The notes beneath the pieces were generated by a model that was not told the origin of the DNA, did not search any database, and worked only from the letters and a program-made list of their open reading frames with translations. Positions 1 to 64,000 of a stretch of 64,000 bases of DNA are shown piece by piece. This DNA is from Lachnospiraceae bacterium (GTDB lineage Bacteria; Bacillota; Clostridia; Lachnospirales; Lachnospiraceae), in contig CAJTDX010000003.1 of the NCBI GenBank assembly GCA_910575155.1, forward strand, positions 62,001 through 126,000, in the 5' to 3' direction. Every line of letters begins with the position of its first letter. The stretch's first letter is position 1. The position numbers and the translations under genes were made by a program.

Positions 1-360
1 TTCATAAACTGATTTATATTCTGTGATTAAATCTTCCAGCTCAACATGGCTGATGATCTGCTTGTCAATTAAAATCTGCCCCAACAGCATATAATTAGGG
101 AGCTGAAGAGCCAGCAGCTCGTTCACCTGTGCTTCTGTCAGATAGCCGAGTTCGATGGCAAGTTCCCCGAAACGCTTGTCGTAGTGGGTCTGCGTAACGA
201 AAACGTCTTCAACCTCGCTTGCCGACATATATCCGGCATGTATGGCGAGGGTGCCCAGTCGTTTGTGTGTGGTGGACTGAATCTTTAGTATCTCAACCAG
301 CTGCTCAGGAGAGATGATTCCTTTATTAAGCAAAAAATTGCCGAAAAACTGCGTATGCAT
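1..360 (-). CDS. Protein with tandem MshEN-like 24-residue repeats (3' end outside window)
   Basis: Minus-strand reading frame starting at 360 with the Shine-Dalgarno GGGAG just upstream, running off the left edge, so only the first 120 residues are visible. These form four 24-residue repeats (about residues 5-28, 34-57, 63-86, 92-115), each followed by a 5-residue linker. Repeats 2 and 3 begin RLGTLAIHAGY and RFGELAIELGY and end in Q. That spacing and pattern (RLGxL...G...L...L..Q, 24 + 5) is the published signature of the MshEN domain, which binds cyclic di-GMP in type II secretion/pilus ATPases. No ATPase is visible; the missing C-terminus could hold an output domain such as CheX, but that is a guess. 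It lies 5 bp after a CheY-like gene and is probably co-transcribed with it. Ligand binding is inferred from the repeats only. Confidence 0.7.
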   Translation of the reverse strand, partial: MHTQFFGNFLLNKGIISPEQLVEILKIQSTTHKRLGTLAIHAGYMSASEVEDVFVTQTHYDKRFGELAIELGYLTEAQVNELLALQLPNYMLLGQILIDKQIISHVELEDLITEYKSVYE

Positions 361-365
361 AATAA

Positions 366-737
366 TTATCTCCCTTCAAAACGCGCACGAATAATATCTT
401 TGATAGAGGAAGTCGAAAAAGGTTTCTGAACAAAATCTCTTGCGCCTTCCATAATAGCATTTTTCAATTGTGTCTGAGTGCCAACAGAGGAAACTACAAT
501 GATATGGGCTGTGGGATCAAACTCCCGGATCTCATGTATGGCTTCCACGCCATCCTTGATGGGCATTACAATATCAACAAAAACCAGATCAGGTTTATGT
601 TCTTTATATGTATCAATTGCCTCCTGTCCGTTAGAAGCCTCAAGAAAATTATCATAACCGCATGTTGCAATAGCATCTTTTAACTGTTTGCGCGCCAATA
701 TAGAGTCGTCGCAAATTAGTATTTTTACATTTTCCAT
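366..737 (-). CDS. CheY-like single-domain response regulator
   Basis: A 123-residue stand-alone receiver domain. The acidic pair D10-D11, phosphoacceptor D55 (in LVFVDIVMP), S83/S84 at the switch position and K105 (QKPF) are all present, so phosphorylation by a histidine kinase should be possible. There is no DNA-binding or enzymatic output domain, so it must act through a protein partner. It starts at 737 after AAGGAG. The downstream gene begins 5 bp after its stop, which suggests the two products work together in signalling or motility. A chemotaxis role is plausible because the organism encodes flagellin, but no chemotaxis kinase is in this window. Confidence 0.9.
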   Translation of the reverse strand: MENVKILICDDSILARKQLKDAIATCGYDNFLEASNGQEAIDTYKEHKPDLVFVDIVMPIKDGVEAIHEIREFDPTAHIIVVSSVGTQTQLKNAIMEGARDFVQKPFSTSSIKDIIRARFEGR

Positions 738-873
738 TCAAATCGCTCCTTGCTAAATTTATAATACTATATACAATTCTACACTAATTGGACAAAAGTT
801 TCAATTGTTTCTTTGTTTTTTTTATAATATGTTGTATTATTTGTCACTGCTTACCGGAAACTTGTATTTTTCA

Positions 874-902
874 TTGCAAACTTGTCAGGGCGCAAGTATA
901 AT
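874..902 (+). promoter_or_regulatory. Sigma-A promoter of the 948 gene
   Basis: TTGCAA (874-879), 17-bp spacer, TATAAT (897-902). It lies about 45 bp upstream of the start codon of the small membrane protein. The region 738-873 is the divergent intergenic region upstream of the response regulator and is otherwise A/T rich without an evident gene. Confidence 0.75.
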
Positions 903-947
903 AAACACATTATGGTAAAAAATATCTGATTAAGAAGGGAAAACATT

Positions 948-1274
948 ATGATACTTTTATTTGACGTCATTATTTTTGCTTATGGGGTCTATGCCGTTTA
1001 TGCTGCAATAAACATGAAAAAGACCCGGCGGCTCACCCGTTTTTTTACCGGAGGAAGCAATACTCCTGTCCGTGACGTGCATGGATATATTGATGCGATT
1101 TATGGAAAAACCATTGTTATGGGATCTGTAGCGGCATTGTTTGGCGTCGCCGGCTTTGTCAATGACTATATAATGCCGCTTCCCGAATTTATGAAAGCGC
1201 TGATGCTGCTGTTTATCACTGTGCTGGTCTGGTTTGGAGTGACGCTGAGTCAGGCAAAGCGCCGTTTTTGGTAA
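948..1274 (+). CDS. Small membrane protein of unknown function
   Basis: 108 residues. Three hydrophobic stretches: about residues 1-22, 58-75 and 82-100. They are separated by a basic, polar segment (KKTRRLTRFFTGGSNTPVRD) that should lie in the cytoplasm. It is preceded by a good promoter and by the Shine-Dalgarno AGAAGGG. I do not recognise a family with confidence; the layout resembles small clostridial integral membrane proteins of the DUF3784 kind, but this is not established here. A weak hairpin follows it at about 1283-1322, so it may be a monocistronic unit ahead of cdd. Confidence 0.65.
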   Translation: MILLFDVIIFAYGVYAVYAAINMKKTRRLTRFFTGGSNTPVRDVHGYIDAIYGKTIVMGSVAALFGVAGFVNDYIMPLPEFMKALMLLFITVLVWFGVTLSQAKRRFW

Positions 1275-1422
1275 ATACAGCGTTTGTGTTCTTCCCTGCT
1301 GTTTGCTGTTGTAGAAGAACAAATATAAAAAGTTTATGAATTCTTGGCATTTCTATAGATTTTTTCTGAAAAATAGTTTAAAATAAAACTAATCGTGAAG
1401 ACGATGGAAGGGAAGGACAGCG

Positions 1423-1833
1423 ATGGAATATCAGAAACTGATTGCGCAGGCAATAACGGCAAAGGAATCGGCATACGCCCCATATTCAAAGTTTCGCGTC
1501 GGCGCCGCGCTTTTAACAAAGAACGGTAAAGTGTTTACAGGATGCAATGTGGAAAATGTAAGTTACTCAGCCACAAATTGTGCGGAGCGTACGGCAGTCT
1601 GTAAAGCGGTATCAGAAGGAGAACGGGAATTTACAGCAATTGCTGTAAATGGCGACAACAACGATTACCTTCCGCCCTGCGGGATCTGCAGGCAGGTGCT
1701 GGCAGAATTCTGCAATCTGAATACTTTTGAAGTTATTCTTGCAAACAGCGAGCAGGATTACCGGATTATGACGTTGGCTGAACTGCTTCCCGGAGCCTTT
1801 CTGTCAGAAAACCTGAAGCCGGGAATTTTTTGA
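1423..1833 (+). CDS. cdd: Cytidine deaminase
   Basis: 136 residues, the usual length of the tetrameric homologous enzyme. It deaminates cytidine and deoxycytidine to uridine and deoxyuridine in pyrimidine salvage. The zinc site is complete: C53-A54-E55 (catalytic glutamate E55) and P85-C86-G87-I88-C89. The N-terminal substrate-binding segment APYSKFRVGAAL and the CNVENVSY motif are also present. The start follows a GGAAGGGAAGGA purine stretch. It is followed after 87 bp by pckA, which has its own promoter, so the two are probably separate units. Confidence 0.95.
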   Translation: MEYQKLIAQAITAKESAYAPYSKFRVGAALLTKNGKVFTGCNVENVSYSATNCAERTAVCKAVSEGEREFTAIAVNGDNNDYLPPCGICRQVLAEFCNLNTFEVILANSEQDYRIMTLAELLPGAFLSENLKPGIF

Positions 1834-1853
1834 CAGAGAATGGCAAAAAAATA

Positions 1854-1882
1854 TTGACAAAAAAATAACAAAAGGATATTCT
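1854..1882 (+). promoter_or_regulatory. Sigma-A promoter of pckA
   Basis: TTGACA (1854-1859), 17-bp spacer, TATTCT (1877-1882), about 40 bp upstream of the pckA start codon. The -35 is a consensus match and the -10 matches four of six positions. Confidence 0.7.
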
Positions 1883-1920
1883 ATGTAGTAGTAAGTAAAA
1901 CTTAAGGAGGACAAGGAAAC

Positions 1921-3600
1921 ATGGCAACAAAGGCTTATTATCCAAGAACAGAAATCGGACCGGACAAAGTTGGCTTTGCAAAAACACGCTCCATCATTGA
2001 GGCTGCTTTCTATGGGAACAACGTAGTGAAAGTAAACACTTTGAGAGAGGCGTATGAACTTGCGAAAAATTCTCCGGGAACTGTTGTAACAGACATGCCT
2101 GTATATAGAGGAGAGGAATTTGGTCTGGAAGCAGATGCGAAGGTATTATTATTTAACGACGGCTCCATCACCGGACGTTATGCTCCTGCAAGAAGAATCA
2201 CAGGCAAACCAGGAGTAAATACTACAGAGCTGGATAAGCTGCTGATGGATGCAGTATACGATTCCAGATGGAAGACCATGTACCATGCAGAGGTATTTAT
2301 CGGACTGGATCCGGAATTTATGGTAAAAGCGCATCTGTTAATTCCGGAGGGAGAAGAGAATATTCTCTATTCCTGGATGCTGAATTTCCAGTATATGTCT
2401 GACCAGTATGTGAAGATGTATAAAGAGTCCAAGCTGTACGACAATGAACCGGACATTTATATTTTCTCTGATCCTCAGTGGACAGGAACAGACAAGACAG
2501 ATATTTCTGATCCGAACTGCCTGTGCTACTTTAATACAGACACCAACTGCGCAGGTATTCTGGGCATGAGATATTTTGGTGAACATAAGAAGGGTACGCT
2601 GACTCTGGCATGGGCGCTGGCGAACAGAAACGGCTATGCTTCCTGCCACGGCGGACAGAAAGAATATACGTTGGATGATGGTTCCAAGTATGTTGCGGCA
2701 GTATTTGGTTTATCTGGTTCCGGTAAATCCACCCTTACACATGCAAAGCATGACAACAAGTATCCTTCTATCAAGGTACTGCATGACGATGCGTTTGTAA
2801 TCAATGCGGAGACTTGCGCTTCTGTAGCGTTAGAGCCGACATATTTTGATAAGACGGCAGATTATCCTACCGCCTGCGAAGACAACAAGTATTTATTGAC
2901 CGCTCAGAACTGCTCTGCAACTCTGGATGAAGATGGAAAAGTTGTTCTGGTAACAGAGGACGTTCGTAATGGTAATGGCCGTGCGATCAAGTCCAAGTTA
3001 TGGTCTCCAAACCGTGTGGACAAGATTCAGGCTCCGGTAAATGCAATTTTCTGGATTATGAAAGATCCTACCATCCCGCCAGTAGTAAAATTAAAGGGAG
3101 CTTCTCTTGCTTCTGTTATGGGAGCAACTCTCGCAACCAAACGTTCTACCGCTGAGCGTCTTGCGGCCGGCGTAGACCCGAATGCACTGGTAGTTGAGCC
3201 TTATGCAAATCCGTTCAGGACTTATCCTCTGGTCAATGATTATGAGAAATTTAAGACCCTGGTTGAGTCTAAGAATGTAGACTGCTATATTATCAATACT
3301 GGCGATTTTATGGGTAAAAAAGTTCAGCCCAAAGATACTTTGGGTGTTCTGGAAGCTATTGTTGAGAAGAAAGCTGACTTCAAACAGTGGGGTCCGTTCT
3401 CAGATATCGAAATTTTTGAGTGGGAAGGATTTGTCCCAGACTTATCTGACAAAGATTATGTAGATCAGCTGAAGGCTCGTATGCAGGACAGATTAAATTA
3501 TGTAACAAATCTGGACGAGGCTGAAGGCGGATTTAATAAGCTTCCGGAAGACGCGGCAGCAGCGATTAAGACTGTTGTTGACCAGGCAAATACATTGTAA
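1921..3600 (+). CDS. pckA: Phosphoenolpyruvate carboxykinase (ATP)
   Basis: 559 residues, typical of the ATP-dependent family. It interconverts oxaloacetate + ATP and PEP + CO2 + ADP. In fermentative anaerobes the reverse, PEP-carboxylating direction can feed succinate formation; in gluconeogenesis it supplies PEP. The kinase-1a P-loop GLSGSGKST lies near residues 265-273, followed by the metal-binding kinase-2 region (VLHDDAFVI). The arginine of the RTYPL motif near residue 428 is also seen. The start follows AAGGAGG and a dedicated promoter, and a hairpin follows the stop, so it is probably a single-gene unit with strong expression. Confidence 0.97.
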   Translation: MATKAYYPRTEIGPDKVGFAKTRSIIEAAFYGNNVVKVNTLREAYELAKNSPGTVVTDMPVYRGEEFGLEADAKVLLFNDGSITGRYAPARRITGKPGVNTTELDKLLMDAVYDSRWKTMYHAEVFIGLDPEFMVKAHLLIPEGEENILYSWMLNFQYMSDQYVKMYKESKLYDNEPDIYIFSDPQWTGTDKTDISDPNCLCYFNTDTNCAGILGMRYFGEHKKGTLTLAWALANRNGYASCHGGQKEYTLDDGSKYVAAVFGLSGSGKSTLTHAKHDNKYPSIKVLHDDAFVINAETCASVALEPTYFDKTADYPTACEDNKYLLTAQNCSATLDEDGKVVLVTEDVRNGNGRAIKSKLWSPNRVDKIQAPVNAIFWIMKDPTIPPVVKLKGASLASVMGATLATKRSTAERLAAGVDPNALVVEPYANPFRTYPLVNDYEKFKTLVESKNVDCYIINTGDFMGKKVQPKDTLGVLEAIVEKKADFKQWGPFSDIEIFEWEGFVPDLSDKDYVDQLKARMQDRLNYVTNLDEAEGGFNKLPEDAAAAIKTVVDQANTL

Positions 3601-3621
3601 AATTTAAAAAGTTTTTATTTG

Positions 3622-3653
3622 GCTCCCACAGGATAACTATATTCTGTGGGAGC
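3622..3653 (+). terminator. Intrinsic terminator after pckA
   Basis: Perfect 10-bp stem GCTCCCACAG / CTGTGGGAGC with a 12-nt loop, 22 bp after the pckA stop. The 3' side is only moderately T rich on the + strand, while the 5' side is A/T rich, so it may work better as a barrier in both directions than as a classical terminator. Confidence 0.65.
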
Positions 3654-3790
3654 GTGTATATTTATGAGACAGGTAAAATTTAGTAATATTATTGGAAACT
3701 TAAACAGGTTTGAGGAATAAAAGTGAAAATAATTATAGATTTTCACTAACTGCCTTTTTGTGTAGAAAAGCACACAGAATGGAGGAAAAT

Positions 3791-5818
3791 ATGATAAAGA
3801 AAAAAGTAATAGTTATATTGACATTTTGTCTGATCGTGTTGTCTGCGGTTTTTACAGGTAAAGAAGAAGTACAGGCGGCGGGCAGTTATAGTCTGCAGGT
3901 GAATAAAGGAACGAACGTGGTAACTGTGTTTCGTGACGGAAAGCCGGACAGGGCATTTGTCTGTTCGGTTGGTTCGGCAACTCCCATTGGAACTTTTTAT
4001 ACGCCCAATAAACTCAGATGGCATGTTCTGGATGGTCCTTCTTATGGCCAGTACTGTACGCGGATTACAGGAGGATTTTTGTTCCATTCTGTATGGTATT
4101 ATGTCAATGGAGATTATGCATCGCAGTCTTATGTGCAGTATAATAAGCTGGGTACGACAGCAAGTCATGGCTGTGTGCGTCTGACCGTTGCAGATGCCAA
4201 GTGGATCTATGATAATTGTCCTTTGGGAACCAAGGTTACGATCATCTATGGATCAGCGTCAAATGATCCTCTGGGGAAACCGGAGGCGATTAAGATACCT
4301 GCAAAATATGGAAGCAGAGGCTGGGATCCTACAGATCCGATGACGGGAAATCCATACAGCAGTCTTCGTCCGTCTATTGATGTTTCGGGCGCGCAGACCA
4401 AGGTTGCGTTTGGTTCTGAATTTAAACCCTATGCGGGAATTGTCGGTAGAGATTCTTTGGGCAATGATATCAGCCATAAACTGAAGAGCAGCGGTACCGT
4501 TAATACAGAGAAAATCGGAACTTACCGCGTTACATACATAATTACAGACGCACTGGGAAGAAGTGCATCGGCAGACGTAGTCTATACCGTGGGAGATACA
4601 GAGCAGGCCACAATTAAAGGCGTGAAGAAGTCTCAAAAAAAGGAATATAATTCCAGACTGAAGCTGCGTGCAAATATAAAGGCTTATACGGTTGATAAGA
4701 AAAATTTGACAAAAGACATTCAGATAAAAATCGTTTATCCTAAGGGAAAAACGGAAAAGATATATAAGAAGAGCACAATCAGACTTAACAAGTTGGGAAC
4801 GTACCTGATTAATTATTATGTGACGAATCCCAATAACGGGCTGGTGACGAAAGTGACCTCAAAGGTCACGGTCAGAGATACCAAAAAGCCCAGGCTTACA
4901 GGAGTCTCTTCAAGGAAGACATTCGAATATAATGCTGTTAAAAATCTGAAATATGGTGTAAAAGCAAAATTGGTGTCCGGCAAAAATATGACGTCTAAGA
5001 TTGTAGTCAGGGTAAAAACACCGGGCGGCAAGAATTATAAAAAGCTTTCTGCAACGGCTTATAAAAAGTACAAATTCAGTAAGACCGGCACTTATTACGT
5101 ACGATATACAGTGACGAATCCCTATAACAAAAAAGCGGTGAGAAGTAAAGAGACTGTCATTACGGTGCAGGATACCAAGAAGCCGCAGTTTACAGGAATT
5201 GTCTCTAAAAAGACAGCAGAGTATAAAGATAAACTGGATTTGAAAGCCGGAGTGACAGCAAAGTTGTTATCAGGAAAAAATATGACTTCTGCCATTGCCA
5301 TTAAGGTTAAGGCTCCGGGAGAAAGTCAGTTCCGGGTATTGAATAAGGCTGCGTATACAAATTATATCTTTAATGCTGTGGGCGTTTATACAGTGGAATA
5401 TTCTGTTGCGAACCCAATTAATAAGAATGCAGTTGCAGTAAAGACGATGACTGTTACAGTGAAAGATACAAAAGCTCCGGTTCTTTCCGGTGTGAAGGAA
5501 CAGCTTCAGGTTACGCCGGGAGAAGGAGTAGAACTTCGCAAAGATGTGACGGCAGCGCTCGTGTCGGGCAAGAGCGTCACAGCTCAGATTAAAATTATGG
5601 TGAAGAGTCCGGATCAAAAGGAAACAGAGTGGAACAAAGAGGGTGAATATATCTTTGACCAGACTGGTACCTATAAAGTGATCTATACAGCTGTAAATCC
5701 GGACAGCGGCGCACAGGTGAAAGCAGAGATGACCGTGATCGTGGCTGGAGAACCAAAACCTCCGGTATCACCGGAAGACGGACAGGAAGTTAAAGCGAGG
5801 TTTAAGCCTGGTAATTAA
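3791..5818 (+). CDS. Secreted L,D-transpeptidase with C-terminal Ig-like repeats
   Basis: 675 residues from the ATG at 3791, preceded by GGAGG (3781-3785); the longer upstream frame has no ribosome site. An N-terminal signal peptide (MIKKK then a hydrophobic core, Ala-Ala cleavage region) is followed by a YkuD catalytic domain, about residues 35-160, with the active-site motif SHGCVRL. This domain makes 3-3 cross-links in peptidoglycan or anchors proteins to it. The rest is four or five immunoglobulin-like repeats of about 90 residues, each joined by DTKKP/DTKAP-like linkers. No LPXTG, SLH or choline-binding anchor is visible, so retention at the wall may depend on the repeats. The protein is lysine rich, consistent with binding the anionic wall. 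Confidence 0.88.
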   Translation: MIKKKVIVILTFCLIVLSAVFTGKEEVQAAGSYSLQVNKGTNVVTVFRDGKPDRAFVCSVGSATPIGTFYTPNKLRWHVLDGPSYGQYCTRITGGFLFHSVWYYVNGDYASQSYVQYNKLGTTASHGCVRLTVADAKWIYDNCPLGTKVTIIYGSASNDPLGKPEAIKIPAKYGSRGWDPTDPMTGNPYSSLRPSIDVSGAQTKVAFGSEFKPYAGIVGRDSLGNDISHKLKSSGTVNTEKIGTYRVTYIITDALGRSASADVVYTVGDTEQATIKGVKKSQKKEYNSRLKLRANIKAYTVDKKNLTKDIQIKIVYPKGKTEKIYKKSTIRLNKLGTYLINYYVTNPNNGLVTKVTSKVTVRDTKKPRLTGVSSRKTFEYNAVKNLKYGVKAKLVSGKNMTSKIVVRVKTPGGKNYKKLSATAYKKYKFSKTGTYYVRYTVTNPYNKKAVRSKETVITVQDTKKPQFTGIVSKKTAEYKDKLDLKAGVTAKLLSGKNMTSAIAIKVKAPGESQFRVLNKAAYTNYIFNAVGVYTVEYSVANPINKNAVAVKTMTVTVKDTKAPVLSGVKEQLQVTPGEGVELRKDVTAALVSGKSVTAQIKIMVKSPDQKETEWNKEGEYIFDQTGTYKVIYTAVNPDSGAQVKAEMTVIVAGEPKPPVSPEDGQEVKARFKPGN

Positions 5819-5853
5819 TGTGTCTTCAACATGAAATTAACATTAATTTTTAG

Positions 5854-5882
5854 TTGCGGTTTTGGGCATAATAGAGTATAAT
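5854..5882 (+). promoter_or_regulatory. Promoter of 6S RNA
   Basis: TTGCGG (5854-5859), 17-bp spacer, TATAAT (5877-5882). The predicted start, about 5889, coincides with the 5' end of the terminal stem of the 6S RNA. Confidence 0.8.
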
Positions 5883-5888
5883 CAGTGT

Positions 5889-6086
5889 ATGCTAGAAAGT
5901 ATTCCTGAGGTGTTCGATACCCTGCTATTTTGAACCTACATTTATGTTCATGGGATTCTTATATTGCCGATTGGATGTCAGGCCGTCATTACGCAGCGGA
6001 AGGCAGAAGAGAGGTTGCGGTTACCCACCTAGCTTAGCTAGGAGTCAAAATTGCAGGAAACGGCATTTTGGGGTACTTTCCAGAAA
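5889..6086 (+). ncRNA. ssrS: 6S RNA
   Basis: About 195 nt RNA that mimics an open promoter and sequesters sigma-A RNA polymerase. The ends pair in a closing stem: GAAAGTATTCC (5895-5905) with GGGGTACTTTC (6070-6080), eleven consecutive pairs including two G-U. The 5' segment CCTGAGGTGTTCG is the conserved 6S entry motif. The middle holds the hairpin CCTAGCTTAGCTAGG (about 6027-6042), and a large central bubble is expected. A consensus promoter sits at the right distance upstream. I call it from these features and recall of clostridial 6S sequences; a covariance-model search would be decisive. Confidence 0.82.
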
Positions 6087-6208
6087 ATATGAGATACAAA
6101 AGAAATTTACAAAAGAGGATTTGCGCATAAGTTTCAAAAGAATTTTAAGATACGAAAGACAGAACATACAAAAGAGTTATAAGATACAAAAGATAAACAT
6201 ACAAAAGA
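6086..6208 (+). repeat. A-rich short direct repeats after 6S RNA
   Basis: A 120-bp stretch with repeated variants of (G/C)ATACAAAAGA, for example near 6091, 6147, 6168, 6182 and 6198. It separates the 6S RNA closing stem from the terminator at 6211. It may be a single-stranded 3' tail of the 6S precursor that is trimmed later. No coding potential is supported here. Confidence 0.5.
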
Positions 6209-6210
6209 GG

Positions 6211-6243
6211 AAAGGCTGCTTTGGAGAAAGGCAGCCTTTCTTA
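6211..6243 (+). terminator. Intrinsic terminator after 6S RNA
   Basis: Stem AAAGGCTGC (6211-6219) with GCAGCCTTT (6231-6239), 11-nt loop, followed by TTCTT. It would end the 6S RNA transcription unit. Confidence 0.8.
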
Positions 6244-6311
6244 GTCATATAGAAGATCAATAAGCGCAGCATCTGAAAAAAATATAAATGGAAAGAACAG
6301 GATATCGTTAT

Positions 6312-8564
6312 ATGAGGAAAATATATTCCAGCAGGAACAGAAATTATAAGTTAAGCATGTTACTGATACTATTGATTATTGTTGCCGTCTGTTTTATTCT
6401 GGCGGTAAAAACAGAGAGGATCATTACAGAATACAGCAGTGAGTATGTTGCGCTTGCTGAATTGCCTTCTCAATTGAGTTTTACTTATTATGAGGAGGAC
6501 GAATGGGAAAACAGGCTGAAAGAAGTCTTACATGAGAAACATTTAAATGGAAAACTTACCTATGGGAAGCTGAAACTCATATTGGAACAGCTTTCTGTTC
6601 AGGAGTACATAACCTGCCAGGAGACCTTTTCCTGGAAAACAGTCCCCCGTGCAGCATGGAATGACGTTTATGAGCAGATCCTGGATTTGCTGGATACGGA
6701 GAGTCAGGTTAAGACGGTAAACCTTGTGTTTCTCGCAGATCAGGATGAGGAAACGGGCAGTTTTCTGACTCAGAAAGGCTGTTATCAGGCGGCGGAAGGC
6801 GTGAATTATTTTCACTATTATGATATGTATCAGGTTTATGTAAAGGATGAATGTATTATCGGGGTCAACAGTGAATATCAGTCGAAGCTTACGCTGAAAA
6901 ATGTATTTGTACATAAAACACAAAATGAGAAAGCGGAGATACTGTATGAGAATCAGAAAATTTCTTTGGATATAGAAGGTTTGACGGAAGAAATCAACGA
7001 TACGATCTGCGATATGGAATGGAATGAGAATAAAGTGACTGCCATTTATAAAAAAGAGGAAAAAATTTCTGGAAAAGTTCTCAGTTTTGATGATAAGCAG
7101 ATTGAGATTTCAGGTTATGGGGCCTTAAAGTATAAAGGAAAACTGAGAATATACAAGACTTACGGCACAGTGGAGGAGTTGGATGAATCTAAGTTGGTGA
7201 TTGGAAATCTTCAGGCAGATTTTGTGGTGGCAAAAAAACAGGTTTGCGGTATTATATTGCAGGAACCGGCGACGATAGAGAATATCCGCGTGCTGCTGCT
7301 GAATAATGAAAATACGCCGTATCATAAAAGTCCTGTGCTGACTGCAGATGCAGACGCAACCGTAACAGTGGGCGATAAACAGGAACAGATAACGCAGGGA
7401 CAATTGATAAAGCCGGAAAAACTCTTAGATAAACAGGAAAAGTATGTGAAAATTGCTCTCGCAGACGAACATGGCAGAATTTATTTTGCGGATGACGAGG
7501 GAAATCATACTTCTTTGGGGTATCGCGGCGTGCTGGAGGTTCGAAAATATCCCGAAGGATACGGCGTGGTAAATGAACTGCCCTTGGAGCAGTATCTTTA
7601 TGGCGTGGTGCCAAGTGAGATGCCGGCTTCTTATGAGCGGGACGCGCTTTGTACACAGGCGGTCTGCGCCAGAAGTTATGCCTGTATTCAGCTTATGCGG
7701 GGAGATTACGCGGCGCTTGGCGCACATGTGGACGACAGTACCAATTATCAGGTTTATAATAAACAGGCGGAGGAACCCAATACAAATCTTGCTGTGGATG
7801 ATACAGTGGGAGAAGTAGTGAAATATCAGGGAGAGATTGCCGAGACTTATTTCTTTTCCACCTCCTGCGGTTATTCAGGAGATATGAGGGTATGGAATAC
7901 AGAACCGGGAGAGAAGTACGGTTATCTGCAGAGCTGTTCTCTTCTCTCAGATCAGAGTGAGCCGGATATTTCCGATGAAGATAAATTTGCAGAGTTTATA
8001 AAAAACCAGGATATAAAAGCGTATGACAGCGACAGCCCGTATTTTCGCTGGAGCGCGAAACTTTCCGCCGGGGAACAGACAGAAGCCGTGAACGGGGCGA
8101 TCGCCGCACGTGTTCAGGCAAATGCCCAGAATGTACAGATTGTCAGGGCGGACGGTACGCCGGGGACGGAGGCGGATCTTTCTGGATTTGGAGCGCTGAA
8201 AGATATTTCCGTGAAGGAACGCAAAGCAGGAGGTGCAATCGGGAATCTGCTGTTTACCTATGAGAAAGGAACAGTGAGCTTACTCACAGAATATAATGTT
8301 CGTTTTGTACTGGGAGCAGCCGTAGAAGAGCTTACGGACCGGGAGGGAAATCCTGTGAATATGGAACTTCTGCCGAGCGCCTATTGTGTGGTAACTCCGG
8401 CAGAGAACGGCTTTGTACTGTATGGCGGAGGATATGGGCACGGCATTGGCATGAGCCAGAACGGCGCGAACGGTATGGCGAAGTCAGGTATGAAATATAT
8501 GGATATTTTGATGAAATTTTATCATGATATCACCATTGAAAATATATATAACGAGGAAAAGTGA
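6312..8564 (+). CDS. SpoIID/LytB-family protein, unusually large
   Basis: About 750 residues if begun at the ATG at 6312 (AGGA 9 nt upstream); an ATG at 6288 in the same frame has no clear ribosome site. One N-terminal transmembrane segment, about residues 14-32, then about 380 extracytoplasmic residues without a domain I can name. The C-terminal SpoIID domain spans about residues 390-745. It carries PLEQYLYGVVPSEMP, the CAQAVxARSYA-like block (TQAVCARSYACIQL) and the terminal GGGYGHGIGMSQ motif. SpoIID enzymes are lytic transglycosylases acting on denuded glycan strands during engulfment, and are normally about 340 residues. This large form may work in vegetative wall remodelling; that is inference. 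The next gene follows at once. Confidence 0.82.
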   Translation: MRKIYSSRNRNYKLSMLLILLIIVAVCFILAVKTERIITEYSSEYVALAELPSQLSFTYYEEDEWENRLKEVLHEKHLNGKLTYGKLKLILEQLSVQEYITCQETFSWKTVPRAAWNDVYEQILDLLDTESQVKTVNLVFLADQDEETGSFLTQKGCYQAAEGVNYFHYYDMYQVYVKDECIIGVNSEYQSKLTLKNVFVHKTQNEKAEILYENQKISLDIEGLTEEINDTICDMEWNENKVTAIYKKEEKISGKVLSFDDKQIEISGYGALKYKGKLRIYKTYGTVEELDESKLVIGNLQADFVVAKKQVCGIILQEPATIENIRVLLLNNENTPYHKSPVLTADADATVTVGDKQEQITQGQLIKPEKLLDKQEKYVKIALADEHGRIYFADDEGNHTSLGYRGVLEVRKYPEGYGVVNELPLEQYLYGVVPSEMPASYERDALCTQAVCARSYACIQLMRGDYAALGAHVDDSTNYQVYNKQAEEPNTNLAVDDTVGEVVKYQGEIAETYFFSTSCGYSGDMRVWNTEPGEKYGYLQSCSLLSDQSEPDISDEDKFAEFIKNQDIKAYDSDSPYFRWSAKLSAGEQTEAVNGAIAARVQANAQNVQIVRADGTPGTEADLSGFGALKDISVKERKAGGAIGNLLFTYEKGTVSLLTEYNVRFVLGAAVEELTDREGNPVNMELLPSAYCVVTPAENGFVLYGGGYGHGIGMSQNGANGMAKSGMKYMDILMKFYHDITIENIYNEEK

Positions 8565-8566
8565 TT

Positions 8567-9376
8567 ATGTGGAGAACCATGGCCAAGGCAAAAGCCTTTA
8601 TGGAAAAATGCAGGGAGGATAACATCAGTGCGTTTGCAGCGCAGTCGGCATTTTTTATCGTGTTGTCTTTGATTCCCTTTATTATGCTGCTTATTTCTCT
8701 GGTGCAGTATACGCCGGTAACAAAAAGTATGATTATGGACACGATTAATCGTGTCATGCCTACTTATATTTCACCATTTCTGATTGGAATTATCAATGAA
8801 ATGTATCAGAATTCCATCGGTCTGGTGTCTGCGGCAGCAGTGGCCGCCGTTTGGTCTGCTGCAAAGGGGATTCAATACCTGACCAATGGATTAAACCGCG
8901 TATATGATATTGAGGAGACAAGAAACTGGATTGTGCTGCGGTTTCGTGCTGTTTTATATACCCTGATGCTGGTGTTTGCCATTGTGACGACCCTGGTATT
9001 GATGGTGTTTGGAAATAGTCTGCAAAATTTGATTGTACAGTATCTGCCGATTGCCGCACGTATTACAGAAGGGATTTTAAAGCTGCGTTCTCTGATTCTG
9101 CTGGCAGTACTGATGCTGTTTTTCTGTACGCTGTTCAAGATGCTGCCGAACCGGAACGCTACGTTCCGAAGTCAGATTCCAGGCAGTATTATGGGAGCGC
9201 TGGGCTGGTCTGTTCTGTCTTTTGGAATTTCTGTTTATGTAGATTATTTTCATGGTTTTTCCATGTATGGCAGCCTGACGACAATCATTCTGGTAATGTT
9301 ATGGCTTTATTTTGGAATCTATGTTTTACTGATATGCGCGGAAATTAATAATATTTATGAGGAAAATAAATTATAA
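8567..9376 (+). CDS. YihY/BrkB (UPF0761) family membrane protein
   Basis: 269 residues from the ATG at 8567 (GAGG 10 nt upstream); a GTG at 8561 overlapping the previous stop is an alternative. The N-terminal AFAAQSAFFIVLSLIPFIMLL block is typical of the family (written across the first membrane segment). About six hydrophobic segments follow, ending in the LVMLWLYFGIYVLLICAEIN signature. Members were once annotated as RNase BN, which was an error; their function is unresolved, with roles in envelope or transport proposed. Close coupling to the SpoIID-like gene suggests co-expression. Confidence 0.88.
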   Translation: MWRTMAKAKAFMEKCREDNISAFAAQSAFFIVLSLIPFIMLLISLVQYTPVTKSMIMDTINRVMPTYISPFLIGIINEMYQNSIGLVSAAAVAAVWSAAKGIQYLTNGLNRVYDIEETRNWIVLRFRAVLYTLMLVFAIVTTLVLMVFGNSLQNLIVQYLPIAARITEGILKLRSLILLAVLMLFFCTLFKMLPNRNATFRSQIPGSIMGALGWSVLSFGISVYVDYFHGFSMYGSLTTIILVMLWLYFGIYVLLICAEINNIYEENKL

Positions 9377-9383
9377 TTTGCAC

Positions 9384-9413
9384 TTGACAAGAAAAAGCCT
9401 GATTGTATACAAT
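9384..9413 (+). promoter_or_regulatory. Promoter with GntR-type operator for the gntR-icd unit
   Basis: TTGACA (9384-9389) with the -10 inside ATTGTATACAAT (9402-9413), a perfect 12-bp palindrome. TTGTATACAA is a common operator core for FCD-type GntR regulators, and such a regulator starts 40 bp downstream. Placement over the -10 element would give repression, so autoregulation of gntR and of the overlapping icd gene is likely. The -10 can be read as TATACA (spacer 16) or TACAAT (spacer 18). Confidence 0.72.
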
Positions 9414-9452
9414 TATCCTTGGTATTAAATTGAGGGTGGGAGGCAGAATCTC

Positions 9453-10133
9453 TTGAGTGAGGCAAATTATTTATTGGGACAAAAGGTTTTTCAGATTATC
9501 CGGGAGGATATTATAGCCGGAAAGTATCGGCAGAGAGAAGAACTGAGAGAGATAGCCATTGGCGATGAACTTCAGGTGAGCAGAACTCCCGTGCGCGAGG
9601 CGCTGCGTCAGTTGGAACTGGAAGGTCTTGTGACGATTGTTCCGAACCGGGGCGCTTATGTGGTGGGTATCTCCTGCCAGGACATGAAGGATATGTTTGA
9701 GATCCGTCTGCTGCTGGAAGGCTTTTGTGCCGGAAAGGCGGCAAAAAGCGCTACGTCAGAGCAGCTGGAAGCTCTGGAAGAGGTTATGGTTTTGACGGAG
9801 TATCATATTAAAAAAGGTCATTTCAGACAGCTTGTGGGATTGGACAATAAATTTCATGAAATCCTGTATGAAGCAGGAGGGAGCAGAATTCTGGAACATG
9901 CTTTGAAGAACTATCATTATTATCTGAAGCAGGCGCGCAGGTTCAGCCTTCTTTCTCAGGGGAGGGCGTCGTCGTCTGTTCAGGAGCACAGACGGATTCT
10001 GGAGGCAGTGAAAGCGCAGGATCAGAAGAAGGCAGAAGATGCTGTCTGTCAGCATTTGATTCATACCATAAAAAATATAGATACATATGGATGGGAAAAC
10101 ATATCAGGAGGACAGAAGAATGGAAAAAATTAA
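9453..10133 (+). CDS. GntR-family regulator, FadR/FCD subfamily
   Basis: 226 residues starting at a TTG with GGGAGG about 10 nt upstream. The N-terminal winged helix (about residues 10-75) contains the family pattern [21 protein letters not shown], broken here by one extra residue from consensus. The C-terminal all-helical FCD domain (about 80-215) binds a small organic acid, usually through metal-bound histidines; candidates are H137 and H184-region residues. Its coding end overlaps the start of icd by 14 bp, which implies translational coupling and suggests it controls the entry to 2-oxoglutarate synthesis. Ligand unknown; a citrate-pathway acid is a reasonable guess. Confidence 0.9.
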
Positions 10134-11328
10134 GATGACAACCCCTTTGGTGGAGATGGACGGAGACGAAATGACCCGTATTCTCTGGAGCATGATTAAG
10201 GATGAATTATTACTTCCTTTTGTTGATTTAAAAACAGAGTATTATGATTTGGGACTGGAACACCGGAATGAAACAGACGACCAGGTGACGTTTGATTCTG
10301 CAAACGCCACCAAAAAATATGGCGTGGCAGTAAAATGCGCTACGATTACGCCTAATGCGGCGCGTATGACAGAGTATGATTTAAAGGAAATGTGGAAAAG
10401 CCCCAATGGAACGATTCGTGCTATTCTGGATGGGACGGTATTTCGTGCGCCTATTACAGTAAAGGGCATTGAACCATGCGTGAAGAACTGGAAGAAGCCG
10501 ATTACCATAGCGCGTCATGCTTATGGAGACGTTTATAAGGCGAGCGAAATGAAGATTCCGGCGGCAGGGAAGTGTGAATTGGTCTATACGGCGGAAGATG
10601 GAACAGAAACCAGAGAATTAATCCACAATTTTACAGGCGCAGGGATTATTCAGGGACAGCATAATTTAAACGGGTCCATCGAAAGTTTTGCAAGAAGCTG
10701 TTTTAATTATGCTTTGGATATTAAGCAGGATCTGTGGTTCGCGACAAAAGATACTATCTCCAAGAAATATGACCATACATTTAAAGATATTTTCCAGGAA
10801 ATTTATGAGAAAGAATACGATGAGAAATTTAAGGCCGCCAACATTGAATATTTCTATACCCTGATTGATGATGCCGTGGCCCGCATTATGAAGGCGGAAG
10901 GCGGATTTATCTGGGCATGTAAGAATTATGACGGCGATGTGATGAGCGATATGGTCAGCTCAGCATTTGGTTCTCTCGCCATGATGACGTCCGTTCTGGT
11001 TTCTCCTCAGGGATATTATGAATACGAGGCTGCGCATGGAACTGTGCAGCGCCATTACTACAAACATTTAAAGGGAGAAGAGACTTCCACGAACTCGGTG
11101 GCGACTATTTTTGCCTGGACCGGAGCGCTGCGCAAGCGGGGAGAGCTGGATCATCTGCCGCAGCTGACAGCTTTTGCGGATAAGTTGGAGCAGGCGTGCC
11201 TGTCCACAATTGAATCAGGAAAAATGACAAAAGACCTGGCGCTGATTACCACTTTGAAGGATCCGGTTGTTTTAAACAGCGAAGGCTTTATCAAGGCTGT
11301 TCGCGAGGCTTTGGAAGGACTTTTGTAA
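10120..11328 (+). CDS. icd: Isocitrate dehydrogenase (NADP-type)
   Basis: 402 residues from the ATG at 10120, preceded by GGAGG (10108-10112), inside the last codons of gntR. It oxidises isocitrate to 2-oxoglutarate and CO2, mainly for glutamate synthesis in anaerobes. The sequence belongs to the eukaryotic-like, homodimeric subfamily: it starts [19 protein letters not shown] and has [19 protein letters not shown], the substrate-phosphate loop, and [19 protein letters not shown] with metal-binding aspartates. [14 protein letters not shown] near residue 310 binds the cofactor. A GntR regulator directly upstream probably controls it. Confidence 0.96.
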
Positions 11329-11355
11329 GATTAGGAAAGTAGAGGAAGACATATC

Positions 11356-13272
11356 ATGATTTTAGCATGCCAGAATATCAGCAAAGCCTTTGGCACCGAT
11401 GAAATCATACAGCAGGCGTCTTTTCATATTGAAGATCATGAGAAAGCGGCGATTGTGGGAATTAATGGAGCGGGGAAGACCACGCTGCTTAAGATTATTA
11501 TGGGAGAACTGGAAGCAGATGCCGGAGAGGTGGTGCTGGCAAAGAACAGAACCATAGGCTATCTGCCCCAGAATCCGGATATTCAGGGCAACAGGACTAT
11601 TTATGAAGAGGTTCTTTCTGCAAAGGAGGAGCTGACTGCCATGCAGCAGACGCTGATTTCCATGGAAGAAAAAATGAGCAGTTTGCATGGAGCAGAATTA
11701 GAGCAGCTTATGGAAAGTTATAACCGTTTGAATCTTGAATTTGAAATGAAGGGCGGTTCTTCCTATAAAAGCGAGATTACAGGCGTATTGAAAGGGCTTG
11801 GATTTGCAGAAGAGGAATTTGAAAAACGTATGCAGGATTTGTCCGGGGGACAGCGTACCAGAGTTTGTCTGGGAAGGCTTCTGGTGACAAAGCCGGATGT
11901 GATTCTGCTGGATGAGCCTACCAATCATCTCGATATCGGCTCGATTACCTGGCTGGAAACATTTCTGCTGAATTATAAAGGGGCAGTGGTGATTGTCAGC
12001 CATGACCGTTATTTTCTGGACCGGGTGGTGCGCAAGGTGGTAGAGCTTGACCGCCATAAAGTGTCAGTATTTCAGGGGAATTACAGTGATTACGCAGTGA
12101 AAAAAGCACAGGTTCGGGAGGCGCAGCTCAAACAGTATTACAACCAGCAGCGGGAGATTAAACACCAGGAAGAAGTGATTGCCAAACTGAAATCTTTTAA
12201 CCGGGAAAAGTCTGTGAAGCGGGCGGAAAGCCGGGAAAAGATGCTGGATAAGATGGAACGGCTGGAGAAGCCTGTGGAGGAAAACACCGATATACATCTG
12301 AATTTAGAACCCCGCATTGTCAGTGGAAATGATGTGCTCAAAGTGGAGCATCTGGCAAAATCGTTTCCCGGTCAGTCCCTGTTTTCGGATCTTTCTTTTG
12401 AGATAAAACGTGGAGAGCGGGTGGCTCTGATTGGGGACAATGGCACAGGGAAGACTACCATTTTGAAAATTATCAATGAGATGATGGAGGCTGATCGGGG
12501 CAGTCTGACGCTGGGAACCAATGTACATATTGGATACTATGATCAGGAGCATCAGGTGCTTCATATGGAGAAAACTCTGGCAGAGGAAATTGCAGATGAT
12601 TATCCCTCTCTTACCAACACAGAGATTCGCAATGTGCTGGCGGCATTTTTATTTACAGGAGACGAGGTTTTTAAACGGGTTTCAGAACTCAGCGGCGGAG
12701 AGCGCGGCCGGGTCTCTCTTGCCAAATTGATGCTCTCAGAAGCAAATTTTTTGATATTGGACGAGCCTACCAATCATCTCGATCTTACCTCCAAAGAAAT
12801 TCTGGAGCAGGCGTTGAACCGCTATACGGGAACGGTATTTTTTGTATCTCACGACCGCTATTTTATCAATAAGACCGCCACGCGGATTTTGAATCTCACG
12901 GGAGAAACCATTGTCAATTACATCGGAAATTATGATTATTATCTGGAAAAGTGCAGGGAGCTGACAAGAATCTATGTGCCGGGACAGGAAGATGTGGTGA
13001 AACCGGAATCAGACAGCGAGAGCAAGCTGGACTGGAAGCAGCAGAAGGAAGTGCAGGCGCGCCAGCGGAAACTGGAGAATGACCGGAAAAAAACGGAAGA
13101 TTCGATTGAACAGACAGAGCAGAGGATTTCGGAGCTTGAAGAAGCCTTTGCAGACAGCGAGATTGCCACCAATTCAGCAAAACTTCAGGAACTTCATCAG
13201 GAATATCAGCAAAAACAGCAGGAACTGGAAGCGCTGTATGAAAACTGGGAGAAGCTGATGGAAGAAATGTGA
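11356..13272 (+). CDS. ABC-F family ATPase (YdiF/Uup type)
   Basis: 638 residues with two nucleotide-binding domains and no membrane segments. Domain 1 has Walker A GINGAGKTT (about residues 35-43), signature LSGGQRTRV and Walker B VILLDEPTNHLD. Domain 2 has GDNGTGKTT, LSGGERGRV and FLILDEPTNHLD. A charged linker between them (about 235-310, the P-site tRNA interaction motif region) and a C-terminal coiled coil (about 550-635) are present. ABC-F proteins act on the ribosome in translation rescue, and some protect against antibiotics. Length and the C-terminal coil favour the housekeeping YdiF/Uup group over a resistance protein. A terminator follows. Confidence 0.92.
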   Translation: MILACQNISKAFGTDEIIQQASFHIEDHEKAAIVGINGAGKTTLLKIIMGELEADAGEVVLAKNRTIGYLPQNPDIQGNRTIYEEVLSAKEELTAMQQTLISMEEKMSSLHGAELEQLMESYNRLNLEFEMKGGSSYKSEITGVLKGLGFAEEEFEKRMQDLSGGQRTRVCLGRLLVTKPDVILLDEPTNHLDIGSITWLETFLLNYKGAVVIVSHDRYFLDRVVRKVVELDRHKVSVFQGNYSDYAVKKAQVREAQLKQYYNQQREIKHQEEVIAKLKSFNREKSVKRAESREKMLDKMERLEKPVEENTDIHLNLEPRIVSGNDVLKVEHLAKSFPGQSLFSDLSFEIKRGERVALIGDNGTGKTTILKIINEMMEADRGSLTLGTNVHIGYYDQEHQVLHMEKTLAEEIADDYPSLTNTEIRNVLAAFLFTGDEVFKRVSELSGGERGRVSLAKLMLSEANFLILDEPTNHLDLTSKEILEQALNRYTGTVFFVSHDRYFINKTATRILNLTGETIVNYIGNYDYYLEKCRELTRIYVPGQEDVVKPESDSESKLDWKQQKEVQARQRKLENDRKKTEDSIEQTEQRISELEEAFADSEIATNSAKLQELHQEYQQKQQELEALYENWEKLMEEM

Positions 13273-13291
13273 TTGCCTTAGAAAAGCATGT

Positions 13292-13327
13292 CGGATAAGA
13301 AAACCTCTCTTATCCGGCACGCTTTTT
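13292..13327 (+). terminator. Intrinsic terminator after the ABC-F gene
   Basis: Stem CGGATAAGA (13292-13300) with TCTTATCCG (13308-13316), then GCACGCTTTTTTATT. It ends the + strand unit ahead of the flagellin switch. Confidence 0.88.
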
Positions 13328-13330
13328 TAT

Positions 13331-13455
13331 TACAGGAAAAACATTGTAACTGTGAAGTGTTAAAGTATAATTAAAATATTATGTACACGCGTGCGAAAGG
13401 CATGATGTCGTCAAGGCGACTGCACGCAGCGTGCCAAAACGTGAATGTGATAAGT
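13331..13455. repeat. Dispersed structured intergenic repeat, copy A (partial)
   Basis: Resembles the proximal half of the element at 55333-55510. Shared blocks include A-AGGAAA, TTGTAAC-GTGAAGTGT-AAAGTAT, ACACGCGTGCGAAAGG-ATGA, GTCG-C-AGGCGAC and a GCACGC...GCGTGC inverted pair. The distal hairpin half is missing. It lies directly after a terminator, like the other copies. Confidence 0.6.
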
Positions 13456-13488
13456 ATAAAAATTCAGAAAAGTCAAATAATATAACAG

Positions 13489-13527
13489 AAAAAACGCAAC
13501 ATTTTGCTGGCAAATGTTGCGTTTTTT
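13489..13527. terminator. Bidirectional terminator formed by the left inverted repeat
   Basis: A-tract (13489-13494), CGCAACATTT, 7-nt loop TGCTGGC, AAATGTTGCG, T-tract (13522-13527). The stem is symmetrical, so it has a run of six T on both strands. On the minus strand it would stop transcripts from the recombinase gene and from the sigma-28 promoter at 13541-13567. The minus-strand T-tract lies outside the invertible segment; the + strand one lies inside it. Confidence 0.85.
13495..13521. repeat. Left inverted repeat / probable recombination site (IRL)
   Basis: Core GCAACATTT-TGCTGGC-AAATGTTGC (13496-13520). It matches the reverse complement of 14236-14260 at 23 of 25 positions, including the whole 7-nt spacer. 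Paired 9-bp arms around an asymmetric 7-nt spacer is the standard layout of a tyrosine-recombinase crossover site. The two sites are inverted relative to each other, so recombination would invert the DNA between them. Confidence 0.85.
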
Positions 13528-13540
13528 GTTTACACAGATT

Positions 13541-13567
13541 ATATCGGCGTTAATTATAAATTCTTTA
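13541..13567 (-). promoter_or_regulatory. Sigma-28 (SigD) flagellar promoter facing away from flagellin
   Basis: On the minus strand: TAAA (13567-13564), 15-nt spacer, GCCGATAT (13548-13541). This equals the SigD consensus TAAA-N15-GCCGATAT at every specified position. The predicted start is near 13533. In the present orientation the transcript would run about 10 nt and then meet the terminator hairpin at the left inverted repeat, with no gene downstream on that strand. After inversion it would drive csrA-flagellin. Confidence 0.85.
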
Positions 13568-13624
13568 TAGATAAAAAAATTTTTTTATTTTTCTTTTTGA
13601 TTCTTAGAAAAAGCAAAGGTCTGT

Positions 13625-14206
13625 TTATAAATAAATCCCCATAAATACTTCGTCTTTGTCATCCTGTTCAATGCAGAGATAGCGTTTTGTAATCTGATAG
13701 GATGAATGATTGAAAATATCCATGATCAGGGCGGGCGGCGTGCCGTTTTTCCATGCGTAATAGCCGAAAGTTTTCCGCAGAGAATGACAGCTTATATGTT
13801 CCGGCAACTTGGTGTCAACGGCAGCTTTTTTGATGATGCGGTAAGCCTGACAGCGGCAGATAGGGTGCTTTCGGTTTTTTTGGCTGTTGAACAGATAGTC
13901 TTCTTTCTGGCAGCCGTTTTTGGATATGCGAAGAGGTTCTAATGCCTGGATCACGGCATGATTCAGGGGAATGACGGTGCTTTTTCCTGTTTTTTGTTCT
14001 TGCAGATACAAATGTTCCAGATATTGGTGAGTGTCAAAATCGTAGACCATCTCCCAGGTGGTTTTCAGAATGTCGCTGATGCGCAGCGCAGTATTCAGTC
14101 CGAAAATAATCATTGCGTAATTTCTGGGATTTGGATGCGTGTGCAGGTAGTAATTTTTGAATTCTGTAAGTTGTCCGGGTTTGCGGATGGGTTCTGTTTT
14201 GCTCAT
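13625..14206 (-). CDS. Tyrosine recombinase (FimB/FimE-size DNA invertase)
   Basis: 193 residues from the ATG at 14206, preceded by GGAGG with 8-nt spacing; a longer frame starting at 14242 would begin inside the right inverted repeat and has no ribosome site. All six catalytic residues are visible: R42 (ALRISD), K72 (EQKTGK), H141 and R144 (HSLRKTFGY), H167 (FNHSS) and the nucleophile Y176 (KRYLCI). It lacks the N-terminal core-binding domain of phage integrases, which is also true of the fimbrial switch recombinases. It is flanked by its probable target sites and transcribed away from csrA. In the present orientation its mRNA should end at the left repeat terminator, about 100 bp after the stop. 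Confidence 0.92.
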   Translation of the reverse strand: MSKTEPIRKPGQLTEFKNYYLHTHPNPRNYAMIIFGLNTALRISDILKTTWEMVYDFDTHQYLEHLYLQEQKTGKSTVIPLNHAVIQALEPLRISKNGCQKEDYLFNSQKNRKHPICRCQAYRIIKKAAVDTKLPEHISCHSLRKTFGYYAWKNGTPPALIMDIFNHSSYQITKRYLCIEQDDKDEVFMGIYL

Positions 14207-14235
14207 TTTTTGTTCCTCCATTGTTTCTTTATAAT

Positions 14236-14260
14236 GTAACATTTGCCAGCATAATGTTGC
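14236..14260. repeat. Right inverted repeat / probable recombination site (IRR)
   Basis: Reverse complement of the left repeat with two mismatches: arms GTAACATTT and TAATGTTGC around the spacer GCCAGCA. It lies between the recombinase start (14206) and csrA (14302). A TATAAT at 14230-14235 on the + strand has no good -35, and a minus-strand TTGCAA-N18-TACATT overlaps the repeat and may be the recombinase promoter; both are weak calls. Confidence 0.85.
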
Positions 14261-14301
14261 AAGGATTAGTCGGATTTGAAGCGGGAACAGGAGGTTTTTA
14301 T

Positions 14302-14598
14302 ATGCTGAAACTGACAGTAAAGCCAGGGGAATATCTTTTGATTGGCGATGACATCAAGCTGGTATTTGCCGGAGGGAGTTCCAAAAATATGCGGATTTTG
14401 GTGGATGCGCCCCAAAAGTACAATATTGCAAGAAGTGAGACATTGGAACGTTATGCAGCTTCTTCTGATTTTGAAAGTGGAATCAAATATTCTCCGGAAC
14501 AGGCGATTTCTGAGGAGGCACAGGAAAAAATTAAAGCAATTCTGATGGCAGAACGCAAGCGAATCCGCAAAGAGAAGCGTCAGGCGTCGAATGGATAA
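14302..14598 (+). CDS. csrA: CsrA-family translational regulator with C-terminal extension
   Basis: 98 residues from the ATG at 14302, with AGGAGG (14289-14294) 7 nt upstream. The first 50 residues align with CsrA: MLKLTVKPGEYLLIGDDI, then MRILVDAP, then NIARSE. The conserved L4, G9-E10, IGDD and R44 of the RNA-binding edge are present, while the usual R6 is V6. Residues 55-98 form an extra acidic then basic tail (ending KRIRKEKRQ) not found in standard 60-75-residue CsrA. CsrA dimers repress flagellin translation in Firmicutes and are antagonised by FliW, which is not in this window. It sits between the invertible segment and the flagellin gene and is probably co-transcribed with it. Confidence 0.88.
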   Translation: MLKLTVKPGEYLLIGDDIKLVFAGGSSKNMRILVDAPQKYNIARSETLERYAASSDFESGIKYSPEQAISEEAQEKIKAILMAERKRIRKEKRQASNG

Positions 14599-14662
14599 TA
14601 ATGCGAAGCTAACCTAGGGGTTTCGTTTATTATAAAAGGTTTGCAGAATCTGCACACCGTCG

Positions 14663-14751
14663 CTGTCTGGAAGTTTTCAGACAGAACCAATGAAATTTAA
14701 TATTGCAGCTCCCGGGAACGGATTCCCGGGTGAACTTTAAACACACGGAGG
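14663..14751 (+). promoter_or_regulatory. Flagellin leader with CsrA-type binding hairpins
   Basis: Two strong hairpins precede the flagellin gene. Hairpin 1: CTGTCTG (14663-14669) / CAGACAG (14678-14684), with GGA at the stem-loop border. Hairpin 2: CCCGGGAA (14711-14718) / TTCCCGGG (14723-14730) with the loop CGGA. The Shine-Dalgarno ACACGGAGGT (14743-14752) contains a second GGA. GGA in a hairpin loop plus GGA in the ribosome site is the known two-site CsrA target layout of the Bacillus subtilis hag leader. No clear sigma-28 promoter lies between csrA and this leader. Confidence 0.75.
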
Positions 14752-14760
14752 TAAAATTTT

Positions 14761-16419
14761 ATGGCAATGATCGTACAACACAATATGTCAGCAATGAATG
14801 CAAACAGAATGCTTGGGATTACAACCGGAGCACAGGCAAAATCCACAGAGAAGTTATCGTCTGGTTATCGCATTAACCGTGCGGCAGATGACGCTGCCGG
14901 GCTGTCAATTTCTGAAAAAATGAGAAGTCAGATCCGTGGCTTAAACAAAGCGTCTTCTAACGCGCAGGATGGAATTTCTCTGATTCAGACGGCAGAGGGA
15001 GCTTTGAATGAGCAGCATGCTATTTTACAGAGAATGCGGGAGCTTTCGGTACAGGCGGCAAACGGTACGGAGACAGATGATGACCGTGAAGCAGTTCAGA
15101 ATGAAATTGATCAGCTCCAGTCTGAGCTGACCAGAATTTCAGAGACAACCGAATTTAACACAATGAAGTTGTTGGACGGCACTCTGGGAGGCGGAACTTC
15201 TGCAAAAGGAATCAGTGTGGATGCTTCTGTAAGCAATACGGCGCTGGCGGCAGGCGCGCTGGAAACAACCGCGGCAGTCAAAGGTTCTTATACCTTTGCA
15301 GCGGCTGTAAATACTGCAGACGCGGGGATGAAAGCAGGAGATACCACCAGTCTGACTGTAAATTATCTCAATGAAAAAGGGGAACAGGAATCACTGACAG
15401 TAAACCTGATTTACAAGGATGCCACAACGCTGGTAAGCGAAGACGGTTCCAGAGAGTATACAGTGACGTCCGGGGCAGCTACTACCCAGCAGAAAACGTC
15501 GGCATTTCTGGCTGAGTTAAAACAGACGGCTCTGGCAGATAATTTTGCAATCACAAGCGGCGCCGATAAGACGATCAAGTTTGACGCCAAAGAAGCAGGG
15601 ACAAATGCACCGCGCATTTTATCTACTTCCGAGAGCAATGTCAAAGAGGGTACTTATACACAGGCGGCAGTCGTTGCGCCTTCTGCTAAAACAGATCCGA
15701 CAGATGCGTTCCAGTCAATTGCCGCTACGGTAGGTTCCTACACTGGCGCAGCCGGAGTTGATATTGAGGACTATATTTTTGAAGTAAACGGTCAGAAGTT
15801 TATGTATGCAGATGCAGCCGGCGTCGATGTGTTAAAAGGTGATCAGAAATACAATGATATTAATTATGTTCAAGTGGCTACCGATGGAACCATCGCCGAT
15901 GTGGATGCAGCGGCAATGGCAAAACTTATCAGCGCGAAAACCGGTATCAATGCAGCTCCCAATGCAACTACGGATACAACTGTCGATTTGAAGCCCAATA
16001 CAATCACCGGAAGTACGGCGAAAGGCATGACGCTCCAAATTGGAGCAAATGAAGGACAGACTATGAGCTTTACATTGGAAGATATGAGTGCAAGAGCTCT
16101 TGGCGTAGACGGCAATAAGGTAGATCTGAGCACACAGGCAGGCGCGCAGAAGGCGACCACTACAATTGACGGCGCGATTAAAATTGTGTCCCAGGCAAGA
16201 GGACGTATGGGCGCTATCCAGAATCGTTTGGAACATACGATTGCCAATCTGGATACTGCCGCTGAGAATACACAGCAGGCAGAGTCACGGATTCGTGATG
16301 TAGATATGGCGGAAGAAATGGTAGAATACAGCAAGAATAACATTCTTGCACAGGCTGGACAGTCTATGCTTGCACAGGCAAATCAGTCCAACCAGGGTGT
16401 ATTATCTTTGCTGGGTTAA
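14761..16419 (+). CDS. hag: Flagellin
   Basis: 552 residues. The conserved D0/D1 N-terminus ([32 protein letters not shown]) and C-terminus ([18 protein letters not shown], ending QGVLSLLG) that form the filament core are intact. The middle, about residues 140-470, is a variable surface-exposed D2/D3 region, Ala/Thr rich with few aromatic residues. No signal peptide, as expected for type III flagellar export. The leader has CsrA-type sites, and upstream is csrA and a predicted sigma-28 promoter switch. A strong terminator follows. In many Lachnospiraceae flagellin is a major immune antigen, so phase variation would make sense; that is inference. Confidence 0.97.
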
Positions 16420-16443
16420 TTTAAGGGACACGATGTTTTCAGG

Positions 16444-16475
16444 CCCGCAGCGAAAATTTTCGCTGCGGGTTTTTT
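16444..16475 (+). terminator. Strong intrinsic terminator after flagellin
   Basis: Perfect 13-bp stem CCCGCAGCGAAAA / TTTTCGCTGCGGG (16444-16469) followed by TTTTTT. It ends the csrA-flagellin unit. Confidence 0.95.
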
Positions 16476-16621
16476 CTATTTTCTTTTCTGTGCTGCTGCA
16501 AATCGCGAGGGAATTTTTGCATGTCTGAATCATGTGCTCACGGTCAGCGCAGCAAGTGCGCAGATCTGTCTGAACGGTTACTGATTTTTAAATATGCTCT
16601 GGAAAACAGGAGTTTCATACA

Positions 16622-16650
16622 TTGACATCTATTGCCAGATTCATTATAAT
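16622..16650 (+). promoter_or_regulatory. Consensus sigma-A promoter of the rex operon
   Basis: TTGACA (16622-16627), 17-bp spacer, TATAAT (16645-16650): full consensus at both hexamers. It lies 45 bp upstream of the rex start. I see no clear TTGTTAA-type Rex operator over it. Confidence 0.9.
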
Positions 16651-16695
16651 TAAATGATAAGTGTATGCGGAGTATCCAGATTAGGAGGAAAGGCA

Positions 16696-17349
16696 ATGGA
16701 GAAGGAGATATCTCAGGCAGTAATCCGGAGAATGCCCAGATATTACCGATATTTGGGAGAACTGCTGGATGACGGGGTTGAGCGGATTTCATCCAATGAA
16801 CTCAGCGCCAGAATGCGTGTCACGGCTTCCCAGATCCGTCAGGATTTGAATAATTTTGGAGGCTTTGGACAACAGGGGTATGGATATAATGTGAAATACC
16901 TTTACGATGAGATAGCAAATATTCTTGGAATTAATCAGCGGCATAATATTATTATCGTTGGTGCGGGGAATCTGGGGCAGGCGCTTGCAAATTATATGAA
17001 ATTTGAAAAGAGAGGCTTTGTAATCACCGGCCTGTTTGATGTCAAACCGGCGCTGAAAGGAGTTTCCGTGAGGGGAATCCAAGTGCGCATGATGGAGGAA
17101 CTGGAAGACTTTGTCAGCAGAGAACGGGTAGATATCGCAGCCCTTACGATGCCCAAGGAGAAGGCAGGTGAGGTTGCTGATATGCTGGTGAATCTGGGTA
17201 TCGGCGCGATCTGGAATTTTGCACATCTGGATCTGGAACTGCCGGAACATGTGGTGGTAGAAAATGTACACCTTTCCGACAGTCTGATGCAGTTGTCATA
17301 TAACATTGCCAATCAAAGAAAATTAAGAAAGCTAAAAGATAAGAAGTGA
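16696..17349 (+). CDS. rex: Redox-sensing transcriptional repressor Rex
   Basis: 217 residues from the ATG at 16696, with AGGAGG 7 nt upstream (the frame extends to 16654 without a ribosome site). N-terminal winged helix, about residues 5-75, includes the DNA-recognition helix region VTASQIRQDLNNFGGFGQQGYGY (split over two helices). The Rossmann domain has the NAD(H)-binding GAGNLGQAL near residue 90. Rex senses the NADH/NAD+ ratio and derepresses fermentative genes when NADH is high. The C-terminal helix for domain swapping (LSDSLMQLSYNI) is present. It heads a run of same-strand genes with short gaps. Confidence 0.96.
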   Translation: MEKEISQAVIRRMPRYYRYLGELLDDGVERISSNELSARMRVTASQIRQDLNNFGGFGQQGYGYNVKYLYDEIANILGINQRHNIIIVGAGNLGQALANYMKFEKRGFVITGLFDVKPALKGVSVRGIQVRMMEELEDFVSRERVDIAALTMPKEKAGEVADMLVNLGIGAIWNFAHLDLELPEHVVVENVHLSDSLMQLSYNIANQRKLRKLKDKK

Positions 17350-17353
17350 TAAT

Positions 17354-17968
17354 ATGGGAAAAAAGAAAAACACCGTTCCACAGTTTCGGCAAATTGCATA
17401 CAGTACCAGAATTGCTCCTCTGGTGCTTGATCAGAAATGGCATCATTTATTTCCTGAAGAAGGGAAGCCAAAGGAGATCGAGCTGCTGGAACAAAAATTA
17501 AACAAACAGCTTGCCAGCCAGGGCGGCATTAATCAGGAACTGAAGGAATTAAAAGACCTCAAAGAAAGGCTCATGAAAAACATTGTCGTAAATATGGATG
17601 AGATTGGGGAACATGGGCAGGAGACCCGCAGACTCTCAGAAGACCGAAGACTGATTACAGAGATTAATGGGCGTATGGAGAGTAAAAGAGCGGAACTTAG
17701 GAATCTGCAGGATGAGATGGAAGACAGCAACGCGCGTCTGATGACAGAGACAATGAGGTATTGTTACCAGATTATGAACAGTAACGAGGCAGAGAGAGAA
17801 CAGCTTGCTGCCTGGATTGCGAAAACGCGGACCGAGCTGAAGATTAAGATTATCCGCAAGGAGAGCATTGAGGATAAGAACCGGGAAATGTATGCATTTC
17901 TGCATGACATTTTTGGCGCAGAATTGCTGGAAGATTTTGATTTGAAGTTTGATGATGAATATATATAA
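17354..17968 (+). CDS. Hypothetical coiled-coil protein
   Basis: 204 residues starting 4 bp after rex. The central part, about residues 40-165, is highly charged with heptad-like Leu/Ile spacing and should form long coiled coils. No signal peptide, membrane segment or known catalytic motif. The N-terminus has an unusual aromatic/basic segment (QFRQIAYSTRIAPLVLDQKW) and the C-terminus is acidic. I do not recognise a family. Position between rex and nnrED suggests shared expression and perhaps a redox or NAD-linked context, which is only contextual. Confidence 0.75.
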   Translation: MGKKKNTVPQFRQIAYSTRIAPLVLDQKWHHLFPEEGKPKEIELLEQKLNKQLASQGGINQELKELKDLKERLMKNIVVNMDEIGEHGQETRRLSEDRRLITEINGRMESKRAELRNLQDEMEDSNARLMTETMRYCYQIMNSNEAEREQLAAWIAKTRTELKIKIIRKESIEDKNREMYAFLHDIFGAELLEDFDLKFDDEYI

Positions 17969-18045
17969 GGGAACCGGATAAAAGGCAGTCTTAGCAGAGA
18001 AGATGTTAAGAATGTCTTTTTCCGCATGTGAAAGGCAGGGCAGAA

Positions 18046-19560
18046 ATGAATATTTTGATTGAAAGCGCACAGATGAAGCAATGTGATAGAAATACCATAG
18101 AATATTTTGGTATTCCTTCACTGGTGCTGATGGAGCGCGCCGCTTTGGGAGTGGCAGAAGAGATTGAACGCTGCATGGAACATCGTTCCTTTCAGGGAGA
18201 GGCGCTTCTTGTCTGCGGAGTTGGAAATAACGGAGGGGACGGGCTTGCCGCAGCGCGCCTTTTGTGGCAGCGCGGATGGAATGTTACCGTTGTTATGCCG
18301 CCGGAATTTGGGAAGCTGTCTGCAGAGGCAAAGATACAGATGGATATTCTCAAAAAATATCAGATCCCGATTGCAGACAGTATACCAGGGAAAAAGTTTG
18401 ATGTGATCGTAGACGCTTTGTTTGGAATTGGACTGACGAGAGAGGTTACAGGAATTTATCAGAAATTTATTGTGAAAATGAATGAAATGGAAGGATTGAA
18501 AGTGGCGGTGGATATTCCTTCCGGCATTCACGGGGATACCGGGGCGGTGATGGGGACTGGATTTTACGCGGATTTAACCGTAACCTTTGCTTTTGCAAAA
18601 GCCGGCCTCCTGCTTTTTCCGGGGGCAGAGTACGCAAAAAGAGTGGTGGTAAAGGACATTGGTATAGACAGGCATAGTTTTCTTGAAAATATTCCCGGCA
18701 TGTATTATCTGACAAAAGAGGATCTGCTGCAGATTCCATCCCGGAAAGTGCGTTCCAATAAGGGCAGCTACGGGAGGACACTGGTGGTGGCCGGGCAGAA
18801 AAATATGGCGGGAGCAGCGTTTCTCTGCGCAAAGGCGGCGTATCTGACGGGAACAGGGCTGGTAAAAGTCATGACTGCGGAGGAGAACAGGATTATTTTG
18901 CAGCAGCTTCTGCCGGAAGCAATTTTAGATACTTATAATTTTCCGGATACCGCCAAGGGACTGGCGGAGTCCTTGGGATGGGCGTCCGCCATCGCCATAG
19001 GCCCCGGCATCGGAGGCGGGGACGTGTCTTTGCTGGTGAAAATAATTTTAAAAAATGCAAAGGTTCCGCTGATTCTTGACGCAGATGGGTTAAATATTGT
19101 TGCAGAGCATCTGGAATGGCTCAAGGAAGCGAAAACCACAGTGATCGTGACCCCGCATCTGGGGGAAATGGCAAGACTGACAAAAACGGAGGTTTCCGTC
19201 ATACGCGAAAAATTGGTAGAGACGGCGCGGGCTTTTGCAGAAAAGTATCATGTAATCTGCATTTTGAAAGATGCAAGAACCATCACGGCTCTCCCGGATG
19301 GAAAGGTGTGGGTGAATACCAGTGGAAATAACGGAATGGCGACGGCAGGTTCCGGGGATGTGCTTACAGGAATTCTGGCGGGGCTTGCTGCGCAGGGAAT
19401 GAAGCCGGAGCTTGCTGCGCCTGTGGGAGTTTATCTTCACGGACTTGCCGGAGACAGAGGGGCAAATGAAATAGGGGTTTACGGCCTTATGGCACAGGAT
19501 ATTCTGGAGGGAATTCCTATCGTATTAAAGGAAATCAGTAAGGAAGGAAAACAGAAATGA
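18046..19560 (+). CDS. nnr: Bifunctional NAD(P)H-hydrate epimerase / ADP-dependent NAD(P)HX dehydratase
   Basis: 504 residues from the ATG at 18046 (AGGG upstream); a GTG at 18028 is less likely. The N-terminal YjeF domain, residues about 1-210, is the epimerase (GVGNNGGDGLAAARLL, VDIPSGIHGDTG). The C-terminal ribokinase-like domain, about 225-500, is the dehydratase (HLGEMARL, GNNGMATAGSGDVLTGILAGL). Together they repair hydrated NADH and NADPH, which inhibit dehydrogenases. It follows rex in the same run and overlaps alr by 4 bp (ATGA). Confidence 0.95.
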   Translation: MNILIESAQMKQCDRNTIEYFGIPSLVLMERAALGVAEEIERCMEHRSFQGEALLVCGVGNNGGDGLAAARLLWQRGWNVTVVMPPEFGKLSAEAKIQMDILKKYQIPIADSIPGKKFDVIVDALFGIGLTREVTGIYQKFIVKMNEMEGLKVAVDIPSGIHGDTGAVMGTGFYADLTVTFAFAKAGLLLFPGAEYAKRVVVKDIGIDRHSFLENIPGMYYLTKEDLLQIPSRKVRSNKGSYGRTLVVAGQKNMAGAAFLCAKAAYLTGTGLVKVMTAEENRIILQQLLPEAILDTYNFPDTAKGLAESLGWASAIAIGPGIGGGDVSLLVKIILKNAKVPLILDADGLNIVAEHLEWLKEAKTTVIVTPHLGEMARLTKTEVSVIREKLVETARAFAEKYHVICILKDARTITALPDGKVWVNTSGNNGMATAGSGDVLTGILAGLAAQGMKPELAAPVGVYLHGLAGDRGANEIGVYGLMAQDILEGIPIVLKEISKEGKQK

Positions 19561-20732
19561 AATCATACAGCAGGGTTTATGCAGAGATAAATCTGGACGC
19601 GGTGCTTTATAATATGGAACAGATGAAACAGAGGATTTGTGAGGGCACAGGCATTATGGGCGTCATCAAGACTGATGGATATGGGCACGGCGCAGTACCA
19701 ATCGGCAGAGAATTAGAACAGCTTCCGGTTGTCTGGGGATTTGCCACGGCAACCGTGGAGGAAGCGCAGATTCTTCGCAGAAATGGACTGAAAAAGCCTA
19801 TTCTTGTACTGGGAGCCACATTTGAGGAACAATACGAAGCTCTGATGAAAGAGGAGATCCGGGCGACTGTATATTCTCTCAGACAGGCGCAGGAGCTGGA
19901 ACAAGCGGCCGCAGCGGCAGACAGAACGATTACGGTTCATGTGAAAACAGACACAGGTTTAAGCCGTCTGGGTTTTCAGGTCAGCCAGAAATCAGCGGAT
20001 GAAATTGCACAGATTGCAGCTATGCCGCATATTGTAATGGAGGGAATGTTTACGCATTTTGCAAAATCAGATGCCAGGGATAAAACTATGGCAAGGCAGC
20101 AGCTGGAACAATTCCGGGAAATGAGGGAGCTGTTGTGCAAACGGAATATTGAAATTCCTTTACTGCACAGTTCCAACAGCGCCGCCATCATTGATATGCC
20201 GGAGGCAAATATGAACATTGTGCGCGCGGGAATCAGCCTGTACGGTATGTGGCCGTCGGATGAGGTACAGAAAGAATATCTTGATTTAAAGCCGGTATTG
20301 TCATTAAAAAGCCGTATCGTCTTTCTTAAGGAACTTGAACCAGGCAGAAGCATCAGTTATGGAGCCACTTATCAAACCACGTCAAGGCAGAGGATTGCCA
20401 CCATACCAATAGGCTATGGGGACGGTTATCCCAGAAGCCTTTCCAATAAAGGATATGTATTGATTCATGGAAAAAAGGCTCCTGTCTGCGGACGCATCTG
20501 CATGGATCAGTTTATGGTGGACGTTACCCATATTCCGGAAGCAGAAGAGGGCGATGTGGTGACGCTGGTGGGACGAGACGGTACAAAAGAGATTACTATG
20601 GAAGAAATCGGAGAACTTTCCGGCAGATTTAATTATGAATTTGCCTGTGATTTAGGAAAGCGGATTCCAAGAATTTATATAAAAGAAAACAAGGTGATCC
20701 AGACCAGGGATTGCTTTGGGGAGCAGGACTGA
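19557..20732 (+). CDS. alr: Alanine racemase
   Basis: 391 residues. PLP-dependent fold-type III enzyme that supplies D-alanine for peptidoglycan. K38 (VIKTDGYGHG) forms the Schiff base; the second catalytic base is the tyrosine in SISYGATY near residue 265. The PIGYGDGYPR and ICMDQFMVD blocks are also present. The start overlaps the nnr stop by 4 bp, so the two are translationally coupled. In Bacillus subtilis alr lies next to a mazEF pair; here a MazF follows. Confidence 0.97.
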   Translation: MKSYSRVYAEINLDAVLYNMEQMKQRICEGTGIMGVIKTDGYGHGAVPIGRELEQLPVVWGFATATVEEAQILRRNGLKKPILVLGATFEEQYEALMKEEIRATVYSLRQAQELEQAAAAADRTITVHVKTDTGLSRLGFQVSQKSADEIAQIAAMPHIVMEGMFTHFAKSDARDKTMARQQLEQFREMRELLCKRNIEIPLLHSSNSAAIIDMPEANMNIVRAGISLYGMWPSDEVQKEYLDLKPVLSLKSRIVFLKELEPGRSISYGATYQTTSRQRIATIPIGYGDGYPRSLSNKGYVLIHGKKAPVCGRICMDQFMVDVTHIPEAEEGDVVTLVGRDGTKEITMEEIGELSGRFNYEFACDLGKRIPRIYIKENKVIQTRDCFGEQD

Positions 20733-20841
20733 CGTCTCGATTTTAAATTTTAAAACTCTGGCATACTATCTGAATACACACGAAAAAATTGGGAATAATA
20801 GGAAGTGAAAATAACCTATAAAGTTTTGGAGTGTGAGAAAA

Positions 20842-21189
20842 GTGATAATTCATAGAGGAGATATTTATTATGCAGATTTACGTCCGGTGGTAGGGTCTGA
20901 GCAGGGTGGAATCAGGCCGGTCCTGATTATACAGAATGATGTGGGAAACCGGCACAGCCCAACGATTATCTGCGCGGCTATTACATCAAAAATGAATAAG
21001 GCAAAACTGCCTACCCATGTTGAGCTGGACGCTGGAAAATATGATCTGGTGAAAGATTCTGTGGTGCTGTTAGAGCAGCTGCGCACCATTGATAAGCAGA
21101 GGTTAAAAGACAAAGTCTGCCGTTTGGATCATGAAATTCTCAAAAAAGTAGACAGGGCGCTTGAAATCAGTCTGGAATTGTATACATAA
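20842..21189 (+). CDS. mazF: MazF/PemK-family mRNA endoribonuclease, no antitoxin seen
   Basis: 115 residues from the GTG at 20842, with GGAG 10 nt upstream; the GTG at 20833 is too close to it. Sequence [29 protein letters not shown] followed by TVICAAIT-like and [13 protein letters not shown] blocks (given in parts) closely matches the EndoA/NdoA toxin of Firmicutes, a ribosome-independent RNase. The catalytic arginine (near residue 23) and threonine in the AITSK block are present. The 109 bp between alr and this gene hold no antitoxin frame, and the gene after it is a transporter-like protein. The antitoxin may be elsewhere, or the toxin may be regulated differently. Confidence 0.92.
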
Positions 21190-21192
21190 ATC

Positions 21193-21221
21193 TTGACTAA
21201 TAAACGGCAAAATGGTATATT
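21193..21221 (+). promoter_or_regulatory. Sigma-A promoter of the CNNM/CBS gene
   Basis: TTGACT (21193-21198), 17-bp spacer, TATATT (21216-21221), starting 3 bp after the mazF stop. It indicates that the downstream gene is transcribed on its own, and explains why a TTG-initiated extension of that gene here is not coding. Confidence 0.75.
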
Positions 21222-21267
21222 TCAAGTGTTTGTTAATAAAGTACAAAAGGAAAGAGGAGTCAAAGAT

Positions 21268-22593
21268 ATGGATGATGGCGGGAGTCCGGCCATAGGGCTG
21301 ATTGCATTTTTGATATTGACGGTTGTAAGCGGTTTATTGTATGGATTTCTCACTGCGCTGGAGGAAATCAGTGAACGGCAGGTGCAGAAGTGGCTGGAAG
21401 AGGGGAATAAACGCGCAAAATGGCTGCTAATGGTGAAAGATTCACCATACAAAACCAGGCATGCCATACAGATGATTACCACATTGGTCAGCGGGATTTT
21501 TGGGATCTGCCAGATTGGTTTTCTGGCAAAGATACTGGCGGATCTTTTTTCAGGAAGCGTTCAGGATTCTTTTTTGAGCGTCATCTGTTATGTACTGGCG
21601 GCTGTGCTTGGAGTTTTCCTGTTTGCGGTAATCGGGATTATCGCGCCCCAGAAAGTGGCGGCACGAAAGCCGGAAAAATGGCTGTCTGTACTGTCTGGTT
21701 TTGTCCATGGCCTGCTTTGCCTTATTATGCCGTATACGTTCCTTGCCGAGCAGGCGTCGAATCTTTTGGTAAGAATTGTGGGCGTGGATCCCAATGCCAG
21801 CTTCGACGACGTTACAGAAGAAGAAATTATTTCTATGGTCAATGAGGGGCATGAGCAGGGCGTTTTGCAGGCAAGCGAGGCGGAAATGATTCATAATATT
21901 TTTGAGTTTGACGATAAGGAAGCCAAGGATATTATGACCCATCGCAAAAATATAGTGGCTGTGGACGGCAGAATGAAGCTTCGCGAGGTTTTGGAATTTG
22001 TGCTGGATGGAACCAATTCCAGATTTCCGGTTTACCGGGAGGACATTGATCATATCATAGGCATTTTACATATGAAAGACGTAATGATTGAGAGCCGCAA
22101 AGAACAATATCTGGATTGGAGGGTGCAGGCGATTCCTGGGCTGGTGAGGGAAGCGATGTTTATTCCGGAGACGCGGAATATCAATGACTTATTCAAAGCC
22201 ATGCAGTCCCAGAAAAACCATATGGTGATCGTTGTGGATGAATACGGGCAGACCGCCGGGCTGGTGGCAATGGAAGATATCCTGGAAGAGATTGTGGGAA
22301 ATATTTTCGACGAATATGACAAAGAGGAAACAGTCATTGTTTCACAGCCGGATGGAAGCTATCTGATGAGCGGTATGGCGCCGTTCGACGAAGTGTGCCA
22401 GCTTTTGCAGATTTCCCTGAAAGAGGAAGAGTTTGAGACTTTGAACGGTTTTCTCATTTCCCTGATTGGGAAGATCCCTGCCGATCATGAAAAGTTTGAA
22501 TTAACTTATCAGGACTTTAAGTTCCAGGTGGAGTCAGTCCGGGATAAGATGATTCATACGGTGCGGGTGATTAGAAAACCGGAAGGGAGTTAA
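21268..22593 (+). CDS. HlyC/CorC-family transporter (CNNM + CBS domains)
   Basis: 441 residues from the ATG at 21268 with GAGGAG upstream. An N-terminal CNNM (DUF21) membrane domain with about four hydrophobic segments (residues 8-180) is followed by two CBS motifs (about 210-325; [32 protein letters not shown]). A CorC/HlyC C-terminal domain spans about 345-435. The family is implicated in magnesium/cobalt or sodium efflux; the name hemolysin C is historical. Substrate not determinable here. Confidence 0.92.
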
Positions 22594-22682
22594 AGGACAA
22601 GAAAGAGGAATACGGTAACATAAACTGCGCTTTTGTATCAAAGCGGACAGAGAAAAAAGAGAAACAGAAAAGAGGAGAATAT

Positions 22683-23411
22683 ATGTCAGGACATTCTAAA
22701 TTCGCAAATATTAAACATAAAAAAGAAAAAAACGATGCGGCAAAAGGTAAAATTTTCACCATTATCGGGCGTGAAATTGCCGTTGCAGTAAAAGAGGGCG
22801 GTCCGGATCCCAATAATAACAGCAGGCTGCGCGATGTAATTGCCAAGGCGAAGGCCAATAATATGCCCAACGATACCATTGAGCGGGGGATCAAGAAAGC
22901 CGCGGGAGATGCAAATTCTGTGAATTATGAGTTTGTGTCCTATGAAGGGTATGGGCCGAATGGAACAGCGATTATTGTGGACGCGCTTACTGACAATAAG
23001 AACCGTACCGCGGCCAATGTCAGAAGCGCGTTTACGAAGGGAAACGGCAACGTGGGCACGCCGGGATGCGTATCTTATATGTTTGATAAGAAGGGGCAGA
23101 TTATTATCGACCGGGAAGCGTGTGAGATGGATGCGGATGATCTGATGATGACAGCTCTCGACGCCGGAGCGGAGGATTTTTCAGAAGAGGAAGACAGCTA
23201 TGAGGTCATCACCGATCCGGAACTGTTCAGTGAAGTCCGTCAGAAGCTGGAAGACGCAGGCATTGCCATGGCGTCTGCAGAAGTGACAATGATTCCCCAG
23301 ACCTGGGTGGAACTGACGGATGAGACAGCCATCCGCAATCTGCAGAAAACGTTGGATTTACTGGACGAGGACGACGACGTCCAGGCAGTGTATCATAACT
23401 GGGACGAATAA
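22683..23411 (+). CDS. yebC: YebC/PmpR-family protein
   Basis: 242 residues with AGAGGAG upstream. It begins [16 protein letters not shown], the family hallmark, and has the three-domain layout. YebC proteins were long described as transcription regulators; more recent work (TACO1/YebC2) connects the family to translation of polyproline stretches. It follows the CNNM/CBS gene by 89 bp without a clear terminator between. Confidence 0.95.
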
Positions 23412-23609
23412 AGATTTATAAAACTGTGATAAAAAGAGCAGATTTGATGGAAATTTGATGGGAATGCCCTAAATTTTTCTAGCCTAATGGTCTTAGTTGT
23501 GTTAAAATTAGATACAAGAGTTTAAGGCGTGTCTGATCATCATTCCCGGGGTATATGTTTGGGAATGTCCATGGCATTCCTGCATATAATACAATCAGGA
23601 GGAGATAAG

Positions 23610-24890
23610 ATGAGCGGCTATCAAATTGAGACAAAATGTATTCAGTCTGGCTGGCATCCCAGACGGGGAGAACCGAGGGTGCTTCCTGTTTATCAAAGTA
23701 CCACTTTTAAATATGACACCAGCGACCAGATGGGACGGCTGTTTGATTTGGAGGACAGCGGATATTTTTATACCAGACTGCAGAATCCTACCAACGACGC
23801 GGTGGCACAGAAAATCTGTGAACTGGAAGGCGGTGTGGCGGCAATGCTTACTTCTTCCGGACAAGCGGCCAATTATTATGCTGTTTTTAACATCTGTGAG
23901 GCCGGAGACCATATGGTATGTTCCTCTGCCGTATATGGAGGAACGTTCAATCTTTTCAGCGCTACGGTAAAAAAACAGGGCATTGACTGCACCTTTGTTG
24001 ATCCGGATGCTTCCGAGGAAGAAATTGCGGCGGCATTCCGTCCGAATACCAAGGCGCTGTTTGCGGAAAGCATTGCAAATCCGGCATTGGTAGTTTTGGA
24101 TATTGAGAAGTTTGCAAAAGCAGCGCATGACCATGGGGTACCGCTGATTGTGGATAATACATTTCCGACACCGATCAATTGCCGGCCGTTTGAATGGGGC
24201 GCTGATATTGTAACGCATTCCACCACAAAGTATATGGACGGACATGCAATGTGTGTGGGCGGATGTATTGTGGACAGCGGTAATTTTGAATGGGAGAAAT
24301 ATGCGGACAAATATCCTGGTTTAACGCAGCCGGATCCTACTTATCATGGAATTGTGTATACACAGAAGTTTGGCAAAGGCGCATACATTACCAAGGCGAC
24401 GGCGCAGATTATGAGGGATCTCGGATCGATCCAGTCTCCGCAGAATGCATTTTTGCTGAACGTAGGGCTTGAGACGCTGCATTTGCGCATGGCGCGCCAT
24501 TGTGAGAACGCAGGGAAGGTTGCAGAGTTCCTGCATAACCATGACAAGGTTGCCTGGGTGAATTATGCGGGGCTGGAAGATAACAAATATCATGCGCTTG
24601 CCCAGAAATATATGCCTGGCGGAACCTGCGGCGTGATTTCTTTTGGACTGAAAGGCGGCAGGGAAGTGTCGGTGGGATTTATGGATAAACTGAAGCTGAT
24701 TGCAATTGTTACACATGTGGCGGACGCAAGAACCTGCGTACTTCATCCTGCAAGCCATACCCATAGGCAGATGACGGATGAACAGTTGAAAGAAGCAGGC
24801 GTAGCTCCTGATCTGATCCGTCTTTCTGTGGGGATTGAACATGCAAAAGATATTATGGACGATTTGGCTCAAGCGTTGGAAAGCATATAA
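23610..24890 (+). CDS. O-acetylhomoserine sulfhydrylase (Cys/Met metabolism PLP enzyme)
   Basis: 426 residues from the ATG at 23610, with AGGAGG 6 nt upstream; the frame runs back to 23529 without support. Fold-type I PLP enzyme. YQSTTFKY near the N-terminus, SSGQAANYYAVF, DNTFPTPINCRPFEWGADIV and the Schiff-base lysine in THSTTKYMDGH are typical of O-acetylhomoserine aminocarboxypropyltransferase, which makes homocysteine or methionine-pathway thiols from O-acetylhomoserine and sulfide. Homocysteine-type lyases of the same family are the alternative. The 200 bp leader has no SAM-riboswitch core; a CATTCCC/GGGAATG hairpin (about 23541-23567) is present. Confidence 0.9.
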   Translation: MSGYQIETKCIQSGWHPRRGEPRVLPVYQSTTFKYDTSDQMGRLFDLEDSGYFYTRLQNPTNDAVAQKICELEGGVAAMLTSSGQAANYYAVFNICEAGDHMVCSSAVYGGTFNLFSATVKKQGIDCTFVDPDASEEEIAAAFRPNTKALFAESIANPALVVLDIEKFAKAAHDHGVPLIVDNTFPTPINCRPFEWGADIVTHSTTKYMDGHAMCVGGCIVDSGNFEWEKYADKYPGLTQPDPTYHGIVYTQKFGKGAYITKATAQIMRDLGSIQSPQNAFLLNVGLETLHLRMARHCENAGKVAEFLHNHDKVAWVNYAGLEDNKYHALAQKYMPGGTCGVISFGLKGGREVSVGFMDKLKLIAIVTHVADARTCVLHPASHTHRQMTDEQLKEAGVAPDLIRLSVGIEHAKDIMDDLAQALESI

Positions 24891-24916
24891 AAATTACGTT
24901 ATGGAGGATGTAAAGT

Positions 24917-26371
24917 ATGAGAAAAATTCTGTTTGCGGCATCGGAATGTGTACCTTTTATCAAAACAGGAGGATTGGCTGACGTATGCGGGGCACTGCCC
25001 AAAGAGTTTGATAAGGAAGAATGGGATATCCGGGTTGTGCTGCCTAATTACAGCTGTATACCTGAGCATTGGAGAAACCAGTTTGAGTATGTGACGCATT
25101 TTTATATGAACTGCGGAAACTATATCCAGAACAAATACGTTGGGATTTTGCAGTATAAAATGGACGGCATTACCTATTATTTTATAGATAATCAGGAATA
25201 TTTTGACTGTTTCCTGCCATATGGAGATATTCGTTTTGACATTGAAAAATTTGTATTTTTTGACAAAGCGGTGCTCTCTATGCTGCCTTTGGTTAATTTC
25301 CAGCCTCAGATTATTCACTGCCATGACTGGGAGACAGGATTTATTCCGGTATATTTGAATACGGAGTTTCAGGGAGATATGTTCTTCTGGGGCATGAAGT
25401 CAATTATGACAATTCATAATCTGAAGTTCCAGGGCATCTGGGATGTGAAGACTATGAAAGGACTGACCGGACTTCCGGCAAGCCTGTTTGTACCAGATAA
25501 ACTTGAATTTAAAAAAGACGCCAACATGTTAAAGGGCGGTTTGGTATATGCAGATTATATTACGACGGTCAGCGATACATATGCACAGGAAATCCAGACG
25601 GATTATTACGGCGAAGGTCTGAACGGCCTGCTGGCGGCAAGGCATATGGATATGCAGGGAATCGTAAATGGAATTGATTATGACGCGTATAATCCGGCGA
25701 CGGACGAGAAGCTGTATGTGAATTATGACGCCTCCAGTTACCGCAAGAAGAAATCCATGAATAAAGAGAAACTGCAGCAGGAGCTGGGACTTGCAGTAGA
25801 TAAGAAGCGTTATATGATCGGACTGATTTCCCGCCTTACAGATCAGAAGGGACTGGATCTGATTAATTTCGTAATTGAACGGATTATTGACGATTATACA
25901 CAGTTAGTTGTAATTGGAACCGGCGACCCTCAGTATGAAAATATGTTCCGTCATTTTGCATGGAAATATCCGGATAAGATTTCAGCAAATATCTGTTATT
26001 CCGATGATTTGGCGCACAAACTTTATGGCGCGGCGGACGCATTCCTGATGCCGTCACGTTTTGAGCCGTGCGGATTGACCCAGATGATTTCCTTCCGCTA
26101 TGGAACAATTCCAATTGTCCGTGAGACTGGCGGACTGAAGGATACGGTACAGCCTTACAATGAATACGATAATGTGGGAGACGGATTCTCATTCAGCAAT
26201 TACAATGGTGAGGAGATGTTAAAGGTTATCAACTATTCCAAACATATTTTCTTTGATAAGAAACGCCAGTGGAATCAGATGGTTGACCGCGCTATGGCAA
26301 ACGATTATTCCTGGAATGCTTCCAAGTTCCGTTATGAGGGGCTATACAAATATCTGATGGGCGAATGTTAA
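24917..26371 (+). CDS. glgA: Glycogen synthase (ADP-glucose)
   Basis: 484 residues, GT5 family, start after GGAGG. The ADP-glucose binding KTGGLADVCGALPKEF lies at residues 15-30, and the C-terminal GT-B motif SRFEPCGLTQMISFRYGTIPIVRETGGLKDTV (in parts) contains the catalytic Glu region. It extends the alpha-1,4-glucan chain of storage glycogen. No other glg genes are near, so the pathway genes are dispersed. A strong terminator follows about 90 bp later. Confidence 0.96.
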   Translation: MRKILFAASECVPFIKTGGLADVCGALPKEFDKEEWDIRVVLPNYSCIPEHWRNQFEYVTHFYMNCGNYIQNKYVGILQYKMDGITYYFIDNQEYFDCFLPYGDIRFDIEKFVFFDKAVLSMLPLVNFQPQIIHCHDWETGFIPVYLNTEFQGDMFFWGMKSIMTIHNLKFQGIWDVKTMKGLTGLPASLFVPDKLEFKKDANMLKGGLVYADYITTVSDTYAQEIQTDYYGEGLNGLLAARHMDMQGIVNGIDYDAYNPATDEKLYVNYDASSYRKKKSMNKEKLQQELGLAVDKKRYMIGLISRLTDQKGLDLINFVIERIIDDYTQLVVIGTGDPQYENMFRHFAWKYPDKISANICYSDDLAHKLYGAADAFLMPSRFEPCGLTQMISFRYGTIPIVRETGGLKDTVQPYNEYDNVGDGFSFSNYNGEEMLKVINYSKHIFFDKKRQWNQMVDRAMANDYSWNASKFRYEGLYKYLMGEC

Positions 26372-26457
26372 AGGAAGGTTTCTCACGGACTACATGTCAG
26401 GCGTTATTCCGGAAGAAACGGACGCGATAAAAGAATAGTGATGTGAAATAGTTATGG

Positions 26458-26505
26458 AAGGTGTAAAGTCCTTAAGAAATTCTCAGGGCTTTGCACCTTT
26501 TTTTT
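26458..26505 (+). terminator. Intrinsic terminator after glgA
   Basis: Stem AAGGTGTAAAGTCC (26458-26471) with GGGCTTTGCACCTT (26486-26499), one G-T pair, followed by eight T in total. The region from here to the next gene start (26622) shows no further feature I can support. Confidence 0.92.
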
Positions 26506-26621
26506 CGGGAAAGCTATGATGTTTTCCTGAAAATAAAAGTTTGCCGATTCAGAATAAAATCCATGCAAATTCCCGATACTAAATGAGATTAAGAATGTCA
26601 ATGATATAGAGAGGAGTTTAT

Positions 26622-27326
26622 ATGGAAAAAGATTTGAATCAGCAGGAAAAAGAAAAAAATGAAAACGAGGAAATCAAAGAGGTAGGACAATTAACCTTAG
26701 AGCAGGGCAAGGGAAATCACAAAATTCACCTGATGTCGATTATTGGAGAAATTGAAGGGCACGAGACATTGTCTCCGAATGCCAAGACTACCAAGTATGA
26801 ACATATTCTGCCCAAACTTGCTTCTATAGAAGACGACGATACCGTGGACGGGGTCATGCTTTTGCTGAATACCGTGGGCGGAGACGTGGAATCCGGACTT
26901 GCCATTGCAGAGATGATCGCTTCCTTAAGTAAGCCTACGGTGTCATTGGTTCTTGGAGGAAGTCATTCCATTGGTGTTCCGCTGGCCGTGTCCACCGATT
27001 ATTCTTATATTGTACCGACCGGAACCATGGTGATTCACCCGGTACGGCTGAACGGGCTGGTAATTGGGGCGCCCCAGACCTATGATTATTTCCAGCAGAT
27101 GCAGGACCGGATTACGGGATTTGTGGCGGATCACTGTTTTACATCTCAGGAGCGTCTGGAAAAAATGATGATGAATACCAGTATGCTTACCAAAGATCTG
27201 GGAACTATTCTGGTCGGCAGACAGGCGGTGGAAGAAGGAATTATTAACGAGGTAGGCGGCATTGACGAAGCTATGAAGAAACTGCATCAGATGATTGACG
27301 AAAATAAGCAAAATAACGAAATCTGA
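26622..27326 (+). CDS. ClpP-fold protease-like protein (TepA/YmfB type)
   Basis: 234 residues, start after AGAGGAG. ClpP/SppA-like fold: VDGVMLLLNTVGGDVESGLAIAEMI (in parts), the nucleophile region GGSHSIGVPLA (serine near residue 109) and HPVRLNG. In Bacillus subtilis the homologue (translocation-enhancing protein TepA, YmfB) sits next to spoIIIE, and here it is also followed at 127 bp by ftsK/spoIIIE. Charged 20-residue N-terminus, no signal peptide, so cytoplasmic. Its substrate is unknown. Confidence 0.85.
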   Translation: MEKDLNQQEKEKNENEEIKEVGQLTLEQGKGNHKIHLMSIIGEIEGHETLSPNAKTTKYEHILPKLASIEDDDTVDGVMLLLNTVGGDVESGLAIAEMIASLSKPTVSLVLGGSHSIGVPLAVSTDYSYIVPTGTMVIHPVRLNGLVIGAPQTYDYFQQMQDRITGFVADHCFTSQERLEKMMMNTSMLTKDLGTILVGRQAVEEGIINEVGGIDEAMKKLHQMIDENKQNNEI

Positions 27327-27452
27327 AAACCGGGGGAAAGTGGTAATGACATTTTCTGCTAATTGTGCTAAACTATTAGAAGCGTGCTGTTCACAGAAAA
27401 CGGGAATCGCACTGTATTTAGAAATAGGGCAGAGAATTTAGGAGGAAATGTT

Positions 27453-30089
27453 ATGGCGTCAAGGCCTGGAACTACGAAAAATAAAAAAAGAAGCGCAGGT
27501 GAAGCAGACAAAAATGGAAAAAACAGCAGATCCGCAAAGAGTACTTCTTCCGGCCCGGAAGTGTCTTTTCAAAGCGAAGTGATTCTTTTAGTGATTCTGG
27601 CCGTATGTATTGTGCTGTTTATCAGTAATTTTGGAATCGGCGGATTTCTGGGAGAGAAAGTAAGCGTCGTCAGTTTTGGATTGTTTGGCATGATGGCTTA
27701 TATTTTTCCCATTTGCTTTTTTATGGGCGCTGCATTTTATATATCGAATCGTGACAATGGAATTGCAATTGTAAAGCTGGCGGCAGGAATTTTATTTGTG
27801 GCGTTCCTGTGTCTGTTTGTGGAGCTGGTGGCAGGCAGCGGCGATTATTCTGTTATTAAATCTTTCCAGTATGCGGCAAAAAACAGGAGCGGAGGCGGAG
27901 CTTTAGGAGGAATGCTTGCCAGTCTTATGTGTCCTGCCATCGGAACGGCAGGAACCTATGTGGTAGACATTATTACCTTGATTATTTCTATGGTGCTTTT
28001 GACAGAGCGTTCGTTCCTGGGCGGAGTCAGGAAGGGCAGCCGCAGAGTGTATAACTCGGCCAGGGAGGATGCGGCAAGACGCCGGGAAATGCGTGAACAG
28101 CGTCGGGAAGAGGAGGAATTTGTAAGGGAAGAACAGGCGCAGAGGCGCATGGATAAAAAAGTGGAGGGAGTGGCGTTCAATACCAGGATTCAGCCGGCTT
28201 CCATCAGGCATTCTGATAATATCAGCGAATTGAAGCTTCCATTAGAAGAGGAACCGGCTCCGTCTGTAAATTCAGTACCGGTAAAAGAAGATTTATTTAC
28301 ACTGAAAGAGACGCCAGAGGCAGAAGAACCTGTGGTGGTAGAGAAGATACATAGGAAGCCGAAAAAGAGTATAAAAGCGCAGCAGGAGGAAGACAGATAC
28401 CCGGAAACCATGCAGGGAATGTATGACCAGGCAAAAGAAGAGCAGCCGTGCGCGCTGGCTGTGCCAGAGGAAAGCCAGTTAACGGAACCGGCGCGAGATT
28501 TAGATTCTCAGGAGACAGAGAATCTGGAAAAACAGGCGTTTATGGAAGAAGAGCATCAGGAACATACAGAAGTGTTAAAGCAGGAAATGCAGGACAGTTC
28601 TGTAATTCCTGAAAAAGACGCGCAGTCACTGCAATACAGACTGCCGCCGGTTGCGCTGCTGAAATCAGGCGGTCCCGCCAGAAAAGATAATCAGGTGCAT
28701 CTTCATGAGACGGCCGTACAGTTACAGAATATATTGAAGAATTTCGGTGTAAATGTAACGATTACCAATGTAAGCTGCGGGCCGAGCGTCACCAGGTACG
28801 AGCTGCAGCCGGAGCTGGGTGTGAAAGTCAGTAAAATAGTAAATCTCGCGGATGATATCAAGCTGAATCTTGCGGCGGCGGATATTCGTATAGAAGCTCC
28901 TATTCCGGGGAAAGCGGCAGTGGGAATCGAGGTGCCGAACAAAGAAAACGTGATGGTGCGGTTCCGGGAACTGATTGAGTCGGCAGATTTTCAGAAGCAC
29001 CAGTCCAGCATCTGTTTTACAGCAGGCAAGGATATCGGCGGTCAGGTGGTGGTTGCCGATATTGCTAAAATGCCTCATCTTTTGATTGCGGGAGCTACCG
29101 GCTCCGGTAAATCTGTCTGTATTAATACCATTATTATGAGTATTTTATATAAGGCAGACCCCGAGGATGTAAAGCTGATTCTTATCGACCCCAAAGTGGT
29201 GGAACTGAGCGTATATAATGGAATCCCGCATCTGTTTATTCCGGTAGTTACAGATCCCAAGAAAGCGGCTGGCGCTTTGCATTGGGCAGTATCGGAGATG
29301 ACTGATCGCTATCAGAAATTTGCAGATTATCAGGTGCGAGACCTCAAAGGTTATAATAAGAAAGTGGAAGCGATTAAGGACGTGGAGGATGAAACAAAGC
29401 CAAAGAAACTGCCACAGATTGTAATTGTGGTGGACGAGCTTGCAGACCTGATGATGGTGGCACCGGGAGACGTGGAGGACGCGATCTGCCGTCTTGCGCA
29501 GCTTGCCCGGGCGGCGGGCATTCATCTGATTATCGCTACGCAGCGTCCGTCTGTGGATGTAATCACAGGGCTGATTAAGGCCAATATGCCTTCCAGAATT
29601 GCATTTTCCGTATCTTCCGGCGTGGATTCCAGAACGATTCTGGATATGAATGGGGCAGAGAAACTGCTGGGCAACGGCGATATGCTCTTTTACCCGCAGG
29701 GGTATCAGAAACCGCTTAGAGTTCAGGGGCCTTTTGTTTCCGACCAGGAGGTGGAAGCAGTGGTGGATTTCCTGAAAAAGCAGAGCACCGCAGTTTATAA
29801 TACAGAAATTGAAGAAAAAATGAATACGGTTTCCATTTCCCAGAGTGGAACAGGCGGAGGCAGCGAGCGGGACGCCTATTTTGTGGAAGCGGGAAAATTT
29901 GTGATAGAAAAGGATAAGGGATCTATAGGTATGCTGCAGCGCATGTTTAAAATCGGTTTTAACCGCGCGGCAAGAATAATGGATCAATTGGAAGAAGCAG
30001 GCGTGGTGGGGCCGGAGGAAGGGACAAAGGCCAGAAAGATCTTGATGTCGTTGTCTGAATTTGAAGAATATGTGGACGAGTACGTATAG
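27453..30089 (+). CDS. ftsK: FtsK/SpoIIIE DNA translocase
   Basis: 878 residues from the ATG at 27453 with AGGAGG (27440-27445) upstream. Four hydrophobic segments in residues 35-185 anchor it at the septum. A charged linker of about 215 residues (190-405), rich in Glu/Gln, follows. Then come the alpha/beta motor domains with Walker [11 protein letters not shown] near residue 550 and Walker [13 protein letters not shown]. The C-terminal winged-helix gamma domain, about 810-875, recognises orienting sequences in DNA. It pumps chromosome across the division or sporulation septum. Whether it is the vegetative or the sporulation paralogue cannot be settled here. Confidence 0.95.
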
Positions 30090-30202
30090 ATTGTGTTATC
30101 ATCAACCGTGATAAGACAGAAAGAATATATGATCACCAGCTGCAACAACTCAGGAAACAGTACAGACTTGTATGATTAGAAAGCGAAAGCGGGAGGAAGG
30201 AC

Positions 30203-31873
30203 ATGAAGACAGATATTCAGATTGCACAGGAAGCAGAAATGATACACATCCGTGAAGTGGCGGCGCAGCTTGGCATTGAGGAAGACGAACTGGAATTATA
30301 CGGAAAATATAAAGCAAAGCTTTCGGACGAACTGATGGAGAAAGTAAAAGACCGCGAGGACGGCAAACTGATTCTGGTGACGGCAATCAATCCCACGCCG
30401 GCGGGAGAGGGCAAGACAACAACCAGTGTGGGGCTTGGAGAAGCTTTTGGAAAAATGGGAAAAAAAGCGGTACTGGCGCTTCGGGAACCTTCCCTTGGCC
30501 CCTGTTTTGGCATTAAGGGCGGAGCTGCCGGAGGCGGTTATGCGCAGGTGGTTCCAATGGAAGAACTGAATCTGCATTTTACCGGAGATTTTCATGCCAT
30601 CACCTCAGCAAATAATCTGCTTGCCGCTTTGCTGGATAACCATATACAGCAGGGAAATGAATTAAACATTGATCCGCGTCAGGTGGTCTGGAAACGCTGT
30701 CTGGATATGAATGACCGCGTACTGCGCAATATTGTGGTGGGACTGGGCAGTAAAATGGACGGTATGGTGCGTGAGGATCATTTTGTAATCACTGTTGCAT
30801 CGGAGATTATGGCGGTATTATGCCTTGCAGACGATATGGCGGATTTGAAAGAGCGCCTGGGCAGAATGATTGTGGCCTATAATTTTGAAGGGCAGCCGGT
30901 GACGGCCGGTGATTTGAAGGCTACAGGGGCTATGGCGGCGTTGTTGAAGGATGCGCTCAAACCCAATTTAATTCAGACATTGGAACATACGCCGGCGATT
31001 ATACATGGAGGGCCTTTTGCCAATATTGCGCATGGCTGCAACAGTGTCCGTGCTACAAAGACAGCCTTGAAATTGGCGGATTACGTAGTGACAGAGGCAG
31101 GATTTGGCGCAGATTTGGGAGCTGAAAAGTTTTTGGATATCAAATGCCGCATGGCGGGCCTAAAGCCGGACGCCGTGGTGCTGGTGGCAACCGTGCGCGC
31201 CCTGAAATACAATGGAGGAGTCCCAAAAGCAGAACTTTCCAGTGAAAATCTGGAAGCTTTGAAAAAGGGAATTGTGAATCTGGAAAAGCATATTGAAAAT
31301 TTACAGAAATATCAGGTACCCGTAGTTGTTACCTTAAATTCTTTTATTACAGATACAAAAGCGGAGACAGCGTATGTCGAGCAGTTCTGCCAGGAAAAGG
31401 GCTGCGAGTTTGCCCTTTCAGAAGTGTGGGAAAAAGGCGGGGCAGGCGGGATTGCCCTGGCAGAAAAAGTATTGAAGACGCTGGAAGAAAAAGAGAGCAG
31501 ATTTCAGCCCCTTTATGACAGCAGCCTGCCTCTGACAGATAAGATTGAGGCGGTGGCCAGAGAAATCTATGGCGCGGACGGCGTCAGCTATGCTCCGGCT
31601 GCTTTAAAAGAGTTAAAGAGAATTGAAGAGCTGGGGATGGGAGATTTCCCGGTTTGTATGGCAAAGACGCAGTATTCCCTGTCAGACGATCAGACAAAGC
31701 TTGGACGTCCCTCCGGATTTACTGTGAATGTCAGGGAAGTATATGTTTCAGCGGGGGCAGGTTTTGTAGTTGCCATTACCGGAGCGATTATGACTATGCC
31801 GGGACTGGGCAAAACCCCGGCGGCTTATGGAATTGATGTGAGCGACGAAGGCGTCATTACAGGATTGTTTTAA
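30203..31873 (+). CDS. fhs: Formate--tetrahydrofolate ligase
   Basis: 556 residues with GGGAGGAAGG upstream. It makes 10-formyl-THF from formate, THF and ATP, the entry step of the methyl branch of the Wood-Ljungdahl pathway and a source of C1 units for purines. The P-loop [19 protein letters not shown] (residues about 65-83) and [19 protein letters not shown] are diagnostic. It is followed by folD in the same unit (25 bp gap), which supplies the next two C1 steps. No other acetogenesis genes are nearby. Confidence 0.97.
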
Positions 31874-31898
31874 CATTTTGCAGAAAGGATGATAAGTC

Positions 31899-32741
31899 AT
31901 GGCGGAAATCATTGATGGAAAGAGAATCTCTCAGCAGATTAAGGATGAATTGAAAGAGAAAGCGGCGGCTTTAAAAGCTAAGGGCAGGACGGGAGCGCTG
32001 GCAGTGATTCAGGTGGGGGCGGACCCGGCTTCCAGCGTATATGTGCGTAATAAGAAAAATGCCTGCGCCTATGTCGGAATAGAGTCTCTGGCATACGAAT
32101 TGCCGGAGGAGACTTCAGAGGAAGAACTGTTAAATCTGATTGCCCAGTTGAACGGCAGGCAGGAGGTAAAGGGCATTCTGGTGCAGCTTCCCCTTCCGGA
32201 ACACATCTGCGAGGATAAGATTATTCAGGCGATCAGTCCTAAGAAAGATGTGGATGGATTTCATCCGCAAAGCGTTGGAGCTATGACGATTGGAGAGCCT
32301 GGCTTTTTGCCCTGTACGCCTGCCGGGATTATTCAGCTTTTAAAACGTTCCGCCGTGGAGATTGCCGGAAAACACTGTGTCATTATCGGCAGAAGCAATA
32401 TTGTGGGGAAACCTATGGCGCTTTTAATGCTGCGGGAAAACGCTACGGTGACGGTCGCTCATTCAAAAACCAGAGATCTTCCGCAGCTTTGCAGACAGGC
32501 AGATCTTCTGATCGTCGCCATAGGAAAGCCGCAGTTCATCGGTGCGGAATATGTAAAAGAGGGAGCCGTTGTTATTGACGTGGGGATTCACCGCGATGAG
32601 AATAATAAGTTGTGCGGGGATGTGAAATATGAGGAAGTAAAACAGATTGCGTCTGCAATTACACCTGTGCCGGGCGGAGTGGGCCCGATGACAATCGCCA
32701 TGCTGATGAGTAACTGCGTGCAGAGTATAGAAGAGGGATAG
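31899..32741 (+). CDS. folD: Bifunctional methylene-THF dehydrogenase / methenyl-THF cyclohydrolase
   Basis: 280 residues, AAAGGATG upstream. It interconverts 5,10-methylene-THF, methenyl-THF and 10-formyl-THF using NADP(H). Catalytic lysine in YVRNKKNACA (about residue 54), QLPLPEH, and the nucleotide-binding GRSNIVGKP and PVPGGVGPMT signatures are all seen. It is translationally close to fhs upstream and to the zinc-ribbon gene 2 bp downstream. Confidence 0.97.
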   Translation: MAEIIDGKRISQQIKDELKEKAAALKAKGRTGALAVIQVGADPASSVYVRNKKNACAYVGIESLAYELPEETSEEELLNLIAQLNGRQEVKGILVQLPLPEHICEDKIIQAISPKKDVDGFHPQSVGAMTIGEPGFLPCTPAGIIQLLKRSAVEIAGKHCVIIGRSNIVGKPMALLMLRENATVTVAHSKTRDLPQLCRQADLLIVAIGKPQFIGAEYVKEGAVVIDVGIHRDENNKLCGDVKYEEVKQIASAITPVPGGVGPMTIAMLMSNCVQSIEEG

Positions 32742-32743
32742 GG

Positions 32744-33904
32744 ATGAAGTGTGCAAATTGTGGAGCAGAGCTGAAGGTGGGGAGTGTTTACTGTTATGTC
32801 TGTGGGAAAGAAGCACAGATCGTATCCGATTACAATTTGCTGGAAGATGATTTCCTGCGGGACGCACTGAAGGAAAAAGAGGAAAAAGCGGCGCGAGAAA
32901 AGACGAAAGAGCGTTTGGAAAAAGAAAAAAAGGCAAAAAGCGCTTCCGGGCAACATACAAATTCGCCTGCCAAAAAGGGAAATCGAAGAGTAAAAAAACG
33001 TATCATTTTTGCAGTCGCGTCAATGATCCTTCTGATTGTGCTGATAACGGCGATTATTCTGCTTGTGAATTACAGCAGAGATCATTCCAGCGATTACCAG
33101 ATGGAGCAGGCGGCTAAATATAAAGAAGAAGGAAACTACCGGGAAGCCGAGACGCATATCAAACGCGCCATAGAACTGGAAGACAGCCTGACGGCAAAGC
33201 TTTTTCTGGCTGATATTTATTTGCTGCGCGGGGAAGAAAAAATGGCTCTGGAACTGCTGCATCGGTTATGCGAAGAGGAGCCGGATCAGGTGGAAGTTTA
33301 TCAAAAACTGATTCAGATTTATGAAGAACGCAAAGCCTATGAAAGTATTCGCGCCCTTTATGAGCAGGCAAATCAGCCGCAGATACAGGAACTGTTTGCT
33401 GAATATATTCCGAACGCGCCTGAATTTAGCGAGGAGGGGGGCGTTTACACAGAAGAATTGTCAGTGGAAATTCTGGCGGAGGAGGACTGTGAGGTTTATT
33501 ATACGCTGGATGGCACGGCCCCGGCGCAAGGATGGAAGTATCAGGCTCCTGTAGAGATAGAACCGGGACAGGAGATTCAGATTCGGGCGGCTGCCTGCAA
33601 TTCGTATGGATTTTACAGCGACGAGGCAGAAGCGCATTATCAGGTGGAACTGCAGAAGCCGGAAACGCCCAGGGTAACGCCGGGCGGCGGATATTTTAAC
33701 GCGCCTCAGAGCATTTCCGTTGCGGTCCCAAGCGGATGCAGAGTATATTATACCTGGGACGGTTCCGAGCCAACGTCGTCCTCAGAGCAGTATACGCAGC
33801 CCATTGCAATACCGGAAGGGAATAATATTCTTTCGATGATATTGATTGATAAATATGGAATGCGTTCCGATGTGCTCAGATGTAATTATGTTTATTTGCC
33901 GTAG
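32744..33904 (+). CDS. Membrane-anchored zinc-ribbon / TPR / chitobiase-C-terminal-domain protein
   Basis: 386 residues starting 2 bp after folD. Order: N-terminal zinc ribbon with CANC and CYVCG (residues 3-21); a charged helix (about 35-85); one transmembrane segment (about 87-108); TPR-like helices (about 115-215); then two beta-rich repeats that fit the CHB_HEX_C_1 type, each with a YYTLDGTAP / YYTWDGSEP motif (about 245-300 and 325-380). The zinc ribbon should be cytosolic and the rest outside. Function unknown; such proteins are common in Lachnospiraceae and may scaffold envelope complexes. Its link to C1 metabolism is probably only transcriptional. Confidence 0.82.
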   Translation: MKCANCGAELKVGSVYCYVCGKEAQIVSDYNLLEDDFLRDALKEKEEKAAREKTKERLEKEKKAKSASGQHTNSPAKKGNRRVKKRIIFAVASMILLIVLITAIILLVNYSRDHSSDYQMEQAAKYKEEGNYREAETHIKRAIELEDSLTAKLFLADIYLLRGEEKMALELLHRLCEEEPDQVEVYQKLIQIYEERKAYESIRALYEQANQPQIQELFAEYIPNAPEFSEEGGVYTEELSVEILAEEDCEVYYTLDGTAPAQGWKYQAPVEIEPGQEIQIRAAACNSYGFYSDEAEAHYQVELQKPETPRVTPGGGYFNAPQSISVAVPSGCRVYYTWDGSEPTSSSEQYTQPIAIPEGNNILSMILIDKYGMRSDVLRCNYVYLP

Positions 33905-33926
33905 GTAATTTGGAGACTTAAGCAGA

Positions 33927-33982
33927 AACAGGCAGAATCATCAGATAAAAGGAGAAAATTTGATGATTCTGCCTGTTTTTTT
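33927..33982 (+). terminator. Intrinsic terminator of the fhs-folD unit
   Basis: Long stem: AACAGGCAGAATCATCA (33927-33943) pairs with TGATGATTCTGCCTGTT (33961-33977), 17 perfect pairs, followed by TTTTT. Confidence 0.95.
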
Positions 33983-34049
33983 ATGTCAAAACTTGCCTTT
34001 ATGAAGCGATTGTTATATGATAATAGAAAATACTTTAAGGATGTGGCGT

Positions 34050-35180
34050 ATGAAAAATTTGGATAAAATCCGGCGGGAAATTGATGAGATTGACAGACAA
34101 ATTGTCTCCTTGTATGAGGAGCGTATGCAGCGCACCACAGAAGTGGCAGAATATAAGATTTCGACCGGAACACAGGTGCTGGACAAACAGCGGGAAGCGC
34201 AGAAATTAGAACAGGTGAAACGTCTGGTGGAGCACGCTGAGAACAGTTATGGCGTGGCAGAGTTATTTGAACAGATTATGGCAATGAGCCGCAAGCGTCA
34301 GTACCAGCTTTTGAATCAGCGCGGCTTAGCGCAGGACCCTGGATTTGTGCAGGTGGACAGACTTCCCTTTTATACCAGAAAAGTGGTGTATCAGGGCACA
34401 GAAGGAGCCTACAGCCAGCTTGCCATGAAGGCATATTTCGGCGAAGATACAGAGAGTTTCCATGTGGATACCTGGCGTGAGGCAATGGAAGCGATCCGGC
34501 AGAAAAAAGCAGATTATGCAGTACTTCCAATTGAAAATTCTTCCGCCGGGATTGTGGGAGAGAATTTTGACCTTCTGCTGGAATATGAAAATTATATTGT
34601 GGCAGAACAGACGATTAAGATTGAACATGCCCTGCTGGGTCTGCCAGACGCAGAGCTTTCCGATGTAAAAACGGTATACTCTCATCCGCAGGCTTTGATG
34701 CAGAGTATTGATTTTTTAAATGAACACAGAAATTGGGAGAGGATTCCTGTAAAAAATACGGCGATGGCTGCGGAACAGGTAGTGCAGGAACAGCGCAGAG
34801 ACCAGGCGGCAATTGCAAGCCAGGTGACGGCGGATATTTACGGGCTTAAGATCTTAAAGAATAACATTAACTACAGTGCGGACAACAGTACGCGTTTCAT
34901 CATTGTGGGAGGAGAGAAGCTTAAGAGGAAGGATGCGGCCAAAGTCAGCATCAGTTTTGAGGTATCTCATGAAAGCGGTTCTTTGTACCGGATGCTTTCA
35001 CACTTCATGTTTAACAATCTGAATATGGTAAAGATTGAGTCCAGGCCGGTGAAAGATCGAAGCTTTGAGTATCGTTTTTTTGTGGATCTGGAGGGAAATC
35101 TCAGCGACGGAGCCATGCAGAATGCGTTAAAAGGATTGATGGAAGAAGCTCTTTACGTGAAGATCCTGGGAAATTATTAA
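34050..35180 (+). CDS. pheA: Chorismate mutase / prephenate dehydratase (P-protein)
   Basis: 376 residues from the ATG at 34050 (AAGGA 8 nt upstream); the frame extends to 34017 without a ribosome site. N-terminal AroQ chorismate mutase, about residues 1-90 (LDKIRREIDEIDRQIVSLYEER); prephenate dehydratase, about 110-285 (YQGTEGAYSQLA, LPIENSSAGIV); C-terminal ACT domain, about 295-376, for phenylalanine feedback (ESRPVKDRSFEYRFFVDLEG). It makes phenylpyruvate for phenylalanine synthesis. No T-box or attenuator leader is visible upstream, only the previous terminator. Confidence 0.96.
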   Translation: MKNLDKIRREIDEIDRQIVSLYEERMQRTTEVAEYKISTGTQVLDKQREAQKLEQVKRLVEHAENSYGVAELFEQIMAMSRKRQYQLLNQRGLAQDPGFVQVDRLPFYTRKVVYQGTEGAYSQLAMKAYFGEDTESFHVDTWREAMEAIRQKKADYAVLPIENSSAGIVGENFDLLLEYENYIVAEQTIKIEHALLGLPDAELSDVKTVYSHPQALMQSIDFLNEHRNWERIPVKNTAMAAEQVVQEQRRDQAAIASQVTADIYGLKILKNNINYSADNSTRFIIVGGEKLKRKDAAKVSISFEVSHESGSLYRMLSHFMFNNLNMVKIESRPVKDRSFEYRFFVDLEGNLSDGAMQNALKGLMEEALYVKILGNY

Positions 35181-35196
35181 AGTGAGGTATGGGCAG

Positions 35197-36516
35197 ATGA
35201 GAAATGCAGGGACTATGATTTTATACCGTAATCTGGAACAGGGACAGATTTTTGAAGATATGACCTGGATCATAGAGCATTATGGGAGCGACTATTATAA
35301 TCGTGAAGATATTCGTTCCCTGTGCTATGAAAGTTTTCATGATCTGATTGAACTGGCGGCAAGCCATGGCTTTGAGGGAAATTTATGGCACAATTATCTG
35401 ACGTTTTTGATGGTGAATAATGAAAATGCATACAGCAGGGCCTGTGAGAACCGGGGAAAGATTTCAGGAACGCTCAACGAGCTTGCGCGGCATGATTTTG
35501 CAGTATTTCAAAAGCTTTTTACATTTGATTTCAGGGAACTTGTACAGGAGCTTGAGATACCGGAACTGCTTTTGCTGGAAGACTATCAGCGTTCGGAACA
35601 GACGGCAAGGGTGTTTAATCACAGGATACGGGACCGGATCTGCGCGCTTAGCGTCCGGCTGGAACAGGCTGAATCAGCAGAAGAATTTCAGGCGGAGGCG
35701 ACGAAGTTCTACGGAGAATTTGGCGTCGGAAAATTAGGGCTGCACAAGGCGTTTCGCATTGAACATGAAGGGCGGGAGCCTAAAATTGTGCCTATTACAA
35801 ATATTGCCCATGTGCATCTTTCAGACCTGGTGGGTTATGAGCAGCAGAAACAGAAGCTTATTGATAATACAGAAGCCTTTGTAAGAGGGAAACAGGCCAA
35901 TAACTGTCTGTTATTTGGGGACGCCGGAACAGGTAAATCCACCAGCATCAAAGCAATCATTAATCAGTATTACGAACAGGGGCTGCGGATGATTGAATTA
36001 TATAAGCACCAGTTTCAGGATTTAAATTCTGTGATTGCCCAGATTAAGAATCGAAACTATAAATTTATCATATATATGGATGATCTGTCTTTTGAAGAAT
36101 TTGAGATTGAATATAAATATTTAAAGGCAGTGATTGAAGGAGGGCTGGAAAAAAAGCCGGATAATGTGCTGATTTATGCAACTTCGAACCGGCGGCATCT
36201 GGTTCGGGAGAAATTCAGCGACAAAGAAGAGCGGGATGACGACCTGCACACCAGAGATACCGTGCAGGAAAAGCTTTCCCTGGTATCCAGATTTGGAGTT
36301 ACCATTTATTTTGGCTCGCCAGATCAGAAAGAATTTCATGAGATTGTACGAAGACTGGCCCAAAAGCATCAGATACAGATGGAGGAGGAAACCCTTCTTC
36401 TGGAGGCGGACCGATGGGAATTAAACCATGGAGGGCCTTCCGGAAGATGTGCCCAGCAGTTTATCAATGCTCTGCTGGGAAAAGATAAAACAGCAATTGG
36501 GAAGGAGAGGTTATGA
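35197..36516 (+). CDS. AAA-type ATPase of the DUF815 family
   Basis: 439 residues from the ATG at 35197 (GAGG 9 nt upstream); a GTG at 35182 is an alternative. The N-terminal 210 residues are helical and unassigned. The C-terminal ATPase has Walker A FGDAGTGKSTSI near residue 250 and Walker B FIIYMDDLSFEEFE near 295, with a sensor asparagine/arginine pair (YATSNRRHL). DUF815 ATPases are widespread and uncharacterised. Its stop overlaps the ppx start by 4 bp, placing it in a unit with polyphosphate enzymes. Confidence 0.85.
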   Translation: MRNAGTMILYRNLEQGQIFEDMTWIIEHYGSDYYNREDIRSLCYESFHDLIELAASHGFEGNLWHNYLTFLMVNNENAYSRACENRGKISGTLNELARHDFAVFQKLFTFDFRELVQELEIPELLLLEDYQRSEQTARVFNHRIRDRICALSVRLEQAESAEEFQAEATKFYGEFGVGKLGLHKAFRIEHEGREPKIVPITNIAHVHLSDLVGYEQQKQKLIDNTEAFVRGKQANNCLLFGDAGTGKSTSIKAIINQYYEQGLRMIELYKHQFQDLNSVIAQIKNRNYKFIIYMDDLSFEEFEIEYKYLKAVIEGGLEKKPDNVLIYATSNRRHLVREKFSDKEERDDDLHTRDTVQEKLSLVSRFGVTIYFGSPDQKEFHEIVRRLAQKHQIQMEEETLLLEADRWELNHGGPSGRCAQQFINALLGKDKTAIGKERL

Positions 36517-38045
36517 AAATTATAACATTTGCGGCAATTTATATTGGCTCTTATGAAGTGAGCATGAAAATCTTTGAGATACGTCCCAACCGCAAGCTTC
36601 GTCAGATCGATCATCTGCGCAGCCGGCTGGAGCTGGGGAGGGACGCCTATAACAAGGGGATTATTGGCTATGAGCTGGTGGAAGAGCTTTGCCAGGTTTT
36701 GAAAGAATTTCATTCTGTTATGGAAGGCTACAAAGTAGAGGAGTACAAGGCGTATGCGGGAAATGTGCTGCGCGCGGTGAGCAACGAACCCTTTATTCTG
36801 GATCAGATCCGGCTCCGCACGCATATTAATGTAGATGTGCTCAGCAATTCAGAACACCGTTTTATGAACTACAAGTCTCTGGCGGCAGCGCCTGAATTCC
36901 AGACATTGGTTGAAAAAGGCGCCGTGGTAGCGGATGTAGGCGGCGGAAGTATGCAGATTACACTGTTTCGCAAAGGAACGGCAGTGACAACGCAGCATAT
37001 TGAATTGGGGATTATGCGCATCTGGGAGAAGCTGGCTCAGATTCGCAATATGGTTTCCCATTATGAAACACAGATTCAGGAATTGATTGACAAAGAGCTG
37101 GAAATTTTTAAAAGATTATATCTGTCAGACCAGGAAATCAAGTATGTAATTTTTATGGGGGATTACATCCATGATATGGTGAAGGATTTTTCGAAAAAAG
37201 AGGACGACGGCACGATTGAGACAGAGCGTTTTTTGAAACTTCTGAATAAATGGCATAAGAAATCTCCGGAAGAGCTGTCTATAGAACTGAACCTTTCCAA
37301 TGAAAGAGATCCTCTGATTCTGCCCTCTGTGGTGCTTTATAAACGGCTGACCGAAGAGATGGAAGCGCAATATATCTGGGTGCCCAGCGTCAGGATTACG
37401 GACGGAATTGTGTGTGATTATGCAGAGAAAAGCAAGATGATTCGTTTTGAGCATGATTTTAAAGAAGATGTTCTTGCGGCGTCCAGAAATCTGGCGGAGC
37501 GTTACCAGAGCTATTCCAGACATACAGAAGCAGTGCTTTCCATGTCCACAGCCATTTTTGACGCGATGAAAAAAGTACACGGCATGGGAAAAAGAGAACG
37601 GCTTTTACTGCAGGCTGCGGCCATTCTCCACGACTGCGGCAGATATGTCAGCCTGGTAAATCAGTCAGAATGTTCGTATCAGATTATCATGGCGTCAGAA
37701 ATTATCGGAATGACCCATTTGGAGCGGGAAATTGTGGCGAATACGGTAAAATACAGTTCTTTGCCAATTCATCCCTATGAGAATGTCAAAGATAAGACGA
37801 ATCAGGAAAATTATATGGTTGTTTCGAAACTTATGGCAATTTTAAGGACGGCTAATGCTATGGACCGCAGCCATAAACAGAAATTTAAAAATATCAAAGC
37901 AGTGTTAAAGGGAAGGGAACTGGTAATTACCATTGAGACGGAGGAAAGCGTTGTGCTTGAAAAAGGCCTCTTTTCTTCTTATGCAGATTCCTTCGAAGAA
38001 GTATTCAGCGTTATGCCGAAAATAAAAGAAAAAAGAGTGTTATAG
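36513..38045 (+). CDS. ppx: Ppx/GppA-type exopolyphosphatase with HD domain
   Basis: 510 residues, overlapping the previous gene by ATGA. The actin-like ASKHA fold occupies about residues 1-300, with phosphate loops AAIYIGSYEV (residues 7-16) and VADVGGGSMQI (about 140-150). The C-terminal HD-like domain, about 320-500, has HDCGRYV. The enzyme hydrolyses terminal phosphate of polyphosphate or the 5' phosphate of pppGpp. The usual catalytic-loop sequence is AAIDIGS; here D is Y, a departure that might affect catalysis. ppk follows 13 bp later, so synthesis and degradation of polyphosphate are co-encoded. Confidence 0.9.
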   Translation: MKIITFAAIYIGSYEVSMKIFEIRPNRKLRQIDHLRSRLELGRDAYNKGIIGYELVEELCQVLKEFHSVMEGYKVEEYKAYAGNVLRAVSNEPFILDQIRLRTHINVDVLSNSEHRFMNYKSLAAAPEFQTLVEKGAVVADVGGGSMQITLFRKGTAVTTQHIELGIMRIWEKLAQIRNMVSHYETQIQELIDKELEIFKRLYLSDQEIKYVIFMGDYIHDMVKDFSKKEDDGTIETERFLKLLNKWHKKSPEELSIELNLSNERDPLILPSVVLYKRLTEEMEAQYIWVPSVRITDGIVCDYAEKSKMIRFEHDFKEDVLAASRNLAERYQSYSRHTEAVLSMSTAIFDAMKKVHGMGKRERLLLQAAAILHDCGRYVSLVNQSECSYQIIMASEIIGMTHLEREIVANTVKYSSLPIHPYENVKDKTNQENYMVVSKLMAILRTANAMDRSHKQKFKNIKAVLKGRELVITIETEESVVLEKGLFSSYADSFEEVFSVMPKIKEKRVL

Positions 38046-38058
38046 CAGGAGGTAGGGT

Positions 38059-40191
38059 ATGGAAAAAGAAAAGGATTTTCTCAAACCGGAATATTATGAG
38101 AACCGGGAGCTGAGCTGGCTCAAATTTAACCACCGGGTATTGAATGAAGCGAGGGATAAGTCGATTCCTCTGCTTGAGCGGCTGAAATTTGTCAGTATTA
38201 CATCATCAAATCTGGATGAATTTTTTATGGTGCGTGTTGCTTCCCTCAAAGATATGGTTCATGCAGAATATAAAAAGAAAGATATTGCGGGAATGACGGC
38301 GCAGGAACAGTTAGAAGCCATCAATAAGGATACCAGGGCTTTGGTAGAATTACAGTATTCTACGTATAACCGCTCGCTGCTTCCCCTGCTTCACAACCAG
38401 GGAATTGATATTTTAAGCAGCCATGAAGAGCTGACGGCAGAGCAGGCGGCATATGTGGACCGCTATTTCCAGGAGAATGTATATCCGGTGTTGACGCCTA
38501 TGGCGGTGGACGCCTCCAGGCCGTTTCCTTTGATTCGGAATAAATCTTTAAATATTGCGGCGCTTCTTACGAAGAAGGATGAGAAAAAAGGCGAAATGGA
38601 ATTTGCCACCGTCCAGGTACCTTCTGTTCTTCCCCGATTGGTTCAGATTCCCTCCGGTCAGGAAGGCGTGAAAACGTTCCTGTTGTTAGAGCAGATGATT
38701 GAGCGCAATATTAATCAGTTGTTTTTGAATTATCATGTGCTCTGCGCTTACCCCTATCGGATTATGAGAAATGCGGATCTCAGTATTGATGAAGATGAGG
38801 CGGAGGATTTGCTTCAGGAAATCCAAAAGCAGTTGAAAAGACGCCAGTGGGGCGAGGTAATCCGTTTAGAGGTGGAAGAAAAAATTGATAAGCGTCTGCT
38901 TCGGATTCTGGAGGAAGATTTACATATTGCAGCGGAAGATATTTATAAAATCAGCGGTCCCTTGGATCTGACGTTTTTAATGAAAATGTACGGGATCGAA
39001 GGAGGAGATGAACTGCGTTATCCGCCCTATAAGCCTCAGCGCGTACCGCAGATTACGCCGGGGGAAAATATTTTTGCAGCGATCCGCAAGGGGGATATTT
39101 TACTGCATCACCCCTATCAGACCTTCGATCCGGTAGTCGATTTCATCCGCCAGGCGTCGGTAGATCCCGATGTACTTGCCATCAAGCAGACGCTGTACCG
39201 TGTCAGCGGCAATTCCCCGATCATTGCGTCTCTGGCTCAGGCGGCGGAGAATGGCAAGCAGGTGTCGGTACTGGTGGAGCTGAAAGCGCGTTTTGACGAA
39301 GAAAATAATATCGTCTGGGCGAAGAAGCTGGAAAAGGCGGGCTGCCATGTTATCTACGGACTGGTGGGCTTAAAAACGCACAGTAAGATTGCCCTGGTGG
39401 TGCGCAAGGAAGAAGACGGCATCCGCAGATATGTGCATCTGGGAACCGGAAACTACAATGATTCCACCGCAAAATTATATACCGACCTGGGAATGTTTAC
39501 CTGTTCCGAGGCAATCGGCGAGGATGCTACGGCTGTCTTTAACATGCTTTCCGGTTATTCCGAGCCTCTGTCCTGGAATAAGCTGGTGGTGGCGCCGATC
39601 TGGCTGCGCAAACGTTTCCTGAAAATGATTAAACGTGAGATTAAACATGCGCAGGAGGGAAAGGAAGCGTTTATCAGGGGAAAGATGAACTCTTTGTGCG
39701 ACCGGGATGTGATTGCAGCTTTATATGAGGCGTCCTGCGCAGGCGTAAAGATTGAACTGGTAATCCGCGGAATCTGCTGCTTAAAAGCGGGAGTTCCTGA
39801 AATCAGTGAAAATATTACGGTACATTCCATTGTGGGAAATTTTCTGGAACACAGCCGTATCTTCTGGTTCCACAATGACGGCCAGGAAGAGATCTATATG
39901 GGAAGCGCAGACTGGATGCCCCGTAATCTTGACCGCCGGGTGGAAATTATGTTCCCAATAGAAGATGAAGATCTGATGAACCAGGTGCGTCATGTTCTGG
40001 AAACCCAGCTTGCAGACAACACCAAGGCTCATATTCTGAAAGCAGACGGCAGCTATGAGAAGATTGATAAAAGAGGGAAACGGCTGGTGAATTCTCAGGA
40101 ACAGTTCTGTGAGGAAGCAAAAAGCGCTGTTCCCAAGAAAATCAATATCTATCAGGAACGTGTATTTGTTCCGGAAGAAACGGCGGAATAG
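38059..40191 (+). CDS. ppk: Polyphosphate kinase 1
   Basis: 710 residues, AGGAGG upstream. N-terminal domain begins YENRELSWLKFNHRVLNEA, typical of PPK1. The phospholipase-D-like C-terminal domains include YHPYQTFDPVVDF-type sequence, the autophosphorylated histidine in VGLKTHSKIALV (near residue 441) and HLGTGNYN, and the second conserved histidine near LEHSRIFWF. It reversibly transfers the gamma phosphate of ATP to polyphosphate. It ends in a 40-bp tail-to-tail overlap with the PHP gene on the other strand. Confidence 0.97.
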   Translation: MEKEKDFLKPEYYENRELSWLKFNHRVLNEARDKSIPLLERLKFVSITSSNLDEFFMVRVASLKDMVHAEYKKKDIAGMTAQEQLEAINKDTRALVELQYSTYNRSLLPLLHNQGIDILSSHEELTAEQAAYVDRYFQENVYPVLTPMAVDASRPFPLIRNKSLNIAALLTKKDEKKGEMEFATVQVPSVLPRLVQIPSGQEGVKTFLLLEQMIERNINQLFLNYHVLCAYPYRIMRNADLSIDEDEAEDLLQEIQKQLKRRQWGEVIRLEVEEKIDKRLLRILEEDLHIAAEDIYKISGPLDLTFLMKMYGIEGGDELRYPPYKPQRVPQITPGENIFAAIRKGDILLHHPYQTFDPVVDFIRQASVDPDVLAIKQTLYRVSGNSPIIASLAQAAENGKQVSVLVELKARFDEENNIVWAKKLEKAGCHVIYGLVGLKTHSKIALVVRKEEDGIRRYVHLGTGNYNDSTAKLYTDLGMFTCSEAIGEDATAVFNMLSGYSEPLSWNKLVVAPIWLRKRFLKMIKREIKHAQEGKEAFIRGKMNSLCDRDVIAALYEASCAGVKIELVIRGICCLKAGVPEISENITVHSIVGNFLEHSRIFWFHNDGQEEIYMGSADWMPRNLDRRVEIMFPIEDEDLMNQVRHVLETQLADNTKAHILKADGSYEKIDKRGKRLVNSQEQFCEEAKSAVPKKINIYQERVFVPEETAE

Positions 40192-41039
40192 CGGGATTTT
40201 ATCTGCGCCAGGAGTTCATAGGGGATCTTAAGAGAGCCTCTTCCGCTTCCCAGTTGGATGTGGGGCTTGTTGGCGCCATGGAAATCAGAGCCGCCGCTGA
40301 TCAGCAGATCATATTCCAGAGCCAGTTTTTTCAGATTCCGTTCGTCTCCCGGAGTATTCATGGAATAGACGGCTTCCAGTCCGGTAAGTCCGGCATCCTT
40401 TAACTGCAGGAGAAAGGCGCGCAGCCGTTCCTGATTCATGCGGCACAGAACCGGATGGGCAAAGAAAGCGAGTCCACCTCCCATTTGGATCAGTTTAACG
40501 GCTTCAAAGGGCGTGATTTTTTCTCTGGGAACGTAGCAGCGGCAGTCATCTCCCAGATATTTGGAGAACACGGTTTTTCGATCTTTTACAAAACCGTGTT
40601 CGACCAGATATCTGGCAAAATGCGCGCGGGTGATAACGCTGCCGGGATATTCTTCACAGAGAGCTTCAAGGGTGATGGAAAATCCTTCCTGCTGTAAAAG
40701 CCGTATCATTTTCAGATTCCGTTTTTCTCTTCCATTAATGAAAAAGTTCAGTTGGGAAAGGAATTTCTGATTGGTTTCCTCTATAAAATAGCCCAGAATG
40801 TGGACTTCCTGATGTTCATAATCGGTAGAAAGTTCAATACCGGGCACAAGTTCCAGTCCCAGGCTGCGGGCCAGGGGGCGTGCTCTGGCAATGCCGCAGA
40901 CCGTGTCGTGGTCGGTCAGGGCGATGGCGGACAGTCCGCGTTCTTTGGCGTGGTACATCAGTTCTTCCGGCGTCAGGGTTCCGTCGGAACAGGTGGAATG
41001 GGTATGCAGGTCGATAAGTTTATCTGAATATTCTGACAT
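40152..41039 (-). CDS. PHP-domain phosphoesterase (RNase AM / TrpH-like)
   Basis: 295 residues on the minus strand, AAGGAG upstream of the ATG at 41039. PHP metal ligands: DLHTHSTCSDGTLTPEEL, ALTDHDTV, GIELS and the C-terminal SGGSDFHG. The family includes 3',5'-nucleoside bisphosphate phosphatase and 5'-3' RNase AM (E. coli YciV). A role in RNA 5'-end trimming or pAp removal is likely by homology. Its last 40 bp are antisense to the end of ppk, so the two coding regions share DNA in opposite directions, and their mRNAs overlap. Confidence 0.88.
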   Translation of the reverse strand: MSEYSDKLIDLHTHSTCSDGTLTPEELMYHAKERGLSAIALTDHDTVCGIARARPLARSLGLELVPGIELSTDYEHQEVHILGYFIEETNQKFLSQLNFFINGREKRNLKMIRLLQQEGFSITLEALCEEYPGSVITRAHFARYLVEHGFVKDRKTVFSKYLGDDCRCYVPREKITPFEAVKLIQMGGGLAFFAHPVLCRMNQERLRAFLLQLKDAGLTGLEAVYSMNTPGDERNLKKLALEYDLLISGGSDFHGANKPHIQLGSGRGSLKIPYELLAQIKSRYSAVSSGTNTRS

Positions 41040-41165
41040 AATAACTCCTTTTTGATGAAATGCGGATCGTTACAGTATCATAAGTTAGTCTAACAGAAGT
41101 ATGGCTGTTTGGAAAGAATAAGATTTGGATAACAGAAATTCAAATAAAAGCTTGACGCAGGCGGG

Positions 41166-41230
41166 GAAATATGATAAAGTAACAACGTTGTGAGCAGGAA
41201 AATACGATAAAGCAACAACATTGTAAGCAG
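41166..41230 (+). repeat. Tandem duplication in the infC leader
   Basis: Two adjacent copies of a 32-33 bp unit (41166-41197 and 41198-41230) of the form GAAA-TA-GATAAAG-AACAAC-TTGT-AGCAG. They differ at a few positions (for example GTAACAACG against GCAACAACA). The first copy contains the candidate -10 element, so the duplication may have copied a promoter element. Confidence 0.75.
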
Positions 41231-41331
41231 AAAACAAAGCAGAGTATCCACTCTCACCTTAGCACAAAGGCGTGACTAACGGTTTATATTCGGAATACGG
41301 CATTTTGTGCTGTAAGTTTATCTGGAGTATG

Positions 41332-41361
41332 AAGTGGATGGTCTGTCTGTCCACTTTTTTT
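41332..41361 (+). terminator. Leader terminator (attenuator) upstream of infC
   Basis: Stem AAGTGGA (41332-41338) with TCCACTT (41350-41356), then TTTTT. Being inside the leader and 70 bp before the infC start, it is a candidate conditional terminator controlled by L20 or IF3-operon structure. Confidence 0.75.
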
Positions 41362-41431
41362 GATGCAGTTGTTTGTGAACACAATCTGCAGGCGGCTGTG
41401 TTGTGAAATTAATTTTTGGAGGTGTAAGACC

Positions 41432-41938
41432 ATTAGTGATTTAATGATTAATGAACAAATCAAGGATAAGGAAGTTCGTCTGATTGGCCAGGACGGAGAG
41501 CAGCTTGGCATTATGTCCACACGGGAAGCCATGAAGCTTGCTCAGGAAGCAGAGCTTGATCTGGTAAAGATTGCTCCGGGAGCAAAACCCCCTGTATGTA
41601 AGATAATTGATTACGGCAAGTACAGGTATGAGCTTATAAGAAAAGAAAAAGAAGCCAAAAAGAAACAGAAAACTGTTGAGATCAAGGAAATCCGTTTGTC
41701 ACCGAATATTGAGACCAATGATCTCAATACCAAAATTAATGCAGCAAAGAAGTTTATTTCAAAAGGCAATAAGGTGAAAATCACCTTACGCTTCCGCGGC
41801 AGAGAAATGGCGCATATGCAGAGCAGCAAACATATCCTGGATGATTTTGCCCGGGAGCTGGAAGAGATCGCCACCGTGGAGAAGGCGCCGAAACTGGAAG
41901 GACGCAGCATGAGTATTGTGCTGACTGAGAAGAAATAA
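41432..41938 (+). CDS. infC: Translation initiation factor IF-3, AUU start
   Basis: 168 residues starting at ATT (41432), 9 nt after the strong ribosome site GGAGG (41418-41422). The frame is open further upstream to 41360 but that part lies in the leader and terminator. ISDLMINEQIKDKEVRLIG is the usual IF-3 N-terminus, and the ATT codon is conserved in infC because IF-3 discriminates against non-canonical starts and so limits its own synthesis. The C-terminal domain ends EGRSMSIVL. L35 and L20 genes follow, as in most bacteria. Confidence 0.95.
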   Translation: MSDLMINEQIKDKEVRLIGQDGEQLGIMSTREAMKLAQEAELDLVKIAPGAKPPVCKIIDYGKYRYELIRKEKEAKKKQKTVEIKEIRLSPNIETNDLNTKINAAKKFISKGNKVKITLRFRGREMAHMQSSKHILDDFARELEEIATVEKAPKLEGRSMSIVLTEKK

Positions 41939-41962
41939 CTGGATGTTAAGGAGGAACTAAAA

Positions 41963-42160
41963 ATGCCAAAGGTTAAAACAAGCAGAGCAGCAGCAAAACG
42001 TTTCAAGAAGACTGGAACTGGTAAGTTGAAAAGAAATAAAGCATACAAAAGCCATATCTTAACCAAGAAGTCTGCAAAGAGAAAGAGAAATCTGAGAAAA
42101 TCGGCGATTACAGATGCTGCTAACGTTAAGAATATGAAGAAGATTTTACCGTATTTGTAA
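41963..42160 (+). CDS. rpmI: Ribosomal protein bL35
   Basis: 65 residues, AAGGAGG upstream. [20 protein letters not shown] is the standard N-terminus; rich in Lys/Arg. It lies in the infC-rpmI-rplT operon, 24 bp after infC. Confidence 0.98.
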
Positions 42161-42186
42161 GATTGAGTTAAGGAGGAATATAAGTC

Positions 42187-42543
42187 ATGGCAAGAATTAA
42201 AGGCGGTTTGAATGCGAAAAAGAAGCATAACAGAGTATTAAAACTGGCAAAAGGATACAGAGGAGCGCGCTCCAAGCAGTACAGAGTGGCTAAGCAGTCT
42301 GTTATGAGAGCTTTAACAAGTTCTTATGCGGGCAGAAAGCAGAGAAAGAGACAGTTCAGACAGCTTTGGATTGCACGTATCAATGCAGCGGCAAGAATGA
42401 ACGGTCTTTCATACAGTAAGTTCATGTACGGTTTGAAGCTGGCAGGCGTTGAAGTGAACCGCAAGATGCTGGCAGAGATGGCAGTGAATGATGCTGAAGG
42501 ATTTGCAGCTTTGGCGAAACTGGCACAGGCAAAAACAGTTTAA
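42187..42543 (+). CDS. rplT: Ribosomal protein bL20
   Basis: 118 residues, AAGGAGG upstream. [30 protein letters not shown] (in parts) and the C-terminal globular domain are complete. Early 50S assembly protein and, in Firmicutes, repressor of its own operon through the leader. No strong terminator separates it from the tRNA promoter that begins 31 bp later. Confidence 0.98.
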
Positions 42544-42573
42544 TAAAAAAATAAATAAGTTTTAAAAAAGTAC

Positions 42574-42602
42574 TTGACTTTCTCGAACCTGGCATGTATA
42601 AT
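42574..42602 (+). promoter_or_regulatory. Promoter of tRNA-Glu
   Basis: TTGACT (42574-42579), 17-bp spacer, TATAAT (42597-42602), 36 bp before the mature tRNA 5' end. Confidence 0.9.
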
Positions 42603-42638
42603 AAACATGTTGAGTTCGAGAGAACAAGATAAAGATAA

Positions 42639-42710
42639 GGCTCGTTGGTCAAGCGGTTAAGACGCCGCCCTCTCACGGCGGAAACAGGGGTTCGATTCCC
42701 CTACGAGCTG
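42639..42710 (+). tRNA. tRNA-Glu (anticodon CTC)
   Basis: Acceptor GGCTCGT (42639-42645) with ACGAGCT (42703-42709), ending in G-T at position 1-72, and discriminator G. Anticodon stem CCGCC / GGCGG with the loop CTCTCAC, anticodon CTC. T-loop arm CAGGGGTTCGATTCCCCT gives the standard GTTCGAT. CCA is not encoded. It has its own promoter and terminator. Confidence 0.93.
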
Positions 42711-42742
42711 TCAGCTATGAATTGAATAGCCCAACCCGAAAT

Positions 42743-42785
42743 ATACTGGAAACCTTGTTTTTATACGGTTTGCAGTATTTTTTTA
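42743..42785 (+). terminator. Terminator after tRNA-Glu
   Basis: Stem ATACTGGAAACC (42743-42754) with GGTTTGCAGTAT (42767-42778), one mismatch, then a run of T. Confidence 0.88.
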
Positions 42786-42789
42786 TTTT

Positions 42790-42960
42790 TAAAATAAAAA
42801 ACAATGATCGCACTGCGACGGAACAGAAATATGCGCACTCGCACAAGAGGTAAAATATTGCTTCGCAATTGTGCTCGGCGCGCAAAGTGTTCAGGCCCCT
42901 CATGAGTGAGGGGGTAGGGGAGCTGAAGTGGGCCTGCCCACTTTGTTCCTGTGTGCAGGC
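42790..42960. repeat. Dispersed structured intergenic repeat, copy D
   Basis: Distal half resembles the elements at 55333-55510 and 57735-57915: GCGCGCAAAGTG...CAGGCCC (from 42878), an internal CCCCTCATGAGTGAGGGG hairpin, and GGGCCTGCCCACTTTG (42930-42945), then TTC. The outer arms CAAAGTG/CACTTTG and CAGGCCC/GGGCCTG pair. It follows the tRNA-Glu terminator. Within the 592 bp between rplT and rimP this and the tRNA are the only large features I see. Confidence 0.6.
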
Positions 42961-42978
42961 ATCCCAATGAAGTTTTCC

Positions 42979-43062
42979 TTGCTTTTCCCGGTATTAAGTG
43001 CTATCATGTATATGATAACTAGATAAATTCAGACTTGAGAGTGGGTAAAAGCCCACTCTCAA
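42979..43062 (+). promoter_or_regulatory. rimP-nusA operon promoter and leader hairpin
   Basis: TTGCTT (42979-42984), 17-bp spacer, TATCAT (43002-43007) is a candidate promoter. Soon after lies the hairpin TTGAGAGTGGG (43035-43045) / CCCACTCTCAA (43052-43062), a perfect 11-bp stem with a 6-nt loop followed by TTTT. A GAGAGTGGG/CCCACTCTC leader hairpin at this position is recurrent upstream of rimP in many bacteria. It may attenuate the operon that encodes NusA itself. Confidence 0.75.
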
Positions 43063-43134
43063 TTTTATGTGCAGGCGGATACTTGTCCAGAAAAGCAGAA
43101 GATCAGCAAAGGACAGAGAAGGAAGGTGTAGCAA

Positions 43135-43602
43135 ATGTCAAGAAGAGAAATATATGAACAAAAAACAGAGGAATTGCTGATACCAATTATAGAGGAGCAG
43201 CAGTTTGAGCTGGTGGATGTAGAATATGTGAAGGAAGGCGGAACCTGGTATCTGCGTGCCTATATAGATAAAGAGGGCGGAATAACCGTGGATGACTGTG
43301 AAATGGTCAGCAGAAGGATGAGCCAGCTTCTGGATGAAACAGATTTCATAGAAGAATCTTATATTTTTGAAGTGAGTTCCCCGGGACTTGGCAGACCTTT
43401 GAAAAAAGAAAAAGATTATGTCAGGAGTATGGGAAAAGAGATAGAGATTCGCACGTACCGCGCCATCAATAAAGAAAAAGAGTTTTATGGAATATTGAAA
43501 TCTTTTGATGAGTCCACCGTAACCATTGAAATGGAAGATGAGACAGAGATGGTTTTTGCAAAATCGGAGATTGCATTGATTCGTCTGGCTTTTGATTTTT
43601 AA
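43135..43602 (+). CDS. rimP: Ribosome maturation factor RimP
   Basis: 155 residues, GAAGG upstream. Two-domain 30S assembly factor; ELVDVEYVKEGGTWYLRAYIDKEGGITVDDC (in parts) and VSSPGLGRPLK are diagnostic. First gene of the nusA-infB operon. Confidence 0.96.
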   Translation: MSRREIYEQKTEELLIPIIEEQQFELVDVEYVKEGGTWYLRAYIDKEGGITVDDCEMVSRRMSQLLDETDFIEESYIFEVSSPGLGRPLKKEKDYVRSMGKEIEIRTYRAINKEKEFYGILKSFDESTVTIEMEDETEMVFAKSEIALIRLAFDF

Positions 43603-43644
43603 AATGCGTCAAATAACAGAATAACTATTCAGGAGGATAAAAAA

Positions 43645-45027
43645 ATGAACAATGAGTTATTAGAAGCGTTAAATATATTAGAAAAGGAAAAGGATATCAG
43701 TAAAGATACTTTGCTGGAAGCCATTGAAAATTCACTGATCACCGCCTGCAAAAACCATTTCGGGAAATCTGACAACATCCGAGTGGATATGAATCCTGAG
43801 ACCTGCGAATTTCATGTATACGCAGCAAAGACCGTTGTAGAAGAAGTCGAAGACGAAGTGATGGAAATCAGCCTTGGCAATGCAAGGATGATTGATTCCA
43901 AATACAATCTGGGGGATGTTGTGAATATTGAGGTTAAGTCCAAAGAGTTTGGACGGATTGCCACTCAGAATGCCAAAAACGTAATCCTGCAGAAAATCCG
44001 CGAGGAAGAACGCAAGGTATTGTTTGACCAGTATTATGGAAAAGAGAAAGATGTGGTAACGGGCATTGTCCAGCGGTATGTGGGAAGGAATATCAGCATT
44101 AATCTGGGTAAGGTGGATGCTGTCCTGAGCGAAAATGAACAGGTGAAGGGCGAAGTATTTCAGCCCACAGAGCGTATCAAGCTCTATATCCTGGAAGTGA
44201 AATCTACTTCGAAAGGGCCTAAAATTCTCGTATCCAGAACACATCCGGAATTGGTAAAGCGTCTTTTTGAGTCAGAAGTGACGGAGGTAAAGGACGGAAT
44301 TGTGGAAATAAAGAGTATTTCCAGAGAGCCGGGAAGCAGAACGAAGATTGCTGTATGGAGCAATGACCCTGATGTAGATCCGGTGGGGGCCTGCGTTGGT
44401 ATGAATGGCGCCAGAGTCAATGCGATTGTCAATGAACTGCGCGGAGAGAAAATTGATATTATCAACTGGAGTGACAATGCGGCAATGCTGATAGAAAATG
44501 CTTTAAGTCCGGCAAAAGTTATTTCTGTAATTGCCGATGCGGAGGAGAAGACTGCTAAAGTGGTAGTTCCCGATTATCAATTGTCACTTGCCATTGGAAA
44601 AGAGGGGCAGAATGCCCGCCTTGCCGCAAGGCTTACTGGTTTTAAAATTGATATAAAGAGTGAAACTCAGGCAAGAGAAGCCGGAGATTTCATGGATTAT
44701 GAAAATGATTACGAAGAATATGAGGAAGACGATTATTCAGACGATTATGCCGGAGACTATGAAGAAGCGTCGGAGGACGGTTATGCCGGAGACTATGAAG
44801 AAGCGTCGGAAGACGGTTATGCCGGAGATTATGAAGAAGCGTCGGAGGACGGTTATGCCGGAGATTATGATGAAGTTTCGGAAGATGATTATACCGGGGA
44901 CTATGAAGAAGCGTCAGAAGACAGTTATGCCGGAGATTATGATGAAGTTCCAAAGGAAAATTATGCAGAACTAAACGAAGAGCCGCTTTCCAAAGAATCC
45001 ACAGGTCAGGGGGAATCCGATGAATAA
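43645..45027 (+). CDS. nusA: Transcription factor NusA with repetitive acidic tail
   Basis: 460 residues. N-terminal RNA polymerase-binding domain (about 1-130), S1 (about 135-200), KH1 and KH2 (about 230-345; SKGPKILVSRTHPELVKRLF, GACVGMNGARVNAIVNELRGEKIDII in parts). It controls pausing, termination and antitermination. The last 100 residues are unusual: six 12-residue acidic repeats of the type YAGDYEEASEDG/DYDEVSEDD, encoded by 36-bp DNA repeats. Firmicute NusA usually ends after KH2 (about 370 residues). The tail resembles in charge the acidic repeats of E. coli NusA but not its sequence. The gene overlaps rnpM by 8 bp. Confidence 0.95.
   Translation: MNNELLEALNILEKEKDISKDTLLEAIENSLITACKNHFGKSDNIRVDMNPETCEFHVYAAKTVVEEVEDEVMEISLGNARMIDSKYNLGDVVNIEVKSKEFGRIATQNAKNVILQKIREEERKVLFDQYYGKEKDVVTGIVQRYVGRNISINLGKVDAVLSENEQVKGEVFQPTERIKLYILEVKSTSKGPKILVSRTHPELVKRLFESEVTEVKDGIVEIKSISREPGSRTKIAVWSNDPDVDPVGACVGMNGARVNAIVNELRGEKIDIINWSDNAAMLIENALSPAKVISVIADAEEKTAKVVVPDYQLSLAIGKEGQNARLAARLTGFKIDIKSETQAREAGDFMDYENDYEEYEEDDYSDDYAGDYEEASEDGYAGDYEEASEDGYAGDYEEASEDGYAGDYDEVSEDDYTGDYEEASEDSYAGDYDEVPKENYAELNEEPLSKESTGQGESDE
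44743..44958 (+). repeat. 36-bp tandem repeats inside nusA
   Basis: Six in-frame units of 36 bp (44743, 44779, 44815, 44851, 44887, 44923), each encoding 12 residues with YAGDYEEASEDG-type sequence. Units 1-3 are nearly identical in DNA, so copy number may change by slippage without a frameshift. Confidence 0.9.
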
Positions 45028-45292
45028 AAAAATCCCAATGCGTCAGTGTGTGGGCTGCGGAGAGATGAAAAGCAAAAAGGAGCTGCTTCGCATTATCAAG
45101 AACGCAGAAAATGAAATTTTTCTGGATATAACAGGAAAAAAGAATGGCAGAGGGGCATATATATGTCCGAATGGAGAATGCCTTGCACGGGCGATAAAGA
45201 CCAGAGGTTTGGAACGTTCTTTGAAAACTGCCATACCAAAAGAAGTGATTGAGACTTTGGCAAAGGAGATGGAAACAGTTGCAGAACGATAG
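45020..45292 (+). CDS. rnpM: RnpM/YlxR RNA-binding protein
   Basis: 90 residues, overlapping nusA by 8 bp. PMRQCVGCGEMKSKKELLRI is the YlxR signature, with GRGAYICPNGECLARA. In Bacillus subtilis the homologue binds RNase P RNA. Position between nusA and ylxQ is universal in Firmicutes. Confidence 0.95.
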   Translation: MNKKIPMRQCVGCGEMKSKKELLRIIKNAENEIFLDITGKKNGRGAYICPNGECLARAIKTRGLERSLKTAIPKEVIETLAKEMETVAER

Positions 45293-45599
45293 AATATTAT
45301 CTATGCTTGGTCTTGCAGCAAAAGCGGGAAAAGTTGCCAGCGGTGAATTTTCTACAGAAAAAGCAGTAAAATCAGGGAAAGCATTTCTGGTGATTGTATC
45401 ACAGGAGGCTTCGGAAAATACAAAAAAAATGTTTCGGAATATGTGTTCCTACTATAAGGTTCCTATCTATTTATATGCTCCTAAAGAAGCGCTGGGAAAT
45501 GCAATTGGCAAGCGGTTTCGTGCATCCCTGGCGGTGCTGGATCAGGGCTTTGCCAGAAGTCTTGAAGAGAAACTGAAATTAGCAGAGAAAACGGAATAA
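45279..45599 (+). CDS. L7Ae-family protein YlxQ, TTG start
   Basis: 106 residues from TTG at 45279 with GGAG 10 nt upstream; start chosen because [22 protein letters not shown] is the usual beginning of the family. It overlaps rnpM by 14 bp. An upstream ATG at 45249 would add 10 residues in the middle of rnpM. L7Ae-like kink-turn RNA-binding fold, presumed ribosome- or RNase P-associated. Confidence 0.88.
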
Positions 45600-45615
45600 C
45601 GGAGGTAGTAAAAGT

Positions 45616-48525
45616 ATGGCAAAAGTCAGAGTGTATGAAATTGCAAATGAATTAAATATACAGTCCAAAGAGGTGATTAAGTTTTTAGAGGAAAAGAACA
45701 TTACCGGCAAAGTGGCGAGCAGCTCTATAGAAGATGAAGCGATTGCCCTAGTGAGAGCAAAATTTTCCGCTAAAGCTGAACATAGCGGAAAAGGAGGCGT
45801 ATCCAAAGAGACAGTCTCAGATCATACCAAAAAAGTTGAGGCTTCCAAAGAGAATCCGGCAAAAGCTGAGTCCAAAGAAGCGGCAGCCAAGGCTCCGGAG
45901 CGTCCGCGCAAGAAATCCAGTATTACGGCGGTGTATAATCCCCAGAACAGTAAAATAGCCAAACGGCGCCCGGCGAGATCCCAGGGAGATCGAAATGGAA
46001 ACGGAAGACCTCAGGGAGAAAGAACTCAGGCAGAGCGTCCGCTCAGACCACAGAGGGAAAAACCGGCAAAACCGCAGACGGAACGGAATATCAGAGCTCA
46101 GGAAGAAAGACCGCTGAAACATCAGGAAGAAAACGTTGTAAAATCCCAGAGCGAGAACACCGCAAGACCTCAGGGTGAACATAGTGGAAGACCTCAGGGA
46201 GACCGAAATGGAAACGGAAGACCCCAGGGGGACCGGAGCGGAAATGGAAGGTTCCAGGGAGATCGAAATGGAAACGGAAGACCTCAGGGAGATCGAAACG
46301 GAAACGGAAGACCTCAGGGAGATCGAAATGGAAACGGAAGACCTCAGGGAGACCGGAATGGAAACGGAAGGTTCCAGGGAGACCGCAGCGGAAATGGAAG
46401 GTTCCAGGGAGATCGAAACGGAAACGGAAGACCTCAGGGAGACCGGAACGGAAGGCCCCAGGGAGACCGGAATGGAAACGGAAGGCCCCAGGGAGACCGG
46501 AATAACCGGAATTATCAGAATGGACGCGGCGGCCAGAGAAACCGTTTTGAGCAGGAAATTAATAAGCTGAATCAGAATAGTCCCGCGGCTTCCATGGAAG
46601 AGACAAGAGGCAAAGAAAGCAGGGAACGCGATAACCGCAAAGGAAACAGCCAGCGTCATGAGAAGGATCTGATGGGCAAGAAGAAGGAGCGTTTCGATAA
46701 TCTGGAGAAGAAAACCAGAGGCAAGAAAAATCAGCAGCCGGCTCCTCAGAATCACCAGAAAGAGGAAGAGACGATTAAGAACATAACCCTTCCGGAGAAG
46801 CTTACCATAAAGGAACTTGCAGACCGCATGAAAGTGCAGGCTTCTGCAATTATCAAGAAATTATTCTTACAGGGAACTGTGGTAACGGTAAATAACGAGA
46901 TTGATTTTGCTGTGGCAGAAGAAATTGCACTGGAATTTAACTGCATTTGCGAGATGGAAGAGAAGATTGACGTGATTGCCGAGCTTCTGAAAGAAGAAGA
47001 GGAAGAAGAGGCAGTACAGGTAAAACGTCCTCCGGTAGTCTGTGTTATGGGGCATGTCGATCATGGTAAAACGTCTCTGCTGGACGCGATTCGCGATACG
47101 CATGTAATTGATAAAGAAGCAGGCGGTATTACCCAGCATATCGGCGCCTATATGGTAGAATGCAATGGGGAAAAAATCACCTTTCTGGATACGCCGGGAC
47201 ATGAGGCGTTTACTGCAATGCGGATGCGCGGGGCAAACGCCACAGACATCGCTATTTTGGTAGTGGCGGCGGACGACGGCGTGATGCCGCAGACCGTGGA
47301 GGCAATCAGCCATGCCAAAGCGGCAGAAGTAGAAATCATAGTTGCGATTAATAAAATAGATAAGCCCAGCGCCAATATTGAGCGTGTCAAACAGGAACTT
47401 GCAGAGTATGAACTGATTCCGGAAGATTGGGGCGGAAGTACGATTTTTGTACCGGTATCCGCGCATACCCATGAAGGAATTGATTCGCTGCTGGAAATGG
47501 TATTGCTGACGGCGGAAGTAAGCGAATTAAAGGCAAATCCCAAACGTAATGCCAGAGGTCTGGTGATTGAGGCGCAGCTCGACAAGGGCCGCGGTTCAGT
47601 AGCTACCATTCTGGTGCAGAAGGGAACCTTAAAAGTAGGCCAGCCAGTCGCATGCGGAAGCTGCTACGGCAAGGTAAGGGCGATGATTGACGACAAGGGC
47701 AGAAGAGTAAAAGAAGCAGGACCGTCTACCCCGGTGGAAATATTAGGATTGAATAATGTGCCCAATGCAGGGGAAATCTTTGTATGTACCGATTCAGAAA
47801 AAGAGGCTAAGAGCTTTGCAGATACCTTTATTTCTGAGGGGCGCGAAAAGATGCTGGAAGATACCAAATCCAGAATGTCCCTGGATGATTTGTTCTCGCA
47901 GATTCAGTCCGGCAATATCAAGGAACTGCCAATTGTCGTCAAGGCAGACGTACAGGGTTCTGTGGAGGCAGTAAAACAGAGTCTGGTCAAATTGTCCGAT
48001 GAGGAAGTGGTGGTAAAAGTAATCCATGGCGGCGTAGGAGCGATTAATGAGTCTGACGTCAGTCTGGCATCCGCTTCAAACGCGATCATTATTGGATTTA
48101 ACGTGCGCCCGGACGCCACGGCGAAAGCAACTGCTGAGCGTGAAGGCGTGGATATGAGACTGTATAAGGTAATTTATAATGCCATTGAAGATGTGCAGTC
48201 AGCCATGAAGGGAATGTTAGATCCTGTATTTGAAGAGAAAGTATTGGGCCATGCAGAGATCCGTCAGATTTTCAAGGCGTCCGGCGTTGGAAATATTGCA
48301 GGTTCCTATGTGCTGGACGGTGTGTTCCAGAGAGGATGCAAAGTACGTATTTCCAGAGAAGGAGAGCAGATTTTCGAAGGAGACCTTGCTTCACTGAAAC
48401 GTTTTAAGGATGATGTGAAGGAGGTAAAATCCGGTTATGAATGCGGTCTGGTATTTGAAGGCTTCAACGATATTCAGGAGCTTGACGTAGTAGAGGCATA
48501 CACTATGGTAGAAGTACCGCGTTAA
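45616..48525 (+). CDS. infB: Translation initiation factor IF-2 with repeat-rich N-terminus
   Basis: 969 residues, GGAGG upstream. An N-terminal IF2_N helix (residues 1-52) is followed by a long linker to about residue 390. The linker contains about a dozen [10 protein letters not shown]-type repeats (about 190-300). A second IF2_N-like helix domain lies at about 390-440. The GTPase domain has [10 protein letters not shown] (from about 478), [12 protein letters not shown] and NKIDKPS, then domains 2, 3 and C2. It brings fMet-tRNA to the 30S subunit. Arg/Asn/Gly repeats in the linker are lineage-specific and probably disordered. Confidence 0.97.
46183..46508 (+). repeat. 33/30-bp tandem repeats inside infB
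   Basis: About eleven in-frame units of the form CAGGGAGACCG-AATGGAAACGGAAG with small changes, giving residues [10 protein letters not shown] or [10 protein letters not shown]. Some units lack the extra codons (GRPQGDR only). Nearly identical DNA makes contraction or expansion likely. Confidence 0.9.
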
Positions 48526-48577
48526 AGAACGCCGTCCTGCAAAACCTGCAGGAGGCAAATAAGGAGTAAGGCAGAAT

Positions 48578-48937
48578 ATGAGAAAGAACAGCATTAAGAA
48601 TACGAGAGTCAATGAAGAGGTGCTGCGGGAATTGAGCAATATTATCCGGGGAGATATCAAAGACCCCAGAATAAATCCGCTGACCTCAGTGGTTGCTGTG
48701 GAAGTGGCGCCGGATCTGAAAACATGCAAAGCATATATCAGTGTGTTGGGAGATGAAGAAGCCCAGCAGAACACGCTTGCAGGCTTAAAGAGCGCGGAAG
48801 GCTATATCCGGAGCAAACTGGCAAAAAATATAAATTTAAGGAATACCCCGGAAATTCGCTTTGTATTGGACCAGTCCATCGAATACGGCGTGAATATGTC
48901 AAAACTCATTGACGATGTAAATAAAGAACAGAACTAA
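48578..48937 (+). CDS. rbfA: Ribosome-binding factor A
   Basis: 119 residues, AAGGAG upstream. KH-like 30S maturation factor; RVNEEVLRELSNIIRGDIKDPRI and the C-terminal RFVLDQSIEYGVNMSKLID are typical. Canonical place after infB. Confidence 0.96.
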   Translation: MRKNSIKNTRVNEEVLRELSNIIRGDIKDPRINPLTSVVAVEVAPDLKTCKAYISVLGDEEAQQNTLAGLKSAEGYIRSKLAKNINLRNTPEIRFVLDQSIEYGVNMSKLIDDVNKEQN

Positions 48938-48971
48938 CTATGCATAAAATAATAATCAGGGAGCGTTCTAT

Positions 48972-49925
48972 ATGAAAGATTTGGCTTCTCAGTTTGCACA
49001 GGTGAAAACAGTTGCCATTGCAGGTCATGTACGGCCTGACGGCGACTGTGTGGGTTCCTGCCTGGCAACTTATAATTATATCACAACCTGGTTTCCGCAG
49101 ATTCAGGCTGATGTGTATCTGGAACCCATTCCAAATATATTTAAATTTTTGAAACATTCCGATAAGATTCGCAATTCCTGCGAGAGCAATCAGGTATATG
49201 ATCTTTGTATTGTGCAGGACTGCGGAGATCCCGGACGTCTGGGAGCGGCCATCAAGTATTTTGAAACCGCTGGAAAGACGGTTTGCATTGACCATCATGT
49301 GAGCAATGGCAGCTTTGCAGATGAAAATTATATTTTTCCGGAGGCCAGCTCCACATCAGAATTGATTTTTGAGCTGCTGGAACAGGAAAAGATAACCAAA
49401 GAGATCGCTGAATGTATTTATGTGGGGATGGTGCATGATACAGGCGTATTTCAGTATTCCTGCACCTCGGCAAAGACCATGAACGCAGCGGGCGTCCTCA
49501 TGGAAAAAGGTATTAATTTTACGAAAATCGTGGATGACACCTTTTATACCAAGACTTTTGGGCAAAATAAGATTTTAGGACAGGCGCTGTTAAACAGTCG
49601 TTTGTTTCTGGACGGCGCAGTCATTGCCACGGCGGTGACTCAGGAGGAAATGGAGCGGTTTCAGGTACTGCCGAAACATTTGGACGGCATTGTCAGCCAG
49701 CTTCGGGTGACAAAAGATGTGGAAGCGGCAATATTTCTTTATGAGAATGAAGATCATACCTGGAAACTGAGTCTGCGTTCAAATGGAATCGTGGATGTGG
49801 CTGAGATTGCCATGAAGTTTAAAGGCGGCGGGCATGTGAGAGCTGCCGGAGCCACGATGGAAGGAACGCCGGATCAGATCATAGAAACCGTATGCGGGGA
49901 AATTAAGGGGCAGCTTCATGATTAG
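48972..49925 (+). CDS. nrnA: Bifunctional oligoribonuclease / pAp phosphatase NrnA
   Basis: 317 residues, GGGAG upstream. DHH/DHHA1 phosphoesterase: GHVRPDGDCVGS (metal ligands), IVQDCGD, CIDHHVSN (the DHH motif, about residues 95-103), and the C-terminal GGGHVRAAGAT substrate loop. It degrades nanoRNA and dephosphorylates 3'-phosphoadenosine 5'-phosphate. It overlaps truB by 8 bp. Confidence 0.95.
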   Translation: MKDLASQFAQVKTVAIAGHVRPDGDCVGSCLATYNYITTWFPQIQADVYLEPIPNIFKFLKHSDKIRNSCESNQVYDLCIVQDCGDPGRLGAAIKYFETAGKTVCIDHHVSNGSFADENYIFPEASSTSELIFELLEQEKITKEIAECIYVGMVHDTGVFQYSCTSAKTMNAAGVLMEKGINFTKIVDDTFYTKTFGQNKILGQALLNSRLFLDGAVIATAVTQEEMERFQVLPKHLDGIVSQLRVTKDVEAAIFLYENEDHTWKLSLRSNGIVDVAEIAMKFKGGGHVRAAGATMEGTPDQIIETVCGEIKGQLHD

Positions 49926-50853
49926 TGGAATTATCAATGTATATAAAGAAAAAGGCTATACCTCCCATGACGTGGTGGCTAAGCTGCGCGGAATCTTAAA
50001 GCAGAAAAAGATCGGGCATACCGGAACACTGGACCCGGATGCAGAAGGGGTGCTCCCGGTTTGTCTGGGCAAGGCAACCAAGGTCTGCGATCTGCTTACG
50101 GAGAAAGACAAAGAGTATGAAGCAGTGCTGCTGCTGGGAAAAACCACAGATACCCAGGACATTACCGGAACGGTCTTAAGTCACAAAGCCGTGGACTGCA
50201 GCGAGCAGGAGATTCAAAATATCATCATGAGTTTTACAGGCAGTTACGCCCAGATTCCGCCTATGTATTCCGCGCTGAAAGTAAACGGAAAAAAGCTTTG
50301 CGATCTGGCAAGGGCAGGGGTAACGGTAGAGCGCAGCCCCCGTACGGTACAGATTTACGAGATTACCATTTTGGAAACCGCACTTCCCAGAGTGCGGATC
50401 AGGGTGCATTGTTCTAAAGGAACTTATATTCGCACTTTGTGCCATGACATTGGAGAACAAGCTGGCTGCGGCGGCTGTATGGAATCGCTGGTGCGCACGA
50501 GGGTTTCAGAGTTCAGGATGTGTGATGCGCACAGGCTTTCAGAAATAGAAGAGCAGGTTCGCATAATCCGTCAGCGTCAGCCCGGACGGGAGCTGCTCAA
50601 ATCAGATTTGAAAAACCTGATAAAAGATACTGACAGTGTTTTTCTGGAATATCCCGGCGTCTGCGTGAAAGAAGAATTTTCCCGTCTTTTGTATAACGGA
50701 AATCCTCTTTGTCAGGAATGGATCAGAGACTGGAAAGATGCTTATAAAGAAGAGACGTTGCGCGTCTATGATGACAGGCAGAATTTTGCGGGAATTTATC
50801 AGTGGAAGGAATCCTGCAGGGATATCCGTCCAATTAAGATTTTTATGGAATAG
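49918..50853 (+). CDS. truB: tRNA pseudouridine(55) synthase
   Basis: 311 residues. Catalytic aspartate D39 in GHTGTLDPDAEGVLPVCLG; YEAVLLLGKTTDTQD; CSKGTYIRTLCHDIG. It makes pseudouridine 55 in the T-loop of all tRNAs. Its start lies inside nrnA and ribF starts 10 bp after its stop. Confidence 0.96.
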   Translation: MISGIINVYKEKGYTSHDVVAKLRGILKQKKIGHTGTLDPDAEGVLPVCLGKATKVCDLLTEKDKEYEAVLLLGKTTDTQDITGTVLSHKAVDCSEQEIQNIIMSFTGSYAQIPPMYSALKVNGKKLCDLARAGVTVERSPRTVQIYEITILETALPRVRIRVHCSKGTYIRTLCHDIGEQAGCGGCMESLVRTRVSEFRMCDAHRLSEIEEQVRIIRQRQPGRELLKSDLKNLIKDTDSVFLEYPGVCVKEEFSRLLYNGNPLCQEWIRDWKDAYKEETLRVYDDRQNFAGIYQWKESCRDIRPIKIFME

Positions 50854-50863
50854 GACAGGAAAG

Positions 50864-51811
50864 ATGAAATACATAAGGCAGAGTTTGACATTTTTTATAG
50901 AAGAACCCACCGTGCTTTCTTTGGGGAAATTCGACGGACTGCACCGGGGGCATGAATTGCTTCTGGAGTATATGGCAAAAAAGAAACAGGAGCAGACAAA
51001 GTTAAAGGCCGTGGTATTTACCTTTGATATTCCCCCGCAGGAGCAGATAGAAAATGTCCGCTTTCAGGTGCTTACAACCAAAGCAGAAAAGGAGCGGCTC
51101 TTTGAGAACAAAGGCGTTGATTATGTGATTGAGTGTCCGTTCACCAAAGAAATTATGTGTATGGAGCCGGAGGAATTTATCCGCAGGATTGTGACGAATC
51201 TCCATGTGAAGTATATGGTGGTGGGAACGGATTTTCGCTTTGGGTATCAGCGAAGAGGAGATTACCGGATGCTTATGGAGTACGCGGCACAATATGGATA
51301 TGAGGTAGAGGTACTGGACAAAATCCAGGAAAATGGAAGAGATATCAGCAGTACCTTTGTACGGGAGGAAATCGCATCAGGAAATATTGAGAAGGCGAAT
51401 GAATTGCTGGGATATGAATTCTTTGTGGATGGAAAAGTTCTTCACGGCAGGAAAATGGGGAAAGCAGTGCTTGGGATCCCAACCATTAATCTGCAGCCTT
51501 CCCTGGACAAGCTGCTGCCTGAGAACGGGGTTTATGTGACAAAGACGGAGTGGAAGGGAAACTGTTATCCGGGAATTACCAATGTAGGATGCAAGCCTAC
51601 CATCCAGGGAGAAAATCCAGTGGGCGTGGAAACGCATTTATTTGATTTTACAGAAGATTTGTATGGAGAAGAGGTTCGTGTCTGCTTTTTAAAGCATGTG
51701 CGCAAAGAGCAGAAATTCAGTTCTCTGGAGGAACTGAAGGCACAGATGACACAGGATATTCAATATGGAAGGGTGTATTTTAACACAGGAAAAGGAGTTC
51801 AGAAGAACTAA
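50864..51811 (+). CDS. ribF: Riboflavin kinase / FAD synthetase
   Basis: 315 residues from the ATG at 50864 with AGGA just upstream; the open frame back to 50738 lies in truB and is not used. N-terminal FMN adenylyltransferase with GKFDGLHRGHELLL (HxGH-type motif) and C-terminal riboflavin kinase (GRKMGKAVLGIPTINL, GVYVT). It converts riboflavin to FMN and FAD. Last gene of the nusA-infB run. Confidence 0.95.
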   Translation: MKYIRQSLTFFIEEPTVLSLGKFDGLHRGHELLLEYMAKKKQEQTKLKAVVFTFDIPPQEQIENVRFQVLTTKAEKERLFENKGVDYVIECPFTKEIMCMEPEEFIRRIVTNLHVKYMVVGTDFRFGYQRRGDYRMLMEYAAQYGYEVEVLDKIQENGRDISSTFVREEIASGNIEKANELLGYEFFVDGKVLHGRKMGKAVLGIPTINLQPSLDKLLPENGVYVTKTEWKGNCYPGITNVGCKPTIQGENPVGVETHLFDFTEDLYGEEVRVCFLKHVRKEQKFSSLEELKAQMTQDIQYGRVYFNTGKGVQKN

Positions 51812-51823
51812 AGGGTGAATCAC

Positions 51824-53461
51824 ATGGAATTAATATTAAATTTGCTGGGTGGTCTGGGATTATTTTTATTTGGTATGAATTTTATGAGCCAGGGCTTGCA
51901 GAAGGCGGCGGGAGCGAGGCTTCGTTCCATTTTGGAAGCCATGACGAAGAATAAAATTGTGGCGGTGCTGTTTGGAGCTTTGTTTACGGCGATTATACAG
52001 TCCTCGGGAGCGACTACAGTTATGGTGGTCAGTTTTGTAAATGCGGGAATTATGACGCTGGCGCAGTCGGTGGGCATTATTTTTGGGGCGAATATCGGAA
52101 CTACCATTACTTCTCAGCTTGTCGCGTTTAACCTGACCGGGGTTGCGCCTTTTATTTTATTTGTGGGAGCGGTTCTTATCATGTTCGGCAAAAAGCCTAT
52201 GGTAAAGAAAATCGGCGAAGTAATCCTGGGATTTGGCGCTTTGTTTATGGGAATCAGCATGATGAAGGACGCCATGACGGATTTAAGAGATTATCAGGTG
52301 GTGCTGCATGTATTGAGCAGCATGGATAATCCGCTGCTGGGAATTTTGCTGGGAACAGTAATTACCGTGATTGTACAGAGCTCTTCCGTAACAGTCAGCA
52401 TTTTACTGCTGATGGCAAGCCAGGGGCTGATTAGTTTATCTGTCTGCTTCTATGTAATTTTAGGCTGTAATATTGGTTCCTGTACCCCGGCGGTCCTGGC
52501 CAGTTTAGACGCCAAGAAAGACGCCAAGCGCGCCGCTGCCATCCATGTAATGTTTAATGTTTTGGGTATGGTGATTATTGGAATTTTGCTTGCATTTGGA
52601 ATGGAACCTTTTGAAAACTTTATTTTACATATTTCCGGCTCTGATGTGGGACGCTGCGTAGCGAACGCGGACACATTTTATAAAATTTTCCAGACATTAA
52701 TATTCCTGCCGGTGTCCGCGCAGTTTATCGCCATGACCCGCCGGATCATTCCGGGAGAAGATCAGATGCAGAACAAGTACCAGTTTATGTATATTGGAAA
52801 GCAGACGATATTCTCTCCTTCCACAGCCGTAGTAGAGACGACGCAGGAAATTGAACGTATGGGAACTATGGCGAGAGAGAATTTGCAGCTTGCCATGGAG
52901 GCGTTTTTTGACAGAAATGAGAATAAAATCGCCCAGGTTTATGAAACGGAGAAACAGATCGATTTTCTGAGTAAGGAAATTACAGACTATCTGGTAAAAA
53001 TCAATCAGCTGCAGCTGCCGGTGGTTGACGCCAAGCGCATCGGCGGATTGTTTCATGTGGTCAGCGACATTGAGCGCATTGGGGATCATGCGGAAAATAT
53101 CGCTGACGCAGCGGTAAAAGGCGCGGGGGAGAATCTGGAATTTACGAAAAAGGGGCAGAAAGAAATTAAGGAAATGCATGAAAAAACCATGGGGATTCTG
53201 GAAAAGTCCATGGAAATGTTTACCACGCTGGATCAGAAAAATCTTCCGGATATATTAGATCTGGAAAACAGTATTGATAATATGGAACGCCAGCTGCAGC
53301 AGAATCATGTTAAGCGTATGGCAAAGGGAAAATGTTCTCCTATGGCGGGGATTGTGTTTACAGATCTGGTGACAGGCTTAGAGCGTGTGGCGGATCACGC
53401 CACAAATATCGCGTTTTCCATTTTGGAAAATAACCCCAAGGAAGCAAAACAGCCTGTTTAG
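51824..53461 (+). CDS. Na+/phosphate cotransporter family protein with PhoU-like domain
   Basis: 545 residues from the ATG at 51824 (AAGGG upstream); a GTG at 51815 is an alternative. Eight or so hydrophobic segments in residues 1-310 hold the two family signatures, FTAIIQSSGATTVMVVSF and ITVIVQSSSVTVSIL, which form the inverted QSS repeats of NptA/SLC34 transporters. The C-terminal 200 residues are a helical PhoU-like domain (ISDIERIGDHAENIA, DLVTGLERVADHATNIAF, with slight changes). Probably imports phosphate with sodium, and PhoU-like helices may sense phosphate status. Confidence 0.92.
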   Translation: MELILNLLGGLGLFLFGMNFMSQGLQKAAGARLRSILEAMTKNKIVAVLFGALFTAIIQSSGATTVMVVSFVNAGIMTLAQSVGIIFGANIGTTITSQLVAFNLTGVAPFILFVGAVLIMFGKKPMVKKIGEVILGFGALFMGISMMKDAMTDLRDYQVVLHVLSSMDNPLLGILLGTVITVIVQSSSVTVSILLLMASQGLISLSVCFYVILGCNIGSCTPAVLASLDAKKDAKRAAAIHVMFNVLGMVIIGILLAFGMEPFENFILHISGSDVGRCVANADTFYKIFQTLIFLPVSAQFIAMTRRIIPGEDQMQNKYQFMYIGKQTIFSPSTAVVETTQEIERMGTMARENLQLAMEAFFDRNENKIAQVYETEKQIDFLSKEITDYLVKINQLQLPVVDAKRIGGLFHVVSDIERIGDHAENIADAAVKGAGENLEFTKKGQKEIKEMHEKTMGILEKSMEMFTTLDQKNLPDILDLENSIDNMERQLQQNHVKRMAKGKCSPMAGIVFTDLVTGLERVADHATNIAFSILENNPKEAKQPV

Positions 53462-53535
53462 CCTCGTTACTGTCCGGCAGAGATTTGAGTATATGAAGAC
53501 AAATTTTATCGAAAATCTCTGAACTGTTACAACAT

Positions 53536-53587
53536 ATTACACAAATATTACAAAAATCTTGACAACATATACATGCCTTGTTATAAT
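53536..53587 (+). promoter_or_regulatory. Promoter of NlpC/P60 gene with WalR-type box
   Basis: TTGACA (53559-53564), 17-bp spacer, TATAAT (53582-53587), a full consensus promoter. Immediately upstream are two direct repeats ATTACA (53536-53541 and 53547-53552) separated by 5 bp; on the minus strand this reads TGTAAT-N5-TGTAAT, an exact fit to the WalR (YycF) box TGTWAH-N5-TGTWAH. NlpC/P60 hydrolases are typical WalR targets in Firmicutes. No WalRK genes are in the window. Confidence 0.75.
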
Positions 53588-53630
53588 GACGTAAGAAAAA
53601 TAGTAACAGTCTTTTCCTGGAGGTAAACAG

Positions 53631-54662
53631 ATGAGGAATTACATAAAAAATGAATGGAAGAAAGTAATTGCAGGATGTTTGGCGGGAGTAACCGTATTCA
53701 GTATGTCCCATATTTCATTACAGGCGGCAAATCAGGCGAGCGCAGGTGTTTCCGCTATGCTGAATGAATGCCTCGTGAAAGATACAGACCGTGAACCGTC
53801 TGTTCCTTCGGAACCGGAGACTATATGCGGCTACACCAATCTTGGAATTGCGAATGTGGAGAATCATTTGAATATCAGAGAGGGTGCCGGAGAAGAAAGC
53901 GAGCTTGCAGGGAAACTTCCCAGGGACGCAGGATGCGAGATTTTGTCACAGGATGGCGAATGGTTCCAGATTCGGTCCGGCGATGTGACAGGGTATGTTA
54001 AGGGAGAATACCTGCTGACCGGCGAGACCGCAGCCCAGAAGGCAGACGAAGTGAAATCCATCGTTGCCGTTTCCAATACCCAGACATTGAATGCGAGAGT
54101 AGAACCCAATACGGACAGTACAATCTGGGTTACGATTGCAGAGGGTGAAGAAATGCAGATGGTGGAAGATATGGGCGCCTGGGTAAAGGTTGATATAGAT
54201 GGCGATGAATGTTATGTGGCCAGGGAGTATGTGGAATTATCCGAACAGCTTCCCAAAGCCATGACCATGACAGAGATCCGTTATGGCGAGGGTATATCTG
54301 ACGTCCGTGTGGATATGGTTCAGTATGCATGTCAGTTTGTGGGGAACCGTTATGTCTGGGGTGGGACAAGCCTTACAGGCGGTGTGGACTGTTCCGGATT
54401 TACGATGCGTATTTATGAAAAGTACGGCATTTACCTGCCTCATTCCTCCAGCGCGCAGTCTGGGTATGGAACCAAAATTGATCCATCTGAGGCAAAGCCG
54501 GGAGATCTCTTCTTCTATGGCAATGGCGGTGGAATCAATCATGTGGCGATGTATATCGGCAATGGACAGATTGTACATGCCAGCTCTGCCAAGACCGGAA
54601 TTAAGATTTCCAACGCTTTTTACCGGACGCCGATCTGTGTGACGAGATTAATTAGTGAATAA
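53631..54662 (+). CDS. Secreted NlpC/P60 peptidoglycan endopeptidase with SH3 domains
   Basis: 343 residues, GGAGG upstream. Signal peptide, residues about 1-33 (basic start, hydrophobic core, AQA-like cleavage site). Two bacterial SH3 domains (about 70-125 and 140-200) bind the wall. The C-terminal NlpC/P60 domain, about 225-340, has the catalytic cysteine in GGVDCSGFTMRIY, the histidine in GGGINHVAMYIG and a third polar residue near IVHASS. It cleaves the D-Glu to diamino-acid bond and helps wall growth or cell separation. The promoter carries a WalR-like box. Confidence 0.94.
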   Translation: MRNYIKNEWKKVIAGCLAGVTVFSMSHISLQAANQASAGVSAMLNECLVKDTDREPSVPSEPETICGYTNLGIANVENHLNIREGAGEESELAGKLPRDAGCEILSQDGEWFQIRSGDVTGYVKGEYLLTGETAAQKADEVKSIVAVSNTQTLNARVEPNTDSTIWVTIAEGEEMQMVEDMGAWVKVDIDGDECYVAREYVELSEQLPKAMTMTEIRYGEGISDVRVDMVQYACQFVGNRYVWGGTSLTGGVDCSGFTMRIYEKYGIYLPHSSSAQSGYGTKIDPSEAKPGDLFFYGNGGGINHVAMYIGNGQIVHASSAKTGIKISNAFYRTPICVTRLISE

Positions 54663-54689
54663 GAATATTATATAATGTGAAGAAAAGCG

Positions 54690-54732
54690 AACTGTCTGGT
54701 TGGGGAGCGGGATCCCGGATCAGGCAGTTTTT
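54690..54732 (+). terminator. Terminator after the NlpC/P60 gene
   Basis: Stem AACTGTCTG (54690-54698) with CAGGCAGTT (54721-54729), with one G-T pair, loop containing a GGGATCCC mini-stem, then TTTTT. Confidence 0.82.
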
Positions 54733-54835
54733 GCAAATTATGATTGAATCATTCCGGGCTTCATCTTACGAATCCTGCTGAGATCAGACCCTGATTGTGC
54801 GATAACAAAATCAGCTAAAATCAGGAAATAATTTC

Positions 54836-55016
54836 TTTACAAGCTAAAAACCATATGATATAATATCAACTGTTGAGTGTTTTTTGACAGTCAGCGCAGC
54901 TTTTGAGAGAGCCCATATTCAGTAACCGGATACTCCGACCATTACTTGATATCTCTAAGCTTTTCAGAATAAGGAAAAGAGAACGGGCGATACTAATATT
55001 TAAGGAGGTTATCATT
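54836..55016 (+). promoter_or_regulatory. rpsO promoter and S15 leader
   Basis: TTTACA (54836-54841), 17-bp spacer, TATAAT (54859-54864), then a 150-nt leader before the rpsO start at 55017. S15 often binds its own leader to shut off translation; the leader holds several short pairing segments (for example AGCGCAGCTTTTGAGAGAGC), but I cannot assign a known S15 leader class by eye. Confidence 0.7.
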
Positions 55017-55283
55017 ATGATAGCAAAGGAAAAGAAACAAGCAATTATCACTGAGTATGCAAGAACACCTGGCGATACAGGTTCACCAGAAGTTCAGATT
55101 GCGATATTAACTGCAAGAATCCAGGAGTTAACAGATCATTTGAAAGAGAATCCCAAGGATCATCATTCCAGACGCGGGCTTTTGAAAATGGTTGGTCAGA
55201 GACGTGGTCTGCTGGCTTATTTAAAGAAAACGGATATTGAGAGATATCGTTCATTAATTGAGCGTTTAGGACTGAGAAAATAA
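55017..55283 (+). CDS. rpsO: Ribosomal protein uS15
   Basis: 88 residues from the ATG at 55017 with AAGGAGG upstream; the longer frame from 54903 is leader. [37 protein letters not shown] (in parts) is typical. Adjacent to pnp, as in most bacteria. Confidence 0.98.
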
Positions 55284-55298
55284 TTTCTTCAGTCCCAT

Positions 55299-55327
55299 AA
55301 TAGAGCGGTTTTCCGCTCTATTTTCTT
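55299..55327 (+). terminator. Terminator after rpsO
   Basis: Perfect stem AATAGAGCGG (55299-55308) / CCGCTCTATT (55313-55322), 4-nt loop, then TTCTT. Confidence 0.9.
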
Positions 55328-55332
55328 ATTCT

Positions 55333-55510
55333 ATAGGAAAGACCTTGTTACGCTAAAGTGTGAAAGTATCTTGCTATAGAAAAAACAATCTGCGCACGCA
55401 TGCGAAGGGTATGACGTCGCTGAGGCGGCCGCACGCGTCGCGTCAAAGCGTGCAAATCCCTCAAGATTGAGGAAGCAGTGGAGTGGAAGCGGACTTGCAC
55501 GCTTTGTTCT
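55333..55510. repeat. Dispersed structured intergenic repeat, copy B (fullest)
   Basis: Proximal half shares blocks with the 13331 element: TTGTTACGCTAAAGTGTGAAAGTAT, GCGCACGCATGCGAAGGGTATGACGTCG and GCACGCGTCGCGT (blocks joined from 55354-55445). Distal half: CAAAGCGTGCAA (55444-55455) pairs perfectly with TTGCACGCTTTG (55494-55505), with an inner CCTCAA-GA-TTGAGG hairpin. It sits between the rpsO terminator and pnp. Function unknown. Confidence 0.65.
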
Positions 55511-55578
55511 TTTGTTTTCTTATCGGGAAAGAAATTGTATTGCGGCGGATGAGTCCGCTTTGTTTAAGGAGAAAGCTT

Positions 55579-57675
55579 ATGTATAAACAGTTTACCATGG
55601 AACTGGCAGGCAGGACGCTGAGGGTTGATATCGGCAGAGTGGCTGCTCAGGCAAACGGCGCGGCATTTATGCATTACGGCGATACCGTCGTATTGTGTAC
55701 TGCAACCGCATCGGACAAACCCAGAGAGGGGATTGATTTCTTTCCTCTGAGTGTGGAATATGAAGAAAAATTATATTCTGTTGGAAAAATTCCGGGAGGC
55801 TTTAACAAGAGGGAGGGAAAGGCGTCTGAGAATGCCGTTTTAACTTCCCGTGTAATCGACCGTCCCATGCGTCCTTTGTTCCCCAAAGATTACCGGAATG
55901 ATGTGACCTTGAATAACCTGGTTATGAGCGTGGATCCGGACTGCCGTCCTGAGTTGGTGGCAATGATAGGTTCCGCGATTGCGACCAGTATCTCGGATAT
56001 CCCTTTTGCAGGTCCCTGCGCTACTACCCAGGTGGGTATGATTGACGGTGAGTTTGTAATTAATCCTTCTCAGGAACAGTGGAAAAACGGCGATTTGAAT
56101 CTGACAGTGGCGTCTACCAGTGAGAAGGTTATTATGATTGAAGCCGGAGCGAATGAAATTCCGGAAGACCAGATGCTTGACGCCATTTATATGGCTCATG
56201 AGGTAAATCAGACCATCATCGCATTTATTAATGAGATGGTAACAGAGATTGGCAAGGCAAAACATTCGTATACAAGCTGTGCGGTACCGGAAGAATTATT
56301 TACCGCTATAAAGGAGATCGTTCCTCCTGCACAGATGGAAGAAGCTGTATTTACCGATGTAAAGCAGGTGCGTGAAGAGAATATTAAGAACATTACAGAG
56401 AAGCTGGAAGAAGCATTTGCAGATAAGGAAGAATGGCTGGAAGTGCTGGGAGAGGCGATTTACCAGTATCAGAAGAAGACTGTGCGTAAAATGATTTTAA
56501 AGGATCACAAGAGACCGGATGGGCGTGCGATTGACCAGATCCGGCCGCTTGCCGCTGAGGTGGATTTGATACCCAGAGTACATGGCTCCGCGATGTTTAC
56601 CCGCGGACAGACTCAGATTTGCGATGTGGTAACGCTGGCGCCATTATCTGAAGTTCAGCGGATTGACGGGCTGGATGAAAATGAGATCAATAAGCGTTAT
56701 ATGCATCACTATAATTTCCCTTCCTATTCGGTAGGAGAGACAAAGCCCAGCAGAGGCCCGGGACGGCGTGAGATCGGACATGGCGCGCTGGCAGAACGTG
56801 CGTTAATGCCGGTACTTCCTTCCGAAGAGGAGTTCCCTTATGCAATCCGCGCCGTATCTGAAACTTTTGAATCCAATGGATCCACCTCTATGGCGTCTAC
56901 CTGCGCTTCCTGTATGGCATTGATGGCGGCAGGAGTGCCTATTAAGAAAATGGTGGCTGGTATTTCCTGTGGCCTGGTAACAGGAGATACAGACGATGAG
57001 TATCTGGTATTGACAGATATTCAGGGACTGGAAGATTTCTTTGGCGATATGGACTTTAAGGTGACAGGTACGCATGACGGTATCACAGCAATCCAGATGG
57101 ATATCAAGATTCATGGTCTTACCAGACCGATTGTGGAAGAGGCCATCCGCAGAACCAGAGAAGCAAGACTCTACATTATGGACGAGGTCATGTCTAAGGC
57201 AATCGCACAGCCGCGGGAAGAAGTAGGTGATTTTGCGCCGAGAATCGTACAGATTCAGATCGATCCCGCCAAGATTGGCGATGTGGTTGGCCAGAGAGGC
57301 AAGACCATTAATGCGATTATAGAGCAAACGGGCGTCAAGATTGATATCAGTGATGAAGGCGCGGTTTCGATCTGCGGCACAGATAAGGCCATGATGGACA
57401 AGGCGATCAATATGATAGAAATCATCACGACCGACTTTGAAGCCGGGCAGATTTTTACAGGCAAGGTCATCAGTATCAAGGAATTTGGAGCGTTTCTGGA
57501 GTTTGCCCCGGGAAAAGAAGGCATGGTTCACATATCCAAGATCTCCAGAGAGCGTATCAACCGCGTGGAAGATGTGCTGACGCTGGGTGATATAGTGAAG
57601 GTTGTCTGCATGGGAAAGGATAAAATGGGAAGAATCAGCTTCTCTATGAAAGATGTGCCCAGGGAGGCAAAATAA
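55579..57675 (+). CDS. pnp: Polyribonucleotide nucleotidyltransferase (PNPase)
   Basis: 698 residues from the ATG at 55579 with AAGGAG (55567-55572) upstream; the frame back to 55483 lies in the repeat element. Two RNase PH domains (about 1-210 and 300-540), a linking helical domain, then KH (about 553-610; GDVVGQRGKTINAIIEQTGVKIDI in parts) and S1 (about 620-690). It degrades RNA 3'-5' with phosphate as part of RNA turnover. A terminator follows the stop. Confidence 0.97.
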   Translation: MYKQFTMELAGRTLRVDIGRVAAQANGAAFMHYGDTVVLCTATASDKPREGIDFFPLSVEYEEKLYSVGKIPGGFNKREGKASENAVLTSRVIDRPMRPLFPKDYRNDVTLNNLVMSVDPDCRPELVAMIGSAIATSISDIPFAGPCATTQVGMIDGEFVINPSQEQWKNGDLNLTVASTSEKVIMIEAGANEIPEDQMLDAIYMAHEVNQTIIAFINEMVTEIGKAKHSYTSCAVPEELFTAIKEIVPPAQMEEAVFTDVKQVREENIKNITEKLEEAFADKEEWLEVLGEAIYQYQKKTVRKMILKDHKRPDGRAIDQIRPLAAEVDLIPRVHGSAMFTRGQTQICDVVTLAPLSEVQRIDGLDENEINKRYMHHYNFPSYSVGETKPSRGPGRREIGHGALAERALMPVLPSEEEFPYAIRAVSETFESNGSTSMASTCASCMALMAAGVPIKKMVAGISCGLVTGDTDDEYLVLTDIQGLEDFFGDMDFKVTGTHDGITAIQMDIKIHGLTRPIVEEAIRRTREARLYIMDEVMSKAIAQPREEVGDFAPRIVQIQIDPAKIGDVVGQRGKTINAIIEQTGVKIDISDEGAVSICGTDKAMMDKAINMIEIITTDFEAGQIFTGKVISIKEFGAFLEFAPGKEGMVHISKISRERINRVEDVLTLGDIVKVVCMGKDKMGRISFSMKDVPREAK

Positions 57676-57693
57676 GAATATAGACAGATTTTT

Positions 57694-57731
57694 ACTGGGA
57701 CTGTGCGTTTGTGGCGGCAGTCCCGGTTTTT
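57694..57731 (+). terminator. Terminator after pnp
   Basis: Stem ACTGGGACTG (57694-57703) with CAGTCCCGGT (57718-57727), one G-T pair, then TTTT. Confidence 0.88.
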
Positions 57732-57734
57732 CTC

Positions 57735-57915
57735 TTGTAAGATATGCCTTGTCACGCTGAAGCGTGAAAAGATCTTCCGATCACAATGTAACAGTTCTAA
57801 GGAATCCTCAGGCTGGCAGCCCTTAGGGCGAATTTGCATTCGGCGCGGCAAAATGCACAAGCCCCTTTCCCAAGATTAGTGGAAGGGGCTTGATAAGTGC
57901 TTGTCTATTTTGTTC
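57735..57915. repeat. Dispersed structured intergenic repeat, copy C
   Basis: Shares GCCTTGTCACGCTGAAGCGTG and AAAAGATCTT with copy B near its start, and CGCGGCAAAATGCACAAGC, CAAGATTAGTGGA and TTTTGTTC near its end. Hairpin CAAGCCCCTTTCC (57858-57870) / GGAAGGGGCTTG (57881-57892). It lies between the pnp terminator and the convergent ABC permease, and its distal hairpin may also serve as terminator for that minus-strand operon. Confidence 0.6.
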
Positions 57916-57926
57916 TGAGTGGTTTT

Positions 57927-59213
57927 TTACATGATGGTAGTAACAATTTCGGAAGGTGATTTTTTCATGATTCGGATTAAAGAGAGCAGAGCAGAAAACC
58001 CGCAGAGAATCCATACGGCAATTCCGGCTATGAAAATATCGCCCAGAGATAATGCTATATGTTCTATAGAACCAAGATTCCCTATAAGGAGGCTGCAAAG
58101 TAATGTAAGAGGGACAGCCATGAGAAATCCGGTGAGAAATAAAATGCTGTTTTCTAAGAGGAGCTGAAGCACAATTATTTTCTTTTTGAGTCCTAAGGAT
58201 AACAGCACGCCGATTTCTGGCATTCTCTCATAGTTCCACATGGAGAGTATTGCGATTAAAAATACGGCTCCGATTCCTGATATGGCTGCCAGAAAAATAA
58301 ACAGGATTTGCTCGGTTTGATGCATAGGCTGTGAGGAATGGTCATATTCTGCACGGTTGGATTCCATATGATAATATTGCGGTGCAAATTCGGGAGTATC
58401 TTTTAGAATTTGCATGGCATGTTCCAGCTTTTCAGGGTCTTTCAGCCACAGGGTGAGTCCGTTTGCGTAATATGGTGATTGGTTCCAGATCTTTTTTTCT
58501 ATCTGAAATCCAGTGGACTCATCTATGTAGAGGGCGTTATCAAGTATGTCGCATTCCGCTCTGGAATCAGAACTGCCTTGTTTTTGTTTTACCTGATAGA
58601 TGCCAGCGATTTCAAATTCATATTTGCCGCCCAGTCCTGTTTTTGCATTCGTTACGAGATCGTCGGTAACGACGCATGTAATCCGGTCGCCAAGCTCCAG
58701 CCCGTTCATCTCTGCCAGATTTTCTGAGATCAGCGCTTTCCCCTTGTCATCAAAAGCCAGGTGGCGTCCTTGGGAAAGAGAAAGTGCGTCGGTAGTAAAA
58801 TCTCTGGCAAGGCTGCTGTCGCGGCAGGAATTTAATCTTGTAAGATACATGGCAGGTTCGCCGGAAGATGTAAATCTTCCGGGGATCAGAGAAATATTTT
58901 CTACAGACAAATAACATATGGTAACGCCTGTAAAGCCGTCAGCCCCGATTTTTTCTGCAGCAAGCGAAGCCAGATTCGGTGTGAGGGGAAAATTTTCATC
59001 ACCTACGGCATTTACATTGATACATCCATAAAATTGTTCCCGCAGCTCTTTCAGAGCGTTTTCTATAGAATGGTAAATCAATATGCCGGACAGCATGGTG
59101 ACGGATAGTACGAGAAAAACGGTCGTCAGTATTATCGTTTTTTTACGTTTGCGTGTCAGGCAGATCAAAGCTTTTGTTGTTATTTTTTGCATATTATGCA
59201 TGTATGTCACCAT
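57927..59213 (-). CDS. FtsX-like ABC transporter permease (second)
   Basis: 428 residues; the first ATG (59213) overlaps the ATPase gene by 20 bp, and ATGs at 59201 and 59192 are alternatives. N-terminal membrane segment (about 27-50), a large extracytoplasmic MacB-like domain (about 60-300), then three membrane segments (about 310-420) with the FtsX-like ending. This is the MacB/LolCE-type layout used to drive peptides or lipoproteins outward by mechanotransmission. Last gene of a four-gene minus-strand operon. Confidence 0.88.
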   Translation of the reverse strand: MVTYMHNMQKITTKALICLTRKRKKTIILTTVFLVLSVTMLSGILIYHSIENALKELREQFYGCINVNAVGDENFPLTPNLASLAAEKIGADGFTGVTICYLSVENISLIPGRFTSSGEPAMYLTRLNSCRDSSLARDFTTDALSLSQGRHLAFDDKGKALISENLAEMNGLELGDRITCVVTDDLVTNAKTGLGGKYEFEIAGIYQVKQKQGSSDSRAECDILDNALYIDESTGFQIEKKIWNQSPYYANGLTLWLKDPEKLEHAMQILKDTPEFAPQYYHMESNRAEYDHSSQPMHQTEQILFIFLAAISGIGAVFLIAILSMWNYERMPEIGVLLSLGLKKKIIVLQLLLENSILFLTGFLMAVPLTLLCSLLIGNLGSIEHIALSLGDIFIAGIAVWILCGFSALLSLIRIMKKSPSEIVTTIM

Positions 59214-59907
59214 CTTTCTTGTTCCGGTTAATATGGATCGTTTCCGGCACGTTTTCGGTATCGGAGAAAATGGCTAAATCATAGTCTTCTGTCTGGAATC
59301 CGGAGTCGGTATAACGGTAGATTTCATCTGCCTCCGCCGCCAGCGCGGATGAATGAGTGACCATGATGACGCATCGTCCTTCTTCGTGCGCGCTTTTCTT
59401 TAAAATATCCAAAACGGCCTGTGCAGAATCTTCGTCCAGATTTCCGGTAGGTTCATCTGCTAAAAGGACGGGCTTATCGCTTGCCAGCGCTCTGGCAATG
59501 GCAACTCTTTGCTGCTGTCCACCAGATAATTTTAATACGTTTTGTTTCCATAAATCTTTTTCAAGCCCCACCTTTTGCAATGCTGTTTCTGGAGACTGTT
59601 TTGCGGTCAAAGCGACATTTTCCGCCACGGTCATGTATTCAATCAAATTATATCCTTGAAAAATAAAACCAACGTGGTCCTGTCGGTGGCGTTCCAGGCC
59701 GTACTCTGCGATATCCGTTCCTTCATAGAGGACTTTTCCAACTTTGGGCGTCAGTAATCCTCCCAGGAGAGAGAGCAAAGTGCTTTTTCCGCATCCGGAT
59801 GCTCCCAGTATTGCATAAAGATTTCCTTTTTCAAACGTAATGCTGACATGTTCCAGAATCTTTCGGTATTCATGGTAATAAAATGTTAAATCTTCTGTTT
59901 TAATCAT
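59194..59907 (-). CDS. ABC transporter ATPase (MacB/LolD type)
   Basis: 237 residues from the ATG at 59907 with GGAGG 7 nt upstream (a frame start at 59925 lacks one). Walker A GASGCGKST, signature LSGGQQQRVAIARAL, Walker B VLLADEPTGNLDE and H-loop VMVTHSS are all intact. The LADEPTGNLD wording is typical of the three-component export subfamily (LolD/MacB/BceA). It lies between the two permease genes. Confidence 0.94.
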   Translation of the reverse strand: MIKTEDLTFYYHEYRKILEHVSITFEKGNLYAILGASGCGKSTLLSLLGGLLTPKVGKVLYEGTDIAEYGLERHRQDHVGFIFQGYNLIEYMTVAENVALTAKQSPETALQKVGLEKDLWKQNVLKLSGGQQQRVAIARALASDKPVLLADEPTGNLDEDSAQAVLDILKKSAHEEGRCVIMVTHSSALAAEADEIYRYTDSGFQTEDYDLAIFSDTENVPETIHINRNKKDGDIHA

Positions 59908-59982
59908 TCTTTTTCCTCCATACATTGTGATAATTTTTCATTTTTAATTTGATTCATTGGCGCGGTATTTTATCATGTCCGT

Positions 59983-61524
59983 TTACGATATGATGGAGAG
60001 TATCTTTGAAGGATCTAAACGCAGCGTTTTTTGCATTGCTTCGCTGACGCACAGATAAATCAAAAGCGTCATGCCCAATCCTGTGATAAGGATGCTTAAG
60101 GGGTTGATGCGCACGTTTAAGCTGTCTGGCCCTTTGGCGCCGTCATTTTGTACGGCCTGCATTTTTTCAAGCGCTTCATAATCCCTGCGGTTAATGGCCG
60201 ACTCAATCTCTTCGTCCGTATATGCCCGCTGCTCTTTTTGTGGGCTCAGGGTATGTAATACGGAATCTCCCAGTGACGGAGCGACAGCGGAGGCAATTCC
60301 CAGAGCCAGGAAAAAAGCGATGGATCCAAGGATCAGATTTTCCACGAAAAACTGTTTTCTGATGGATGTTCCAGTGACGCCCAGGGCCATAAGAATGCCG
60401 GTTTCCCGATTTCTGCGGCTCATGTTGTGTTTGAGTGCCAGATACATCAGCGCCGCGCCCGCAATGGCTGCGGCAGCGATACCCGCCGCCATGAGCAGGC
60501 GGATGGTGCGGATAGGAGCAGCGGCGTTATGATAAGAGCTGTCGTCTGCTTCAACGCCGTAGTATTTCTTATCCAGCCAGTCCAGGTTTTTTACCTGTTC
60601 CATGATTTCCCTGGTCATGGAGGGATCCTCCACATAGATGGTGGCGCCCAGTTTTGCGCCCGACCATCCGGCAGTCTTGTCCATCTCTGAGAATGTTTTT
60701 AAGTCAAAGAGAATCCAGTTATTTACAATGTCCCGCTCCATGGTGTATGAATTGACAGGCTGTTCATAAGTTGGTTCAAATATGCCGACAATGGTAGCGT
60801 TTATAGTCCCTAAAACGCCTCTCTTAAAGCTTGTGGCGGAATTTGTAGGACTGATCATCAGCGGGAAGGTGTCGCCAATCCTGAGGTTGTTGGATTTGGC
60901 GAAGGTCGGCGTAATCATCGCCACATGGTAATCAGAGGGCGAAATATGGCGTCCGGACACCAGGCGGAAGGAACCGTTGCGAAACTGGTCCATGTAGCTG
61001 CTGTCATTAAAACCATAACCAGTTGTCTCATAGCGGCCATGTTTGCAAAGTTCATAACTTTTTTCATAAAATGTCTGCCACTCATCCTCTGGAATGGTTC
61101 CGGACAGCCGCTTTTTCTGATAGTATTTGTAGTCATCGTCTGAAGATCCGGGAATAAGCTGAAAGCCCTCCTGAAACAGATGTGTCTTGGTGGACATTCG
61201 ATATTCATAATTGATAATGCCGTCCACTTCTTCAGAGACGCGGTCCAGCATTTCAAGCGTGACTCTGGGTCCTATGTAGACGTTTGCGGAATAGCTTTCA
61301 TCAAAGATCTTGTATTCCATGAAATCTGGATTGCTCCGATCCTCAAAGGCTACCAGCTTAAAACTGCTGCCGTAGGTTTTTTCTAATTCTTTCACGCTTT
61401 GCAAAGACGCCTGCCAGATTAATACGCCGGTAAAAATCAACGCGGTCAGAACCGTCAGCAGTAAGCACATAAACCAATTGGTTTTTCTCCGTAAGAGAGA
61501 CAGAAAAATTCTGTTTTTTGCCAT
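59983..61524 (-). CDS. FtsX-like ABC transporter permease (first)
   Basis: 513 residues, AAAGGAGG upstream. N-terminal membrane segment (about 14-38), a long extracytoplasmic domain (about 45-340), then three C-terminal segments (about 345-370, 390-415 and 475-500) with an extra charged loop (QKEQRAYTDEEIESAINRRD) between the last two. It pairs with the ATPase and the 57927 permease as a heterodimeric MacB-like exporter. The Lys/Glu-rich cytosolic loop is not standard in this family. Confidence 0.9.
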   Translation of the reverse strand: MAKNRIFLSLLRRKTNWFMCLLLTVLTALIFTGVLIWQASLQSVKELEKTYGSSFKLVAFEDRSNPDFMEYKIFDESYSANVYIGPRVTLEMLDRVSEEVDGIINYEYRMSTKTHLFQEGFQLIPGSSDDDYKYYQKKRLSGTIPEDEWQTFYEKSYELCKHGRYETTGYGFNDSSYMDQFRNGSFRLVSGRHISPSDYHVAMITPTFAKSNNLRIGDTFPLMISPTNSATSFKRGVLGTINATIVGIFEPTYEQPVNSYTMERDIVNNWILFDLKTFSEMDKTAGWSGAKLGATIYVEDPSMTREIMEQVKNLDWLDKKYYGVEADDSSYHNAAAPIRTIRLLMAAGIAAAAIAGAALMYLALKHNMSRRNRETGILMALGVTGTSIRKQFFVENLILGSIAFFLALGIASAVAPSLGDSVLHTLSPQKEQRAYTDEEIESAINRRDYEALEKMQAVQNDGAKGPDSLNVRINPLSILITGLGMTLLIYLCVSEAMQKTLRLDPSKILSIIS

Positions 61525-61666
61525 GTTTGAGACCTCCTTTTCTGTATAATTTTGTTTTAATATGATAATTTGTTTCTCTGTACTATCCAGAAATTTTTGC
61601 GTTTCTGAGCGTAATTTAAGAGTTGCAAAAATTCAGTTACCCACAATGCCTGACCTTCATTTTATA

Positions 61667-62818
61667 TTACCTTTTTCCGAGAACATACCTGCATTCTGTC
61701 TGGTATCCAAAGCGGTATGCTTCAAATTGTCCGCGTTCCATGGGGATTGACAACCATTCTTTTAACTGATTTTTTAATCCTTTTTTGGCTGGAATGAATG
61801 GCTGGGATTCATATGTATAGTTCTGAAAACTTTCTCCTAGGCGGTAGGCGTTTAGAGAATAATTATACATGACCAGACTTTCCTTACAAAGTTTTTGCGG
61901 ACGGGGATTTTTCAGTTCTGCCAGACCAGGATCAAAATCCCGTTCAATTCCCAATATCCAGTTTAAAAAGGGATTATATAAAAAATAGGCAGATGAATTA
62001 TAGGGCAGTTTTAAGGTGCGTAGTTCGTTTTCTTCCTCATAGTAGAGGACAAATCTGGCATTAAGAAGTTCTTGAAATGTCAGAACTTCCTGGATTTGAT
62101 GTCTGTCAAGCTCAATCTGCTGAATATTTATTTTTTCGCCTCCTTTTTTCCCGATTTTACATATGTTTTCTTTTATATACAGGAGCTGATCTTCTCCATA
62201 GCCAAACAAATAGGCAAAAGAATCCGGATTTGTATATTGTCTGGGAACATAAACAAATTCATACTTTGCAAAGTCGCTTTTTATCCAGCTAAGCGCCTGT
62301 TCACGGAATTTTCCCGGTATTTCATATATGTTCCAGATTTTCACAGGCCAATCCGCAAAAGCAGTGTGATGGCTTTTCATCATCATACTGTCGGAATGAG
62401 CAGATCCGGTAATGTTTTCTTCCATTTTCAGCAAACCGCTGTAAATCATATCAAGAATTTGTGGATCAATTCCCTGTGTGAGCTGTATATTAAAACAAAG
62501 TATTTCATTTCTAACCGCGGATTCCAGTTGTTGTGCTTTTTTTGTTGGATATATTCTGTTTTGCCGCTTATCGTTTTCATCCTTCAACCGGATCAGATAA
62601 CCTTTTGCCTCTAAAGATTTCAGAGCGCGGGTTGTAGCTGCTTTGTCTACGCATACAAGTGCGGTGAGTTCCTCCTGAGTAAGTCCTTTTTGATGATTCA
62701 TTTCTAAGAAGAATGGTTGTTCTGCAACAGTGATATCATATTCTTCGAGCATATTGCTTAGATAAACCTGATTTTTTCTGGCGAGCAATGCAATGATTTG
62801 TGAAATACTCTTTTCCAT
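61667..62818 (-). CDS. MarR-type regulator fused to an uncharacterised C-terminal domain
   Basis: 383 residues from the ATG at 62818 with AGGAG 7 nt upstream (the frame extends to 62938 without a site). N-terminal MarR winged helix, about residues 1-140, with ALLARKNQVYLSNML and the wing helix VDKAATTRALKSLEAKGYLIR. The remaining 240 residues are not part of any MarR protein I know. They contain alternating strands, aromatic residues and a KFREQALSWIKSDFAKYEFV helix, and may be a ligand-sensing domain. It is the first gene of the ABC operon, so it probably senses the exported compound. Confidence 0.82.
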   Translation of the reverse strand: MEKSISQIIALLARKNQVYLSNMLEEYDITVAEQPFFLEMNHQKGLTQEELTALVCVDKAATTRALKSLEAKGYLIRLKDENDKRQNRIYPTKKAQQLESAVRNEILCFNIQLTQGIDPQILDMIYSGLLKMEENITGSAHSDSMMMKSHHTAFADWPVKIWNIYEIPGKFREQALSWIKSDFAKYEFVYVPRQYTNPDSFAYLFGYGEDQLLYIKENICKIGKKGGEKINIQQIELDRHQIQEVLTFQELLNARFVLYYEEENELRTLKLPYNSSAYFLYNPFLNWILGIERDFDPGLAELKNPRPQKLCKESLVMYNYSLNAYRLGESFQNYTYESQPFIPAKKGLKNQLKEWLSIPMERGQFEAYRFGYQTECRYVLGKR

Positions 62819-62848
62819 TTCTCTTCTCCTAACGTTTTTGTTGTATTT

Positions 62849-62877
62849 ATTATAACCCTGATTGATTGAGCGGTCAA
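62849..62877 (-). promoter_or_regulatory. Promoter of the MarR-ABC operon
   Basis: On the minus strand TTGACC (62877-62872), 17-bp spacer, TATAAT (62854-62849), 31 bp before the MarR start. The spacer has the repeats CTCAATCAATCAG, which may be part of an operator. Confidence 0.85.
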
Positions 62878-62962
62878 CAATTTTTATTGAGAAATCAAAT
62901 AAGAGTGAACTGGCAAAACAAAATAAATGCTGCGGCATATATTAATAGAAAAAGGAATCCAT

Positions 62963-63850
62963 ATGGACAGAGTCAGAAAGATTTTGAATGCCCATGCAGC
63001 ATATAACAGAGGGTATTTGGGAGAAAATATAGGAGTGGCGATTCTGGATACGGGAATATTTCCCCATGCAGATTTTGGAGAACGGATTAGCTGCTTTTTG
63101 GATTTTATTAATGGAAGAAAAAGAGTATATGACGACAACGGACATGGGACGCATATTGCAGGAATTATCGGCGGAGATGGAGGAAGCTCCGGCGGGAAAT
63201 ATATGGGAATTGCTCCGCGCTGTCATTTTATAATTTTAAAGATTTTAGATAAAAAGGGCAATGGAAATACGGAAAATGTAGTACAGGCAATTCAGTGGCT
63301 GGTGCGTTACAAGGATCTGTACCGGATACGGATTGTCAATATTTCCATTGGAATGGTGCTGCAGGCAGAGAGTCAGGAACGTGTACGTCTGTTAAAGGCG
63401 GTGGAGTTTGCCTGGGACAATAATCTGGTGGTGGTAGCGGCGGCAGGGAATAATGGGCCGAAAGAGCACAGTGTTACAGTGCCGGGGATCAGCCGTAAGG
63501 TGATTACGGTAGGATGCTACGATGACAACAGAGAGCAGATCGGCAGAACTATGCTGAAACCGGAATATTCCGGACGCGGTCCTACCGAACATTGTGTGGT
63601 AAAGCCGGAGCTGGTAGTGCCTGGGACAAATGTGGCGAGCTGCGCCAATCAGCAGGGACTTTATACGAAAAAGAGCGGGACTTCTATGGCAGCGCCTATG
63701 GTAAGCGGCAGTATTGCGCTGCTGCTGAGCAAATATCCCTGTTTTTCTCCGGCAGAAGTAAAACTGCGTTTGTATCAGAGAGCCGTGGATTTGGCACTGC
63801 CCCTGTCAAAACAGGGCTGGGGAATGGTAGACATTGGAAGACTCTTATGA
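62963..63850 (+). CDS. Subtilisin-like serine protease (S8)
   Basis: 295 residues from the ATG at 62963 (AAAGGAA upstream); an ATG at 62927 lacks a site. Catalytic triad: D in VAILDTGIF (about residue 32), H in DNGHGTHIAGI (about 64), S in SGTSMAAPMVSG (about 245). Oxyanion asparagine in AAAGNNGP. There is no signal peptide and the prodomain is short, so it fits the intracellular S8 (Isp-like) group. It is divergent from the MarR gene, and the 144-bp gap holds the MarR promoter but no clear one for this gene. Confidence 0.93.
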   Translation: MDRVRKILNAHAAYNRGYLGENIGVAILDTGIFPHADFGERISCFLDFINGRKRVYDDNGHGTHIAGIIGGDGGSSGGKYMGIAPRCHFIILKILDKKGNGNTENVVQAIQWLVRYKDLYRIRIVNISIGMVLQAESQERVRLLKAVEFAWDNNLVVVAAAGNNGPKEHSVTVPGISRKVITVGCYDDNREQIGRTMLKPEYSGRGPTEHCVVKPELVVPGTNVASCANQQGLYTKKSGTSMAAPMVSGSIALLLSKYPCFSPAEVKLRLYQRAVDLALPLSKQGWGMVDIGRLL

Positions 63851-63885
63851 TAAAATGGACTGGTTAATACGAGAGGATGAATCAG

Positions 63886-64000
63886 ATGAAGAAAATCAAG
63901 AAATTTTTACTGGGAAGAGCGACGATTGTAGCATTGGCGATTTTGCTTCAGCTTTTATGGATTTTATCGTTTTTGCAGGGATTCCGTATGAGGTATTCTT
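63886..64000 (+). CDS. Membrane protein, possibly cardiolipin synthase (3' end outside window)
   Basis: Starts at ATG 63886 with GAGAGG 9 nt upstream, and runs off the right edge after 38 codons. The visible part is basic (MKKIKKFLLGR) and then a hydrophobic stretch (TIVALAILLQLLWILSFL) that would be the first membrane segment. The wording resembles N-termini of clostridial phospholipase-D-type cardiolipin synthases, but this is too little sequence to be sure. Confidence 0.4.
   Translation, partial: MKKIKKFLLGRATIVALAILLQLLWILSFLQGFRMRYS

Follow-up and report, generated by a model that had tools for sequence, protein, structure and literature searches.

A probable invertible sigma-28 promoter cassette with its own tyrosine recombinase upstream of an accessory csrA-flagellin operon in Lachnospiraceae

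Introduction

What does a small recombinase gene do when it lies between two inverted repeats directly upstream of a flagellin operon? This arrangement occurs in a 64,000-nucleotide stretch of a Lachnospiraceae bacterium genome (assembly GCA_910575155.1, contig CAJTDX010000003.1, positions 62,001 to 126,000), here termed the window. The original prediction, made from the letters of the window, proposed that the segment inverts and renders the flagellin phase-variable, with the recombinase residing inside its own switch.

Several known switches offer a frame of comparison. In Salmonella, the hin gene lies inside the invertible segment, the Hin-flipped promoter needs sigma-28, and FljA acts on the fliC mRNA. 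FimB and FimE are small tyrosine recombinases of about 200 amino acids that flip a promoter, and the fim recombinase genes lie outside their segment; the catalytic set of tyrosine recombinases is R-K-H-R-H-Y. The Hin-flipped promoter is described as driving a flagellin together with a repressor of the other flagellin, FljA being called a transcriptional repressor (PMC10399903), and the Hin segment as 966 bp long (PMC5903667). A further study describes a 154-bp flagellar switch in C. difficile, bounded by 21-bp repeats, located upstream of flgB and flipped by RecV (PMC5386303). For B. subtilis, it is reported that CsrA covers the Shine-Dalgarno sequence of the hag mRNA, with a high-affinity site in the leader (PMC6529632).

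Results

Architecture of the segment

The features of the locus are collected in Table 1. The two 25-bp inverted repeats agree at 23 of 25 positions and hold the identical spacer in opposite orientation, exactly as originally predicted. Allowing up to three mismatches, the site pattern was found at just two places in the window and in none of 100 dinucleotide shuffles; a search across the entire 4.19-Mb genome returned the same two places alone, with a backwards control of 0. The left repeat forms the core of a perfect palindrome with a calculated folding energy of −20.2 kcal/mol for the leftward and −17.6 kcal/mol for the rightward RNA, which also receives a terminator score in a terminator scan and looks like a terminator-like element.

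Table 1 Features of the segment and the adjacent operon in the window.
Feature	Position	Strand	Remarks
Palindrome	13489..13527	.	16-nt arms, 7-nt loop, A/T tracts; looks terminator-like both ways; includes left site
Left (distal) recombination site	13496..13520	+	spacer TGCTGGC at 13505-13511
Sigma-28 (FliA/SigD type) promoter motif TAAA-N15-GCCGATAT	13541..13567	-	points left, away from csrA-fliC
Tyrosine recombinase, 193 aa, within segment	13625..14206	-	PF00589, E 1.4e-24
Recombinase ribosome binding site GGAGG	14215..14219	-	read from sequence
Right (proximal) recombination site	14236..14260	-	spacer at 14245-14251; csrA side without T tract
Accessory csrA, 98 aa	14302..14598	+	PF02599, E 1.4e-15
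Leader hairpin CCCGGGAA-CGGA-TTCCCGGG, GGA in loop	14711..14730	+	putative CsrA-type binding site
Flagellin Shine-Dalgarno GGAGG, second GGA	14747..14751	+	read from sequence
Flagellin, 552 aa	14761..16419	+	PF00669 and PF00700

Just inside the left repeat and facing the left site we identified a perfect sigma-28 promoter motif, called with the consensus as we take it to be; nowhere else in the window does the motif occur without mismatch at a 15-nt spacing. It is the main addition to the idea of an invertible regulatory segment, as no promoter had been named before. Inverted sites of equal spacer around a promoter are the arrangement of an inverton, as far as the DNA can tell, and both the motif and its position within the segment fit a Hin-like flagellar promoter. 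Since this promoter faces away from the operon and the left palindrome resembles a terminator, the window as assembled looks to be in an OFF state. The genome encodes FliA (264 bits against a cut-off of 189.6) and contains, 165 bp upstream of the flagellin of its main cluster, a TTAA form of the same motif; Pfam matches place fliW, csrA, fliD and fliS beside this flagellin.

The recombinase gene falls between the two sites and its open frame retains all six catalytic residues, in line with what had been read from the letters. Residues R42, K72 (K75 likewise), H141, R144, H167 and Y176 were invariant in 60 of 60 aligned sequences including that of the window, after 5 of the 65 matching loci had been left out as broken or cut. 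Domain match and catalytic residues place the enzyme among the PF00589 tyrosine recombinases, and thus outside the serine recombinases of the Hin-fljBA kind. Membership of the FimB/FimE-type invertases was rejected, based on 40.9 of 221 and 53.6 of 222 bits with PRK09870 and PRK09871, two NCBIfam "tyrosine-type DNA invertase" models that we take to represent the FimB/FimE kind.

Pfam likewise bore out the predicted order of csrA and flagellin beside the segment, both on the plus strand. The csrA gene product scored under the NCBIfam CsrA cut-offs (32 of 73 and 26.7 of 70.1 bits), and across the genus the accessory csrA genes reached 50.8–66 bits compared with 78–91 bits for the canonical ones. 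A canonical fliW-csrA pair is also present in the window's own genome.

Modules with site pairs recur across the genus

The genus search for CsrA yielded 49 accessory csrA genes, spread over 21 of 29 genomes with between 1 and 7 in each; we examined every one of them. An inverted site pair matching at 21 or more of 25 positions accompanied 44 of these 49 loci, 43 in the OFF and one in the ON orientation. Of the remaining five, three had one site (L084, L099, L109), one was cut by a contig end (L103) and one matched at 19 of 25 positions (L098). Together with 8 pairs from other genera of the family, the 44 genus pairs made up a set of 52, from which L098 (19/25) and L109 (19/25, judged spurious) were excluded. 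Up to six modules with site pairs were found per genome.

The central 5 nt were the same at both sites in all 52 pairs, compared with 54 of 2652 between-locus comparisons, and the central 7 nt in 48 of 52. The 52 modules held 38 distinct spacer cores; none of 10000 permutations equalled the within-pair identity, a figure uncorrected for shared ancestry. Because the pairs had been chosen by similarity over 25 nt, we ran a selection control, which gave an expectation of 38.1 mismatch-free cores among 52 by luck and p = 2e-8 for all 52. Within single genomes, 50 of 51 module pairs differed in their core. These data bear on an alternative in which the left palindrome does no more than terminate transcription and the right repeat resembles it by chance. 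Its terminator score would suit such a palindrome; core identity in every pair of the census and the empty result of the 100 window shuffles contradict it, so that we rejected this explanation, whose probability we regard as negligible.

A search for the promoter-plus-site pattern returned 46 matches in 21 of the 29 genus genomes against a backwards control of 0, 4 of the 46 resembling chance by eye. In a family-wide search the pattern matched 57 times, in 54 of 397 genomes, and its backwards control 15 times, on account of which most of the 57 are to be read as chance matches. From these, nine loci with palindromic arms, besides the window, were chosen by eye: eight contain a csrA module, and the ninth (L118) is truncated where its contig stops. 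One more palindromic locus, G182:C31, showed no recombinase, csrA or flagellin match.

The promoter motif keeps its place within the segment

For the comparison between modules, the motif was relaxed to T[AT]AA-N15-N[ACT]CGATAT after the first loci had been inspected. In this form it was present inside the segment without mismatch in 48 of 52 modules and with one mismatch in the other 4. The distance from the motif to the centre of the facing site was 29–36 nt in 49 of 52 modules, the exceptions being 26 nt, 49 nt and a false automatic position in L115, where the assigned distance of 548 resulted from a false tie and TACA-N15-ACCGATAT is seen by eye beside the distal site. Between the proximal site and fliC, none of the 47 modules scored had a zero-mismatch sigma-28 motif, and two had a one-mismatch form.

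Distribution of the recombinase

The recombinase lies inside the segment in 35 of 52 modules, 33 reading away from csrA, which is the window's type, and 2 towards it; one of the 33 (L116) is broken. In 6 modules it lies outside the site pair, and in 11, with segments of 143–729 bp, none was found in the fetched stretch. Where none was found nearby, the segment could be inverted by a recombinase acting in trans. A recombinase match below E 1e-50 was present in each of the 21 genus genomes that possess an accessory csrA and absent from the 8 that do not, a comparison that ignores relatedness and uses a line set after the values were known; 3 of these 8 have weaker paralogues at 1e-26 to 1e-43 (G012: 1e-43). 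Furthermore, recombinase identity correlated with that of the site arms (Spearman 0.379, n=34, 0 of 2000 permutations), uncorrected for shared ancestry. Three other loci (L087, L088, L089) carry recombinase homologues in two frames with stops, beside seemingly intact promoter motifs.

Several modules can lie on separate contigs of one genome, and the shortest segment with a recombinase measures 0.7 kb. Both observations would suit a mobile element, a recombinase flanked by terminal inverted repeats that would insert next to flagellin genes without any part in regulation. We rejected this explanation and judge it highly improbable: 17 of the 52 modules keep site pair and promoter with the recombinase outside or not found nearby, the promoter-to-site distance is nearly constant, and the window's genome holds just two sites.

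Orientation and terminator asymmetry

The promoter points away from csrA in 51 of 52 modules (OFF) and towards it in one, L106 (ON). The original prediction had named a fixed orientation in all related strains as evidence against inversion; the relatives come close to it, and L106 breaks the pattern. This locus is orthologous by position to the OFF locus L097 of a different species, with conserved flanks: an upstream reading frame is 80% identical over 368 aa and the csrA-fliC DNA 80% over 1037 bp, whereas the promoter stretch, 88% identical over 108 bp, lies on opposite strands relative to csrA. Neither site of L106 is a perfect palindrome. Exchanging its inner arms, as inverting back would do, restores at the distal site GCAACATTA-TGCTAAA-TAATGTTGC, which is again a perfect palindrome; nine of nine arm positions are paired at the distal site in 39 of 51 OFF loci. 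We take this arm swap as the apparent trace of a crossover inside the spacer. As no recombinase was found in the 7.2 kb fetched around L106, the sole ON example belongs with the promoter-only modules rather than with the self-encoded type.

The two sites of a module are asymmetric. The 8 nt past the outer arm contain on average 5.4 T at the distal and 2.25 T at the proximal site, with more T at the distal site in 50 of 51 OFF loci. Likewise, the hairpin facing the promoter averages −21.5 kcal/mol in the OFF state compared with −11.5 kcal/mol at the predicted ON junction, and is more stable in OFF in 50 of 51.

This one-sided picture also suits a relic that inverted once in the lineage and is now locked OFF here, its operon silent or read from another promoter. 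Besides the 51 modules oriented alike, the window's two sites differ at 2 of 25 positions, and broken relatives exist, namely L116 with its disrupted recombinase and L045, where the proximal site, csrA and the greater part of fliC are gone. Against it, the window's recombinase frame is open with every catalytic residue kept, spacer cores are identical within loci while differing between them, and the stretch between proximal site and fliC contained, as described above, a zero-mismatch sigma-28 motif in none of 47 modules and a one-mismatch form in two. We regard a locked segment as unlikely. The predicted inversion and phase-variable flagellin are supported by the shared spacer cores, the sigma-28 motifs and the L106/L097 pair; the single orientation of 51 of 52 modules speaks against them.

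When the flanks of 33 modules were scanned for sigma-A promoters, the best scores equalled those of shuffled sequence and offered no explanation of the OFF bias. The OFF excess may reflect a rare ON state, at most one of several modules being ON per cell, or a biased switch; many of the genomes are drafts, and consensus assembly hides minor orientations. We also inspected contig ends at 14 loci. That of L103 (G009:C49) falls inside the proximal site just past the spacer, as an assembler might stop where both orientations coexist, and at L122 the contig stops 17 nt beyond the distal arm; nothing comparable was seen at the remaining loci, and this weak indication was not counted as support.

Flagellin leaders contain GGA-loop hairpins

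We scored the 41 flagellin leaders whose gene start was located and for which 160 nt or more of upstream sequence was available, among them that of L114, a FlgL-like locus. A GGA-loop hairpin with at least five Watson-Crick pairs was present in 37 of the 41, compared with 3.6 expected after shuffling that preserved base composition alone. The stems vary while the loop is constant, as in CGCAAA-CGGA-TTTGCG versus CCCGGGAA-CGGA-TTCCCGGG. The main-cluster flagellin has a TGCAGC-ATGGAA-GCTGCA hairpin plus GGAGG in its leader. Flagellin L113 showed no GGA-loop hairpin in its leader; no start could be placed for L111, a third flagellin.

The window (14611-14640) and L106 (5390-5430) resemble each other in a short element around AACCTAGGG that follows csrA and may represent a conserved leader structure.

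A search against Rfam yielded no convincing hit, the best at E 0.1 and under the gathering score.

Related loci

Two loci, L051 (G004, ~5974) and L053 (G007, ~6089), combine a similar recombinase, sites and a sigma-28 motif between divergent genes and have no csrA. The promoter points at a polysaccharide deacetylase with cell-wall-binding repeats; on the opposite side lies a Big_2-domain protein in L051 and a frame with a sub-threshold transglutaminase match in L053. Flipping could exchange one of these surface proteins for its opposite number.

In the window's own genome, two stretches of ~180 bp between 40-nt inverted repeats (L042:6493-6672 on contig C49 and L043:2222-2400 on C86) lie just upstream of two recombinase paralogues of 42–43% identity. 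Their spacers, TTATTGA and TTATAGA, are each equal on both sides of their own locus, and the stretches are probably further invertible segments.

The truncated locus L045 (G028:C31, 5863-6870) is syntenic to the window and keeps recombinase, promoter motif and distal site; the start of its recombinase abuts a 3' flagellin remnant, and either a deletion or a misassembly could account for the arrangement. In another genome, L071 (G010:C11) and L109 (G010:C71) hold one copy each of the same 25-nt site on two contigs, one with recombinase and promoter and the other with its copy ahead of csrA-fliC; a segment of great length or a rearrangement may lie behind this. Lastly, around a promoter-plus-palindrome unit at L124 (G013:C1:155865-155914), the 8.5 kb fetched contained no match to csrA, flagellin or a recombinase.

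Discussion

Our analysis indicates that the segment 13496-14260 is very probably an invertible sigma-28 promoter cassette that includes the gene for its own tyrosine recombinase and turns an accessory csrA-flagellin operon on and off. This reading builds on the sites, the identity of their spacers, the promoter motif, the terminator-like asymmetry, the conservation of the module and one apparent ON/OFF orthologous pair, all taken from DNA, and from these we infer inversion in the window's species, transcription and a role for CsrA.

In the proposed mechanism, the recombinase would bind the 9-nt arms and exchange strands in the spacer, which would have to match at both sites. In the OFF state, as assembled, the promoter would read left into the distal site, where palindrome and T tract would end the transcript, and no other sigma-28 promoter is visible ahead of csrA-fliC. 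Upon inversion the promoter would face right, across a site no longer able to terminate strongly, and csrA-fliC would be transcribed with the help of the motility sigma factor. The accessory CsrA could then act on flagellin leaders with GGA hairpins, that of the main cluster included, and thereby balance or exchange filament types.

The module shares with Salmonella hin-fljBA a promoter, here putatively invertible, before a flagellin operon and the recombinase inside the segment, which spans ~740 bp here and 966 bp there. The Salmonella operon includes a repressor of the other flagellin, and here csrA precedes fliC in what may be a repressor role, CsrA taking the place of FljA. Hin is a serine recombinase, in contrast to the tyrosine recombinase with its short spacer found here, and related genomes hold up to six such modules.

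With C. difficile Cdi4/RecV, the module has in common a tyrosine recombinase, inverted repeats of 21–25 bp and flagellar genes downstream (PMC5386303, PMC5903667). As these sources describe, the C. difficile segment forms part of the leader of the early flgB operon, and cwpV is a further target of inversion by RecV, whereas the genes here are csrA and flagellin, the sigma-28 promoter of one flagellin operon would invert, and the recombinase usually lies within the segment. The recombinase resembles FimB and FimE in its small size, but its gene lies inside the segment, unlike in fim, and its scores with the invertase models are far under the cut-offs. Unlike the CsrA of the FliW-CsrA-hag system of B. 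subtilis, the accessory CsrA here sits inside the flagellin operon, behind a putative DNA switch. Taken together, the module joins features of the Salmonella and C. difficile switches and belongs to neither; the best reading is a phase-variable flagellin module working like hin-fljBA, with a tyrosine recombinase and CsrA. We found no description of a Lachnospiraceae csrA-flagellin switch in the open-licence literature, and inverton surveys (PhaseFinder) may list such loci in their supplements.

The presence of up to six modules in related genomes points to a repertoire of switchable flagella. It is an evenly balanced proposition that this constitutes a Lachnospiraceae flagellin repertoire of an origin independent of Salmonella hin-fljBA. 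A genome would have up to 7 accessory csrA genes, the majority in flagellin modules with an invertible sigma-28 promoter, nearly every module having its own spacer, and the site doubling as the OFF terminator. In such a repertoire the accessory CsrA of the ON module might mute the other flagellins, which would leave one filament type at once.

In gut Lachnospiraceae, flagellins are a strong target of the immune system. Should many species maintain more than one switchable flagellin, with a separate site for each and frequently a separate recombinase, consensus genomes would mostly display the OFF state and hide the flagellin that the host meets. The textbook arrangement of Salmonella would then have originated twice, the second time with a different recombinase class and a different repressor.
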